From assembly GCF_019649055.1 (NCBI RefSeq), contig NW_026570418.1, forward strand, positions 93,525 through 157,524: 64,000 nt of DNA, in the 5' to 3' direction. Shown here piece by piece: positions 1 through 64,000 of this stretch. The stretch is from Paramacrobiotus metropolitanus (taxonomy: Eukaryota > Tardigrada > Eutardigrada > Parachela > Macrobiotidae). A program made the position numbers and the translations under genes. Under the pieces are notes generated by a model. It saw nothing but the letters and a program-made list of their open reading frames with translations. It ran no database searches and had not been told where the DNA came from. Position 1 is the first letter of the stretch; every line of letters begins with the position of its first letter.

Positions 1-1
1 A

Positions 2-76
2 ACTGCCTCTTGGTTTGACGCGGGTAATGCATCAACACCACTAACGAAAGCAAAACGTATTCAACATTTTAATTAG
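2..76 (+). CDS. possible C-terminal tail of an ORF cut by the window edge
   Basis: One frame is open from base 2 and ends in TAG after about 24 codons (TASWFDAGNASTPLTKAKRI, then QHFN and stop). The composition looks protein-like, unlike the other frames here. I do not recognise it. It could be the end of a transposase or host exon, or chance. The only support is the open frame. Confidence 0.2.
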   Translation, partial: TASWFDAGNASTPLTKAKRIQHFN

Positions 77-271
77 AGTTTAAGTTTTTTCAAATGATCG
101 ATAAAATGTTTGGCCGCAGTGTAACATTGAAGCCGCAGCGTAACATTGAAGACGTACGTAGTTTAAATAACCGTACGGCCGTTAACGAGATCCCGCGGAA
201 TCCCCTGATTATTTCTGCACAAATACGCTAATAACGCGTCGCTTGATCGTCACCCGACAACCCAGGCTCAG

Positions 272-446
272 TAATCGACCGAAGCGAAGGTCTTTTATGT
301 TCAAGAACAGTGATGTTATTGACGTATAATTATGTAAGTGACGTACTACATATATGACATATATATAAGTGACCGACTGACTAATTAAATAATGTGTTGG
401 AAATTCCCGTTTTCTGGAACATAGAGGAGCTTCGCTTTGGTCGATT
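272..446. mobile_element. short MITE-like inverted repeat element with TA flanks
   Basis: The left end reads ATCGACCGAAGCGAAGGTC followed by an ATGTTC-type stretch. The right end is its imperfect inverse, running from ggaacatagagg to GGTCGAT at about 404-446. The arms are about 35-40 bp. The element is bracketed by TA on each side, as expected of Tc1/mariner-type MITEs. A third, solo copy of this end lies at about 7610-7665. No coding capacity is visible. Confidence 0.45.
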
Positions 447-2447
447 ATATAATATGGACCTGCCCGGCATCCCAAATGTTAAGGCGAATATCAAGCAGAG
501 TGTGCGAGTGCTTCCACTTCATCTTCACGAGCGTCGTTTAAATCATGTTTCAGAGTGACAAGGTCTACGCACACAAGCGAAAGATAAATAACGTGCTAGG
601 TATTACATTAAAACCTTGCTTTAGGCTGCCGCTCCGTCATTGATCCCGAGAATGGTGCCCAGTGTGCTTATTTTTTGTCAAAAAGAATTTTTCATCGCAT
701 ATGATGATCAAAACAGCGTGAGCACTTTTGTAAGTTTGTTATGGCATTTGCAGCGAGTTTAAGACACAGACCTATGTGTGAAAACTAAAAGCCATTGTCC
801 TACGATTTTCGATATTTCTAGCTATGGTCACTTAGCTATCTGTTTGAGTACGAGTGTAAATGCATGCGAGAAAAACGCTTTCAACTCTCTTTACATGCCG
901 ATGTGATTTCGCATAATGAGAAAGGCTATGGCTGACGGACGCCGAGCTAAGCGATTGCCGGGAACCCCAAGCAAACCGCGGTATGCAGTCTGGGCCGCAA
1001 CAAATGACTTATGGATTAACAGCCGATGTCCGATGGAAAGGTCACACTGCTTGGATTATTTGTTAGCGGTCGGTCAGCAGGGCGGTTTCCCAGATCCATG
1101 CCTTTGTTCAGTCACGGAAACACAGAGTGTTTGGGAGTATACTAATGGGCGATGACCTTTGTCCAATTATAATCATGCTGAATTCCGATAAATGAGATAC
1201 TGTGCGTGTATGTATTTCGTGGCGGTGGCCGACGTACGGACATCTCTTGTTTCGTAATCGCTGATCAGTGATGACCTTTGCTGCGTAACGGACGATTAGA
1301 AGCTGGCCAGTTTTTGCAGCAGTGGTGTGGGTCAAAATCGTCGCTTGCCCTGAAATCATCACCAGCGAGAGTAAGATACGAAAGGTCACATAGTTACATG
1401 AGTTTCTCTTAAACGCTAGTTTCCTGCTTGAAACTGCCACGGTGATATTGTTGAATTCCGCCAGTCTGGCTACCACAGTTCTGCATGATTTTCGAGCGCC
1501 GCTTAATATTTCCATAACACTAACAATAATTAGGGCAATATTTTAGGTTTTATGTGAACGTTAACCTTTTTTTTGGTTTTTTGTTATTTTGGGGTAAAAT
1601 AGATACGGATACGGTGCTTCAAAAACTGCTTGTAGTAAACAGGCTGGGAGCAGAAACCTGCTACGCAAAATGGTTTCCCGATTCTGGATCATGACGTGAC
1701 TGACGTCGAGTACTGACGACAACGGTTGGCAAATTATTTTGGCCATTGAATTTACACGAGCACGTTTTCGCTTATAAAGCATTCTGTTTAAACTAGACTA
1801 AAGGTAGTAAATAAGGAATAAATGGAAAATTTGATGAAAATGTTCTAAACTGTCTTACACCGTGGAAAGGTATGCAATTTTAGTTTTTTACAATTATATG
1901 ACGCTAGTTAACCCTTACAATTAGGTTCGAGTTTCTGTATTACGTGTGCACTCGAGTGCACGCTTTAAAGTTGCCGCTTAACGTCATTTCACCGAGCAGC
2001 AGCGAAATGAGCCGTAACCAAAATAAGGAGAAGTCATCCGATATACTGTCGTTATAAGATATTTCTCCACATTAGAAGCCCGCAAAAACTGCAGTCCGGT
2101 TATAGATAGCTGCCTTCAAAAATTTTAGCATAGTTTCCCAAGATCTTTAATGCGGTACAGCTCCTACACGCGCAGAACGTGAACCATGATACTAAAAAAA
2201 TTCAAAAACTGATGAAAGTGTCCATGTGTATTTTACATGTCGCAAACTACTGCCAACTGATTTCGCTTTTTATACTTTCTCGAACTGTCCACTCACTCAC
2301 TAGCCACTTCTCTACGTTTGTCATCATACAAAAGTAATTCACAGTGAATAGACAAAGAATGCGATAATAGTGTGGACAGATGGGATTTCACGATCACACC
2401 TTGGCCAGCACAGGATGCTTGTGCTGGCCCAGGTGTTAGGGTACGTA
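447..2447. other. gene-free stretch
   Basis: I see no supportable gene. Open frames here are short and have low-complexity or chance composition. A 19-bp tandem pair (GTAACATTGAAG core) sits just outside, at about 118-157. Confidence 0.5.
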
Positions 2448-2456
2448 CTGTAGAAC

Positions 2457-2944
2457 GGCCTAGACTCCAACTCTGACTCTGACTCTGATTCTGACCACTC
2501 AAACTCTGACTCTGACCGCTCAAAGTCTGACTCTGACTCTGAAGGTTTCTTAGGTTTCTTAATAGGTTCTTAGGTTTCTTAGGTTTCTTAGGTTTCTTAG
2601 GTTTCTTAGGTTTCTTAGGTTTCTTAGGTTTCTTCGGTTTCTTCGGTTTCTTAGGTTTCTTCGGTTTCTTAGGTTTCTTAGGTTTCTTAGGTTTCTTAGG
2701 TTTCTTAGGTTTCTTAGGTTTCTTAGATTTCTTAAGTTTCTTAGTTTTCTTAGGCTTCTTAGGTTTCTTAGGTTTCTTAGGTTTTCTGAGGTTTCTTAGG
2801 TTTCTTAGGTTTCTTAAGTTATTCTTATGTTATTCAGTCAGAGTCAGAGTCAGAGTTTGGACAGTCAGAGTCAGACTTTGAGTAGTCAGAGTCAGAGTTT
2901 GAGCGGTTAGAGTCTGAGTCAGAGTCAGAGCTTGAGCGCGGGCC
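2457..2944. mobile_element. foldback/TIR element with TTAGGTTTC tandem core and 9-bp target duplication
   Basis: The element begins GGCCTAGACTCC and ends GCTTGAGCGCGGGCC. Each subterminal region carries CTCTGACTCTGAC-type repeats, in inverted orientation at the two ends. The core (about 2553-2817) is about 28 near-perfect copies of the 9-mer TTAGGTTTC. The sequence CTGTAGAAC is present exactly at 2448-2456 and again at 2945-2953, a perfect 9-bp target site duplication. That length is typical of Mutator-like insertions. The inward-reading right terminus GGCCCGCGCTCAAGC recurs at both ends of the element at 28100-28738. No ORF of its own is recognisable, so it is presumably non-autonomous. Confidence 0.8.
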
Positions 2945-5357
2945 CTGTAGAACATACTCAATATTTTCTATCCGTTCAGATCGGTGTGTTGACATATGCC
3001 GGTTATTTCTACAGACAGTCGTTTCATCGTTTAGGAATCTGGATAGAACTATTAGAAGGGGTCTATAGCATTGCGAACCAATTCGCAAATACTGCGCTAA
3101 TGAACTAAAGAATTTTCCATACAAGCACTGATTTAACGTAGTACGGTGGCTGTATTTAACGAAATCCACGATCACAGCATTATTTTTCTTTGCGCTATCT
3201 GTTTATTCGCTAAACCGCCCTTTCTGTTATCAACCGTTCTTTATACATTTGATGATCTTCATAACCCCGTGAAAAATAATTTTTCACCACTGCTTATTCT
3301 GGCTGAAAAATAAGTTTTCAAATAGACACCTACGCCTTTAAATACCAAGCATTGCTAGGTGCGAAGAAACCATTGCCGAATAAACTTTTATTACGTAGTG
3401 CGTTGGCTATCTACGCCTTCCGTGACAACGCTAAGTTCAAGGCGCTCTTAATATACATTGACTAAGCCCCTTAATGATCAAGCAGGACACAGAGTAATAA
3501 TTTTTGTCACGAGGATGTCTCTTAAAAAACGAAAAAATTCAATTAAAAATAGAAAGTTTACAAAACTGACCAGGGCTCGGTCACCACCTACCCCCTCAGA
3601 AAAATCTCAGCTTTTGTTTGAAGACAGAATACCTATAGGTATGGGGAACACTTAAAAAATACTTTCATCGGCAATGGTCCAGTGGGCGTGGCCAAACTCC
3701 ACTTTAATGGTTGACATTATTGCATGTATTGCCATTGCCGTATTGCTGTACATAATTATGGTGTTACAGATTACACAGATAAATTTATTTTGCGAGTCCT
3801 GCGTTGTCCATTACCACTATAGTTTTAGTCGTTGATTACCCATTACCACTGTAGTTATACTCCTGGATTGGAACCTTTTTAGTCCTTCACAGTAAAACGT
3901 AAAAAATAAACACTGTACATTTATAATTTTCTCAGACTTTGTAATAATACACACCTTTGTAACCTATGCTTGCAATATGCCTGCGAAAAGACGATAGGAC
4001 AGGAATAAGAAACCGCAGTTGCGTAGCAAAACACGGCTTTATGACCGCAGTGGCAGCTGTTGTGGGTGGGGTCTTACATTTACAGCGCTTGGACAGCTGC
4101 ATAGAATACAACTGAAAACCTCTCAGCCTCCTTTTTGATTTTCTTCTTGCGTTTTTCCATTGTGACAGTTTATTGCGAACCAAGCAAAGTATGCAACACT
4201 AGAATTGGCGTCACGACGTCTGATCGTACATCGGTGGCACCGACGCATAAAGCAATGGTTGCTTATAATTCGCTGCAACGGAATGCCTGCGATTTATTAT
4301 GAAGATGAAAGCGGTAGAGTTGACGTTCGACTTCTGTAAAATGTACGTGTTTCAGTTATTGAAAAAGTGGGCACGTGTGATAGTTCTCGTCGGCCTGCGA
4401 GCGCGCCATCGAGGTCATCCTCCACTTCAACGGCGTCCGCGGTCACAATGTAGAGGTCGCACAGTCTTGAGCTTGCATTCGTCATTCACTTCTCTTCCAT
4501 ATTCTTAATGAGGGCAGTCAACAGTTAAATGGTAACTATGGTGCACCTGCGGCGTGCGAGTGGTTGAACGATAGGAGTCGCTATTCGTGGATGACCTTTG
4601 CCTTGCAGCTAGCGAAGCGCGAGATTCGCCGCCACACTTCTGCAACTGGCAGTTTTGCAAACTGTACGCGCCACTCTGATCAGTCATTCTGAGCAATATG
4701 AAAATATATCAATCAGGGCTAGTCATTATTGTCGAAAGTTAAATTATTGCGGATAATTCCGGATAACTACATTGTGCATGCATTTTACAAAATGGTGGCC
4801 CAGTATGGGCGTGTTTCCTTTATACATGACTTATCCGGCAATAACTCTGCGAAATAATGTACTGTTTTCCACGTCCCCACAAAATGACAACAATTTGTTA
4901 AAAGTGTTGTTAGGAAATGAAAATCAATGCTATGAAATCCCATTTATAAATTTTTTTAAATTTTAATAAGCATTACAACACAAGCACAAACTAAGCACCG
5001 AAACAGATCAGGGATGAAAGAACAGTAGGGCAAGAAATTATGGAAAAACCATGATGAAAAGCACAAATGAAATTTATAAATTTTATAACACTGGACCATT
5101 ATTCCGCTTAAATAAACAGAAATAAACTGGTTTATAACTTTGCGACTGGCTGCTGCATACAGCGTGCACAAAACGAACGTCGACGGTATTTCGACTGTCC
5201 TGGTGCGCGAAGCCACTTCCCCCTCGGTAGTCACCAAGACCGACGGAAACCTCGCCTCAATGCCAGTATCCTGCTAAAATCGTTACCAGTAATATATTTT
5301 GTACGTGCAAAATCTCATGCGGAGCTATGAAAAAGCAGTTAACAGAATAATTTGTAC

Positions 5358-5411
5358 CGTAGTGCATATGAAGGAGACTTCGGCTTCATACTCGGCTTCA
5401 TATGCACTACG
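5358..5411. repeat. perfect 16-bp hairpin containing the GTAGTGC core
   Basis: CGTAGTGCATATGAAG at 5358-5373 is the exact inverse of 5396-5411, with a 22-nt loop. Both arms include the dispersed GTAGTGCA core motif. It may be two fused repeat ends or a small palindrome. A function is not evident. Confidence 0.7.
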
Positions 5412-5599
5412 TTTGTACTCTGTCACTGTACTGTGAGTAAACTGTATGTGATTCTGCAACTGTCGGCATGTGTCTGTGCTCAGCTGCGTTTTTCCTGTTT
5501 ATTAGTCATTGGGTCCTGGCGTTAATATTGTCGGTCTCGGACCGATTGCAAGCCCCTTTTCTACAATTTGTCGGCGCAAGTTGAACAGTACGATGAGGG

Positions 5600-5770
5600 A
5601 AGTTATGCATGGTAGTGTAGTGCAGTGGCAAGTGGCCGGTGGCTCTTCAGTTCAAAAAAAAAGCCTTAATTGACACGGAAAATAAATTCATTTCCACTGC
5701 TTCGCCTAGAGTTTCTTTTTCTTCTTCACCTTTTCGCCAGTGAAAACCAACTTTAATGATGCTTATAGAC
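5600..5770 (+). repeat. dispersed repeat copy (GTAGTGCAGTGGC family)
   Basis: Order of landmarks: a TGCATGG-type lead, GTAGTGCAGTGGC at 5617-5629, a CTAGAGTTTCTTTTTCTTC stretch, then AAAACCAACTTTAATGATGC. The same order of landmarks occurs near 25.8, 47.8, 48.5 and 63.3 kb, ending in AACTTCGATAACGC in the better copies. Length is about 170 bp. No ORF. Confidence 0.5.
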
Positions 5771-6047
5771 TTGCAGTATCCTTCATAGTTCAACTATGTA
5801 CATACTGTAATCGCTGAGAATGTCTCATACCCTATTCCGACAGACCTCCGAAAGCCCATATTTGCAACAACAAAAAGCCAAAAACTGCCGAATTCTCCTT
5901 CTTTTAAAGCTCGCGGCAAGGAAAACATTTGCTTCAACAAGTATGCATTCGGTACTTTTGGATATGCATTTAATTTTGAAACGCATTACATGAATGAGTC
6001 AAGATTTACAGTGCTGCATTTATAACTAGGAAAGTGCGCCGCTTTAG

Positions 6048-7228
6048 GCTAGCACTATAAGACCGAAGCGAAGCTACTGCTAGAAACAGCAAAGGGAAAC
6101 ATAACCCAACGAGGTCATACGTTCATGGCTGCTTGCCAAGACTTTCGTACTACGACCAAGACCCACCATTCTGTATAATGTAAGTAATACAACAAAGTCC
6201 TTGAGTACGATATTTATTACAAGAATGTATGTGTCTCCGTAACATTCATATAATACAGGGTTACGCGAGAGAGATGGGATCAGGGCCATGCTGCTGTACG
6301 ACTTGTTCCGGCCCCGTGGTGCCGCGGGACAGCGAGAGCAACGGAAACCTTCCTCGAGATTCCGTCTTGCTCTTCCTGGCGAGCCGATTGATCGGGTAAT
6401 AACCAGACTTTTGGTACACAACAACGCATTTAAACTTTTCTCCCAGTTAAGTACGGCATATGTCGGCAACCAGATGTTGCGCGCGCAAACGGTTTTCAGA
6501 ACAATGTACACCAATCATTTAGCTTTAGAAAGACGTAAAGTATCACAAAAAAGCGATTCGGAGTGCGCGAAAGTGCATAACCCCCATATAATACAGATTG
6601 ATTCCTGCGTGTTCATTAATCACCATTAGTACAAGATGCACGGAATATTAATGCCGCCTACTGCTAAAGGTACGAGTAAGTGACGCTTACTGTATCTTTT
6701 TAAGTTGGAAACGTTCTTACCGCACTCTTTATACGTACTGCAAGTGATACGAGCAAGGTTTTTAATTATATTGGTTGGAAAAATACATTCCCTCACATTC
6801 TAATAGCAACGTTTGTTAATTAGTAGTAGTGTACCATAAATAAAATATTATCACAATTTATTACAACTAAAGCTATGAAAAAGTTCAAAAAATGCGGAAT
6901 CACTGTGTCACAAACCTGCTTCTAGCAGCGTCCGCTGCGCTTTAAAAACCCGATCACTTGCACGCCCGTGCGCTAATTTTGGGCGCCAAATAAAGCAAAT
7001 GTTGCCCGCGATAGGTGCGTGGTCCCTCATTACAACCTTGCGGCAGAATGCCCTGTTACACGTTTTTACGAGTTGCCGCTCACCGGTTTATCTCTACGCC
7101 CCTGCCAATCCACTGTTTCTTAGCAGATAGAATTAGATCAAGCTGAATCTACCCGTAGGAATTTGCTGGATTGCATTCCCTCTTACTGTTCCGATTCCCT
7201 AGCTTCGCTTCGGTCTTATGGTGCTAGC
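6048..7228. mobile_element. 1.18-kb non-autonomous TIR element with TTAG target duplication
   Basis: The 29-bp left end (6048-6076; GCTAGCACTATAAG then ACCGAAGCGAAGCTA) is repeated inverted at 7200-7228 with one mismatch. TTAG lies immediately outside both ends (6044-6047 and 7229-7232), giving a 4-bp target duplication. The interior has two overlapping antiparallel open frames of 113 and 144 codons (6288-6629 plus, 6080-6514 minus), but neither resembles a transposase. I consider the element non-autonomous. The 4-bp duplication does not fit Harbinger (3 bp), Tc1/mariner (TA) or hAT (8 bp). Confidence 0.75.
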
Positions 7229-7232
7229 TTAG

Positions 7233-10200
7233 AACGGTGTTACTTCTAACCTCACCTGGTCAGTGGTACAGTAAATGCTACAGGAAAAAAAGATAGGGGT
7301 TCCTTTTTTGGATATAGAGGGTCTAGTATAGCTTCAGCTGCTAAATCAGTCAGCTGTGCGCTGTTTCTTGGTAGTAAGTCTAAGGACATTCTGTCAGTAC
7401 CGTGCTTAGTAGAATTTGCTCTTAGGACCGAAAAGGCACGTTAGTAAGCCCATTAGTGTTTTGGCCTAATGCTCGGTTAACTGTTTCCCAAAGTTGTAGT
7501 GCCTAAATGTTATTGAGCGCCTAGCAGTCCTACCTAAGTGCCCCCTAAGTGTCGGTTACGCCCTAACTACTTAGAGCGTGACCGACAACTTAGGGCGTGA
7601 CCGACGCACAAAAATTCCCGTTTTCTTGAACATAGAGGACCTTCGCTTCGCTTCGGTCGATAATTTTTTAAGAATGTTCAAACAGAATAGTAAGACTGTA
7701 CTCCAACAAAATGCAAATAAAGCTAAACTCCAATACGCTGGATGTCCGTTTGAAGAGTGAAATCCAAAATAAAGAGCGACCTTTGACAGTAATCAACGCT
7801 TCCGCTTATTAAGCTATGGTCTTCATAATTATTTGTAAATTAATTTTAAAACCTGTGTACTGGTAGTTTTAGATCTGTATTTATGGAAAAATTTCTGCTG
7901 TTTTTGCATGTTGAAAAAGGAGTTTGAAATCGGCAAAAAAGCCCACGCACTACGTTGCTTGTGCATTTTCTGTGTCAAACATCCGTCATCGCACACGTCA
8001 TCATTTAGACGTAGGTTAGCCCATTAAGATACCGGCACGTTCCTTCATGAAACTCACTAAAAATGTTCAGTTTTATTTTTCACATTTCAAGGGAAGGAAT
8101 GCTTGTACCTAGATACAGTATTTTTTACAAATGAAATTTGTTTGCTCCATTTGAATTTTGAAACCTCTCAGTCTCTATATACAGTATGTCTGTACATCAG
8201 TATCTATCAGTTTGTGCACATGAGTTCGCGATTTTAAATTGTCTGACATTCAAACCTCTCTTACCATGGTATTTTATTTACTTTTTAGGGAAGCTTTTGC
8301 TCTAACTTTCTTTATCACTGTTTCTTTTTTGTTTTGGTGCTGCTGAAAGTCAGAGACTTGTCGATAATTAGCTGAAGGTGCAAGGTGTACTGTCTTCCGC
8401 ATAGCAAACAGCAGATTCTGTCACTGGCAAAAAAACTTTCTCAGGCTGGCAACAACGATATACTGTATAATTTCACAATCGCCATCTTTTGAAATTGACT
8501 TAAGTCGTGCTTAATTTTGAGACAAAAGTTTGTAAGAAAATACCACAGCTACCTGCAAGAACACTAGTTTTGCTATTCTGAGAAAAAATCTCAAAGCATA
8601 ACAGGTGCCCCGACTCTTCCACAGCGAATTGTCATGATAAGCTAACAAATCTCAGCTGAATAAATATTACATAAACAGGCATTAATGAAAAGACGCTGTT
8701 CCAGAATGGCCGGTGTATGCGACAGACAGTTATTCTAGTAAACAATCTAACAATGCTTACCGTGCACTTTTATTCCGTTTTTTAATATTTCAAATTTGGC
8801 TCCACGTAACATCAGCATCACGCCTAATTTTTATTCCAAGCTTTCTTGGTATTTTTTCTTATACATAAACATAAACATAACATAAATATAAACATAAACA
8901 TATACATAAACATAACAAATAAGAAAAATAAAAAGGGAAACTAAAGATAATACTTACGTCGTAATTCGTCTGCTATGCCGGCTTGTATGCAAGCGTCATT
9001 TGTCTAGTACTTTTAATTTTATGTTTCCAACAATTTGTCCGTGAGCAAAGTTGTGTGAATGCTATCGAAATACCATCGGCATAAGTTAGTTAAATTCTAC
9101 ACCGAGATTTGCGGCGCCTTGTTAGTTCCTCCACATATGTTTCTTTGGCCAGCAATTCACATACATGGTTGAAAAAGGTGCCGAAGTTGAAGAACCGAGA
9201 GCGCCAACAGCACAAGCGAATTATGGGATCCAGAGTTAAAAAGTTGCTATGCCTTCTGATAATGCATAAAAAAAGCATCGGAGTTGCTGCAGCGATTTAT
9301 TTAGCCTGTTATACTCTACTGCAAAGCACGACAAGTTGTGGAGAATGAACTATAGCCACAACACTACATTTTGACATACATGAATTAGCATATACAGTAT
9401 AACGCAGTTCAAGAAAATCTGCCCAACTGTAAAAACGTTCAAGTCGTCCAGTTGTGATAAGTAAACGAGCGATGTAGCCCCACTTTCCTTAGTCAGCCAC
9501 AAAATTAATTACTCCTACCTTGCTGCCGAACCGACTCCGTCCTAGAATGTTGATAACTCTTTACAACGTACTTATGACAGTAAAGTTTGTAGCAGCTGTT
9601 TTTGTAGCCCATGGCGGAATGGAAAGACAACACTGGAACAGGCAGCTGATTCTGTGCTTTATTAAAACTCATCTGAAAACTTTACAGCTGAAATTACTTG
9701 ATCAGGAAGGCTCACTCCAGTGTTTCTGGAATCTGACCATTTCTCCTTTTCCTGGTGCTTGACATGACAGTGGTATAGTCTCTTCCTTGATCTTCTTTCA
9801 GCTGCAATTTTTCAAGGCGTTGTTGGAAGTCGTTTTTCGGAATGCCAGTGCTAGCACACAGCAGCAGCTTGTTCATGGATTATGGAACTACGTAACATTT
9901 AAACATAAACTTGCTGCGCGTAAAATCTTGGTACGCTACATGCGCTAACCGCGTCTAGTGCTCACTAAGTGCAGAATAGTGGTTGTATGGGCGCATGAGA
10001 TAATGCGGAAAAACATTTCCCGTTGTACTACCGGGCGATGACCTTCGTGTTGTTAGTATATGACGAAGGATTCCGACGATAGAGATAAGCCCGCGTGGCA
10101 AAAAGGGAAACAGTGCAACGCTAAAGGCAGCCTCGGTTACTCTGCTTGCGCAAACAACCTAAAAGTGTGATTATACAGTAAGTACAATTAATTTTTACTT

Positions 10201-11786
10201 TCTAGTTATTAGAAATCGGCCATTAAATAGGCCCATGAAGACCTACCGATACAATGTGACCGAGAAGGTCTCCCATATCTCCAATAAAAATGCCAAAAAT
10301 AGCTGCTAACTGTAGGACAATACCTAGAAAAACAAACGGACATTAACACACCAGCCAGAAACACAACCAGTTGAAAAAATAAAAACCTAACAGCCTTTTT
10401 CTGTAGCGTAACCAACCCTTTCCTATCTAGCGCCGTTAAATAAAAAAATTTCAAGATAACTGGACGTGACAAACAGCGCGGATTGAATGTGAAATAATTA
10501 TCTTGTTTTGCGTATTGCTTTTCGTTGCTGATTTTCTAGAGAAACTAGTTGTTTGGATTGCATTTACCGGAAATTATTGAGGGCACGATTCTCGTTTTCC
10601 CCGGTCTTACAGTACTGCTGGGTAGATTTTGTAATACTGAATAATGTGCACACGTTTGGAAATGGTTCGAAAAATAACAATGGACTTTGATGCAGAGAAA
10701 TGTAGTGCAAAGGCTTTACTTCGAAGCGGCATTCACCTTATTTCCTGAAGTGACATTGCTGGCTAAAACTTATGGTAACAATGTAGTGATAGAGACATAT
10801 TTTTTTCGTAAGAAAAACAAAATTAAGAAAAACAGGACTGGTCGATTATTCAACTATACAAGGCAGTTTTGTAAAATTTTACGACCGAGAATGCAGTCAT
10901 ACGGTCTTTCGAGCGCACAAAGTCAATTTATTTATCGACAAGAAAAGCCCGCCAAACTTTCAACGCTGAATCACTCGAAGGCACCGAAAACTGTTACCGG
11001 CAGTTGCTTTCAAGTATCAGCTTTACAGTTTTTATTCTGCTTTCAGAAGCGAAAAATACGAAAACATAGGACAGAAAATATTTATTATTACCACCTAGTT
11101 TACCGGAGTGTTTTCGTAAATTAGATACACGTCGATTACTACAGATTGTACAACGGGTTGAAAGCAGAAAAATTGTCGCTCGTGCTCCGCAAAAAAGAAA
11201 CAAAGATCCGTAGAACAACCTCACCAAAGTATTATGATTACCTAAACAACAGCACATGTGAGAAACACGATGCAGAGGTTGAATTAAAAATGGTTGTGAA
11301 TCTTCAATAAGACTAGACTGATTTCCTCATTAAATGCTGGCATTGAACAGCAAACCCATAATCAAAATCGATCTGCAAAATTCTCAATCACCGGAGTTTC
11401 GAAACCGATAAAACCAAGTAGAAAGCATAACACTCGTAAAAAATACACTATAAAAAACGCAAGTACTATCAGGCCGCAGGTAGCTTCCGGAAAATTGAAA
11501 TTTTCATGTAAAGAAAAACCATCTATTCTGATTCCGACCCGCGTTCGGCAAACTTGAAAATGTCAACAAAATCAATCAGCTAGGGCGAATAGAGCAGCAT
11601 TTACGTCACCGCACATGTGTAGTACGCATGGGTACGTTAAAAAAATGGCGACACAAATTCTGAAACCTGATATCTGGCCAACAAATGTGTTTGTAAGGGA
11701 GCAGGTGCAGAGTTAATGGTGTTAAAATACGCTGCTGTCTTCTTGTTTAACGCTTGATCTGAAATGCTGTGTATTCTGGAGAATTG
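7233..11786. other. gene-poor stretch with small repeats
   Basis: No gene is supported. Visible structures: an imperfect hairpin with arms of about 23 bp at 7544-7594 (CCTAAGTGTCGGTTACGC against GCGTGACCGACAACTTAGG), a solo MITE end at 7610-7665, a TAAACA-type microsatellite at 8861-8916, and GTAGTGCAAAGGC at 10702-10714 inside a 145-codon open frame (10687-11124). I regard that frame as chance. Confidence 0.45.
8861..8916. repeat. (ACATAA)n microsatellite
   Basis: Imperfect tandem array of the hexamer ACATAA with occasional shortened units. Confidence 0.85.
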
Positions 11787-13440
11787 TTATTGTCGTGACT
11801 CGTGAGTGTCTGCTGCCTCGAATTGGGCTCGGCCCTGAATGTGCGTGGACGTTAAACCATTAAAACTCAGTACAAATGCCTCACACAACTGGTCGATCTC
11901 ATTCTGCAGCCGTTGCCACGCCGTTTGGATTCTTGCCCATCACGCGGAGCCGTTCTCCCGGTCGTCGCCGCTCTTCTGGTCGTCGCCGCTCTCCACGCCC
12001 GCAGTATGCATGTCCACGAGATTCCACAAATCCGCTGCCACATCCCGGTGACATCGCCACCGCTCCCTGGATCCGCGTGAGCAAACGTCATGCGAGTGCG
12101 AGCTGCCATTTCCCAGCAGCGTCGCCACTGACTGCGACCGGCGCCTAACCAGCGGATGGCATACCGATGCGGATCCAACAACAGGGTGCATTCTGGGCGG
12201 AAAGAGATGGCCTTCAAGCGCTGTGCTCCGCAGCGGGACGCCAGGAATTTCAAGGCATGGCTCGTGTCCTGCACCCAGCCCGCATCGTCTCCCCGAATCA
12301 TCAGGCGCTGTGTGGACGCACTCAGCCGGCGGACCATGAAGGCGGTGAGGGGATAGTCGGCGTGGTTTTCACTGCACCGGGGAATCGTGAGGAAGCACAT
12401 TAACACCGGCGACTGCAGAACGACCGCCCAGCGGCTGCATACACGCTGAAGGCGCGTCTGTTGCATAATGTACGCGTGGGAGAAGACCTCCAGCTGCAAT
12501 ACCACCGGCAGCCGCAGCGGAGCGCTGTTAATCACCGGCGGAGTGTCCGTCACGATGCGCAGCGTTTGGTATATTATCATCCTGGGAAGAGCCTTCATTA
12601 AGCGGCTGGCAAACTGATAGAAGCGTGCCTGCACAATCACCAAACATGCGAGAATTGTTGCTGCAATAACTGATAAAACAAAACCGATAAAATAAAAAGC
12701 ATATAAATAATGAAACAAACTGAATGCTATCAGTGAAAAATAAAATAACGATGAAAAATTACCTGCCGGCAGTGTGTGCGTTCAGTGTACGTCCAGGTGC
12801 AGCCGTCATCCATACGCTGCAGAAACCGAAACGGAATGATTGCATACTCCAAGGACCGCTGCGAAATGAACGTTTTGTCCCGACGCTCGTCCAACAGATG
12901 GCGCTGCATCGCCTTGGACTAGAGCGCCAGCTGTGCCATTAAGCGCACATGTCCCTTGAAAAACATTCCTGGACCGATAACGAGGCCGGAAAAGTATTCC
13001 TCCCCGTAGTACGCTCGCAACTCGGCATCGCTCCGCGGCCCACTGGCTAGAGCGCAGCAGGGTTAACGCAGCCGCTGCGGCGGGATGACATGGAGGGGTC
13101 CATCCGGCACGCCTTCCGCATTCAGCAGCTGCAACACGCCCACCTCCCCCGGCCAGCCGCTGCCCTGCTGTTGTGGGAAGGACATGGGAGCGGGCACCCA
13201 TGGCCGCTGGGACGCAGCAGCACTTGCACCGACTGCCGCTTATCGGGACGGGGCTACCACATATGCAGCAACGTCAGCATTTCGAAGACACGGTGGAAGG
13301 GCGTTAAAGTCGATATAGATGTCCATCACCCGCGACGTCCACCACGCGGCCGTAACGCAGATGACCGCTCTCCTCCGAGACGTCTACACTGCCGCTTCGC
13401 AGCACATCTCGTAGCGTTCCACAGTGCCTTTTAAGCGCGA
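11787..13440 (-). pseudogene. decayed F-box-like gene with one recognisable intron
   Basis: A GC-rich island reads on the minus strand as a multi-domain protein split across frames. In order it shows an N-terminal motif (SGHLRYGRVVDVAGDG, then LYIDFNALPP), a middle block (VQVLLRPSGHG... GVPDGPLHVIPPQRLR), a segment (RAYYGEEYFSGLVIGPGMFF ... CTWTYTERTHCRQ), then an F-box-like stretch (LEVFSHAYIMQQTRLQRVC, SRWAVVLQSP). Exon 1 ends at 12763 (CAG|GTAATT) and exon 2 starts at 12628 (GTGCAG|GCACGC). Both are phase 0, so a 134-bp intron is credible. The frame is broken by several shifts (near 13330, 13240 and 12150), in-frame stops (for instance TAG after MAQLAL) and a TGA before WARIQTAWQRLQ. It resembles the gene at 26345-27987 and is probably a dead paralogue. 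The domain assignment relies on memory of tardigrade F-box-like proteins. Confidence 0.55.
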
Positions 13441-14250
13441 TGCGTACTTACGGGTAGACAGCTGGAAACGAAGCAAAAGCCAACATTCTAACCACGGCGG
13501 ACGCAAGAAACAGCGTCTTTGACGATAGAACCGAGCAGAGACGAAGACTTTTGCGGGAAACGTCACTGAGGACTGCACGGAACGCTGGAACAAGCTATTC
13601 GTTAACTAATATTTATAATTGTTATGGTGCTCGTGTAACAGTATATACTCCAGACGGCTAACGTATTTATATGTTCGTAATTGTTCCCACCGTAGAATGT
13701 AAAGGTCATCTAAAATTTTGTTGCGCTCCCTTTAACACCTATTATTCGTACTTCGTAGTATGAATGTTCGCAATATGAATGTCATAACAGGTAGCTAATA
13801 TACAGTACAGTAGATATATAGCCAGCGGATGACTGGTAACAACAACATCTCGGTGGCACTCGATACAAAAATTAATACGAACAAGTAGGTACAAAACTCT
13901 ACGCTGTCTACAGTATTTATCTAGTTATTGTAATGACGTAATGTTATGCAGCGCTGCGACTAAATTCATGAACACCATAGCTAGTTATAAAGTCAAAATA
14001 ACGGCGCTAATGTTTTGGTGTAGCGCATTTGCCGCCAATAACGTTCAAGCAGATATCGCGCTGACAGTCTCAATATAACTCGCAAGTACCGGTATCTGTT
14101 CAAAATTTATTGAATTACATTTTAATGATTAACCACATGGAATACAGGTTTCAAACAAAAAAAATCCACACAACAGCAAATCTACCAATCCTGAACACAT
14201 GACAAACGAGATTAGCCGTTAGCGAAAGTCTAAAAGACAGAGCCCCCACA
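13441..14250. other. gene-free stretch
   Basis: AT-rich with many short palindromic words. Nothing recognisable as gene or element. Confidence 0.5.
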
Positions 14251-14650
14251 TGCCACACAAACTAGGTCACTGGTTAGCGGTCGAAACGCAAAGCGTTGAA
14301 TTAATAAACCCAGATCACATCGTGTGCAACAAGCAGAAAATCCCTCTCCAAACTTCCACGTCCTATTCACCAGTCCACAGAGCTCGGAAGATTCACCATT
14401 CAGGAGGTTCATGAAGATGGCCAAAGACAGTTGAATGAAATGAACGAAGCAGCAATGGAAATGCCAGGGTCCCCCAGGGTTCCAGAGTCCAGATCCACGG
14501 TTCCCATCTTCACCAGGCACGAAAGAAGCTCACACGGAACACCAAAGCAATGCACTAGCTAGGCCACTGGTTAATGGTCGAAACGCAGAGCGTTGAATTG
14601 CTAACCCCAGATCACATCGAGCACAGCGCCCAGAAATCCCCCGCAGTCCG
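14250..14650. repeat. diverged direct duplication with a conserved internal hairpin
   Basis: About 80 bp starting at 14262 (CACTGGTTAGCGGTCGAAAC) recurs at about 14568 (CACTGGTTAATGGTCGAAAC), followed in both by GCGTTGAATT and CCCAGATCACATCG. Each copy can fold: outer CTGGTTA with TAACC or TAAACC, inner AACGC with GCGTT around a 3-nt loop. The loop differs between copies while the stem is kept. Antiparallel open frames over both copies share an AFRPLTS-like peptide, but that simply follows from the duplication. Confidence 0.5.
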
Positions 14651-14862
14651 CCCCCGTGGCCAGCTAAATCCTCCCCGAGGCCCAAACCCGAACCCCCGCA
14701 GGGCTCCATCCAAAAGACAGGGAAAGGGTGCGACATCAGATCAGCAGTCATGAGTAAGAGCAGTAATGAGTATCAAGGAATGGAGAAATGCGCTGGAAGG
14801 CAGTAAATAAGGCGCTCCAGTAACGATGGGCCCGTGATGAATAACTGCGCGAGATGGTTTGT

Positions 14863-14897
14863 CCCTGCCAATCTGGTTTGAACCAGAATTGGCAGGG
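14863..14897. repeat. 16-17-bp hairpin
   Basis: CCCTGCCAATCTGGTT is inverted as AACCAGAATTGGCAGGG with a single bulged base and a 2-nt loop. Small palindrome with no associated terminator or gene. Confidence 0.7.
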
Positions 14898-17800
14898 CTT
14901 CTTATTTGGTCGAAAAAACTTACCAAAAGCCACTTGGATCGCAAGAAAAAACAAGACCTCTAGACAAGTCTGTCTAGAGAAAAAAATTTTTAAGTTTTGC
15001 AGATTTAGGTAGGAAATTGATCTTTACAGGAACAAAAATTTATTGGTTATAGAACTTTTTAACTCGTTAAACAACAAACAACAAAAGGCTGTGATACGAG
15101 TAGGCGTACACAGTGCACAGATACATAGTGTGTTCAAACTTATTGAACTTCAGGTTGAGAACTGGGGAGTGTAATAATAATCAAGACAAAAAAGGCGTGC
15201 AAACACAAATTAAGCTATCTATTACTTACGCTGTACGCATATTGGCATAATAGTCGAATAATGAGAATGCATACACAAATTAATAAAATTTATGTCCTCG
15301 TAATCCGTCCCACTATGATCGTATCCAACTAGATAACATCCATAAACTGAAAGGTAACGACAGGTGCCGGAATTTCTCGATATTCAGAAATTGCGCCGTA
15401 CTCAAAGCCAGGTATTAAAAAGTACGCAGCAGATTTTAATACACACACCGCCCAGCAAATTGTTGCTATACCATCGGTTGGCTTATCATGATTAATTTTC
15501 GCCGTTATGTACAACGGGCTAAGCAATAAGCTACCAAAACAAGAAGATAAGGACCCTGTGAATGTAATGGTGTGTATACTGTATGTATAGTATATGGCGC
15601 CAGTTTTTTTGGAAAAACAGCGAAGTTGAAACGCACGTGCGTATAACAGACAATTGCGTCGAACCGGCACCAAAGCAGATTAATCATTAAAACACGACAC
15701 CGTTGGCCACCCTGCTGGATCAGGTCTGTGTCAAAACACGAGTGTAAAGCGCGTTAGAAAGCGCGGTTTCACTCGGTAACAGCTAATATTCTCTCTAATA
15801 ACAGCCATATTCTCTCTTCAGAATTTAATGATCTCGTAATGTTTATACAGGCAGTAACAAATTATTATCACTACAGTTCCAGCTTTCCTTCCGGTCCGGA
15901 ACTGTTTGTCTTCAATAATACTGCATGGCGTGGAGTGCTGCTGCCCACTGGGTATGTTTGATTAGATCATTAGAATTGCAGTGCTGAATCATTATTATGA
16001 GATGCAGTATTAGTATCGTTAAAAATAATTTTCTATTTACATTTAGCACGCGGTCAATCTAATTCGTGCTTCGCGCTGTGTTATTTCAATTTCGTTACTT
16101 GTACACATAATTAGCGCTTTGACGTACTACAAGCTTATCCCGTAATTTCCATCGTAATGTATAGATAGCACGTACTCTGCATATAGCGTGAAATTTTCGT
16201 TATAATTTCTGCCACTACGCTACGTCTACAATGGCAAATTTACTATTTAAGGTGAAGTTAATATTTTATTACATAATTCAAAATCGATGGTTCTTACTCG
16301 TAATTTATGTAGATCGATATTTGGCAAGTATCAGCCATGCCAAATGAGGCCTGTCGATCGTAAAAAATATCCCGTGACGCGCTGTCGTATGGAGTTTAAC
16401 ATAACTCGTGAATTTATATTTTGTCGCTGTGTATGTAATAGAAATGTTAATGTATGTTATAGAAATTACGGGACAACCTTGTAAACGTAAGCGCAGTTTT
16501 TGGTAATAACCATTGGCACACTCCAGTCTTCAGTAGGACAACGTTGCACAGCATGGACTGAGTATTCATACCAGAATGTATTTTACTGTAGAGTGACAGT
16601 GGTACGAATTTTAAGTTTGGGATTATTACGTGTCTCAGGTGTCTGTTTTTCTACTTTGTTGCACTATTATACTGCAGTGCGGTCAACCAAAATAATAATT
16701 AGTAAAATTAAATTAATAAGCCAGTACCACTGCTCGCGAGCTTCTATGTTTTAAATTGTTTCCATAAAATTATGTTAACACTCGCACAATTTCTACTGCC
16801 GCCTAGGCGCAATAAATACTTAAAAAATCCACAGAAACTTCAGTTTTTATCAAAACTTCTTTAACTACCTATGTATTCCAAGGGAATTTTATTGGCTACA
16901 AAACAACGTAAAAGAATTTCTTGAAAACGTTGGCGTTGTGACGTTAGAAAACAAAAAGGGGAACCATGTAGAATCGCACTGTACTCATGTTTCTTGCATT
17001 TACGGAAGAATAGAATTTTGTTTTCGTATTCTGTCGACGTACGATGTTAGTTTTTGTTATGCGATACAATTTGATTCCAATAAAAGCGTTGGGATAAATT
17101 TTATTCGAAAACTGGAAGGGACGTCTCGCAAGAGGGTGACTGTAAAAAAACACTTGTTCTGAGCAGCATTCGTCTCTCCGAACAGGTTTTGTCACTGAAT
17201 GCGCCGAATCGCTTGTGGCTACAGTAGTCAGTAGTTCATTGTTTACGATTTTTCTACGCTTCTCAGTTTTTTAATGGGTTTTGCTGTTTCGCATGCATTA
17301 TTTCCTCTGGTTAGTTTTAAGATTTCAGTCATTTCACGTTTGGAAATTTCAACTGCTCGCGAGGTCAACCTCGGAACCACTACATCATGTGATGTGGCTC
17401 ACGTAGGATAATAACTGGATGACTATTTACGCGTTTATCATGGTTATTTCGTCCTAACAGCACACTGAAGTCCTTCGTTACGATTATTATCTCTAGTGGG
17501 CTTCAGAATTTTACGAGAGTGCTCACGTTTTTTGAAAAGACATCATATTGTCGACTGCCATAGCGTTGAAGTCAACCCCTTTCTAATTTATGCTTCGTGG
17601 GTTCGACGATTAACCTGGGCTATACTGCCGTGTCGAAACCTTGTTGTTACCTAAGTTTTTACTACATTATCCTGGACTGCCGTCAGTTATCAGCAGACCT
17701 TGAAACCTTTTTTGTAGATCTGGGAGTTGACTCCAGATAGCACGACATCATAGCTGCTATCAAAAAAAGGAACCTGAACACACTTCGAACACTGCTGGGG

Positions 17801-18959
17801 CTGCTCAATCGCTTGTCATTGCAATAATAGTGTTGCAGCACTGGAATTGTAGTTTACGAATGGTGTCAGAATACGTTGGAACCAAAACGGGTCGACCAAG
17901 GCACTTTTAAATTTTCATTGGAATGTAATAAAAGTTAAAATCGTAATGATCGGCCAACGTAAAAATATAAACAGCTAAGATACTGCAAAATAGAAATTCG
18001 AATTGGAATTTAAAATTTGGCGCAAGTGCCTGGAAGTCTTGTAAGACAGCCGGAAATGGGCGTATTGCAAGAACGTGATTGGCGCTGCCTGGCCGGCGCA
18101 CAGGAAAAGCCGACGTAAATCGAACGTGAAATTGTGCGAGTGTTAATTGTGTTTCGGGTTTGGCCCATCAATAATTAAATACTTTATAGCTCTCAATTTA
18201 CTTGTACCTGCAAGCGAACCACCAAATATGAGTGTGCAGAAAAATTTTTTTCTAAGGAAAACACTTAGACATGAATAAGCCTTCAGCAAGTGCGGTGGTT
18301 GTATTTTGCCAAGGCGCTGTACTGTTTAAGCTGCCAACTGCCAAGCCTAATTAATATAGCATATCACAGACGTGATTTGTGATATACGTATATATATATT
18401 TTTAATTGTTAGTATAGAGTTCATGTTGCAATTACAGCAGACAGATAAGAAAAGCTGGAACAAGCTGTTCCTAACTTCCGCGTCTGTCTATTTTTTAAAG
18501 GGGAAAGATGGAAAGTAGACAACAATAGTAATGTTTCTCTCACTTTGCCAGTTCAGTTGCCTAGTTCAGTTGGCCATCAGACCGGTGTTCTAACGTCAAC
18601 AGCAACAAAGTGAACAAACTGTACAGTAAAAAGCAATTTTCACAAAATTTTTTGCATTTATTCATAATCAATGCAGTTGCGAATGCCTACGTATGGGTTT
18701 CCGTAGGAAACGTACCAAAGATGTTATTAGCATATGCCTTGTGATTCATTTTTATTGCGGCGCTTTGTGCAGACGTCAATACAGCGTGACCTTTTAAAAT
18801 TTTTGTTCCGGTTCTTACTCATGCACTTGGTGCTTGACCATTGCGGTTAGCGCTGTACATGATAAATTGACTGTGTGCTGGTAACATTTTCAAAAATTAT
18901 AGAGTTGACCAACCATTCCGAATGTGATTCCTACGTGCAGTGTCACATTTTATGTGGCA
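14898..18959. other. gene-free stretch
   Basis: I read both strands and see no family motif, TIR pair or long repeat that I can support. Open frames are below 115 codons and look random. Confidence 0.45.
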
Positions 18960-19069
18960 TCTGCCAGGTTTCATCGCTTGCCAGTTGCCAGAGACTCCAG
19001 CTTTTATCGCATGCCATGCCATTGGCAGTGCCACTGGCAGGTGCCACTGCCACGTTTTACCCCCTGCCC
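18960..19069. repeat. degraded end of a TGCCACTGGCA-type foldback element
   Basis: Overlapping GCCACTGGCAGGTGCCACTG-type words end in CCACGTTTTACCCCCTGCC. That matches the terminus of the foldback at 34064-34980 (CCACGTTTTATCCCCTGCC). The other arm is not clear, so this is a remnant or solo end. Confidence 0.55.
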
Positions 19070-19760
19070 AATTCAACAACTGAGCAGAAAAGCCAAATGC
19101 CGGTCAACAATTTGTCGGTCAGCCGGTTGTGTAAGGCAGCAACATGCCGGTCATCAAACTGTCGGGCAGCGAATTCAAGGTAATTGAGGAGCTATCGCAA
19201 GCAAGGCATCTCCACAACCGTTTTTGTCAATGACTGGTAGTCTGGTAACGATATCGACATTATTAAGTTGTCCCCATGAGTTTCCAGCAAACCACAAAGG
19301 TTCAAAACACCACAGTAAACCAAGTTTAAGTAAACCATGGATCTCGTTTGTTGGGGGTGCAAAAAAAGGAAGTTTAGGCTCGATAACTCATGGCTGCTCA
19401 TCTCGGCGTTATCTCTGCATAACGCCATGTAAATTTCGGCGTTTCAGTCTTTGTTTACAGAAAAATGGAGAAAAATCTTGTACTGACTGGAAGGCAATTT
19501 AGGCCGATCATGTCCTGTTCTAAAAGCCAAGTGATTAACAACTGAAGGTTTCTTATCAGACTACTGACGTTAGCGACACAGACATTGTAACACAAAACGA
19601 AACTGGAAAACCAGAAATACCAAACAGTCACACGTAATCTCCGCGCTGCAATGTTTGCAGTTAGAACACAAAATTTAAAAGGTCAAATTCCAGCTGTACG
19701 GGCCTGTTTAGGTTCTCTCCAAAGTAGTTGTTGTTGCTGTTCTGTTCTTCTGGCGACTTA
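19070..19760. other. gene-free stretch
   Basis: Nothing recognisable. It may be downstream or intronic DNA of the TIL-domain gene. Confidence 0.4.
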
Positions 19761-20052
19761 TCATCCCGGTGATCGCAGGCGAGGATCCTTCAAAAGGCTC
19801 CCAAACATGTTCATTGTTGAGGGCGTGCATGTCGACGCCGGTATGCAGGCGCCGACGGCGCTGCGAACATATCCCGGTAGGCACATGCACCCGGCTTTGC
19901 AGAATTTGACGGGGCAATTGGGAGTGCGGTTGCTGCAGGTCGGGTCGCACAGTGCACAACTGCCGCGCCTCTCGTTGCAGTTACAGCCCTGGTTCAGGGA
20001 TGGGTCGCAATGAGCCGCGCCACCCGTTACCGGGATCGTAACCAGGCCCATG
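19761..20052 (-). CDS. exon encoding a TIL (trypsin inhibitor-like) cysteine-rich domain
   Basis: A minus-strand frame of 96 codons contains a complete ten-cysteine TIL signature. Numbered from the ATG at 20051, the cysteines are C25, C32, C35, C39, C46, C51, C55, C57, C69 and C75, with CDPTC, CKAGCMCLPGYVR and CIPASTC in the usual spacing. Two extra cysteines precede it (C15, C23). TIL domains are small five-disulphide secreted modules. Many inhibit serine proteases, and others occur in mucins and similar extracellular proteins. The ATG is preceded by TTTGTAG, a good 3' splice site (AG at 20053-20054), and the first residues (MGLVTIPVTGGAAHC) are not a convincing signal peptide. This is therefore probably an internal or last exon, with the signal peptide encoded upstream. 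The frame ends with a short tail (SLLKDPRLRSPG) and a stop. Inhibitor activity is inference. Confidence 0.7.
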
Positions 20053-20054
20053 CT

Positions 20055-20785
20055 ACAAAGATTTATAGGTTCAGACTAGAAAACGTAAAATCGGAAGGAA
20101 GATAATTATAACTGCTGGTGAAGTATTAATCCCTGATGTCTGGAAAATGCGAGACATACAGTTTATGACGAAACGGTCGACTCCCGGCTATAGCTTTGTT
20201 CCGTGTTATGGGCTACCACGCTTATTATTCCAGTTTTTGGTTAGAAAAGCCGGTTTTGTCAAAGTGTTGCTTTGGTCGTGTAAGACACACAATAATACTG
20301 AGCAATGCGCCATGTACAGAGTACACACGTACGCTTTGTCTCCAAGCGGTAAAGTTGGTTTAAGCAGAATCGTTCGTTATGAAACAGAATACTCGGTGTG
20401 GGAGCGCTCGACCATTTTCTCCTGTCTATTAACCCGGTCGACATCATGCATGCCAATTGGCACGGTGAAGGACCAAATTTCTGTTAGTTGTTCTAGCGCT
20501 CATACAGTGTGTTTGTTGGTTCCGTTTCAAAGAAGAAGAGTGGAAGTATGGTTTAAAAAATGAAATTGCATAGTACAGCAATACTACAGAGTTGTGGGAA
20601 TGACCAAAGGTGGACAAAAGCTACCAAACCAGGTTCGCGGAGGTCAGCCACCCGCCCAGAAACTCGAGCATGAGATAATTACGCAAAAAATCATTCTTTA
20701 AGTATGCATAGGACTTTATTCAAAAATGAGCAGGTCGTACTTGCACAGGTGGACACCGTCCGACCACGATCATTCTAAAAATCTG
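20055..20785. other. gene-free stretch upstream of the TIL exon
   Basis: A 138-codon plus-strand frame (20147-20563) is present but has no recognisable motif. The upstream exon expected for the TIL gene was not identified. Confidence 0.35.
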
Positions 20786-22059
20786 TGCCAGTTTTGGCAC
20801 GCATGGGTTTGGTACTATTTAATGCCAGAAGTTTGAAATTCTGTATAAAAACATCGAATCAAGATAAAAAATTGCACGTACAATTAAAAAATCTCACTAA
20901 TTTAACCCTTTTTAGTGGTCGTAATTCAGTGGCCATCAAAGTGACCAGTGGTCACTCAAGGTGAAAAAATCTCTAAAATCGCCTTATTGGAAATAAGCCC
21001 GAAAATTAAGAAAACTAGGCACAGACATACGCACTAACAATTGTTTTTGGCATTCCCGTAAGTGCGTAAAACCACCTGTATTAGGGCGTGTACTTTTACT
21101 AAAAAATGTGCAACTAAAAAATAAAAAAGTTTGCATTTTGGTGTCGCTGACGATGCTATATCAGCGCATGAACAAGCGTAACTGCCGGATTAACAACCAC
21201 CTTGTAGCCTCGCCGTATCACAACTTTTGTAATGACGGGAATTGTGTAATGGCACTTCAGTTCTTTTAATTTATATACTCTTAAGCACTTTACGAGTGCA
21301 CACATTAAATGCATTTTCTGTTAACTAATCCAAAAGCAGTTAATACATATCCGGAAACTTCCGGTCAGTACACAAAGAGTGTCCATTTCTGCAGTTGACT
21401 TAGCTGCTTTCTAAGTTAGGGTAAATAAGTCTCGCCGATTTTCGTTGCGTCTAATTAATACTTAATAATTAGAAAACATTCAGCATTACAATAGGTTTAA
21501 CATTATCGCCATAATAAAGGTACTTACATTAACGTAAATTCTGTTCCATCAAGATTGCATAGCGAAATGGTCCTCTACACTACTGCCCAGCGTCTGGCGT
21601 TGTCTCTGACAACGCCAGTCCATGACAGCCGCAGTCCAGCACAGCGAACTGAGACAGCTGTATGCATTTATTTATCAAGCAGGATCAAACGGAGCGCTGG
21701 TCAAAGTAAAATGCTGTTTGATATACTTCGCGCGTTTCCTCATAGACAACGTTTTTGTGCTTGCATAGTGCTAACCGATTTTTCCTTGATCATAAGCGTT
21801 TCTATCTGTTTTTCGTGATATACTGACCACTTTATATCATGTTTGTGGTTTGCCAGCTATGATCGGCAGTTTTAAACATTTTTCATTCTGCTGACCACTG
21901 GTCATCCTGCTGACCATCTAAATTACCTAACTGAATAGCGCTCTTCGAGGTGTTTCACTTAAGCTAAACTATGCTCGTGTACGATATTTTTGTGAATTGT
22001 CATTTGAGTAAAACTATACAGTGCCAATTGGCTCAGTTCCCATGCGTGCCATTTTGGCA
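20786..22059. mobile_element. putative 1.27-kb non-autonomous TIR element
   Basis: TGCCAGTTTTGGCACGCATG (20786-20805, continuing GG) is matched inverted at 22039-22059 (CCCATGCGTGCCATTTTGGC, then A). A second inverted pair lies inside: GTGACCAGTGGTCACTC near 20940-20956 and CTGACCACTGGTCATCC near 21890-21906. No target duplication is evident and no transposase is encoded. The interior is AT-rich with only a random-looking 87-codon frame. Confidence 0.45.
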
Positions 22060-24369
22060 TCATAGCGTCCTGCTTGACCTATGGTCACAAAAATTCAACA
22101 AAAAATAATTTTTCTTAATTGAATTATTTGGTCGAAGATTACCAATTTTCAATCCGGTATTCCTATCCCTTCTGGTACCCGGCGTTAGTAGGTTAAGGCT
22201 ACCACGGCAACAGCATTCTGTTAATTACCAAATGCACAGCTTCCTTACCGGCCTTCCGTGGGATTCCCACCAGATTCCGTAGGGTTCTGCGCACTGATGC
22301 TTCCATTGAACAGGATTACCGCGCCGCTGATGACAGCAAGCGCAGTTGTGCGTTGCAGCAGCATTGCGGTACAACTAATATCTAGAGAAAGCAATGCCGT
22401 GAGATTTGCGCAAGGGTACTGTACGGGCTGGCTGAAAGAAATAAATTCAGCAGAGTCGGATGTCGGTAGTATTTATGCGCTCTGGTGCAGTGCTCGCAAT
22501 TTCTGGCTGTTTTGGCCGTCAGGCTAATGTCTGGTCGTAGTAATTGAATTTGGCGCATCTCGAATTCGTCTGGAAATTCACCGTTATTGGACAACCTGCG
22601 GGTAAAATATATCGAGTCATAAATCGCTGCCTTAATCAACTCAAGTACTGCAATGTCGTTTGATTGACTAAATAATGGAAATTTTATCGTCAATGATTCG
22701 ACTGGCTTTTTCTGTTTGCTAAGCTGGTTGGTTCCAACAAATTGATCTTAACGGAGCAACAAATGAATTTTAGCTGTCGCCCAAGGCAGCAGACGCGCAT
22801 GTGATGCTGCACTGAATGTCATTAATTCTGCAGCTGAACAAAACTGCATTTCCTAGTCGGCTTAGCAAAAATACTGTACCGGGGATTATAAATTTACAAT
22901 TCAGTGTGGAAAGTCTCATAAAAGCCTCAAGAAAGTACATCCATAGAGGCAAGCACATTCGGTAATAATTTTTCGGAAGTATTCCCTGCAGAAGATCTTT
23001 ATCGTAAACCCAACACGATCTAAAAATCGTAACTCAAATACGCGCAATAAAAATACAATAAAATTTTTGAATGCGTCCAATACGATTTACGAATACAGAG
23101 ATTCGAAGGCTTTCGGCACCGGAACGAGGTAGAGCGGCAATTCAGACACTTATGTCGCATTACCGTTATTATCCTCGATCATGTTATACATGTACTCATA
23201 CAGTGATCTGTAATTGTCCATGAAATCTGTAAACCATGGAATCAGATAAACTTTCCGATAGAAACGCCCTCGAGAAACGCCCGTAGAAATCTTAGTGAGA
23301 TGTATCATCTTGTTATGAGACCACCCCGACCAGCATCCTTTGTCCAACCCTTGGAGGACACATTGTGGGCCACTAAACAACTTTGCCGAGCGCGGCAAAT
23401 GAAATGCCTCATCCAACAAATTGTCTGCAGTCGATCGGCGAGAAAATGTTATGCTGCAACAGCCGAAAAGGTTAAAAAGAAAACTAAAGTGCCACAGCCA
23501 AATGCTTCTAAATGCTGAATTTATGTTTGTTAACTGCTCCAACTCAACATGGCATTGTTGTTTAAAACGATTGGACAGGATTCCAATTTTCCGCTGCACT
23601 ACGATTTTTATTGACTTGAGGGTCAGAAGCAACTTCAAGCAGCACTGCTGCATTTTGCATCTACCTTTGGTTTACGTATTTTAATCGCTTAATTCTTTCT
23701 TCATTATTATTAATAAGTGTCGCTTTCTAGCAAAAACGAGTCTGGCCTGTTGATCCATCGCGGCGAATGATGTAATAGTTAATATGGGTGCTGGACTTGC
23801 AGTAGTGAAACAGGAGGTACAGTATTTATTCAACAGTTAAGTGCCGACGAATGTACAGAGAGTGCGGTTTCTGCTACGAATCTTTTACTCGGCTGCTTAG
23901 GAGATCCGAAAATTAACTACCCAATTGTTTTAGTCGCTAATTTAAATTTTTGCAAACTGAAATTTTCCGCCATCACGTTTTACAGTTCATTCAGAGTATT
24001 TTCCGCTTTGTATTTCTCATTGCATTATCCGTCGCTGGAAAAAACGAAACGAGAAAAAACGCTATGCAAACAGTTTTGCAATGAGCAGGAAAGACCCATC
24101 TAAAGTATACGTATCGGGGCCCAAGGATGGCACCGCGTTTACTTTAGCAGTTCCATCGGCAAAATGCTGTCGTAGTTCCTCTTGCTATTCGGTATATTGT
24201 CGAAGGCGATCAGATCTGGATGGCGAGTAGAGGATTGATTAGTTCACTGCGTACTTCTTTCTACGCCCGTCCGGCTTTGTATCCAATCCAGTTTTGCATC
24301 CAGCTCTTTGCTTTATGTCATCTACCCACAACGGCGAACGCTATTCAACAATGAGTATTTTGCCACGTG
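22060..24369. other. gene-free stretch with one unassigned frame
   Basis: The only notable frame is 23150-23653 on the minus strand (167 codons). It contains protein-like patches such as CWSGWSHNKMIHLTKISTG but no family motif that I recognise. I do not call it a gene. Confidence 0.35.
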
Positions 24370-24900
24370 ATAGTAAACTAATAATGTCGGTTGATCTGTA
24401 TGCGCAGTGTCTGCTTGACAATATTGCGATACTGAAAACCTGACAACCTTCTTGCGATCGGCGTAAAAAGTATCGCCGAAAAGCACTGACATAAAACATT
24501 TTCTTTAGAATTTTTATTTATTGTGTTTGCGTTTGCGGTAATACACCTTTATTACTATTTAGCTACGAATATCGGCAAAAAAGGTACAAATTAAATGAAG
24601 CAGTATAAATGCTGAGACAGAAACATTAAGATTTTGCGGTCTAAACCCTGTTTTTGAAGTTTACCCTTGCAAAAAAAAAAGCTGCTGTGTGCCATCGGCC
24701 ATCGTTCTACGATGTTCTGTTTATCACTTTGCATTGATTTTGTGGAATGTACTGTATCAATGAGCATTATGTTTTATGAGGGAAATAAATGATCGATGAT
24801 TTTCGGAAATTTTCAAACCAAGAAACACCTGTAGAGGAATTTGTTTTGTTAAAGTATTTCAGTTTCGCGATGTCAGGATTAATAAATTTTCGGTATAGCA
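24370..24900 (+). repeat. dispersed repeat, copy 1 (partner at 38850-39390)
   Basis: Shares an ordered series of words with 38850-39390: TATGCGCAGTGTC(T/C)GC, TTTGCGTTTG(C/T)GGT, TGCCATCG(..)TTCTACGA and TTGGTAAAG or TTGTTAAAG followed by TATTT, and a GCGATGTCA or GAGATGTCA end. Divergence is roughly 25-30 % by eye. No ORF. Confidence 0.55.
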
Positions 24901-25327
24901 TAGCGGCTGTAATCGACAAGAGTCGACGTACTGTTACTTCTACAACTTTCAACCAGCATGTCATAATACAGTTACCTACGACCAGCCGCTGTAAAATTAA
25001 GTAAATCATAAAGTGGAAACCCAACAGAATTCCGTTTCAACACCTTCATAAAGTAATACATGTATCTATCGCGCTTTTCTAAAGACATACATATATTTTC
25101 TGAATACATACATCGGTCGTGACATGCTATACGGAAGTCGCACCGCGACAACCGCACTAGATGACCAAACCTGATATCGGTAGAGTGGGAATGTGCTCTC
25201 CACTCCGTAACTGGTACTACTACCTACTTCCGCTAGGTACGAGCGGATAGCTGCGCCTAACGAAAGTTACCGAAACCGTTTTTCGCATACGGTACCTGTG
25301 GTTACTGAGCTGTAATTACCAAGATAC

Positions 25328-25508
25328 TAGCGGTGGTTGCGAACCACCTCGTTGCACGAGCGCGAGTGCCACTGGGTAATGATATTGGGATTGTGGAATT
25401 GGAAAAGCGTGACGTACGCTCTTCGTGGCGTCAGACAAATTTTATGCTCTTGAGTCTTGACGAAGACTTATTGCAGCACCTCGCGCTTCGCGCTCGGTGC
25501 AAATTAAT
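25328..25508 (+). repeat. MITE-like repeat, inverted partner at 29551-29727
   Basis: From CTAGCGGTGGTTG through TTGCACGAGCGCGAG and CTCTTCGTGGCGTCAGAC to CACCTCGCGCTTCGCGCTCG and GTGCAAATTAA, it matches the reverse complement of 29551-29727. The TTGCACGAGCGCGA start and the CGCTCGGTGCAA end form short terminal inverted repeats. No ORF. Confidence 0.65.
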
Positions 25509-25774
25509 AACTGAGAGCTCTGGGATAATTACGTAGACGCTGGTAAGGATTTTGTTGTTGCGATCCTATGTTGTTATTATTATAACTCTTTTTACCGTTG
25601 GAGAAAAACCTCCCCAAAAAGATTGTGTTCGACTAATTTAAAAAAACTATTTTCTCGTAGATCGCTCACGTTTTAAAGCAAGCAGTTGAGGATAAACTGC
25701 ATGATTTGTTATGCCGAAGAAATTAGGCCACGCCGGCACGTGTTTTTGATAGTTTGTTGTGTAAGTTGAATAGG

Positions 25775-25940
25775 TCCGATGCGTGGATTATGCATGGTTT
25801 GCGTAGTGCAGTGGCTACTGCTGTATTCGTAGGTTCGTTGAAATTTGACAAAGTCACTACTGATAATGAGAATAGGGCGCTCTCAACTGTTTGAGTTAGA
25901 GTTTCTCCTTTTTTTCTCTTCACATTATCGACCAAAATTT
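25775..25940 (+). repeat. dispersed repeat copy (GTAGTGCAGTGGC family)
   Basis: GATTATGCATGG lead, GTAGTGCAGTGGCTA at 25803-25817, and GAGTTAGAGTTTCTCC about 75 bp further on, as in the copy at 5600-5770. A GGTTCGTTGAAA word 28 nt after the core recalls a pol III B box, but the spacing is too short for a tRNA. Confidence 0.45.
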
Positions 25941-26344
25941 TACAATTTTACGGTCAAATTAAATAGACCGTTCTGCGATCAATAACCGGCATTGTCACGT
26001 GTCGCTGGGAGCGGATTGGACGAGTATTTTTGGTTTGGCAATAAACACAGAATCGCAGCTGCTACTCACCGTCAGAAGTTAGCTGGTTATTATTGCAATT
26101 TATTACATCTATCTTTTTTATTGCGTAAAGATTTTTCTACTAACTTCTATTTCCTGTGAAATTTAATTAATTTCTCGATCAAATGAGCAAATCTGACCAG
26201 GTTGAGCACCGCCGCAAAAAAAAACGAACAGTCTGACAAAATCGGAATTAATCACAGGCTCGCAGCTATTAAACGGACAAAAACCGACGAAATTGCTAAA
26301 TGGCAAAAATATACATAAAAGGACAATATGCCGGCATAAAAATT

Positions 26345-27987
26345 CTAGTCGGCGGCATTTTCTCCAGTCCATTCCTCCATCTCGTAGACGCTGGATTCGC
26401 CGTCGGCACGGCTGTCCTCACAGGCTGGCAGGTGATCCGCGTGCGCCGTGTCGTCCGGGGCGGATGCAGGACGGCGCTCCGCCGCATCCATCCAACGCGA
26501 CAAGGCATACAAGCAGATGCGATTCAGCTGGTCCACATCTGCGCTGACCACATTCTCCTCACTCCACTGGCGTCCGCGATAGTGTGCCGAGGGGCGCGGA
26601 TCGCAGGACTGCAAGTCCCGAAGGATCTGCACTACATATATCTTTTCTTCCAGCACAATTGGTTTCCTTGTCTAACTCCATTTCAAAATTTTCTAATTTA
26701 TTTTAATTTATACCAGAATAACTTTTTTTTTAGTTTATTTCTGAAATAAAATCATAAAAAACCAAGTCATTATTTTTTAACAAATAGCAATAATAAACAA
26801 AATGAAAACTTCGTTTTATCTGTGCGATGAAAAAAGGAACTTCTGTTTAATTACTATTTAAATAACAGCACCTGCACATCAAAAATTCGATTAAATTCAG
26901 TGCCGATTCAGAAAAATTCAGTTAAATTCGATTAAGTTCAACAAACTAGTGCAATGAAATAAATGTTGAAGAAAACACCGAAGTTATTACTGTTTCATTT
27001 ATTATTAGAAAAATTATCATCTCTCCATTTTAAAATAATTCACAAACAGCCCGAATTCGTTGGAATTTCCAGTCTAATTAAAGCCGTACAGTAATTACGA
27101 TCTTAAAACGTTTTACGTGATACTTTTTAACACAGCACACTAGCCGTTTCTACCTTGATCATTGGCCACGCGTCCTTCCCGCTCTGGCAGGCAAGGGCCA
27201 GGCTACCGACGATGCGCTGCAAATCCAACGGCGGTCCCGTCCAGTGCAGATGCCGCTCCAAGACCTCCACGATGCGCGCCGCATCGGCCTGTCCCGGGGT
27301 GAAGACGGCAGCGGGAATGCGGAACTCCATCCAGGGCGCGCCGACTTCATCCGGCAGGGTGAGGACGTAGCCCTTCCAAATCACCCGGTCACAGCACGCA
27401 AACAGTTGGGCCAGGTGCGCGGCCGTCTCGGCGGCCATGCCGGCCAGGCTGATCGGGGCCCCGCTGGCGTACAGCGCCGCCGACGCCCCGACCTCCACCG
27501 CTCGGTCGTACATGATCAACCGGTGCAGCCGTGTGCCGCTGCGGTCCAGGTGCCGGCGAATGAGACCCAGCGGTTCATTGGCGATGTATTCGGCGTCCCG
27601 CAGGTACCAGCAGCGGCGGTGGTCGGTGGTGCTGCCGATGCAGACCCTGCGGGTGGCCGGTGTCAGGCATTTGACAATACAACCGTATAAAACGTAATCG
27701 AAATGCCAGTGTGGAGGTGACGCCGAGTCGGCCGTCTGCTCCGCAACACGCACATCGCGGCAAAGCTCCGCCGACGTCAGAATGCTGTCCCACAGCTGAC
27801 AGGTGCGACGGCAGCGTTGACGCGCGACGGTGTCAAGCGAGCGGAAAACCTCCTTCAGCACGTCCAACGACAACACCAAACCATCTTCGCCGACATTCAA
27901 CGGCTCCTCTTCTGGCGACGGGTGGGTGTTCTTCGGCAACTGGGCGAGAAAGGCAGGATGCCTTCGTTCACTGGCGAACACCCGAGC
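26345..27987 (-). CDS. F-box-like protein gene, two exons, 5' part missing
   Basis: Exon A (27987 to 27154) follows a 3' splice site (TTTAATATAG|GCTCGG) and opens with ARVFASERRHPAFLAQ. It contains an F-box-like helix set (LVLSLDVLKEVFRSLDTV, then RRTCQLWDSILTSAELC), the usual adaptor that binds Skp1 in SCF ubiquitin ligases. A long leucine-rich region follows (VLYGCIVKCLTPATR; WYLRDAEYIANEPLG; VLERHLHWTGPPLDLQRIVG). The donor is AAG|GTAGAA. Exon B (26626 to 26345, acceptor GTGCAG|ATCCTT) continues in the same phase with ILRDLQSCDPRPSAHYRG and ends MEEWTGENAAD-stop. The intron is 527 bp (26627-27153). No ATG precedes the F-box in frame. The upstream exons, which in the paralogue at 11787-13440 carry a VVDVAGDG-type domain, are absent or lie beyond the foldback at 28100. 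The GC content is far above the surroundings. The F-box assignment and the tardigrade affinity are from motif memory, and substrates are unknown. Confidence 0.65.
26627..27153 (-). other. intron of the F-box-like gene
   Basis: Bounded by GTAGAA at the donor and GTGCAG at the acceptor, phase 0 on both sides. It is strongly AT-rich and contains many stop codons in all frames, in contrast to the GC-rich exons. Confidence 0.7.
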
Positions 27988-28099
27988 CTATATTAAAGAC
28001 GGTTGGTGGGTTATAAATCGTAATCTGTCTGGTTTAATCCAAGTGCGCCAGGTTTCTTCAGTATTAGATGGACAGTTTTCAGATTCAGAACTTCTAATA

Positions 28100-28738
28100 G
28101 GCCCGCGCTCAAGCTCGGACTTGGACTCGGACTTGGACTTCTAAAACTTGGACTTGGACTTCACTTGGACTCTAAAACTTGGACTTCACTTGGACACTAA
28201 AACTCGGACCTCACTTGGACTCTAAAACTCGGACTTCACTTGGACTCTAAAACTTGGACTTTATGACTTAGACTTGGAATTAGGCGTTTCTTATGTCTCT
28301 TATGTCTTCTTACGTTTCTTCATGGTTTCTTAGGTTTCTCAGGTTTCTTAGGTTTCTCAGATTTCTTAGGTTTTTTTAGGTGTTCTTAGGTTTTAGGTCC
28401 CTTAGGTTTCTTAGGTTCCTTAGGCTTCACGGAATACGAAACAATACCTAGATAACCTATGAAATGTTAGTAACCTCAGAAACCTAGGAACATGCAACAA
28501 ACCTAAGAAACCTAAGAAATCTAAGAAACCTGAGAAACCTGAGAAAACATGAAGAAACGTAAGAAGACATGAGAAACGCCTAAATCCAAGTCCAAGTCAT
28601 AAAGTCCAAGTTTTAGAGTCCAAGTGAAGTCCGAGTTTTAGAGTCCAAGTGAAGTCTTAGTTTTAGAGTCCAAGTGAAGTCCAAGTCCAAGTTTTAGAAG
28701 CCCAAGTCCGAGTCCAAGTCCGAGCTTGAGCGCGGGCC
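28100..28738. mobile_element. foldback element with GGCCCGCGCTCAAGC termini
   Basis: Two arms of about 310 bp are inverted copies of each other. From the ends inward each reads GGCCCGCGCTCAAGCTC, then GGACTTGGACTC and ACTTGGACTCTAAAACT repeats, then GGTTTCTTAGGTTTCTCAGG-type repeats toward the centre near 28420-28450. The termini match the right end of the element at 2457-2944. Unlike that copy, there is no target duplication (CTTCTAATA on the left, GCATTCGTC on the right). This suggests a rearranged copy or a recombination junction. No ORF. Confidence 0.8.
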
Positions 28739-29396
28739 GCATTCGTCGAGCGTAGGAATTAGCACTCCCAGCCTATTTGGCATCGATTCACTCCGCGTCC
28801 GATTTAATGTCTAAGCTGCTACCTGATCACCCCCCCCCGCCGTTAACACTTCCGCTGCCTTGGAATTGCGGAAAGCGAACGCGCGCCTCACTGATCTTCC
28901 TAAGCCTAACTTTAGGAAGTTACAACGGTCCTGGGACTTACCGCTGTGTAATGCATCACTATCGACTCTCCTGGACGTTTTTCGCCATGACGAAGTAAAC
29001 AGGGCTCGACTCCTGGGTCAGTCGACACCAGAAGCCGGTTTATGGCTGAATGCCTTGCCCTCGGCGCATATCGGTAACCTTCTCGATGATGAAACCGTAA
29101 TGATATCGATCAAGCTGAGACTGGGAGTTGCAATCTGTGAGCCTCATCTTTGCGCTAAATGCAACAAGCCGGTCGACGTGTACGGCCACCACAATTTGCC
29201 CTGCTCTTTTTCGGCCGGAAGAGCTACCCGTTTAGTGAAAGAAATCGCCAAGCGGCTTCAGCAGCACACGGGAGAGCCACGCTCGCACGAATTTCTCCGC
29301 CAGCGACTGTCACTGGAAATTCAGCGAGGAAACGCCGCTTCCGTGCTCGGAACAATGGAAGGAGCGGCGTCATTAAACGAAATTTTGTTTTTGTGA
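28739..29396 (+). pseudogene. truncated REL-ENDO non-LTR retrotransposon ORF with endonuclease deleted
   Basis: Reading starts abruptly at the foldback boundary with IRRA-stop-ELALPAYLASIHSASDL, equal to residues of about 627-648 of the intact ORF at 40570-43434 with a Glu to stop change. After a frameshift in a C-run near 28810 it continues ELRKANARLTDLPK, WDLPLCNASLSTLLDVF, EAGLWLNALPSAHIGNLLD, a zinc knuckle (CAKCNKPVDVYGHHNLPC), then SAGR. From there it jumps directly to LVKEIAKRLQQHTGEPRSHE and the C-terminal GNAASVLGTMEG. The segment that would hold the RPD...D endonuclease core is missing. It is a dead 5'-truncated copy and a close relative of the intact element. Confidence 0.8.
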
Positions 29397-30544
29397 TTAA
29401 CTGTTTATAACTGTGATGTTACCGCGTTTCAATGAAATAAAAATACTCGACACCAGATTGTTGATTGCATTAGCGCAAATGATTGTTGCCTCAGTATTTA
29501 ACTCGGATTTCTTAATCTTCATGTTTTTCAAAAGCCTTTTGTACCTTAATTTGCACCGAGCGCGAAGCGCGAGGTGTTGCAATTAACTGATCGTCAAGAG
29601 CACAAATTTGTCTGACGCCACGAAGAGCGTCATGGCTCAGTTTTCCATTCCACAAACCCAGTACCATTACCCAGTGGTACTGGCTCTCGCGCTCGTGCAA
29701 TAATGTGGTTAACAACCACCGCTAGTAATTATTATATTTAAACGTCAGCGTAAAAATAATTGCGAAAAATCGAAACATACTTGTCGACTGGATTTTCTTC
29801 AGCAGAAATTGATCAGCAAACAAAATTGGCTACAACGCCACGCCATTTATGCCACCGTACTACAACCTCGTGCAATTTATCCGTTATATCCGACGACCGA
29901 AATATGTCTTCATGGTTGAAGTATTCACTACGCAATAACTGCATTCCCGGCCAGCAATGACGCCCCATCGATACATGAAACACAGACACATAGACCACAC
30001 ATTGTCTGCGCAAGCGTGCATGTGCAAATTCAGTGCCGAATATGATTAAAATGATACGTTTTTGCGCTGGTTTCAAACGTTTAACGCTCGGTTACAAGTG
30101 TAACTGACACAGACAGCGATGTGGAAAGTACTAGAGGTTTGAGTATATGTGGTTTCGTGACCTTGCGTTCTTCCCAACCTGTCAGCCGTTTGCTCCTTCG
30201 AAGTGGAGAATAAGCACTTCTGGGATGCTTGAGTCATGCCTCACCAATATCGTTGTGGTATGTTGTCCTGAAGCAAGGCAACAGTCTGAAGTCAAGGTAG
30301 AACAAGGAATTAAGGGTTAGCTGACGTGGAAATGCCGAGCGGGAGAGACGTGTCAGCGGATTTTGTGGCGAATGCGGATTTTTATTTAGCGCGATTTATT
30401 TCCTTACAAATCTATCGGAACTGCTGGTAGCGGTTTGGCCTTCATTCGGAGATCGGCAAAACGTTTGCAAAAAGGAAAAGGTCAATCTAAATGGGTCTCT
30501 GTATTAATTTTAACTTCTATGTAAATCCTCTATGTAATTAAAGT
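29397..30544. other. retroelement 3' flank and gene-free DNA
   Basis: Begins with the untranslated tail after the retrotransposon stop codon and contains the inverted MITE copy annotated separately. No gene is supported. Confidence 0.4.
29551..29727 (-). repeat. MITE-like repeat, inverted partner of 25328-25508
   Basis: Reverse complement reads CTAGCGGTGGTTGTTAACCAC, TTGCACGAGCGCGAG, CTCTTCGTGGCGTCAGAC and CACCTCGCGCTTCGCGCTCG, matching the other copy along its length. Confidence 0.65.
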
Positions 30545-31380
30545 TCATGCAGCAATTGCAGACTGGACTTTTTCCATGGACAAGCGGCCACAAGCCTCTG
30601 CACTACGCCGGCGTACACCAAGTACAGAGTACCAGTGTACTCGTATGATGGAACCAAAACATGTAAATCGTACTGGTAAATCAGATCGAATTTCCTTTTG
30701 TGAAACATGCGCATATCTGATGCAGCTAAAACCCACGAACATTTCCAATGTATCGTATAATTAATCTGTAAATGTACTCACAACGCATAGAGCACGGTGT
30801 AATAAATAATAATTTAATACCGCACTTAACAGCACAAAAACAGAAATCCCATCGTCCACGTGACAATACTACTCTGTCCCACAACACGACACTCAGACAA
30901 AGGTCACTCCGATTAAGCCGCGCAATGCAATACTTAAGCCGCGCTGTTAGTAGTTTTTTTCTTCGCTGAATCGAAGTTGCCGTTGCCCTGAAGGAGTTAG
31001 ACGGTTCGACTCGCAGCCTACATGCATATAAAATTCGTAGATCGGTTGGTGAAGACGGTGTTCTTGCATTTTTGTATACGTACCTGACTCTCCTTGGCCA
31101 CGAGAATGGGAGGGTTTTGACATTTAGCAGTTTTTCTATAGCACGAAGCGCGTTTGTTGCGACATGGCGTTAATTGGCTTCTGGTGCAGTGTCAAGTCTC
31201 TGCACACTTCCACAGTATGGCGCAAACGTAGAGTAATGGCGCACTCAGTCGCCGAAAAAGATGCTGCGGTGTCTAAATGCGAGTGTAAACTACAGTAAAA
31301 TGGCAGCTTATTCGCTTTGAACCATTATTTTTGTGCATTGCATTTTTTTTTTACAAAAGAGGCACAATCGAACACATATA
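30545..31380 (+). repeat. dispersed repeat of about 0.8 kb, copy 1 (partner at 43870-44630)
   Basis: Starts near GCCTCTGCACTACGCCGG and contains GAATTTCCTTTTGTGAAACA, AAAACCCACGA and CACAGTATGGCGCAAACGTA followed by GAGTAATGGCGCA. It ends with a CCATTATTTTTGTGCATTGC tail. The same words in the same order occur at 43870-44630. Partial copies of the 3' end lie at 46680-46860, about 57236-57310 and about 60795-60860, all inverted. No credible ORF, so a DNA-transposon-derived or SINE-like family of unknown class. Confidence 0.55.
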
Positions 31381-31556
31381 CGACTAACACGAGCGCTTTA
31401 TGCATCTTGGACTGCTCGTGAGCCGCCTATGTACAGCTACTGCGTAAAACAGCCAGCATCTCTGTTTGGCATTTTTACGATGTAGAGGAAGATAGAGTGA
31501 ACTTTTGTGAATTGCACTTAGCTTTAACATGTTCCAGTGCTCCTAGAATTTACTAC

Positions 31557-31730
31557 TCACGGCCGTAGGTGTACGGCCGTGAGTATGCCTGGCTTCAGCA
31601 CGCATTGAACGACTTCAGATACTAAAGCTAATTTTGAAGCACCCATTGTACCGTCGTCGAGGAACCAAGCGTTGAACTTGGACTTGAGAGCAGACGTTAT
31701 TGGGAGTATTCCCAAGGAGAACAAATGGTT
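31557..31730 (-). pseudogene. reverse transcriptase fragment (motif C) of a REL-ENDO-type element
   Basis: A short minus-strand frame contains LKSKFNAWFLDDGTMGAS, the catalytic FxDD box with the GT(M/L)G extension seen in the two larger elements (AWYLDDGTLGG, AGFLDDVTLAG). The preceding LFSLGILPITSA matches the helix after motif B. Homology is lost on both sides within about 60 residues. It is a dead fragment, not contiguous with the C-terminal fragment at 32781-33055, because the order on the strand is wrong for a single copy. Confidence 0.6.
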
Positions 31731-32780
31731 ATGGTTAGTTGAAGTTTTGCCAAAAATAACAACTGAACACATCCACTGCACTACGAATCACATCAATGCT
31801 ACTGCAAGACACATCTTGTGACGACGGCCCGACAGTATCGGCGATTGCACATCACCGGCCGCGCAGTGCAAATAGCCGCATTCTACTGTGTTCCTCTTTT
31901 CCTGCAGTTTACTTTTGCCTCGTTTTCTGCGTAATAAATTTCTTTTGTTTTCGAAAATTGTTCTCAATAATTGGTTGTTTTCCTTGCTGGAACTCAAAGT
32001 ACAGCCACTGTTTGCAAATTAAAGCATGTCAACAGGTTGATGGGTTTATTTACGATAACAAAAAATTATAAAACGCATATAAAAATATTAAAGCAAAATT
32101 AAATGTAAACGGTAAAATTATTAAAGTAATACGCTTGTAATTGTTACCAAGATTTCAACAAATTATACGCATTAAAAATATCCCAACGTCAACGTGAAAA
32201 ACGTTCCGGAGACAGTCCTGTTGGAGAAATTTCGGAAAAAGTTTCGCAGATGTATTTCCTGAGTCACTGGTATTCTGCGGATGATACTGATGGCTAACGA
32301 AAGCAGCTCGAAGCTTTTGCGAAGCTCAACTACTGGATTCTGCCCATTATCGATCTTGCAGTCTTCGGCGACTTACTTGCTCTCAAATAACGTCTGCTTG
32401 AGCCTGTCCAACACTTTCTAACGCATAAAAGTACAGGACCGGACTCCTGACACTTTACCAGCACTCTGCAGATCGTTCGTGCATTGGCTAATACGATGTT
32501 GATAGGAGATCACGGCTATAAGCTTATAGCATATATCGGCATAGCAGCAGAGTTAATGATAATGATAAAGTAGTGTTTTCGGATTTTGGCCTCCTAAATT
32601 CTACAAAAAAAATTTTAAAACCTTTCAAATTTTGAATTTTTTCCGTGACCGCGAACACTTGGTGACGGGACGCTCGACAAATGCCGCTACATTACGAAAC
32701 CACTTGTATCTGTATTTTTCATTCAGCTTTATTGGTCATATCAAAATGCAATACACAAAATATTAAAAAAGAAACGCAAA
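31731..32780. other. gene-free stretch
   Basis: No family motif seen. Includes a TGCACTACG core at 31777-31785. Confidence 0.4.
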
Positions 32781-33055
32781 CTACACCATAAAAATTTCGT
32801 TTAGTTTGTCCTGCCCTTCCACCGCGCCTAGCTCTGACGCCGCAATTCCCCGTTGAATTTTTATAGACAAGCGCTGTCGTAGATATTCTTGCGAACGTAG
32901 TTTTCGGGTGTGTTGTTGCAAACTTCTTCCCAGTTCTTTAACGAATGCGATCGCCGACGGACCCACACGTGCCCATCGTCTCGAAAGCGATCACAACGAA
33001 AAGGTAGCGGCCGACCAAATAGGAGTACAATCTGGATTTCTTTTCCTAGATCTGT
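32781..33055 (-). pseudogene. C-terminal fragment of a REL-ENDO retrotransposon ORF
   Basis: In two joined frames the minus strand reads EKKSRLYSYLVGRYLF, VIAFETMGTCG, then after a 1-nt shift GPSAIAFVKELGRSLQQHT, LRSQEYLRQRLSIKIQRG and a NEIFMV-stop end. This parallels residues of about 868-954 of the intact ORF (KKSRLYAYLQGRYIF ... NEVLLL). Only the end of the element remains, as expected of strong 5' truncation during target-primed reverse transcription. Confidence 0.7.
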
Positions 33056-33159
33056 ATTTGGATCACGCAACATGAAGTTTAATTTGTCGGAATCCACCAA
33101 ACCATTTTGAAATTCTAAGAACAGATGTCCAAGTTTTCGATGGACGGAACTCATTTTCA

Positions 33160-33365
33160 GCGCGGTTTGTCCAACCTAAAATTATCATGTCGGTAACCGT
33201 GAAACGCTTCTCCAGAACGTCTTGTGGCACACCGAGTCTGGAGCAGCGCTCATTTCCTGCTTAATCAAACACAGAGCTCCGGTCAGGGAGTAATCATAGC
33301 TTTCGTTGCCCAGTCTGTCGCCGTCTGCGCTGCGAATCTTATGTAATGTGTTGGTAATCTAAAAA
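33160..33365 (-). other. possible small exon, unassigned
   Basis: Minus strand: a TTTTTTAG acceptor-like site near 33361 is followed by ITNTLHKIRSADGDRLGN and ALCLIKQEMSAAPDSVC before a stop near 33195. Another frame overlaps. I cannot name it. It could belong to a decayed host gene together with the fragment just upstream. Confidence 0.2.
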
Positions 33366-33479
33366 ATGAACATCCGTTTTTTGGCGGTTTTTTCTGTTGT
33401 TGTTTTGACATTATTGAGATCGCAGTGGAGCTTAACGTGCTCGCAGCTAAAATACCGTCTCAAATAGTTCCACGGGCCG

Positions 33480-33780
33480 TTACGTACGGTACCACGTGTC
33501 AGTGGCATCGACGGTCACCTTAACGTCCAGCAATAAAACACTGGCCTGCTGAACTTCAGCTGCCCAGTGTGCGCACATTCTTCTTCCTTTTTGTACAAGC
33601 AGCCGGTGGCTTACTTTGGCGACATGAGACACGCAGCGGCGATGCCAGTGCTGAAGCCGGTTGTAGTGGACGCGCGAAGACGTCAGCAGCCAAACTTCAC
33701 ATGGCATTCTTTCCCCTTCAAGTGGATGTTCTGCCGTACGCTGCTGCCTGTTGATCTAACCGGACGCGATGGATGAAGTG
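33480..33780 (-). pseudogene. F-box-like gene fragment
   Basis: The minus-strand frame reads MPCEVWLLTSSRVHYNRL, then VAKVSHRLLVQKGRRMCAHW and AAEVQQASVLLLDVKV. It recalls the LPxEVW...R..C..W..... core of the F-box-like family seen at 26345-27987 and 11787-13440 (RRTCQLWDSILTSAELC; QRVCSRWAVVLQSP). The frame stops after DATDTWYRT and no flanking domains follow. It is elevated in GC like the other family members. Probably a relic; confidence is limited by its short length. Confidence 0.35.
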
Positions 33781-33970
33781 CGATCATCACTTCCACCATA
33801 CTCTTATCTATAGTTTTATGACATTCTTCGTTTCGGGAATGGATGTTCTTCAATTAGAGAGCCAAACTTGCAGGTGTCTAGAAGGCACTGAGAAACGATT
33901 TTAAAAGAAGATTTTGAAAACACTTGGGCACTCTACAAAAAGGTACTGCAATTACAAGGAAGTTGTATTG

Positions 33971-34051
33971 TCAGTGGGGTCTAGAAAATCACTGCCTGCG
34001 CTATTATCATCCTGATAATAGCGCAAACAGCGATTTTTCTAGACATCACTG
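33971..34051. repeat. 81-bp palindromic hairpin next to a foldback element
   Basis: TCAGTGGGGTCTAGAAAATC at the left is inverted as the GATTTTTCTAGAC and CACTGA stretch at the right. The inner stem TGCGCTATTATCA (33997-34009) is the exact inverse of 34013-34025 with a 3-nt loop. The total arm is about 39 bp with a few mismatches. It ends 13 bp before the foldback at 34064. Confidence 0.7.
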
Positions 34052-34063
34052 AACTGCCCTGAA

Positions 34064-34980
34064 GGCAGGGGATAAAAGGTGGCAGTGGCACCTGCCACTG
34101 GCAACTGCCACCGGCAGTTGCAGACTTGCAGATGCCACTACGCGTTCTGGCAAGGGATAAAACGTGGCAAATGCCGGAATCTTGAAATGAGATGGTTGTG
34201 CGTACAGCGATATTCTCTATAGAAATTATCTAAAAAATTCAGAAGGAAGTAAAAAGCCGGGTAACTCTAAGTTATTCTTTTTACTTAGAATTACCCGGCT
34301 TTCTTAGTTTCGTTAGTTTTCTTAGCATTTCTTCTGCTCTTTCTTAGGTTATTTCTTAGTCTTGAGTTATTTCTTTGAGAAATAATCCAAAGTTTACCCG
34401 CTATGGTAGTAGTAAGCAAAAAACACAATTTTCTTAATTCTTTTGATTTTCTCATGTGTTTTTCGGATGTCATTTTAGGCTTACCTTCGCTGCTGCTCTT
34501 TCTTAGGTTGTTTTTTTAGCTTTTCTTGAAAATACACCAAAACTCAAGAAAGCCGAGGAATAACCTAAGAAGCAAACCTAAGAAAACCAAACTAGAAACA
34601 AGTAAGAGGTAAGCCTAAGAAAACATCCGGAAAACACATGAGAAAATCAAAAGAATTAAGAAAATTGTGTTTTTACCTTACTACTACCATAGCGGGTAAA
34701 TTTTGGATTATTTCTCAAGAAAAACTAAGAAATAACTCAAGAATGAGCAGAAGAAATCCTAAGAAAACTATCGAAACTAAGAAAGCCGGGTAATTCTAAG
34801 TAAAAAGAATAACTTAGAATTACCCGGCTTTTTACTTCCTTCTGAATTTTTTAGATAATTTATATAGAGAATATCGCTGTATGCACAACCATCTCATTTC
34901 AAGATTCCGGCATTTGCCACGTTTTATCCCTTGCCAGAACGCGTAGTGGCAACTGCCACTGCCACGTTTTATCCCCTGCC
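34064..34980. mobile_element. 917-bp foldback element, TGCCACTGGCA-type ends
   Basis: The element is almost one palindrome. Left arm words (GGCAGGGGATAAAA, ACTACGCGTTCTGGCAAGGG, AACGTGGCAAATGCCGGAAT, CCGGGTAACTCTAAG, TACCCGCTATGGTAGTAG) recur inverted in the right arm in mirrored order, with the centre near 34520. Arms are about 440 bp with few mismatches, which implies recent origin or repair. An extra internal palindrome (GCCGGGTAA ... TTACCCGGC) lies inside each arm. CCCTGAA precedes the left end (34057-34063) and occurs again at 34986-34992 after a short C-run, a possible 7-bp target duplication. No coding capacity. A degraded end of the same family is at 18960-19069. Confidence 0.85.
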
Positions 34981-35480
34981 CCCCCCCCTGAAAGATGAAA
35001 CGGGCTCCTTTGCATAAAGATGAGTATCCAGCATTGATCTAACATACAGATAAGCGGGAAAAATTTAACTTATGGAAATTTGATTTGGAGAAAACTTTTT
35101 GATTTTATTTACTGCTTTTTTATTCGACTCTGCCTTTTCCTGTGTAGTCGCATTTTTGTTTACCGGTATATTATACAAAGCGAAAAAACACTGATCCGTA
35201 CGTATCCATTTGTTACGTCTCAACACAAATCACAGCTATCAAACCGTAAGCGGATTAAAATTGTTTTAACAGCGAAAACATTCCTGCCATTGCACTACGT
35301 TACTTCGGCAAACATGCTTACCTAACACGGCATACATGTCAGGGATAATAATTATTAAAGATTTCGACTGATATTTGGAATAGATTTCGACTGATATTTC
35401 GAATAGATAGATATTCGTAGTGCTTACTATAGATATTTACTAACTATTATTATATTTTTTTGAATTGTTACATTTGATTT
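34981..35480. other. gene-free DNA before the retrotransposon
   Basis: Contains a C-run, an inverted GTAGTGCA core at about 35290-35299, and a 23-bp tandem duplication at 35361-35406 (ATTTCGACTGATATTTGGAA, then TAG). No gene. Confidence 0.5.
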
Positions 35481-35613
35481 GGGCTTATTATTATTGCCCC
35501 TGAATGGCAAATTTCCCGCCGTTCAGTATGGAGGGTGGCTGCGGGACCGTAGTCTGGTAGACTGGTGTTCTCCAGAGGCTGTGTGGTGGCAGCTGTCCCG
35601 CAGACATCCAGCG
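35481..35613 (+). promoter_or_regulatory. conserved structured 5' leader RNA of retrotransposon copy 1
   Basis: 133 nt that align almost base for base with 43650-43520 of the other element. Helix A: CTGAATGGC (35500-35508) pairs with GCCGTTCAG (35518-35526) around the conserved loop AAATTTCCC. Helix B: TGCGGGAC (35540-35547) pairs with GTCCCGCA (35595-35602), enclosing GTCTGGTAGAC and CTCCAGAGGCTG. A GGGC...GCCC stem is possible at the extreme 5' end. In the other element both helices carry compensatory changes. Similarity stops right after CCAGCG. The role is unknown: self-cleavage, translation initiation and protein binding are all possible. Confidence 0.7.
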
Positions 35614-35640
35614 TCTCCGGGAGACATAGGCTCTTTGGAC

Positions 35641-38519
35641 ATGCGCTTCAAAGCCTCCAAGGACCACGTGGCCAGTCAAGATGGGCAGACCGCTCCTAAG
35701 CAGCCTTCACCTGTTGCTGGTCTTCAGGAATTGCTAACGGGACCGCGCGTGAAGATATCTGCCAGGATCCCCAAAGCTGTCAAGCACCTTTGTGCGACGG
35801 AATTTCTAAAGAGAGTCCGTCGCTGTGTGCAGCAGAATGACGTGGCGGCCTGGAGCGCAGTGCTGAATTTTTCTAGGTTCGCACTGGCACTACCTGAATC
35901 GAAAGCCCTTCGTAAGGATTCCTTGAGCACTATCGTCAAAAAGAATCTGCATGCGATGGAGGAGAGCATTACAGACACGGAACGCGCCAACAGTCGACCA
36001 ACTCATAAAGCGACACGGGGAAACAGGGGAAAGAAAATGAACGATGCAGAACATCTTCGTAAACGAGTGGCTCAGATGTTTCAAAATGGGCGGACCAAGG
36101 ACATTGTTAAATTCCTTTCATCGGAAGAAACAATATCGGAAATGAATGATGAAACCATAGCTGCTCTTAGAGATAAACATCCCAAACGGTCGCCTGATGA
36201 AAATTTTACACCTCGTGCTGCAGAGCCTTTAGCAGTACCACGTGTCTCTCCAGCTGAGTTACTGGACGCTATATTCAGCATCCCCGCCGGATCTGCCGGA
36301 GGTTTCTCGGGAATGAAACCCCAACACTTGAAAGACATGCTGAACCGCCGAGATGACGTAGAAAGTGAGCTTTGTCTGGCCATGACAGGCCTAATGGATA
36401 TTGTTCTCAATGGCAAAGTTCCTGCTGAAGTTCTTCCCTTTTTATTTGGAGCAAATTTAATTCCTTTAAAAAAACCTACTGGAGGGATCCGGCCTATTGC
36501 AGTCGGTGAAGTACTACGCAGGATAGCGTCGAAGATTGTCAGTGCAAGGTGTCAGGAACAACTGGGCGCACTTTTCCGCCCTGTTCAACTGGGATACGGA
36601 ACGAAAGGAGGCGCTGAAGCTATCGTACACGCTGCTCGAACGTACTTGGAAACAGATCACGGAGGCACACGAGTAATGGTCAAACTGGACTTTAAAAACG
36701 CTTTCAACATGATCAGCAGAAGCGCAGTTTTGGAAGCAGTTCAGTCCGTTATCCCTGTGTACCACCCCTATTTCGATCAGGCGTATGCACCTGTATCCCA
36801 TCTGGCCTGTCAAGACACCGTCATAGCATCGGAAAGTGGTGTGCAGCAAGGCGATCCTGGAGGGCCGTTTACCTCTGCCTGGGAACTTTTCCATTGCTGA
36901 GGAGACTACAAAGCCAATTTAAAGCCGGTTTCCTGGATGATGTAACCCTGGCGGGACTGATTGAAGAAGTAATGGCAGACATAAGAACCATTGAAGAAGA
37001 AGGGAAAAAGATAGGCCTCGTGTTAAATTATGGCAAATGTGAAGCATATTTCTTCGGTGGAAGCGAGGAAGAGCAAGCGGCCGCTAAGCATCCCTTGGTT
37101 TGGGAGTGGCCGGAATTCGAGATTCTAAACAGCGAAACACTTACGTTATTAGGAGCACCAGTTAACGTGATCGCAGTGCCCTCCTTTTTGAGAGGCAAAA
37201 TTCTCGAAATCGAGAGACTGGTGGAAAGGCTGAAACTGCTGCCATCTCAACAATCACTGTATCTCCTCAGAAACTGTCTCAGCGTGCCGAAGTTAATGCA
37301 TACCCTACGCAGCAGCCAGTGTCACGATCTCCCTGAAGTCCTTCGTGAATTTGACAGCTTAATGCGTGTTGCTGTCACATCAATCGTTAATGCTCACATT
37401 GAAGACAAGAATTGGACACAAATGACCATGCCGGTCAGCCGGGGCGGTCTGGGAATACGGCGGGCAGAGGAGCTAGCTTTGTCGGCGTTTATCGCTTCGG
37501 CGTCCTCGGTTCTGCCAGTGTGCCTGGAAATGCTTCCGGTCGATCGGTTATCTGGTCTGGAGCAGGCGATGGACAAGTGGGTAAAGCAGTATCAGTGCGA
37601 AATGCCGTCCGAAAATTTAAGGAAATTTCAAAAGAGTTGGGATTGGCCAGTCGTGGAGCGAGCATACTCACAGCTGCGTCTATCAGCGATGGCCAATGGT
37701 AAGCCGCAAGAGATGGCAGCACTATTAGCGGCGTCCGAGAAAGAATCAGCGGCATGGTTGCACGCGTTACCGGCTGCAAGCTTGGGAACGATGGTGAATG
37801 ACGAACATGTAAGAATTGCCCACGCGTTACCGGCTGCAAGCTTGGGAACGATGGTGAATGACGAACATGTAAGAATTGCCGTGGGATTACGATTTGGTTT
37901 GCCAGTAGTGGCACCACATGAATGCGCGGGTTGTGGCTTCCAGGTAACTTCAGATGGCCACCACGGATTGTCCTGCCTGTATAGCAAAGGTAGATGGAGC
38001 CAGCATTTGGAACTGAACAGTATACTGGAAAGGGGATGTGTAGCAGCGGATATACCTTGCGAGTTGGAACCGAAAGGAATATTCAGGGACAACGGGAAGC
38101 GTCCAGACGGATTGACATTGGTGCCAGTGCGAGACGGAAAGCAGCTTGTATGGGACGCCACTTTTGCGGACACGCTAGCACAGTCGTACGTTAAACGGTC
38201 AGCAAAAGCAGCGGGCGCAGCGGCACACCAAGCAGAATGTCGGAAGCGATACAACTATCGGCAGCTGGGCGAAGAATACTGGTTTTATCCTTTTGCCGTG
38301 GAAACCCTGGGAGTGCTCGGCGAAGGAGCCAGAGAAATGGTCAGTTTTCTTGGACGGAAAACGAAGGAGAGGTCCGGGGAATGCAGATCCACGGCTTTTT
38401 TAAAGCAGCGTATTAGCCTCGCAATTATTAAAGGCAATGCGGCTGCCGTTTTAGGAACTTTACCGGGCAAGAATAAACTGATGGATAATACTGATTTCGG
38501 TTGTTTTTTTAATTCTTAA
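35641..38519 (+). pseudogene. retrotransposon ORF: reverse transcriptase plus REL endonuclease, one frameshift
   Basis: From the first ATG in frame (MRFKASKDH) the first part runs to a TGA at 36900 and holds RT motif A (VMVKLDFKNAFN) and motif B (ESGVQQGDP). A shift near 36868 moves the reading into the frame that continues YLCLGTFPLLRRLQS, motif C (GFLDDVT), GLVLNYGKCE and LTLLGAP. The thumb region (SRGGLGIRRAEELALSAF), a CCHC knuckle (CAGCGFQVTSDGHHGLSC) and the REL-ENDO core (RPDG ... WDATFADT) follow, ending GNAAAVLGTLPG. The YxDD tyrosine is Phe, but both aspartates are present. The N-terminal zinc finger of the intact relative is lacking. Both halves are otherwise open for about 960 codons, so inactivation is recent or the shift is a sequencing error. 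An in-frame 60-bp tandem duplication lies at 37761-37880. Confidence 0.85.
37761..37880 (+). repeat. exact 60-bp tandem duplication inside the retrotransposon ORF
   Basis: The unit starting CACGCGTTACCGGCTGCAAG occurs twice with no difference (37761-37820, 37821-37880). It doubles the peptide HALPAASLGTMVNDEHVRIA while keeping the frame. The other copies have one such unit (NALPSAHIGNLLDDE...). Confidence 0.9.
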
Positions 38520-38849
38520 TTGTGTATTGTTGGCCGTAGTGATATGAATTACGACTGTTATGTCGCGATAAGAACATAAACTATAAAGTTTTTATCATTA
38601 TTAAAGAAATTGCTATGCGCTCCAACAAGCCAGGCTCGTAGAATTTGGCTAAGCGCCCGTAATATCCGGGCGCAGATATATTAGAATTGGAATTTTTTCT
38701 ATGAATTTCTTGGTTTTACCTAATTTTTTATTCTAGGTTCACGAATTATGTTTAGGCAGAGCAGGAAATTGTACAGTTTTAGATGTCTGCGCACGTTTTC
38801 CCGTTCGCCAGCGATGCGTCGTTCAAAAATCATCAGTAAAATTAATGAT
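38520..38849. other. retrotransposon tail and a GCGCCC palindrome
   Basis: The AT-rich tail follows the stop codon. At about 38646-38674 the sequence TTGGCTAAGCGCCCGTAATA, then TCCGGGCGC, forms a 7-9-bp palindrome. It resembles one TIR unit of the protease element at 53640-54952. Confidence 0.4.
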
Positions 38850-39390
38850 GACAGAAGATTCATATGCGCAGTGTCCGCTGGCAATATTATGGTGCTGTCA
38901 ACCTGGCAAACTTTTTCTTCAACATTCTAGCGAGAAGCTTGAAATATGTCGATGAATAATATTAAAAACATATTTTCTTCTGACTTTTATTTGCTGTGCT
39001 TGCGTTTGTGGTCATACACATTTATTTTTAAAAAGTAACAAACTATGAACATCGGCGGAAAAACTACAAGGAGAAATAAACAGTATAAAAAGTTGGGATA
39101 AAAACCTAAAGGATAAAGTTGGGATAAAGTTGGGATCTTCACGGTCTGACCATTTGTCCGTTTTCTCTAAACCTTTACAATTAAAGAAGCTACTGTATGC
39201 CATCGTTCTACGACGTTCTCCTTTTCTCTATGTCTTAATTTGCCGATCTGCAACACTTAACATTATGGTATATGAGATAAACAAATGGTCAAATTTGGTA
39301 AATCTGTAATCGAAGTAACTGTCTTCGTAAAAATGCTTTTGGTAAAGTATTTATGGTTTTGAGATGTCAAGTTTACTAAATTTTGAGTGA
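38850..39390 (+). repeat. dispersed repeat, copy 2 (partner at 24370-24900)
   Basis: Matches the other copy through TATGCGCAGTGTC, GTGCTTGCGTTTGTGGTC, ATGCCATCGTTCTACGA, ATATGAGATAAACAAATGGT and TTTGGTAAAGTATTTATGG. An AAAGTTGGGAT word is locally repeated at 39086-39135. Confidence 0.55.
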
Positions 39391-40569
39391 AGCATTAAGT
39401 GGCTGGACCGGGAGGAAAGTGGATTTCATTGAACACCCGCCTTGCACTATTCTGCTGGTTGGAAGTGTAATCTTCAAGCGGCAACGTGCTGTCCATTTCT
39501 TCCTTATTGGGCAAGTGAAGAACATTGCGTTAAGTGGGATGCATACAGTTTCACGTCGACGTGCCTCCCTGGCTTGCAGCCTTCCAAGAGTAATATACGA
39601 TATACTAACGTATCGATTATCGCGTACTCCACTAACGATATACTGAAAACGTTTGGCATAGAGCTGATTGTTCTTACTCGTTAACAGTTCTGTTCTCTGT
39701 TGTTCTCGTCGAAGCGGCAAAATTTTGGGTGTTGTGCTGAATCGCAGAGTATTGGTATGTAGCTGATTTCACCTATATGTAGCTTCCTTTTCAGTCATGC
39801 TCTACCGAAATAAAAGGTAAAAATCATCCACAACATCCTGTAATGGACAGAACCAAAATCATTAAATTCCAAGATAAAAAATTCATGTACTAAAGCAAAG
39901 GTTTTCCAGGTGCAATCGGATTATCGGAACATTTTTTGGGGGTATTGCATAGATCAACCTTTCTTTCTGTCCATCGCCCATACTTTATTCATGGTTATGT
40001 GAATTTTCCCCAAACCATCGCTCGACCACGGACTGCTGAAGTGGTTTCAGTCCGTGGTTGACCGGCACGATATTGACATTGTTCAGCGTCGTGCTTTCTA
40101 ATAAAACGCTTTCTTACGTTGCACGCAACAAGGGTGGGTTGGTCGAATACAACGATATTCCGTCATTTTGCAGTCAGAACACTTTTAATCTACAGCTTGT
40201 CGCTGCCAAATTGCTCGGTCAGTTAATTAGCGGACATGGACAGACAATTTCCCAGCTTGTGCACCAGAGCAGTTACGTTACTGAGGTGTATGCAGGTATG
40301 GCGTTGGATTTTCCCGAAGATTTTCGTCTTTAGAAGCCTCGTAGTCGTGAGATAAGGTTGCACCTCGAGGGATTTTTCTGCGTTCGCGTTTTGCAGAATA
40401 GCAAAGCGCTGGTCGATTCGCTGCCGATGGTGAAACGACTGGGTGGTCGCTGTCTTGGTTTTTTTCCACTCAGCATGTCACGAGCTGAGCCGCTTGTAGA
40501 TTTCTGCGCTGTAGTTTTATTAATAATCGCATAAGTTCTGGTAATAAAGAAAGAAATACGCTATCTTAT
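39391..40569. other. gene-free stretch and 3' flank of the intact retrotransposon
   Basis: No gene supported. A 14-bp hairpin with one mismatch is at 40022-40061 (TCGACCACGGACTG / CAGTCCGTGGTTGA). The last part, up to 40569, must include the 3' UTR of the minus-strand retrotransposon, whose end I cannot place. Confidence 0.4.
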
Positions 40570-43434
40570 TCACAACAGCAAAACTTCATTTAAACTATCC
40601 ACTCCGTCCATTGTGCCAAGGATAGATGCTGCATTTCCACGCTGAATCTCCAACGATATTCGTTGACGCAAAAACTCATGTGATCGACGCTCTCCTGTAT
40701 GCTCTTGAAGTCTTTTGCCCAACTCCTTCACGATGGCGATAGCCGATGGGCCCCAGGGGCCCATCGTTTTAAAGGCGATGGGAGAAAAGATATAGCGCCC
40801 TTGCAGATACGCATACAGTCGGGACTTCTTATCTTCTGCTTGTACAGCAGCAGCTGCAGCCGTAACCGACGTCGAAGGGAGATGGGAAAAGGCCACTGTG
40901 TCAACGCACGTCACATCCCAGGCCAGACACATTCCTCTTTTCCAGGCGAAAGTTGTACAACCGTCAGGGCGTTGATCTGTTGTAGAGGACGTACCGCGTG
41001 GTTCCAGCTTAGCGGGAACACCGGCTGAAACGCACGCCCGGCATACAATGCTGTTTAATCCACCATGGCGCGCGTGTCTACCGGCCGAGTAGCTGCATGA
41101 TAAACCGTGGTGTCCTAACTTGTCAACGAGCTTCTGGCATTTAGTGCAGTTATGGGGCTCGCAAATATCCGCTCCAAGACGAAGACCGATTGAGATTTTA
41201 ATCATCTCATCGTCGAGGAGGTTACCGATGTGGGCTGAGGGAAGCGCATTCAACCAAATACCGGCTTCAGGACAGGACTGAGCGAGAAAACGAGCTGTGT
41301 TAACGATGTCACCGCGAAACAAGTTCAATAAAACAGAAGCCGACACATTACAAAGCGGTAAGTCCCATGTTTTTTGGAGCTTCCGGAAACCAACTTCTGG
41401 AACTTCTGTTAGGCGGGCTTTGGTTTTCCACAACTCCACCGCTTCTGAAGCGTTCACTGCTGGTAGGTGAGGAAGCATTGATGACAACAAATCAGATACG
41501 GAATGAATCGAAGCCAAGTAGGCTGGAAGTGCTAATTCCTCCGCACGACGTATGCCAATACCTCCTCGACTGACCGGAAGTGTCGCTTGACGCCAGCATG
41601 GGTAGTCATCATGGTTTACCCGAACGTTACTGAGTTCTTGAAAACATGAGCGCAGTGACTCGTCGATTTGATAAAGCAATTTCGAATGTTTCCAGGCATT
41701 GCAACATCTGAGCACGTATATAATCTTCGGGGCACCCAAGCAGTGTCGAAGTAGATATAGTGCATGGTGGCGAGGAAGAAGTTGCAACCGTTCACAGGCT
41801 TTCTTTATGGCGCTTGATTTCTCAGAAAGAGTTTCACCAATCGCATCATCCAGCACCGGGGCGCCTAGCAGGGTTAGAGTTGAGCTTGACACCACGCGGA
41901 GCTGTGGGTGGTGCGAAACAAATTCATCAACCACGGCTTGCCGTTCAATTTCGGAGCCTCCCGATACAAAAAGTTCACATTTAGCCTCGTTTATGTCAAG
42001 TCCAATAGCATGTGCGCCTTCGATGACACGTCTGAAGTTTTCTGCAACAGTCGCCGGCGTTCCGCCCAGGGTTCCGTCGTCTAGGTACCAGGCATTAAGC
42101 TCGGTATCCAGCGTGGCAATTACTCGAAGCAAAGCCAGGCAGAACAGCAGCGGTCCCAACGGATCGCCTTGTTGCACCCCAGACTCAGACGACATCACCA
42201 TTTCATCAATGAACAAAGAAGAATGATGTCCATACGCCGGCCAAAAGAAATCATCGTATTCCGGGAAGTGTGTATGTACAGCTTCCAAAACCACTTCACG
42301 AGATACGGTATTGAATGCGTTGCGAAAGTCGATTTTCACGAGTGCTTTAATGCTCTCCGGCGTAGACTGGACAAAATGTCTGGTTGCGTGGACGATGGCC
42401 TCGGCTCCGCCCCGTACGTTGAAGCCAGACTGCTGAGGAGTTAGCAAGGCGGTTGCCCGGTCCGCTATTCTGCTGCAGATGATTTTGGCAAGTAGATGAC
42501 GCATCGACAGTCCTACCGCTATAAGGCGCAACCCGCCGTCTTTCTTTCGCAAAGCCAGCAAGTTACCTCCAAAAAATATCGGCCGTATATCAGCAGGTAC
42601 TTTGCCTTGCATAACCAAGGACAGCACAGAGGCCATGGCTTCGCAAAAGGGACCGCTCAGATCATCTAACTTTGAACCCACCAAGTCCAGCAGATGTTGG
42701 GGCCTTAAGCCATCTGGTCCTGCTGCTGAGCCCCGCGGGAAAGTGTGGATGGCAGCAAAAACCTCTGCAGCAGTTATTACGGGCGCAGCAGGAGCGGTGG
42801 TAGCGCGGCGAGCCGTTGACGGTGGGGCGCATAAGGGGTGCTTCTCTCGTAGACTTTGGAGAACTTCAGGGGTGCAGTCCGCCACTGAATCAGTAGACAA
42901 CAGAACCCGCATTGCTCCGGAGATGGATCCGTCGTCAATCTTCTGACCGACTTGACGAACGAGATCTTCATCGCTGCTGCGTTTTCTCCGACTTGACGGT
43001 GGGGGGCTGGGAGGCACATCCGTACCTTGTTCGTATAACGCGAGGTTTTTCTTCACTGCAGTTGCAAGTGAGGCTGTTCGCTCGGATTTGACTTTATCTG
43101 GGAGGCGGAGTGCACTAGGGCAGAAAAAGAGCAGTTTCGTCCAAAACTGGCTGTCGTTCTTGGTGGCGACCTGTTGGAGCACTTTCTGTAGTGCGGATCT
43201 CACCGCAGGTCTTGCACCATGGGGAACGCGGCGTAGTATTCGCTCCTTACTCGGGTGAAAAGATGCGGCCGTAGGTGGGGTAGGTGCAGCTCCCCGCGAA
43301 TTGCTAGAAGTGGAGGCAGCGCTGGCGGCTGGGATCAGCTTCAGGTCCTGCGACAGGGTTTTGGGGCAAACGGGTCTGTGGGATCCCCAGGCCTGCAACA
43401 GTTTACCGCAGCCAGAACAAGAAAACTGAGGCAT
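40570..43434 (-). CDS. intact 954-aa retrotransposon protein: zinc finger, reverse transcriptase, REL endonuclease
   Basis: One uninterrupted ORF starts at ATG 43434. Domains: an N-terminal CCHC finger (CSGCGKLLQAWGSHRPVC, residues 6-23); a Ser/Pro-rich linker; RT with motif A KIDFRNAF (D369), motif B SGVQQGDPLGPLLF (418-431) and motif C WYLDDG (D452, D453); GLDINEAKCELF and LTLLGAP; a thumb-like region (SRGGIGIRRAEELA, 622-635); a second CCHC knuckle (C763, C766, H775/H776, C780); and a restriction-like endonuclease core RPDG (822-825) with WDVT (D840) and a downstream KK..LY. This order is that of the R2/NeSL-type REL-ENDO non-LTR clades. They nick a target and prime cDNA synthesis there. 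All catalytic residues expected are present, so the protein may be active. A 216-nt leader precedes it. Target specificity cannot be judged here. Confidence 0.93.
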   Translation of the reverse strand: MPQFSCSGCGKLLQAWGSHRPVCPKTLSQDLKLIPAASAASTSSNSRGAAPTPPTAASFHPSKERILRRVPHGARPAVRSALQKVLQQVATKNDSQFWTKLLFFCPSALRLPDKVKSERTASLATAVKKNLALYEQGTDVPPSPPPSSRRKRSSDEDLVRQVGQKIDDGSISGAMRVLLSTDSVADCTPEVLQSLREKHPLCAPPSTARRATTAPAAPVITAAEVFAAIHTFPRGSAAGPDGLRPQHLLDLVGSKLDDLSGPFCEAMASVLSLVMQGKVPADIRPIFFGGNLLALRKKDGGLRLIAVGLSMRHLLAKIICSRIADRATALLTPQQSGFNVRGGAEAIVHATRHFVQSTPESIKALVKIDFRNAFNTVSREVVLEAVHTHFPEYDDFFWPAYGHHSSLFIDEMVMSSESGVQQGDPLGPLLFCLALLRVIATLDTELNAWYLDDGTLGGTPATVAENFRRVIEGAHAIGLDINEAKCELFVSGGSEIERQAVVDEFVSHHPQLRVVSSSTLTLLGAPVLDDAIGETLSEKSSAIKKACERLQLLPRHHALYLLRHCLGAPKIIYVLRCCNAWKHSKLLYQIDESLRSCFQELSNVRVNHDDYPCWRQATLPVSRGGIGIRRAEELALPAYLASIHSVSDLLSSMLPHLPAVNASEAVELWKTKARLTEVPEVGFRKLQKTWDLPLCNVSASVLLNLFRGDIVNTARFLAQSCPEAGIWLNALPSAHIGNLLDDEMIKISIGLRLGADICEPHNCTKCQKLVDKLGHHGLSCSYSAGRHARHGGLNSIVCRACVSAGVPAKLEPRGTSSTTDQRPDGCTTFAWKRGMCLAWDVTCVDTVAFSHLPSTSVTAAAAAVQAEDKKSRLYAYLQGRYIFSPIAFKTMGPWGPSAIAIVKELGKRLQEHTGERRSHEFLRQRISLEIQRGNAASILGTMDGVDSLNEVLLL

Positions 43435-43519
43435 GGTGGGGAGAACATTCGCCGATGAAAATCGCAGTTAAAGGAGCAGATACTGTAGTGAGGGACTTAC
43501 AAGAAAACCGCTGGTGTGT

Positions 43520-43650
43520 CGCTGGATGTCTACGGGACAGCTGCCACCACACAGCCTCTGGAGAAACGATCTACCAGACTAAGGTCCCGTAGCCACCCTC
43601 CAAACTGAATGACGGGAAATTTGTCATTCAGGGGCAAAAATCACGAGCCC
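43520..43650 (-). promoter_or_regulatory. conserved structured 5' leader RNA of retrotransposon copy 2
   Basis: 131 nt homologous to 35481-35613. Helix A: CTGAATGAC (43631-43623) with GTCATTCAG (43613-43605), loop AAATTTCCC. Helix B: TACGGGAC (43591-43584) with GTCCCGTA (43538-43531). Relative to copy 1, a G-C pair has become A-T in each helix and a T-G wobble has become T-A. The single-stranded parts GGAGGGTGGCT and CTCCAGAGGCTGTGTGGTGG are unchanged. Confidence 0.7.
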
Positions 43651-43869
43651 GCAGTACAGATATACGTTACTGTAGTTAATTGCGCTGATTGAATAATATC
43701 AATACATAATTACATAATTACATGATTGGACAATGCTCGGTCGATGGGGCTACGTCGAATTCCGCCGCTTCCTTCTCGCTTTCTTGGCTGCTACAATTTT
43801 GAAGTAAAAAAATGTTTTTTCATTGCAAATATTCGGAAGGCTTTACGATTATGTTTGTGAATTGCACCA

Positions 43870-44630
43870 ACTATGGGCTGGACAGTGACATTTTTTTCTA
43901 AAAGCCTTTGCACTACGCTGGTGTGCACAATCTACCGATGCAAGATGTAACCAAAGCGTGTGGTAATGTTAAACAACCGAATTTCCATTTGCGAAACATG
44001 CGGATAAATCACACATTAAAACCCATGATCAGTTCCAAACGATCATAATTAAAATTATTAACAGCAAGTGAGTAAACGCACACGAATGTTCACGCAACGC
44101 AATGGACGAATGTATTACATAGTAAATACTAATTTTTTGCACTAAACAGCACAACAGCTGAACTCACACCAACCACGAGGCAGGCAGTATTAGTCTTACA
44201 GAGTACTCTGTGAGACTGTACGATAATTAGGGTAAAAATTACTCTGCCGCTCAGTGCCGCTGCACAGTTGGTCAGTTTTTTGCGGTTTGCATATCCATTC
44301 CCATTTTTTTTTAAGTTTGCATTTGACGGTGTTGTCGCGATGTTGTCGAACGCGCTTTTCATCACCAAAAGAACCCGAAGAATCTGATACAGATTTTTTT
44401 TCTTGCGTGAGGAGCTTCAGTTATCAGCAACTAGTGCATGCCGCTGTATCAGGGCTCCATGCACAGAATGGCGGAAACGTAGCGTAATGGCGCAGTTGGT
44501 GGCGGAACAAAATCCTCAAAAGGCTTTGTACATAACTGCGAGCGTAGACTCCTTGACTCGGCAGCTTAATTGTTTAAAACCATAACTTTTTTGCGTTGCG
44601 TATTTTTGCACATAACTTGCATTTGGCTGG
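43870..44630 (+). repeat. dispersed repeat of about 0.8 kb, copy 2 (partner at 30545-31380)
   Basis: Starts near AAAGCCTTTGCACTACGCTG. It continues with GAATTTCCATTTGCGAAACA, AAAACCCATGA, CAGAATGGCGGAAACGTAGC and GTAATGGCGCAGT, and ends TTTTTTGCGTTGCGTATTTT. It also contains an 11-bp hairpin (GTCTTACAGAG / CTCTGTGAGAC) near 44191-44214. Confidence 0.55.
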
Positions 44631-46207
44631 CTGGTGGCTTGGTGCACGCCTGATATTTTAATGAGCACAATCGTAACTGCCCGGCGAAAGTTGGCTAGAA
44701 AATGGTCGGTGCAGTAAGGGCCTAGAGGGTGATCTAACTGCGGACTGCGGAGCGCATGTAGTCAATGCGTTAAACGTAGTGACCTGCCAATCGTTTTAAG
44801 CGCTAACTTCGCGCTCGCTGTAACTTTACATAGGAAATTACAGGACAGGCTTGTACACGAACTGTGCTCCCATGTACGTCACGAGCAAATTTTTGAGCCT
44901 GCTTCTGGTGGTCGCGTGTCGAGTGGGGGAGGAGCAGCTGCAATTACTGTATAGCGCACGCATGCAGCAACCATGGAGAAGCATTTCGGCTGTCGATGTG
45001 ATAGGATAAACATTACGACACTGTAGTACGGCGGTATATCTGGCACGAGTGTTTGGTATATTGTAACGGTAGCCGATCTGGCTGCTGTTCTAGTGGGTTG
45101 GCGTGCTGACCGTACCACGATGTTGTGTGGGCTGCTGGGATGAAAGGTGGCACGGCCGGCAACGATGCTGGCCGGGACTGCTCTTACTGACGTAACACAA
45201 TTACTGAACGTAACAACGGAAGTTCACGGCATGTTTAATGACAAGAACAATTCAAGACAAGGTGTAAGGTTTAGGCAAGAGTTTAACAAGCGGAACAAGC
45301 TGATCAAGCAGATGCAAGATGCAACAAGCGAAGGCAAGATTGAATTCTAGAAATTGTGAAGAAGAACAGCTAGCCGGTAAAATGGACAGAAATTCATAAC
45401 GCAATGATGAATCATAACTGGGTGGTCTTATGGTTGTACAACTTCTATCGCTGCAATATCTGGCACTCCAGTGTCCAGTCCTATCGTTTTATGAGTAGGC
45501 ATATTTGAGTTTCTCCGCAAGCTTTTTTACGTGAGCATTATGAATATTTTTGATGATGTTCAAGATATAAGTAAACCGTTGAAACTCAGTAATTATTAGT
45601 AGGATGAAACGTTAATTTCAAAAAATTATATGGAACGAAAGAAAACCGTGATGTGCCGAAAATTTCAAGTAGCTGAATTCTACATAGGAATAGCGCTTGC
45701 ATGGTATTTTCACTGTAATGACAGTAAAATATCGCTTGCGTTAGAAATAAATAACAAAGCCTTTATTCATTTAAATTGCCTATAGAAAACTTAATCAGAA
45801 TCTTGCACAGAGCATAACATTTTCGGTAATTATGCCGAATGTTAGCCGAAATTTGCGCGGATCACCATGTCTAGTACATTGTGGAAAACGTTCGCGAAAA
45901 TCGTTTGCCAAAAGTTCAGGACTTCAGTTTTCTTTTTGTTTTGTGTATGCCTAGAAATAAGCAGATATCAGTTCCTTCATGTTGGTTGTTTGTATTGGCT
46001 TTTAGTGGTTATTTACGTTATTTTTGTGTGAAGATAGTTTGTTCCATGCTAAACAAATTTAAACATTTCTGGTGATTTTGAAAGCAAGCCTAAAGGAGAT
46101 TCTGAAAACCACAAAAACCAAACGAAAATTTGACGACTAATAAATCAGGAAACTGAGTAAAATCTGAAAGCAAAATGAACAAAGAAAACCTTGGATACTC
46201 AAAAGAA
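44631..46207. other. gene-free stretch with one unassigned frame
   Basis: The frame 45147-45350 (plus) ends FNKRNKLIKQMQDATSEGKI and looks mildly protein-like, but it has no recognised domain or splice context. Nothing else seen. Confidence 0.3.
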
Positions 46208-46424
46208 CTAAAATACTTGCGTAACAAAAGTGTCGGTGCCATCATAAAGAGCAATCGCAGGAGCAAAACGAGAGCCCGTACCAGTGCTAAGACTCATGAC
46301 ACCGTCAACAGCAACCTTTAGATTTATCTGGTTCCCGTCTATTGCGGCTTCGTTAATTCTGCCTTCCGTTCCTGTCCTAATCGAACGAGAGAATTGCCCC
46401 TCATTAACCGGTCTCCTTTCCAAG
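46208..46424 (-). CDS. possible terminal exon, unknown protein
   Basis: Minus strand: an acceptor-like CGTTTAACAG (AG at 46425-46426) is followed by an open frame, LERRPVNEGQFSRSIRTG, INEAAIDGNQINLKVAVDGV, GSRFAPAIALYDGTDTFVTQ, VF and stop. The composition is balanced and protein-like, but I recognise no family and no upstream exon. A chance frame is possible. Confidence 0.3.
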
Positions 46425-46679
46425 CTGTTAAACGGATTGAATGTGTATGTACGATGTTCTTCGCATCTGTCTCGTTTAACCGCATGACGACACGACGTAA
46501 ATTTATGCAGTCATATTTTTTAGACATGCTGGATCATGTAGGGATGCCGAATCCACACAAGTTCTCTTCATCGTCCTGAACGTCTCAAAAATGGGGAAGA
46601 GTGATTTACTGCTGCTGTTGACAGCTGTACTTGGGTGGCACTTACGAATTCATAATCCATAATCCTTAAAGCACACTTA

Positions 46680-46860
46680 TATTTTGTGTGTATGCCATTG
46701 TGCACTGTGCAGAAATGCGCAGCGCAAAAAAATAATTTCACCAATGCTGCTGTTATTTTCACTAAACTTTGCATTCCCAGCTAATCACGCTGCTATATGA
46801 GCCGATGAATGCGCCATTACACTACGTTTGCGCATACTGTTCCAAGTTCCTGACTTCCTG
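46680..46860 (-). repeat. partial copy of the CAGTATGCGCAAACGTAG repeat
   Basis: The reverse complement reads GAACAGTATGCGCAAACGTA, GTGTAATGGCGCA and TTTTTTTGCGCTGCGCATTT followed by CTGCACAGTGCAC. It matches the 3' parts of the repeats at 30545-31380 and 43870-44630. Confidence 0.5.
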
Positions 46861-47789
46861 TCACCATCAGCTTAATGGTCCTGATACCTGAGCGCTTGTA
46901 TTGGTGTTGTTATGATAAACACTGCAGCAGCATAGTTTATTTTGGAAAACTGGAAAAGAACATTCCGCACGCTGGAAGCCGTCCTTGTTTAATCGGTAAT
47001 CATTTTTGAGACTGCGCAAATATTGCCAGACTGTCGTCACCAAAAATTTAGCCACCGCTGGGGACGTCGCGGACGGGTGGTATCAGTGCGGGGAGCGGAG
47101 GTGCCTGACCTGTCATAAACCGACTTAAAAACAGGTCTCCTGGAACAAAATATCGTTAAGGGCCGCTACGGACAGCTGGAAAACCGAGATACTGGGCGAG
47201 AGTAGTAAAGTTAATAGAATGTACGAGTAATAGTAATTTAGGAATAGAATATATGCAATATTTTTAAGGGTCCATCTGTCTGAAATTGAATAATATTGCT
47301 CTTCCGCCGCCAAAGAAACCACTATCACCCGTGTAAGTGATCTGTATGTGTGAAACCACTCGCACATTACCGATTCGGCACTTTGTTATTAACGGAACGA
47401 TACATACCCCTTTCCTGAATTACAACGGGTGCTGCCATTTTACCCTTTGGTTAACACTGTTATTACTCGTATATGTACATGCGTGCACAACGCTACTTGC
47501 TTTTTGGCGGCGCCCCCCGATTCGCTCGGCGAACTGGCCGACACACCGTGGCATGTGGAGGCTTGCGAGGTGAGTGCCAGCTGCTGCATAGAGAGAACAT
47601 CTTAAAATAACAAAACCAGTAAATCTGTTGAAAGGAAACGAAGGAAATAAAGTTAAATAATTGTAAATTGTAAGCAATGAAATGTTGCTTATACTCTGTA
47701 ATGCGTATGTTTAAAATCAATCTAAAGCATGGTATTTTCAATTTTTTATAGAAAGACGATAGCGTGTTATGGCGGTCTTATGTGGCACA

Positions 47790-47995
47790 GCAACAGCACA
47801 GGAATGATCCGTGGTTGTTGTAGTGCAGTGGCTACTAGCTGCATGCGGCGGTATATATCAGCTGTAAAGCCACAGTAGCTCATGAAGCAACGTTATAGAC
47901 TATAGCGGTTAGAGATTTTGTTTTTCATCTTCCGAATATTGAATTATCCGTCGGCAGTCGAAACCAACTTCGATAACGCTTGGTTTTTTTTATTT
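47790..47995 (+). repeat. dispersed repeat copy (GTAGTGCAGTGGC family)
   Basis: GTAGTGCAGTGGCTA at 47820-47834, a GTTAGAGATTTTGTTTTTCA stretch, then GAAACCAACTTCGATAACGC followed by TTGG. It shows the family's 3' landmark most clearly. Confidence 0.55.
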
Positions 47996-48499
47996 TTGTC
48001 GTAAACAGTTTATGGTTGGCTTTTTTGCTGTCAAGTGAATTTTTCTTTTTGCGTTTTTCAACTTTTTGATTGTTTTAAGTAGCACGTTGCATTCTACAAG
48101 CCTTGCCGTACAATAAAAACGCTTAAAGGGAACAATGGGCTTCTTCTGCAGCTGCAGGAAGATTATTTATTAATAATTATTAGTTACAGCAGCCCTTTCA
48201 ATTTTAATGTAGTGTAAAAAGTTACGGCTTCTCCCAAAGGTGTTAGATTTAGCTGCCATGCGGACCGTTCTTTCATTTTTCTGTGATTTTGAAGGTTGTT
48301 GTTTGAAGTATTTATATTTACTGCATGCCGGTGCGAGCACTCGAACGACCTTTGACGACGCTAATAACCTTGAGAAGTCGCTTTTATTTCGTATTGCGCG
48401 TGGACGCATTAAAAAGCGGTTAGTCGACATTTCACCGTAAAGAAAAATATTATTATCGTTTATCATATTAACTGTGGCTAAATGAACAATTACTAGAAG

Positions 48500-48690
48500 A
48501 TTCGGCATGAAAATGGATCATGATTTGTGTAGTGCAATGGCTTGTAATCCGTGCTAAACCAGTAAATAACCGGGCCACAACGGTTAGCAAAAATAAAGCA
48601 TTATTAAGTATTTCGGTTGGAGATTCGTTTTTGCTTTTCACGTTATGGGCGAAGTCAGTCACCAGTTAACAACTTTGATGGCACTATTGA
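48500..48690 (+). repeat. dispersed repeat copy (GTAGTGCAATGGC family)
   Basis: GATCATGATTT lead, GTAGTGCAATGGCTT at 48529-48543, GTTGGAGATTCGTTTTTGC and AACAACTTTGATGGC in the family order. About 500 bp downstream of the preceding copy in the same orientation. Confidence 0.5.
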
Positions 48691-50480
48691 CACTGACGCT
48701 TACCAGTTATTTTCCGAAACTTCCACACTTCAGATTGGCATTTCTAAAATACTTGTTTGCTGTGACGTGTACGGGCGTACTAGCCCCGTCCACATCGGTA
48801 CTACTTTACTACTTCTACCCTGAGGCTTAGGCTTACTCCTTACTACAACTTCTACGCGAGTCCTGACCCCGAGTCTCTATTTCGACTTCTCAGAAATCTC
48901 CGGCAGAGAACTTTGACCGCGACTTGCCATTTCGACGTGACCGCGACTCAGTGACGTAGCTCAACCTATTGTTCTAGTGTACCAGCTGACCCTTTGTTCT
49001 TATTCGTCCACGTGTGTAGATGCTTTCTAGGTGCTCTCATTAGATTAGTCCACGTGTATGCAGTCGTCTCTCATTGGTTAACGTTTAGATCCCCATTGTT
49101 CTCAGATCCGTACCTGCGCGTACGAAGAGCCGCACCTGCGAGTGCCCAGGGCTATATAAGGCGCTGGTCGCCCACAGAAATGTCAAGAGTTGTAATTCTA
49201 ACAAAAGTAGGGGTTTGTACTCGATCTGATTAACTTCAGGCTTTTGCTCTGGTCTTCTCTTTCCAAGTGAGGCTGTTCAAACTGACCTCTGGGTGACCTT
49301 TCACCTATTGTCAGGGGTCATCCCTCTATCTCGTCGACGTGCATTATCATCTTCGGATAATCTCGTGGCGTAACAGGTTACCCACTTGATCCCACTTGCA
49401 TCCCGTGACCTTTCGATCTCTTCTTCGATCTTCATGCCCTGTATCGCCAGGTTGATGGATATTTTTCTTATCGCTTCTGCTAACATTTATCGTCGGACAG
49501 GTAACGTATACTTCTCCGCCGTTCGTGTTTCTCGTGTTTGCAGGATCCGGACCTCTTCTTCTTTTCCTTTCCTACTTCACCCAGATCAACGTTATCTTCT
49601 ACCATCTTCAGTAACAGTTTGAGAAAGAGTCGCTCTATCCGATTGTGACGTGGTCGGACAAGTGGAGTAGTACCCACTTTATTGTGCAAGGTCTGTATTT
49701 CACGTCAGCTGTTTGTGCTGGCTGAGATGGCAGCCAGCACGAAAGATTTTGGTAACTTGACGGAAATTTGTACACTGCAGCCACACGCGCTTGTACGAAT
49801 TTCCGTCAAGTGCAGGGCTAGTGTACAGTATGTGCACTGAAAGCTATGACCTCCGCAACGGACAAAAATCAGAAATGCAGTCTATAGGCCCGCTACGTCA
49901 CACCAGCCAGTAACGACGTACTCGACATTGATTGCGGTGACGTCATACCGGTCAGCTGCGTGATGTCTCAATGTGGCTTCCGTAACGCATTTCCGTAACA
50001 AATTTCCGCTGAAACTGATTTTCTTGAAACGGGTTTCGTAACGGACAGAAATCTTCAGTATGGCAAGTCTTCCCTACGCTCCGGTCGGTTAAGAGACATG
50101 TTATATTATTGTAAAAGTATATAGTGCCAAGAAAAACGGTAACAGTCTACAGGTTAATTTTTCTATTCGCCCTAAATTTAGCTCTACTCAAATAAAGCCC
50201 CGCCTCGAAATCGTGACGTTTACAGCTAAACTGTGTGAGCCACGACGATAAATCAGCGAGTTACCGTATCGAGTTCGCTCGTGAATTTCTGCCTGTGGGC
50301 ATAGGAAATTTTAAACTGCATTAGATTGCTTAATCAATGCAGCGTCAGATTTCCACCGTCAACTTGCACTTAGCAGTTGCTGTGCCTGCGCGTTACTGCT
50401 GAAAATATTAAAATTATAATTTTAATTTTTTGAGATTTTACGACTTCGCTTATCATTATTTTACTCGTGATTTTGTTGTC
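48691..50480. promoter_or_regulatory. pyrimidine-rich region with a TATA-like box; possible solo LTR or promoter
   Basis: From about 48830 to 49640 the plus strand is strikingly C/T-rich. GGGCTATATAAGGCGC at about 49149-49164 is a strong TATA-like site with ATGTCAAGAGTTG about 20 bp later. TGTGACGT occurs near 48762 and again near 49645, at each side of the region. This could be an isolated LTR or a host promoter; no adjacent gag/pol is visible. At 49755-49811 there is a 19-bp hairpin with one mismatch (ACTTGACGGAAATTTGTAC). No gene is supported. Confidence 0.25.
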
Positions 50481-51549
50481 ATGAAATCCGATATACCGTG
50501 TACGCAGTCCTTTGAAGATGGCTTTTCCTCCCAGCCAACGCTTGTGCAGGTCGAAATCGCGAAACACAAAACCCAGACACGACATCGATGGACATCTGCA
50601 GAAGACATCAGGCTGCTGCGCCAGTATTTGTGCACAGTGAAGGACCACACAGGAAAGGCTGACGAATTGTGGCTTAAGATGCACCAGCGTCTTATCGAGT
50701 TTGAGCCGCTGAAGGAGATATCTCAGCGTGCAGTACGAGCCTCAGACTTATTGAAGATTTTCGCAAGTCAAACAGACTCGACAAACGGCGCACTGGAGAA
50801 CCTGGAACGTTTAAAGAGCAAGAACAGCTGCTGTGCGAGACACTCAAATTCGAGGCGGTCGCTGCCAAACGCCCATCCACGCAGAAGCCGCAGACGAAGG
50901 AGATGGAAAAGCAGGCGCGTAAAGACTTACAGTTCCAGGTGGCAGCAAAACACAGCATGAAGAAACGAAAGCGCCTGTCGGAGGCTCCTGAACCTAACTC
51001 AGACGAACCGATCGGTAAGAGATAGCAAATGTTACTGGATCGTTTTCGAAATCAGTTTTATTTAAACCAAAGCATTTAATATATATTTTATTTATTGTTA
51101 TTTAATACTTTTTCTTTATGCTGTCGAACTCGATGTTTTTTTGCTAGATAATAAAATTGTAGATAAATAATGTCAGTGTTTTGCTAGATGATTTTGATGC
51201 TCGTGTGAACGGATACGGTCCCTTCGCACCGGACGACGAGAGTGGAAACAGTGGTCGATTTCCCAAGCTTGAACGGATGAGCTGGAACGGCATGTTACAG
51301 AATTTTCTGTCAGACTCGAAATCGATGCGAGACAAAGAATTGCAATTAAAAGAGTCAGCGTTAGAACTGGAAAAGAAGAGAGAAGAGCGGCTGGCTGCAG
51401 AACAAACTATGAAACTCGAAATTCGAAAAGGGAAATTGGAAGTTGAAAACAAAAAGGAAGACAATCGCTCCGAAGAGTTAAAAGTACAAGCGATGAATGC
51501 ACAACTTTTTGCCAAGTTACTGGAAAAATTCTCGTTCAGAATAATTTAG
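50481..51549 (+). pseudogene. MYB/SANT-like gene of PIF/Harbinger element 1, one intron, one frameshift
   Basis: Starts at ATG 50481 (MKSDIPCTQSFEDGF). A MYB/SANT-like domain follows (RHRWTSAEDIRLLRQYLC, DELWLKMHQRLIEFEPLKEI, SQRAVRASDLLKIFASQ). Near 50800 the frame shifts to one reading FKEQEQLLCETLKFEAVAAK and MEKQARKDLQFQVAAKHSMK. Exon 1 ends at 51014 (G|GTAAGA) and exon 2 begins at 51188 (TTTGCTAG|ATGATT). Both are phase 1 and rebuild an Asp codon, so the 173-bp intron is credible. Exon 2 gives DDFDARVNGYGPFAPDDE and then a coiled coil (KELQLKESALELEKKREERL ... FAKLLEKF). Harbinger elements carry a second MYB-like protein that binds the transposase and element ends. The gene is convergent with the transposase downstream. 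It is called a pseudogene because of the shift. Confidence 0.7.
51015..51187 (+). other. intron of the MYB-like gene
   Basis: GTAAGAGATAG donor and TTTTGCTAG acceptor. AT-rich, phase 1 on both sides. Confidence 0.65.
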
Positions 51550-51844
51550 CATCGTTTGATGTTTTTCTCGAAATCGAGTATCTCAAGACGGTGGCTAATA
51601 CTAAAGTCAAAGATTAAGTCGTAGTTGTGTTTTGGCAATTTTTTGTTGGCTTTAGAACTGTTGTACTATTTGTTTACCAAGAAAACTACTGGGAATTATT
51701 TCCAAATCTGATTTGTGTAATTCCGTTATTTTATTTTGAATAGGCCCGCTGAACGTTTATTTTAACAGTTCCCAAGATGAGACAGAAACATCGAAATCGA
51801 TTTATGGCTGCTCAACAGAAACAGTTCCACAGAAAACCAGCAAT

Positions 51845-52899
51845 CTATTCTCTGTTGTTGTTTAGGTAAACTTCCAGGGTCGGTGGGACTACACAAAAAT
51901 AATCAGCAACTTTTCTCCCGTACCCCAAACAGACACGACAATTCAGTAGTAAAGTTCCAACTGTGTAGAGAAGTCCAACTGGCTGCAAATATATTTTGAG
52001 ATTTTTCCGGGAATCGAGAAAAGCAAACTGTTGGACTACTTCTCCGAAACCCCACTCAACTGCGATACGACACGCTGACATGGCTTCTTTAAAATCGTAC
52101 TCGATCTGATTTGTTGCTGGTTTAAACGGACCCTCGAGATGCGCCGAAATCGGATAAGCACGGTCTCCATAAAGGCGAAAAAGTTTCCCATTTGCTCCAT
52201 TTTTGTTTCCAGCGCACGTAACAGGCCACTGTCCGCTAGTATGCCTGAATCGTGTCGACGTCCAGCCCACGGCCCATCCAGATTTACCACAATGCCGATA
52301 GGGGCCATAATGCTCTGGAATTTGATGCCATGAAGACGATAGTGGCCGCTATATACTGTTCTCTGATCCTCACCAGGACGACAAGTTGGGCGGAATGTAC
52401 CGTCTATGAAGCCCCAGACGTCATCCAGAGGACATCCCTTTCTGTACACGGCGGCCGCGAATTCGTCCATATCTGCTCGTGTAAGCCAACACAGGTCCAG
52501 TGTAGTTAATAGATGACAAAACAGCGTGTTGATAAATTCACACATCCAGGTAAAAATCATCGATAACTCAGCTTTTGATCTCCCAAAAATGTGCTTGATG
52601 TCCGTGTAGCGACTAGGGTATGCAAGACGTCGCAGTAAAATACACAGGGCTTCCATACCATCATAACGGGATCCGTTTTCGAGGCGGATTATTTCGGTAA
52701 TCTGCAATGCCTGCAATAGTCTTTCTAAATGCTCCCTCCGAAATCGAAACCATTCATAAACATCTGCGTCGTAGAGCTGGTCTAAGTTAAGAAGAACACG
52801 AAGCGGTCGTTCCACATTGCAGATGCACAGAAACTCAGCTTTCTGCTGATCAGACAGAATGTTTGAGACCAAAATCAAAGAAACAGTTTTTTTGTCCAT
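51845..52899 (-). pseudogene. PIF/Harbinger DDE transposase 1, single frameshift
   Basis: ATG at 52899 (MDKKTVSLILVSNILSDQQK). The helix-turn-helix-like region has GMEALCILLRRLAYPSRYTD and HIFGRSKAELS. Catalytic D1 is in WGFIDGTFRPTCRP (D166) and D2 in GPWAGRRHDSGIL (D217). The last acidic block (RLYGDRAYPISAHLEGPFK) and the conserved end (ACRIAVEWGFGEVV, FLDSRKNLKIYLQPVG, LLLNCRVCLGYG, PPTLEVYL) are in a different frame. The switch lies at the TTTTT run near 52171-52180, so one indel in a homopolymer separates the halves. Otherwise the enzyme would be of normal length (about 350 aa) with its DDE-type residues. Such proteins cut and paste elements at 3-bp targets. Element ends were not found. 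Confidence 0.85.
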
Positions 52900-53632
52900 G
52901 ATGCAAGGTATAAGCAGGGTATATTCAATATGCAGGGTAATTCATTCAAAAACTTAAGAACTGCTTTTCGAAATCGATATTAAACAATTTTAATTAGTTA
53001 TTCACGTGTTTCGTAACAAACCCTACGCGCGATGCGCGTAGCGCTATGTGAAAACTTAACAAGTGGACACTAGGCGCTAATTTACAGCTCCACTCTTATT
53101 ATGCGTTCAGCGATGCGTTCAGCTAATGAAAAACTTCTTCTGTCTAGTGAGTACGATTTTGCAACTTACTAGTAGGCAAAAACTGGAAATCGCACATTTA
53201 ACCGCCCGTGGAAGACCTCCAAGTTGAGTGCATATCGCAGACTTTCTCCCGCACTTCAACGAAAACTACAACACTAAATGCTAACTGTAGGAAGACAAAA
53301 AAAAGTGAAATTAAGAGGCCAACAAGAATTAATAAGGCATGAAATTAAAGACCAAAAATAGCTAAATAAATTTTAAGAAAATCGCACTGCTTCGGATTAC
53401 TTCGATTACATATGGTGCGCGCGCTTTAGCGTGAACTTTCTAATGGCACGTTTTTAGTATCCTGCTAACTACATTCTGCACTGTGGAAATTTCACCTTAA
53501 CTCGCAAAGGTATGGAAATATTCCACAATTAGCGCGCATTTTATTGAAGGAAAATGTAGTGTAAAGGCTTTAATGAAAGCGATGTTCTTCCCGACAGCCG
53601 CTTGCCGAACTAAGGTTGCATGTTTTAATTAA
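52900..53632. other. gap between Harbinger element 1 and the protease element
   Basis: Contains the promoter side of the transposase, a perfect 8-bp hairpin CTACGCGC-GAT-GCGCGTAG near 53022-53040, and a GTAGTGTAAAGGCTT core at 53556-53570. No gene. Confidence 0.5.
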
Positions 53633-53639
53633 GGTCAGT

Positions 53640-53764
53640 GCTATGCGCCCCGACAACCGGGGCGCAAAGCAAAACGGCTGTGCGCCCCGATCGGGGCGCG
53701 AAGTAAATTGGCTGTGCGCCCGGTCAGGACGCGAAGTAAATTGGCTTTGCGCCCCGAATTTTCG
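53640..53764 (+). repeat. left TIR of the protease element
   Basis: Units at 53640-53675, 53676-53709, 53710-53742 and a partial one to 53764. The palindromic cores are GCGCCCCGACAACCGGGGCG, GCGCCCCGATCGGGGCGC, GCGCCCGGTCAGGACGC and GCGCCCCGAATTTTCG. Confidence 0.8.
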
Positions 53765-53982
53765 AATTTGCGCCCGAATTTTCTACGCCAATAATTATCA
53801 CGTAATACACTGTGCAATGGGTATTATAATGTTTCCGGAGAGACAGGTGACCTTGAAAGCACATAAATGCATGAACTACAGGACATGTTGATCAGAACAG
53901 AAATACGAAAATATCCAATAAATGAGGAACTCAACATGAATATTATTGCTTAAACTGTAATTTGCATACTAATTATTCAATC

Positions 53983-54732
53983 ATGGAAATTTGCGCAATC
54001 GATCCAGGCCCAGAAATGCAGTTTGAAACTCTACGGGATCTAGAAACATATATGGAGGCATATATGGCGAGAACAAACCAGCTGTTCATCAAAGGAAAGA
54101 GGACAGAGCTGGCGTTGGCTAGAGCTGGCCTTGCATCAGTGAAGTCTGTTACCGGCTTCCTCAGCCCTCTGTGGGTGCAGAGATGCCAGCCGGATTACGA
54201 GGTCATTCAAACAGTGAGAGAAGATTACTTGAATGGAAAAACTATCGTGCAACCTTTGTTTAACATGACGAATCATTTCGTGACTGCCAAAATCGATCCA
54301 CAGACACGTGTCGTAACTCTCTATGACTCGCTGGGATGGACACCCAGTCCGTGGGTTCTTCTGCAAATATGGACGCTGTGTGGCGATAAGGAAGATGTTA
54401 ATATCGTGATGCCGCCGGTTCCGAAACAGTCGAGCGCGTCAAATAACTGTGCCGTTTACTCGTGCGCGTTTGCGCTTGATATCATGCTGAAAGGAAATCC
54501 TGAAACATCGAATTATAAAGAGGAAACAGAATTCCGACAATGGCTGAAACAAATAATCGAAACTGAAATAGTATCAAAACCGCCAAAGAAACGTGGACGA
54601 TTTACGCACGAAACCACCAAACCGGAAACACCGAAAATGACGCTTTCGGCTGAACAAGCTGCTAATTTGCGAGTTTCTTTGAACTGCCCGCTAAAAGATG
54701 ATCTTGAAGAGATGAACGGTGTACTATTTTAG
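53983..54732 (+). CDS. Ulp1-like (C48-type) cysteine protease, 249 aa
   Basis: The first in-frame ATG is 53983 (MEICAIDPGPEMQF). The catalytic region reads TNHFVTAKIDPQTRVVTLYD with H98, SLGW after D115, and KQSSASNNCAVYSCAFALD with Q149 and C156. This is the His-Asp-Gln-Cys order of Ulp1/SENP-like peptidases, with Asn in place of the usual Asp before the nucleophile Cys. The N-terminal part (LRDLETYMEAYMARTN) and the charged tail (KPPKKRGRFTHETTKPETPK) are not recognised domains; the tail may be a nuclear localisation signal. Length is close to a bare protease domain. It sits alone between two TIRs. The reading frame is intact, which in such a small element suggests it is maintained or young. 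Deubiquitinase/deSUMOylase activity is inference. Confidence 0.75.
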   Translation: MEICAIDPGPEMQFETLRDLETYMEAYMARTNQLFIKGKRTELALARAGLASVKSVTGFLSPLWVQRCQPDYEVIQTVREDYLNGKTIVQPLFNMTNHFVTAKIDPQTRVVTLYDSLGWTPSPWVLLQIWTLCGDKEDVNIVMPPVPKQSSASNNCAVYSCAFALDIMLKGNPETSNYKEETEFRQWLKQIIETEIVSKPPKKRGRFTHETTKPETPKMTLSAEQAANLRVSLNCPLKDDLEEMNGVLF

Positions 54733-54829
54733 TACCTTATTAGAAGATTTCAGTAAATTTTGTAATTGGTTTTACCTGTATTTTGCAAACCCATTAAATT
54801 CGGGGCCTGGACGGTTTTCGTTTCCACAT

Positions 54830-54952
54830 AAAATTCGGGGCGTAAGCCAAATTACTTCGCGTCCTGACCGGGCGCACAGCCAGTTTACTTCGCGCCCCGA
54901 TCGGGCCGCACAGCCATTTTACTTTGCGCCCCGATTGTCGGGGCGCACAGCC
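54830..54952 (-). repeat. right TIR of the protease element
   Basis: Inverted units at 54952-54916, 54915-54882, 54881-54849 and a partial unit to 54830. They match the left units one to one, with only scattered substitutions (for example GCGGCCCGATCGGGGCGC in unit 2). Confidence 0.8.
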
Positions 54953-55663
54953 ATTTCGTTTAATTAATGGTAAATTGTTAATTATAGTAAATTTTTTTGT
55001 AAATACAGGGGAAAAATTAAGAGGAAAAATAAATGGTATGTTTTTACCTGCAGGGATGTCTAGGCTCCTGAAGTCTTATAGTGCCAAGTGAAGTACTGTA
55101 ATTAATCGTATTGCATGCAGTTCAATTACCATTGTTTATCATCTAGTTTAACAGCGCTCGATATACTATTTTGTTATATAGCAGATCGACGGCACGTCCA
55201 TTTAGAGTTCCTTTAGTTTGGCTACTTCCAAATTTTTGGCGCCCAGTCGCAACTAACGTCGATGCCGGTCGGAGGTGGAGAGTTTCGGCCATAAATTCGC
55301 GGAGCGGCAGTTTCTTTTCGGTAGTAGCCGAATACGTTTGTCGACATCCATACAGTACCATCCATACAGAAAGACGATACGGCCTATAAAACCAATCAAA
55401 TAACTTCTTTACGGTGATGACATGATAAGTATGAGTGACTTGTTTAATACAGTGGCTTGTCGCCATAGTCATGGATGGTGACAGTTTTCGCAACGGCTAT
55501 TAAAACCGCAGCCTACTCAAATGTTTCCTACTCCCTTTTTCTCCTTAAGCATAACCGGTACAGTCAAAGACTGAAAACCTAGTCAGTACACTAAATTCGA
55601 TGACGCTTATTTATTTTCTCTCTAAAACATTTGTACATCGCCGTAGGGTTTTCACACCGTATT

Positions 55664-55762
55664 CCGTCAATTTTCAGCTTCAAGGCAAGCAGCACAGAAA
55701 TACCGAATATCGTTGCTATTTGGTATTTCTGTGCTGCTTGCCTTGAAGCTGCTAATTGACGG
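55664..55762. repeat. 99-nt hairpin with 41-bp arms, precursor-miRNA-like size
   Basis: CCGTCAATT..CAGCTTC and then AAGGCAAGCAGCACAGAAAT plus ACC (55664-55704) is inverted at 55722-55762 with only two mismatches and a 17-nt loop. It may be a very short MITE or a small-RNA hairpin. There are no neighbouring genes. Confidence 0.75.
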
Positions 55763-57235
55763 AAATTGGTAAGTGGTTGGTAAGCAAAATTGCAACCTGA
55801 TGGTTCTTTATTTGGAAAATTTTTCGTAAATTTTCTTTTAGTTCTTAGGCTCCCTAAAAAGGTTCCATAAAAGCCGCGAGCGCGCCGTCCTCCTGACCAG
55901 CCAGCAGCGTCTGCCGAACCGCATTTTCCCATACCAAAATGGCTGGAGAGATAGGATCATAGGTACCTTTATTTACATGTTCGTAAAAAATACTGATTTC
56001 GCATAAACTGTAATACTTGATGTAAAGACTAGAAGGCACCGTTCCAAGAACAAAATCAAAATAAGTTATGGACTGTTTAATAACGAATAAGTTTTTCTAT
56101 ATGATAATTTTTTTCCTCAAACGCATGTTGAAATTAGACGAAAATTCTGTGTGCAAGTACTCGTATCTGTAGTTGTATAGCAGCATTTATATTTTTCCTT
56201 TCTGTTTTATACTGCGATGATCTCCTCTTCTACATATGTATCACACATAATTGGCCACATTTCGCATTTGACCTTTGAAATCAACATACGTGTAGCGGTG
56301 TAGGTTAACTGATGATCGCCGTTAACTGCGCATAAAATACAAGATCATCGTAGTGCGTGGGCGTGCTAGCTTTCACATTTGTGCTAGATTACTAAGCTTT
56401 CCATTTATAAAAATTGGTCGTAGAATGTTCCACTTATTTTTCACATCTCAAGGAAATTATAAGGGCACTGTAAAATGTTATAAGAGCATTATTTGTAAAA
56501 AAGGTTGATTTTAATACAGCTCTGAATCCTCTGATACGCCACGTTCGAAACTTGGGCCCAGAAATCGTTGTAAATAATCCGTCAGCGAACACGTTACATA
56601 ATTTTTACGTGACTACTGCATGTCTCCGCTGTTCAATATCGTTCGCACTCGCGTTTCCACTTTTAAAACACTTTTGGAATTACAAAGAGACAGAAAGGGT
56701 CGAGAAGCTTTTGAAGGTTTGTTTAATTTAGTCTTCTTCTGTATTCCTTCCAAAGGAAGTCTTCCGCCACAGAATGATACCGTGTTACTAGCACTAGAAT
56801 CTACACGAATTTACGCACTGGAGCGCTGCAGAAGCAGCTCCACCGCATCACGCCTACTCATAACTGGCTGCATCAAGCAGGCGTGATGCTGCAGCTGGAC
56901 GACACGCTCCAGTGACTGGACGCCACCTAGGAGTTCAAGGTCGCATTTCTGTTTAAGTTGTGCATATATAAATTATTGCAGCAACGTGATTTCAAAAGTG
57001 GATTACGAGTACTATCTCGTGTGCCATGTGACAAAGCCATCATCGGCCGTGACCTTGTTCTACATTAAAAATGTTCAGTTAGGCCGATAATGACATGTGG
57101 CCTGTAAGATTGTTTTTAAAAACCTTTATTTTTGTGATTCTCTTGGTGGTCGAATTAAGTAGCATTACATGTAGAAAGAAAGCCAAGGAGTCGTAGAGAT
57201 AGGTGCCCATATCAAGATAGATGTTATTTATGCGT

Positions 57236-57310
57236 GGCACTGTGCAAAAATAAGCAACGCAAAAAAATGATTTCCCAGATTAATCTGCTCTTTTACTGGA
57301 GTTTACACGG
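57236..57310 (-). repeat. partial copy of the TTTTTTGCGTTGC repeat end
   Basis: The reverse complement reads AAATCATTTTTTTGCGTTGC, TTATTTTTGCACAGTGCCAC. It equals the 3' end of the repeats at 30545-31380 and 43870-44630. Confidence 0.45.
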
Positions 57311-57777
57311 GCAGTTATTCCGGAACGAACCCACTAGATTGTGTTCGCCGTACAGCCACATTAGACGGTAAACCATATATGGTCCGGTGCGGACCGTATC
57401 GGAAGTGCACCGGAGAAGACGTTGCGTGTTCGCAACTGTTTGGGACCGTACGATATACCACGCACGATTACCGTTCTCCATTTTTAATTTTTTGGGAAGA
57501 TCTTAGACGTCTGTGATGTATCTAGATTCGCGTGTTTCTTGACCTTCTTGTACTTTCTATATTTCTGTTCTCTGCCCTTCGTCCTAGCAACTTTCTGTGC
57601 TTCTCCTGTTCTCTGGTTACGGTTCTTCCCATTACATTTATTCAGTTCTCTGCTCAGTTGCGATAAACATTAAAGTGCTACGATACGAGTCCATATCATA
57701 CGCTACAGTATACATACCACCGATCTCACAACGTCGCAGCATTTTTAACATTTGAGTTCAAATTTCTTTCTGTGAAA

Positions 57778-58950
57778 ATGCGTTTCTTTATTATTGCCCA
57801 TTTATTGAGATCAGGACGAATAGACAGAAGACAATTTACCGCATCAAGACTCCTTAAAAGAAGACAGGATGAAGCGTATTACCGTGAAAAGCAGGAGGCT
57901 TGGATCGAAAACCGTTTCATCTCGTCCGCTTCTCGGATTTGGATTGTTGGAGGATGTTTCGAGTCCGGAAGGATGATATAGATCGCCCACGGATGGCTTT
58001 GCGCATCCCGGATCTCGTTCGTACTGTAGAACGAGATAGATGTACTGGTATAGAAGCCTTGTGTATTTTGTTAAAAAGGATGTCGTATCCTAATCGATGG
58101 TGTGATCTTCGGAGTACTTTCGGACGATCTCATGGGTCTGTGGCGCGAATTTTTTATCATACGCTGCGATTGGTTGACTGTCACTGGTCCCGGTTGCTCT
58201 CTGCCCTTAACCAGCCTTGGCTAACGCAGGGAGACTTTGACGAGTTCTCTCGTGCTATCACAGCAAAAGGCGGAGTCTATTCGCGAGTCAGTGGATTCAT
58301 TGACGAGAAAGCAAGGGAAATATGTCGCCCAAAAAGACACCAGCGTATTATGTACAGTGGCCACAAAAGGTTTCACTGTACGAAATGGCAGTCTGTGCTG
58401 TTTCCAAATGGTGCGTTAACAAACTTTATAATATTCTCCAATAAAATTGCATGTAGCAGAGCAAAAACAAATTCTTTAGATAATTTATTTAAACTTTTAA
58501 CAGGTATGATCGGTAACCTTTACGGAGCGAAAGAAGGATCCATGCACGACAGTAGGATGTTTGCCGAAAGCAATTTTTTGCAACACTTCCGCGAAAAACA
58601 AGCTCCATTTAACCAGCGATATTATATTTATGGAGATTCAGGATACGGCCGAAAAGATTTGTTGATAAAACCATTTTCTTAAACAGAGACAGCGACCAAC
58701 CCCTTAAAATACGCCCTGAATGAAGCCATGTCAACAGTAAAAGAGTCAGTGGAATGGGGCTCCAAAGAAGTTGTCAAGGAATTTTGCTTTCGTAGATTAC
58801 AGGAAAGAGATGAAAATTTTTGCAAAACCAGTTAATAAGATTTTTAGAGTTGCTGTTTTACTGACGAACTGCAGAAATTGCTTGTATCCTAATCAAGCCA
58901 GTCAGTACTTTAATCTAGAGCCACCACTTCTGAAAGAATATTTGGGAGAA
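57778..58950 (+). pseudogene. PIF/Harbinger DDE transposase 2, decayed, one intron
   Basis: ATG at 57778 (MRFFIIAHLLRSGRIDRRQF). Near 57900 the frame shifts to KPFHLVRFSDLDCWRMFRV, GIEALCILLKRMSYPNRWCD and STFGRSHGSVARIFY. D1 is in VSGFIDEKAREICRP (the usual GT after the Asp is changed). Then come YSGHKRFHCTKWQSVLFPNG, an intron at 58411-58503 (AATG|GTGCGT ... TTTTAACAG|GTATG, phase 1), D2 in GSMHDSRMFAES and D3 in YIYGDSGYGRKDLL. A stop at 58681 and two more shifts separate the C-terminal parts (NEAMSTVKESVEWGSKEVVK; FAFVDYRKEMKIFAKPV; LLTNCRNC). It is a different family from transposase 1, judging by intron position and motif spelling. No full-length product is possible. Confidence 0.8.
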
Positions 58951-59021
58951 TAAAGTTTGAGTACTTGTTACAACGGTTAGTAATTTCTATGAGCACTCAT
59001 TAGTAATAGTTCAGCAGATTT

Positions 59022-60330
59022 TTACCACACAGCGTAATTGCATCCCAAAATTTTTTCCAGGGATTTTTCGATTTCTAATTTCTTCAGTTCAACTTGCAGA
59101 CGCAGTTTCTCCCCTTCTAGTCCTTTTAACCGAATCTCCTTTGCGTCGTCATTCAACTTTGTTTTAACCGCTAATTCTTCTGCAGCTTTAGTCTTTTCAA
59201 ACTCGTTTTTTGGCGTCCGAGTCTCTAAAATAATCGTGCCATTTCTCATCGGATTCCGCGTGTTGAGAACGAGCAGCATTCAAGCGCGACTTGCGGATCT
59301 TTTTCTCCGCTAACTTCTTTGGAGATCCACCAAGCTTAAACTTGCGAGGCGAGAATTTTCTTTTTTTCAAAAGTAAATTCTTCCCAGCTTCGCGAGACCG
59401 GATTTCATCTTCCCAGTCCTGTTCATCGCAACCCGTTTCTTTCATCTACTTAATCTTATCTAGACCGCCTGATGAACATGCGGCATCTGGTAAGGTATAA
59501 AAGAAATCACTCACAACGTTGTAAAATCCTTTAGGAAAACTCTAAAATAATTCAGGAAGTAATTGCGATGGATAGCAGCCGTAGACTCAGAAGTGTACTG
59601 AGAACTGAAGTTTTTGTAAAAAAAAATTTGTAACAGGAAAGGCTAATAAAATATAAGCAAATAAACTGGTCGAAAGAACGAAGTGCGGAACCTAATAATT
59701 TATTTCAAATAAATATTACTGTAGATTAATATTTTAACGTAACGGGTAGGGTTTAGTTATTTCGTACTGTGTACTTACTAGTTGCCAGTTTTAAGTGGCC
59801 ATCTTCGTCTGTCGGAATGTTTCGCCCGTGCTCGCCCGCTGTCTTCATGAGTTTCGCGATTTTTTGCCGCTCATTCTGGGCTTCAGTGGCAGCGCGCTTT
59901 TTTTCCGCTTCTGTTTCTTCGGAATCTTTAATAATTTCACACATTTCAGTCAGAAGGGACTCCATCCGCCCGTACTGCTCTTCACTACCACTCCGGCTTT
60001 TATTCCGCAAATCCTGGGCTTTAAACCAAGCCACCAAATTTGCAAACCGCTCCTTGACGGCTCTGTCTGTGAGAGGTTTTGGGAAAATCTGCAAAACGAT
60101 AGTTGTAGTGGCACGTAGCATTGCACGGCTAAAATCTAAATGCATGCAGTTTTAGTCAACTGATTTTCTCTTAATTTTTGCCTTGGTCTCGTTGAGCGAT
60201 CGCACGATGTCTTTCCAGGCAGCGGTCCTGTTATCAGCCAACGTAGGGATTGTAGTGTTTGGTCAAATCAAGGAGAGCCAGGTCAGAGGTTGCATTGAAC
60301 CGACACTTCAGTGGGCGCACATTAGGGATA
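59022..60330 (-). pseudogene. MYB/SANT-like gene of Harbinger element 2, decayed
   Basis: The minus strand reads, in pieces: DLALLDLTKHYNPYVG, RTAAWKDIVRSLNETKAKIK (60300-60160), an AT-rich gap ending in a good acceptor (CGTTTTGCAG, near 60090), then PKPLTDRAVKERFANLVAWF, GSEEQYGRMESLLTEMCEII (to 59753). Further down are KKLAEKKIRKSRLNAARSQH and a coiled coil (EELAVKTKLNDDAKEIRLKG, LRLQVELKKLEIEKSLEKIL), separated by a frameshift near 59220. The pattern (N-terminal trihelix/MYB, basic linker, C-terminal coiled coil) is that of the Harbinger accessory protein. Several stops between pieces mean it is broken or multi-exonic. Confidence 0.6.
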
Positions 60331-60794
60331 TCTTGATTAGTTTCTCCTGTAACTGCATCCATCGCGATAACTTCAAAGTCAGAACCAATCTACAAATCCG
60401 TCTCAAACATCCGACTTCAAATCGTTTCGCATTCGGGCGCCAAATAAATCCACAGGATGTGGGAAAAGTTTTGGTTTAAAAAGAACTCATTAGAGTTTTT
60501 CACAAAAATCCTATTTCTTCTTTGTTTACACAGCGAAATACATGAATGTATAAACAACCAATCAGAATTCTGGGATTCGCAAGATCGAGCGGACGGTTTA
60601 TCGAAGTATATGCCAGCTAAGGCGGCTGCAGTTTCGCAAGGACATACGTTACGCCCACGAAAGCATAACGATAGGATCACGACTTACCGTTATTCCTATC
60701 GTCAAACGATCCGATAAGGGTACGCCGTGATGACGTGAACGAGCCTATCGTATAACGTAAGTCTATCGTATGGTTTTTTTTACGTGCGAACACA

Positions 60795-60860
60795 ATCTAC
60801 TGACTGCGCCATTACGCTACGTTTGCCTCATACTGTGCGCATAGCTAGACAGCGCTAGAC
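60795..60860 (-). repeat. partial copy of the AAACGTAGCGTAATGGCGCA repeat at the Harbinger 2 boundary
   Basis: The reverse complement reads CACAGTATGAGGCAAACGTA and GCGTAATGGCGCAGTCAGTA. It ends at the element's target site, so Harbinger 2 may have inserted into or beside a copy of this repeat. Confidence 0.5.
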
Positions 60861-63800
60861 ACCACGTAAGGGAAGTGTGTCGGTACGGTACACAAATGTT
60901 GACACATTAATAGCAGACCTCAAGCATATCCAGCTTTATCATTCCCAGCCTGGTATTGCTTTAACAATTTTTTTGGTTCGAAGTCCAAAGAGATAAGCAA
61001 TAACCAATAACCACAGATACCGACTGACTTATGCGAGCGATGTTTGAATGCTGCGCTTACTAGTCACGCATCGTCGGTACAATGCATTTATCGTAAGACG
61101 ATTTGGATGAACGGCAACGGCGACTCGGAGAACAGCGAAGAGATAAGGAATAAGAAATAACAGGAAATGATACTTCGAGAATTTTGACTGAAAGAACCTC
61201 ATACTTTTCATAGAACATAATTGTCGCTTTAAATTTTCTACAGAGAAGCTACGTAGTGCATTGCTATTTGCACGTATAAAAGGGAAGCAATTAGCGCGAT
61301 GGATCAGAATGTTTTGTACCGCTCTTCTAAAGAACGTGCTGTGATATTTTTCGCAAAGAAGGTTTCGCCTTTGTCAAAAATTAATTAATTAAGCAGATCA
61401 GTTGCTAATTAAGTGTCAGTTCATTTTGTGGCGCTGAATTAAACTGGAAAGTTTACCGTTGTTAGCCGATATGGTACAGTATGCAGTAATTAGCGAGTGT
61501 AAACTGTAATTGTAATTAACGCAGGTAGATAAATTACCTAATAGTCTGATATACATTAATTTTTAATTGCTCATTTGGACGCTTATATATACGTATTAAG
61601 TGTATGTGCGTAGTAGACTGTTGTTTTCATGACCTGTATGCCTGATGCCGTGATGCGTATTTGCAAAACAGAGCTGTTCACGCAGGTATTTGTAAAACGT
61701 GCCGTATCTTTCCTTCGACCAGTTAAAAAGCAGATCGGTTCGGAATGTTATGAATCATAATCCTGGCCAAAACAAAACCAGACCGGAGATAAGAAAGCCA
61801 GAGGTGATTGAGGACGCGTAATGTTGACACATTAACCCAGTGACTGCTCGTCATAAAACCGGAAAAGAATGTGGGCGCTACTGAAGATTAGCGAGCACAT
61901 TCCGAAGTGGAGAGCGGTGGACGTTTAGATGATTCTGGATGCTGCTGACGCATAAAAGTGTGCGCAAGAGTGACCACATAACCATTCCGCTCGATATAAC
62001 GAGCACAATTTGCTGCGCACGATATGCTCCCAACAAGGTTAAATAAAGTGTACTGTGTGCTGCAACGATGTACGATGTATTATGTACTGAAACGATGCAC
62101 TGCGTGATCTGGCGTTTTTAGGTGAACATTGTTGATCTGAATAACCCAATATGTATATACTCGTATACAAAAAAATGTTTCACAAGCAACGAATGAGGGC
62201 TTGTTTCGACTGGTTGTGCTACAAAGAATTCTGAAAAAATTGACATTTCACCATTAGACGCTGTAATTGATTTTTGTTTGCACAAAACGGACTGAAAATG
62301 AGTTCCGTTCACCGAAACATTGATTATTCTGGCAATTTTGTTATAAATGTGGTTTCGATTAATTGCGCTGTTGTTATACATGCTGCATGATTCGAATGCA
62401 AGGGAGAGCTTTTCGTAGTGCAATGGCATTTGCAAAGGATCCGCGCACGAAATCGCGACTGCATATAGTGATAAATCACAACGCTGTCGAAATGCTTTTT
62501 TACCGAATTTCGTTGTCCGAAGTCCAAGATCGCTTTTCATCCTTAATAATCTGAGTTACGTATTTCCTCATCCGACTGAGTTACAAGCTGGGAAGTGAAG
62601 CATTCATACGTTCCACCGTATGAACTTTAACACACGATAATAATCAAGATAATACTGTATTTTGCCCGTCCACTGGCAATTCTTGTTAACGGCTCAGTAA
62701 TGTTGCGCCTTCTATTCTGCATTCTTGCTAATTCTTCGCCGGCAAATTGGTCGGGAAAAGTCGATTTTAGCAAACCATAAGCCGCTGGCATTTTTCGAAA
62801 AGTATATTTTTGGAAGGCGTGGGTTGTCTATCAAAAATTTATAAATTTTGTTTGTCCTTCATTCCGATAATTTTTATCCCCAACGCATGCCAGGAGAATT
62901 CTGTCCTCATTATAACAAAATAATTTCAAGCAGAAAAATGTTTTTTTTAATTTTCTGATAATTTAAGTGAGTCGACCCAAAAATTCGTCTTCTGAGCTTT
63001 TGTGATGCAAGTTTTAGATCTGGCGGCGACGAGTTAGTCTTGATGAACATCATATTTAATTCTGCACGAAAAACAGTCAGATAAAATGTACTAGACGTGA
63101 GTTTTCCTCGGTTTTCACATTTTACAAAAACGAATAAAATTTTAGTGACCTTTAATATTACCTTTAAGTATGTTTAGAGATTGCACTTTAAAGTGCAATG
63201 AATAACCTATGCAATAAAAACTTAAATGAGTCTAAACAATTCAGTAATCAAGTACCGTTTTTACAGAAAGGCGATAGCGCCTACAGAGACCAATCAAGTA
63301 CTTCACAGAAACGATGCGCTCTTGATGTGTGGATTGTGTAGTGCGGTGGCTATTCGGCGTTGTGCTATGAGTAGATGGAAGCCTGACAGACCCGCGCAAT
63401 GGCTAATAAAAACCGCCTTAGCAAAATTTACGTATTCCTCTTTTTTTCTTATTATCACCGATAAAACTGGAAATCAGTCAGTCACTGTCATTGTACTAAC
63501 TTCGATAACGCTGATTTTAGACTTCATATAAACATTTTGTCGCTGTGGATGTTTTATATTTTAACCCAACAAACGTCAAAATCAATTATTTTCCTTTTAA
63601 TTATTTAATTTTTTGATAAGAATTCTTCCACGCCACTGCCACCTCCCGAAATGTTTATTTGCGCTTTTTCAGAAAAATAGCAGGAGAGAGCAGACGCACT
63701 AATTAGCTGAAGATAAAAATTATATTTTATGAAATGAATAAAACAAATTATGTTATGCACTGAGTACGTAAATATCCTGATCTTGATCGTATAAAAAAAT

Positions 63801-63862
63801 AATCGCTGCGGGTTATAAAAAATATTATAAAGGGTCTAACACTTATATTCCTCTTGTAACAG
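60861..63862. other. gene-free stretch with GTAGTGC-core repeats
   Basis: Cores at 61253-61266, 62415-62427 and 63338-63350. No gene supported; open frames are short and lack motifs. Confidence 0.45.
63225..63530 (+). repeat. dispersed repeat copy (GTAGTGCGGTGGC family)
   Basis: GATGTGTGGATT lead, GTAGTGCGGTGGCTA at 63338-63352, TATTCCTCTTTTTTTCTTA and finally CTAACTTCGATAACGCTGAT, the same 3' landmark as the copy at 47790-47995. Confidence 0.5.
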
Positions 63863-64000
63863 ATGAGCACGAGGAGATCACGAGTGATGCTTTATTGACA
63901 AATAAAGGGGGAACAATGCTGCGTAATAGCAGGAAAGCAAGAACAAGAGCAGTGATGGCTCATAAGCAAGTGTATGCTAAGTGGGTTCTTGAGCGTCTTC
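63863..64000 (+). CDS. possible exon running off the window
   Basis: A convincing 3' splice site (TATTCCTCTTGTAACAG, AG at 63861-63862) is followed by an open frame to the end of the window: (D)EHEEITSDALLTNKGG, then MLRNSRKARTRAVMAHKQVY and AKWVLERL. Basic, protein-like composition. I do not recognise the family. The first codon needs one base from an upstream exon. Confidence 0.4.

What the first reader, a model, noticed from the sequence alone, without database searches (positions are those of the whole stretch)
35481..43650. Covarying 5' leader RNA shared by two otherwise diverged REL-ENDO retrotransposons
Seen: 35481-35613 (plus) and 43650-43520 (minus) align over about 132 nt with roughly a dozen differences, then similarity stops. 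The encoded proteins are much more diverged. Two long-range helices keep pairing through double substitutions (G-C to A-T in helix A and in helix B) plus a wobble-to-pair change. Loop AAATTTCCC and the internal GGAGGGTGGCT and CTCCAGAGGCTG are invariant. Known: R2-type elements often carry functional 5' RNA, for example HDV-like self-cleaving ribozymes. I could not fit this to the HDV or hammerhead layout, so it may be a new leader RNA class (processing, translation start or RT binding).
Basis: partly seen in the sequence, partly recalled or inferred. Interest (0 to 1): 0.78.

Follow-up and report, generated by a model that had tools for sequence, protein, structure and literature searches.

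The report
Portable structured leader RNA of retrotransposons
Many families of jumping genes in this genome begin with the same folded RNA element, followed at a fixed distance by a splice-donor-like signal, and the element has moved between otherwise different families as a ready-made part, which suggests that it talks to the host cell and not to the jumping gene's own protein.

Summary
The two window leaders (133 columns, 89.5% identical) belong to a family. In the window's genome I examined 81 leader copies, 80 with an R2-type reverse transcriptase behind them. Shared: a hairpin with loop AATTTCCC, GGGTGGC at the base of a long stem, and its 3' strand, usually YATC. On 46 type I sequences 97.0% of cells pair and 15 of 34 pairs change on both sides (0 of 500 shuffles). 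Not noticed before: a donor-like GTNRGT lies 26 or 27 nt after that strand in 72 of 81 copies (independent anchors). Leaders and bodies are re-assorted: neither type is a clade on the RT tree (p-AU 5e-5 and 1.2e-7), and the element at 43650-40516 is a mosaic. No Rfam family or consistent HDV layout fits. Best reading: a portable leader RNA addressed to host machinery, perhaps U1 snRNP. The function is inferred, not shown; cap-independent translation, RT binding and self-cleavage remain rivals.

The parts
35481..35613 (+). type I structured leader, copy 1 (start of a decayed element)
35500..35526 (+). hairpin A of copy 1; loop AAATTTCCC at 35509-35517
35533..35609 (+). stem C domain of copy 1: arms 35533-35547 (GGGTGGC...) and 35595-35609 (...CATCC), enclosing hairpins 35553-35576 and 35577-35594
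35614..35628 (+). junction where about 120 nt, with the donor-like site and start codon of relatives, are missing in copy 1
35629..38566 (+). body of the decayed copy 1 (R2-type RT; frame broken, two open stretches 35464-36900 and 36696-38519)
43520..43650 (-). type I structured leader, copy 2 (element with an open ORF)
43605..43631 (-). hairpin A of copy 2; loop AAATTTCCC at 43614-43622
43524..43598 (-). stem C domain of copy 2 (GGGTGGC at 43592-43598; 3' strand CATCC at 43524-43528), enclosing two hairpins
43495..43500 (-). GTAAGT, donor-like site 27 nt after the start of ATCC
40573..43434 (-). 954-aa ORF from the ATG: N-terminal Cys/His finger, R2-type RT, C-terminal CCHC-like and PD..D endonuclease-like motifs (motif names recalled)
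43302..43331 (-). breakpoint zone of the mosaic: 5' of it like L008, 3' of it like type II elements L048/L050
40516..43650 (-). element of copy 2, ending in ...TTATTAATAAA; exact 5' end uncertain; L024 is 99.2% identical over 3146 nt

Best explanation
It is a self-contained 5' leader RNA module of R2-type retrotransposons. Shown: a hairpin with loop AAUUUCCC, a long multi-branched stem opening with GGGUGGC and closing (usually) with YAUC, and a donor-like GUNRGU 26 or 27 nt further on; selection on structure; exchange between families. Inferred: because leaders 86-94% identical serve bodies whose RTs are only 40-53% identical, with a finger at the N-terminus or without one, the partner is probably the host cell and not the element's protein. 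Most likely the folded domain binds a host factor, and U1 snRNP docks at the donor-like site at a set distance. Together they would make the transcript of a randomly inserted element full-length, stable and translatable whatever its flank. New 5' ends would be acquired by template switching during reverse transcription. The U1 step and its effect are hypotheses.
For: 80 of 81 leaders precede an RT. Type I: 97.0% of cells paired, 15 of 34 pairs changed on both sides, 0/500 shuffles, slid versions 30-47%. Hairpin A arms in 54 distinct rows: mean stem 6.9; re-dealt arms 3.8, maximum of 500 re-deals 4.6. Conserved G-U pairs suit the sense strand as the RNA. Leader 93-97% identical where four-fold sites are 44-60%, 6 of 7 pairs. 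GTNRGT: with anchors set without regard to it, the first one within 120 nt of the type I model end is at 20 or 21 in 39 of 46 and absent in 7; in type II 32 of 34 have the stem strand 26 nt before it. Spacers differ between families. Letters trade off as in donors: type I NN|GTAAGT, type II AG|GT(C,T,G)(A,G)GT; the host U1 5' end is AUACUUACCUG. RT and leader identities. Re-assortment. Copies lie in differing flanks.
Against: No acceptor belonging to the donor was found, and in type II the start codon lies only 24-33 nt after it, so no intron fits before the ORF. GTTGGT and GTGGGT are poor donors (recalled). One copy (L071) is joined exactly at the site, but its relative L086 has no AG at the acceptor side. 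No expression data. In two exchanges the N-terminal finger travelled with the leader, which a protein partner would also explain. Some elements of the same clade do without this leader (type III: L038, L041, L043, L044). In the L049 family the leader changes faster (67-78% at four-fold 37-49%).
Confidence: 0.42

Rival explanations
1. Cap-independent translation start (IRES-like): the folded leader brings ribosomes to the ORF.
For: A stable structure stands before the ORF. 52 of 60 copies have at least one ATG inside the leader (95 in 9205 nt); after the GT site there are 16 ATGs in 3161 nt, in 15 of 60 copies. In type II a pyrimidine run lies shortly before the ATG (by eye). R2 RNA is described as IRES-translated (PMC7650587, passage seen).
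Against: The donor-like motif keeps its distance to the structure, not to the ATG (24-83 nt in 59 of 60 copies, 155 in L009). No complement of the loop in 28S/ITS or U1; 18S could not be tested.
Confidence: 0.25
2. A binding site for the element's own RT protein (like the 5' RNA bound by R2), which orders the two halves of insertion.
For: Solved R2 structures include entries titled 'R2 with 5'ORF' (8iby, 8ibz). The loop CCC and stem GGG could form a pseudoknot (RNAalifold pairs them in A6). The finger travelled with the leader in two exchanges.
Against: Leaders 86-94% identical serve RTs 40-53% identical and N-termini with and without a finger. Leader type is not a clade on the RT tree.
Confidence: 0.2
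3. A new self-cleaving ribozyme that trims the 5' end.
For: Invariant loops with free-changing helices look like a catalytic RNA. R2 elements carry a 5' ribozyme (PMC3414825, start of abstract seen; PMC4035085, passages seen). Function would not depend on the body.
Against: No Rfam ribozyme at the leaders. An HDV layout in 3 of 12 representatives, at differing places. Judged by eye from what close copies share, element ends lie a varying distance, about 8-45 nt, upstream of the structure, unlike a precise cleavage.
Confidence: 0.1
4. The shared leader is only recent gene conversion, without function as RNA.
For: Exchange is real.
Against: Compensatory changes and slow evolution inside families.
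Confidence: 0.03

Closest known systems
HDV-like ribozymes at the 5' end of R2
   Same: structured RNA at the 5' end of an R2-type retrotransposon
   Different: no consistent HDV layout, 5' ends at varying distance, insertions not at one site
Pr77 hallmark of trypanosomatid L1Tc/ingi elements (PMC4035085, passages seen)
   Same: short conserved 5' hallmark shared by diverged elements, acting as RNA
   Different: Pr77 is a 77-nt promoter plus HDV-like ribozyme; here a longer fold with a donor-like site and no HDV layout
BLAG non-site-specific R2-like elements of Blattella (PMC7650587, passages seen)
   Same: dispersed R2-like elements; a recombinant whose exchanged part holds zinc fingers
   Different: no structured leader RNA is mentioned in the passages I saw
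5' UTR recruitment and exchange in mouse L1 (PMC3600994, abstract seen)
   Same: 5' UTRs newly recruited and exchanged between LINE families
   Different: there non-homologous promoters; here a conserved RNA fold
Retroviral 5' leader with major splice donor (recalled)
   Same: conserved hairpins followed by a splice donor upstream of the first ORF
   Different: analogy only; no splicing shown, no relation

Membership tests
R2-type (restriction-like endonuclease) LINE | R2-like reverse transcriptase | tested here: met
   profile of 8 ORFs hits R2 proteins first, E 2.3e-18; the 7 best Foldseek rows are R2; by VIA-align LINE-1 and R2 chains are tied at Z 18-19
R2-type (restriction-like endonuclease) LINE | C-terminal CCHC knuckle and PD..D endonuclease | tested here: inconclusive
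   letters fit (C, H and RPDG...WD invariant in 8 ORFs; motif recalled), but no Pfam hit and low model confidence there
R2 proper | insertion at one site in 28S rDNA | tested here: not met
   flanks differ between the copies read
HDV-like ribozyme | nested double-pseudoknot layout with catalytic C | tested here: not met
   no Rfam match at the leaders; layout scan 3 of 12, no common place
HDV-like ribozyme | self-cleavage | not testable with these tools
   needs in vitro transcription
5' splice site | complementarity to U1 5' end | tested here: met
   mean 7.0 of 9 letters at the site over 72 copies (four letters, GT..GT, given by selection), 0.7-3.5 at other offsets from -30 to +30
5' splice site | used in splicing with an AG acceptor | tested here: inconclusive
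   one junction at the site without AG in its relative; no RNA data
IRES | internal initiation in a bicistronic test | not testable with these tools
   only indirect signs

The most novel reading that the evidence does not exclude
A new RNA class: a portable leader that positions U1 snRNP at a fixed distance without splicing, to license the expression of randomly inserted LINEs. It is traded between families like a cassette, with or without the N-terminal finger.
Probability: 0.25. Interest if true: 0.88.

Novelty: new variant of a known kind. Interest (0 to 1): 0.72.

Why it matters
Structured 5' RNAs of R2-type LINEs are known (to my recollection) mainly as HDV-like ribozymes. This family has another fold, an anchored donor-like site and clear evidence of module exchange. 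It makes the question of how dispersed R2-like elements get expressed testable, and offers a compact RNA part that goes with very different RTs.

Tried and rejected
HDV-like and other known ribozymes: Rfam gave no match at the leaders, and a hand-written layout scan nothing consistent (3 of 12; six segment-swap shuffles each, of which some also hit). An intron between donor and start codon: too short in type II. Spliced retrocopies: breaks of L071, W1p, L026 and L006 were read and L062's alignment end; only L071 breaks at the site, without an AG in its relative. L025, L059, L085 and L092 were aligned but their breaks not read. Base pairing of the loop with rRNA or U1: none in 28S/ITS or U1 (GGGAAA alone occurs twice in 28S/ITS, its reverse once); 18S reads mostly N, so not tested. 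Target-site duplications: only an 8-letter match for W2m and a low-complexity one for L011, among 10 copies, not convincing. Host name: a COX1 family search found nothing, and I gave this up. Literature: eight searches were answered, three of them with no paper; no title or abstract start listed names this leader. The collection holds open-licence papers only, so that does not show it is unpublished.

Rows dropped before counts: from A3, 11 of 36 (L009 with a core identical to L010, L014 with a 13-nt duplication, L026, and the diverged L029-L036); from A5, L014; from A6 and A7, L085, L052 and L092 (rearranged). RT rows: of 104 sequences 82 kept, 14 dropped for under 170 aligned residues (10 of them short upstream pieces), 8 without a match. 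55 of the 82 were chosen by hand for the tree, a 'quick' tree. Six of the 82 pattern hits (L054, L056, L074, L075, L076, L084) have no R1 match and no RT and count as chance; the control pattern also gave 6. L062 has a leader but no RT in the 1.5 kb read. The leader types were named from leader sequence, but a first RT tree had been seen before the clade tests. One search asked only for 26 or 27 nt and only for 24-29 nt; one search asked without that limit.

Full report
What is there. The two stretches named in the finding are 89.5% identical over 133 columns and fold into the same shape: a weak 5' hairpin, hairpin A (9 bp, loop AAATTTCCC), then a long stem carrying two hairpins. A search of the window's own genome (170 Mb, 533 contigs) with the plus copy found 36 places. 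All 36 lie at the 5' side of an R2-type reverse transcriptase. P0003, the open frame of the minus-strand element (965 aa from stop to stop, 954 from its ATG), matches R2 proteins best in the PDB by sequence and by Foldseek; by VIA-align LINE-1 and R2 chains tie.

More copies. The pattern AATTTCCC, 12-42 letters, GGGTGGC matched 82 places against 6 for the reversed control. Of these, 31 were among the 36, 4 lie upstream of elements found by protein, and 47 were new. Of the 47, 40 have an RT within 1.5 kb, L062 has the leader by covariance model (59.6 bits) but no RT, and 6 look like chance. This gives 81 leaders, 80 with an RT. The R1 model matches 46 of the 47 type I leaders (the 47th, L014, was left out and scored 119.4 bits) and none of the type II. 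Counts in this genome are lower bounds, as the tool says.

Two layouts. Type II (34) has a second hairpin between A and the long stem, and quite different helix letters. Both have the loop and GGGTGGC, for 30 of the 34 type II copies by way of finding, and a 3' stem strand that is usually YATC, sometimes ACCC, AGCC or ATTC. A third kind of leader without these marks (L038, L041, L043, L044) occurs in related elements.

Structure is selected. On 46 type I sequences 97.0% of cells pair, 15 of 34 pairs have both-side changes in 87 cells, and no shuffle reaches this, except for the count of pair types (149 of 500); slid versions pair at 30-47%. This alignment was fitted to the model, which favours the structure. 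The MAFFT alignment of 25 close sequences gave 98.2% paired and 4 pairs with double change; there 37 of 500 shuffles reached the number of pairs and 500 of 500 the number of types, so it is weaker. Hairpin A, taken over both types, has 23 different inner arm pairs; mean stem 6.9 against 3.8 when arms are re-dealt; one row (L031) pairs by a single base pair in that count. Conserved G-U pairs suit the sense strand as the RNA.

A fixed donor-like site. From the start of the 3' strand (ATC or its variants) to a GTNRGT there are 26 nt in 52 and 27 nt in 20 of 81 copies. A check with anchors set without regard to GT: in 46 type I copies the first GTNRGT within 120 nt of the model's end is at 20 (19 copies) or 21 (20 copies) and absent in 7, with six further scattered sites at 59-108; of 34 type II copies 33 have a GTNRGT 80-200 nt after GGGTGGC and 32 have the stem strand exactly 26 nt before it. 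The nine without the site are W1p, L062, L071, L085 and L092 (broken or rearranged there) and L006, L019, L035 and L067 (letter changes). Spacer letters differ between families. Letters around GT trade off as in 5' splice sites: NN|GTAAGT in type I, AG|GTNRGT in type II; host U1 begins AUACUUACCUG. The distance from GT to the ORF's ATG varies, 24-83 nt in 59 of 60 copies and 155 in L009, so the site belongs to the structure, not to the start codon.

Exchange. On a quick tree of 55 RT regions neither type I nor type II is one clade (p-AU 5e-5 and 1.2e-7). The program warned that long branches meet near L033 and that L027 is long. The element 43650-40516 is a mosaic: leader, 5' UTR and finger resemble L008 (80.6% DNA up to about 43331; N-terminal 34 aa 76%, RT 53%), while the body resembles type II elements L048/L050 (from about 43302; RT 64-67%, N-terminus 26%). 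The type IIb clade has a finger like IIa (50-59% to L065) on a body nearer to the W1p clade (RT 48-49% to L004, 43-45% to L065). L004, a relative of the plus copy without its deletion, resembles L008 for 161 nt only: the leader through the donor-like site.

Slow evolution. In 6 of 7 within-family pairs with four-fold identity 44-60% the leader is 93-97% identical (for example L008/L013 96.6% and 44.5%). The L049 family is an exception (leader 67-78% at four-fold 37-49%).

Mechanism. Shown: structure, conservation, fixed spacing, exchange. Inferred: leaders 86-94% identical go with RTs 40-53% identical, with a finger or without (for example W1p/W2m 90% and 42%), and type I as a whole goes with four kinds of finger or none (read by eye), so the partner is host-encoded or the RNA acts by itself. 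I favour a host-directed expression module with U1 docking. In-leader ATGs in 52 of 60 copies also suit cap-independent translation. The varying distance from element end to structure (about 8-45 nt, judged by eye; L048 and L055 share the whole 100 nt read and tell nothing) speaks against precise self-cleavage. RT binding, as in solved R2-5'ORF complexes (titles), is not excluded.

Known relatives. See Closest known systems. I saw abstracts or passages only. Eight paper searches listed nothing on such a leader by title or abstract start; the library is partial.

Noticed in passing
window 37761-37880: exact 60-nt tandem duplication inside the decayed ORF of the plus-strand element
   Followed up: partly
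window 55680-55746: mir-16 model just passes its cut-off on both strands: a palindromic stretch, probably a foldback repeat and not a microRNA
   Followed up: no
window 52036-52941 (-) and 57888-58682 (+): two open frames with DDE_Tnp_4 transposase matches
   Followed up: no
window 11867-12781 (-) and 27127-27987 (-): open frames with F-box matches, the first below the curated cut-off
   Followed up: no
L038, L041, L043, L044: related elements with a third leader: starts about TTGGGC/TTGGGT, long hairpin ACTTGGGG...CCCC(A/G)AGT, no AATTTCCC loop
   Followed up: partly
L057, L086, L093, L014 (upstream of the leader): partial repeats of the element's own 5' end just upstream, as expected from template jumping (by eye)
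   Followed up: no
L071, oriented position 225/226: leader joined to the ORF exactly at the donor-like site; about 410 nt missing against L086
   Followed up: partly
window 4608-4720 (-): weak match to the leader model, 18 bits, E 0.17; probably chance
   Followed up: no
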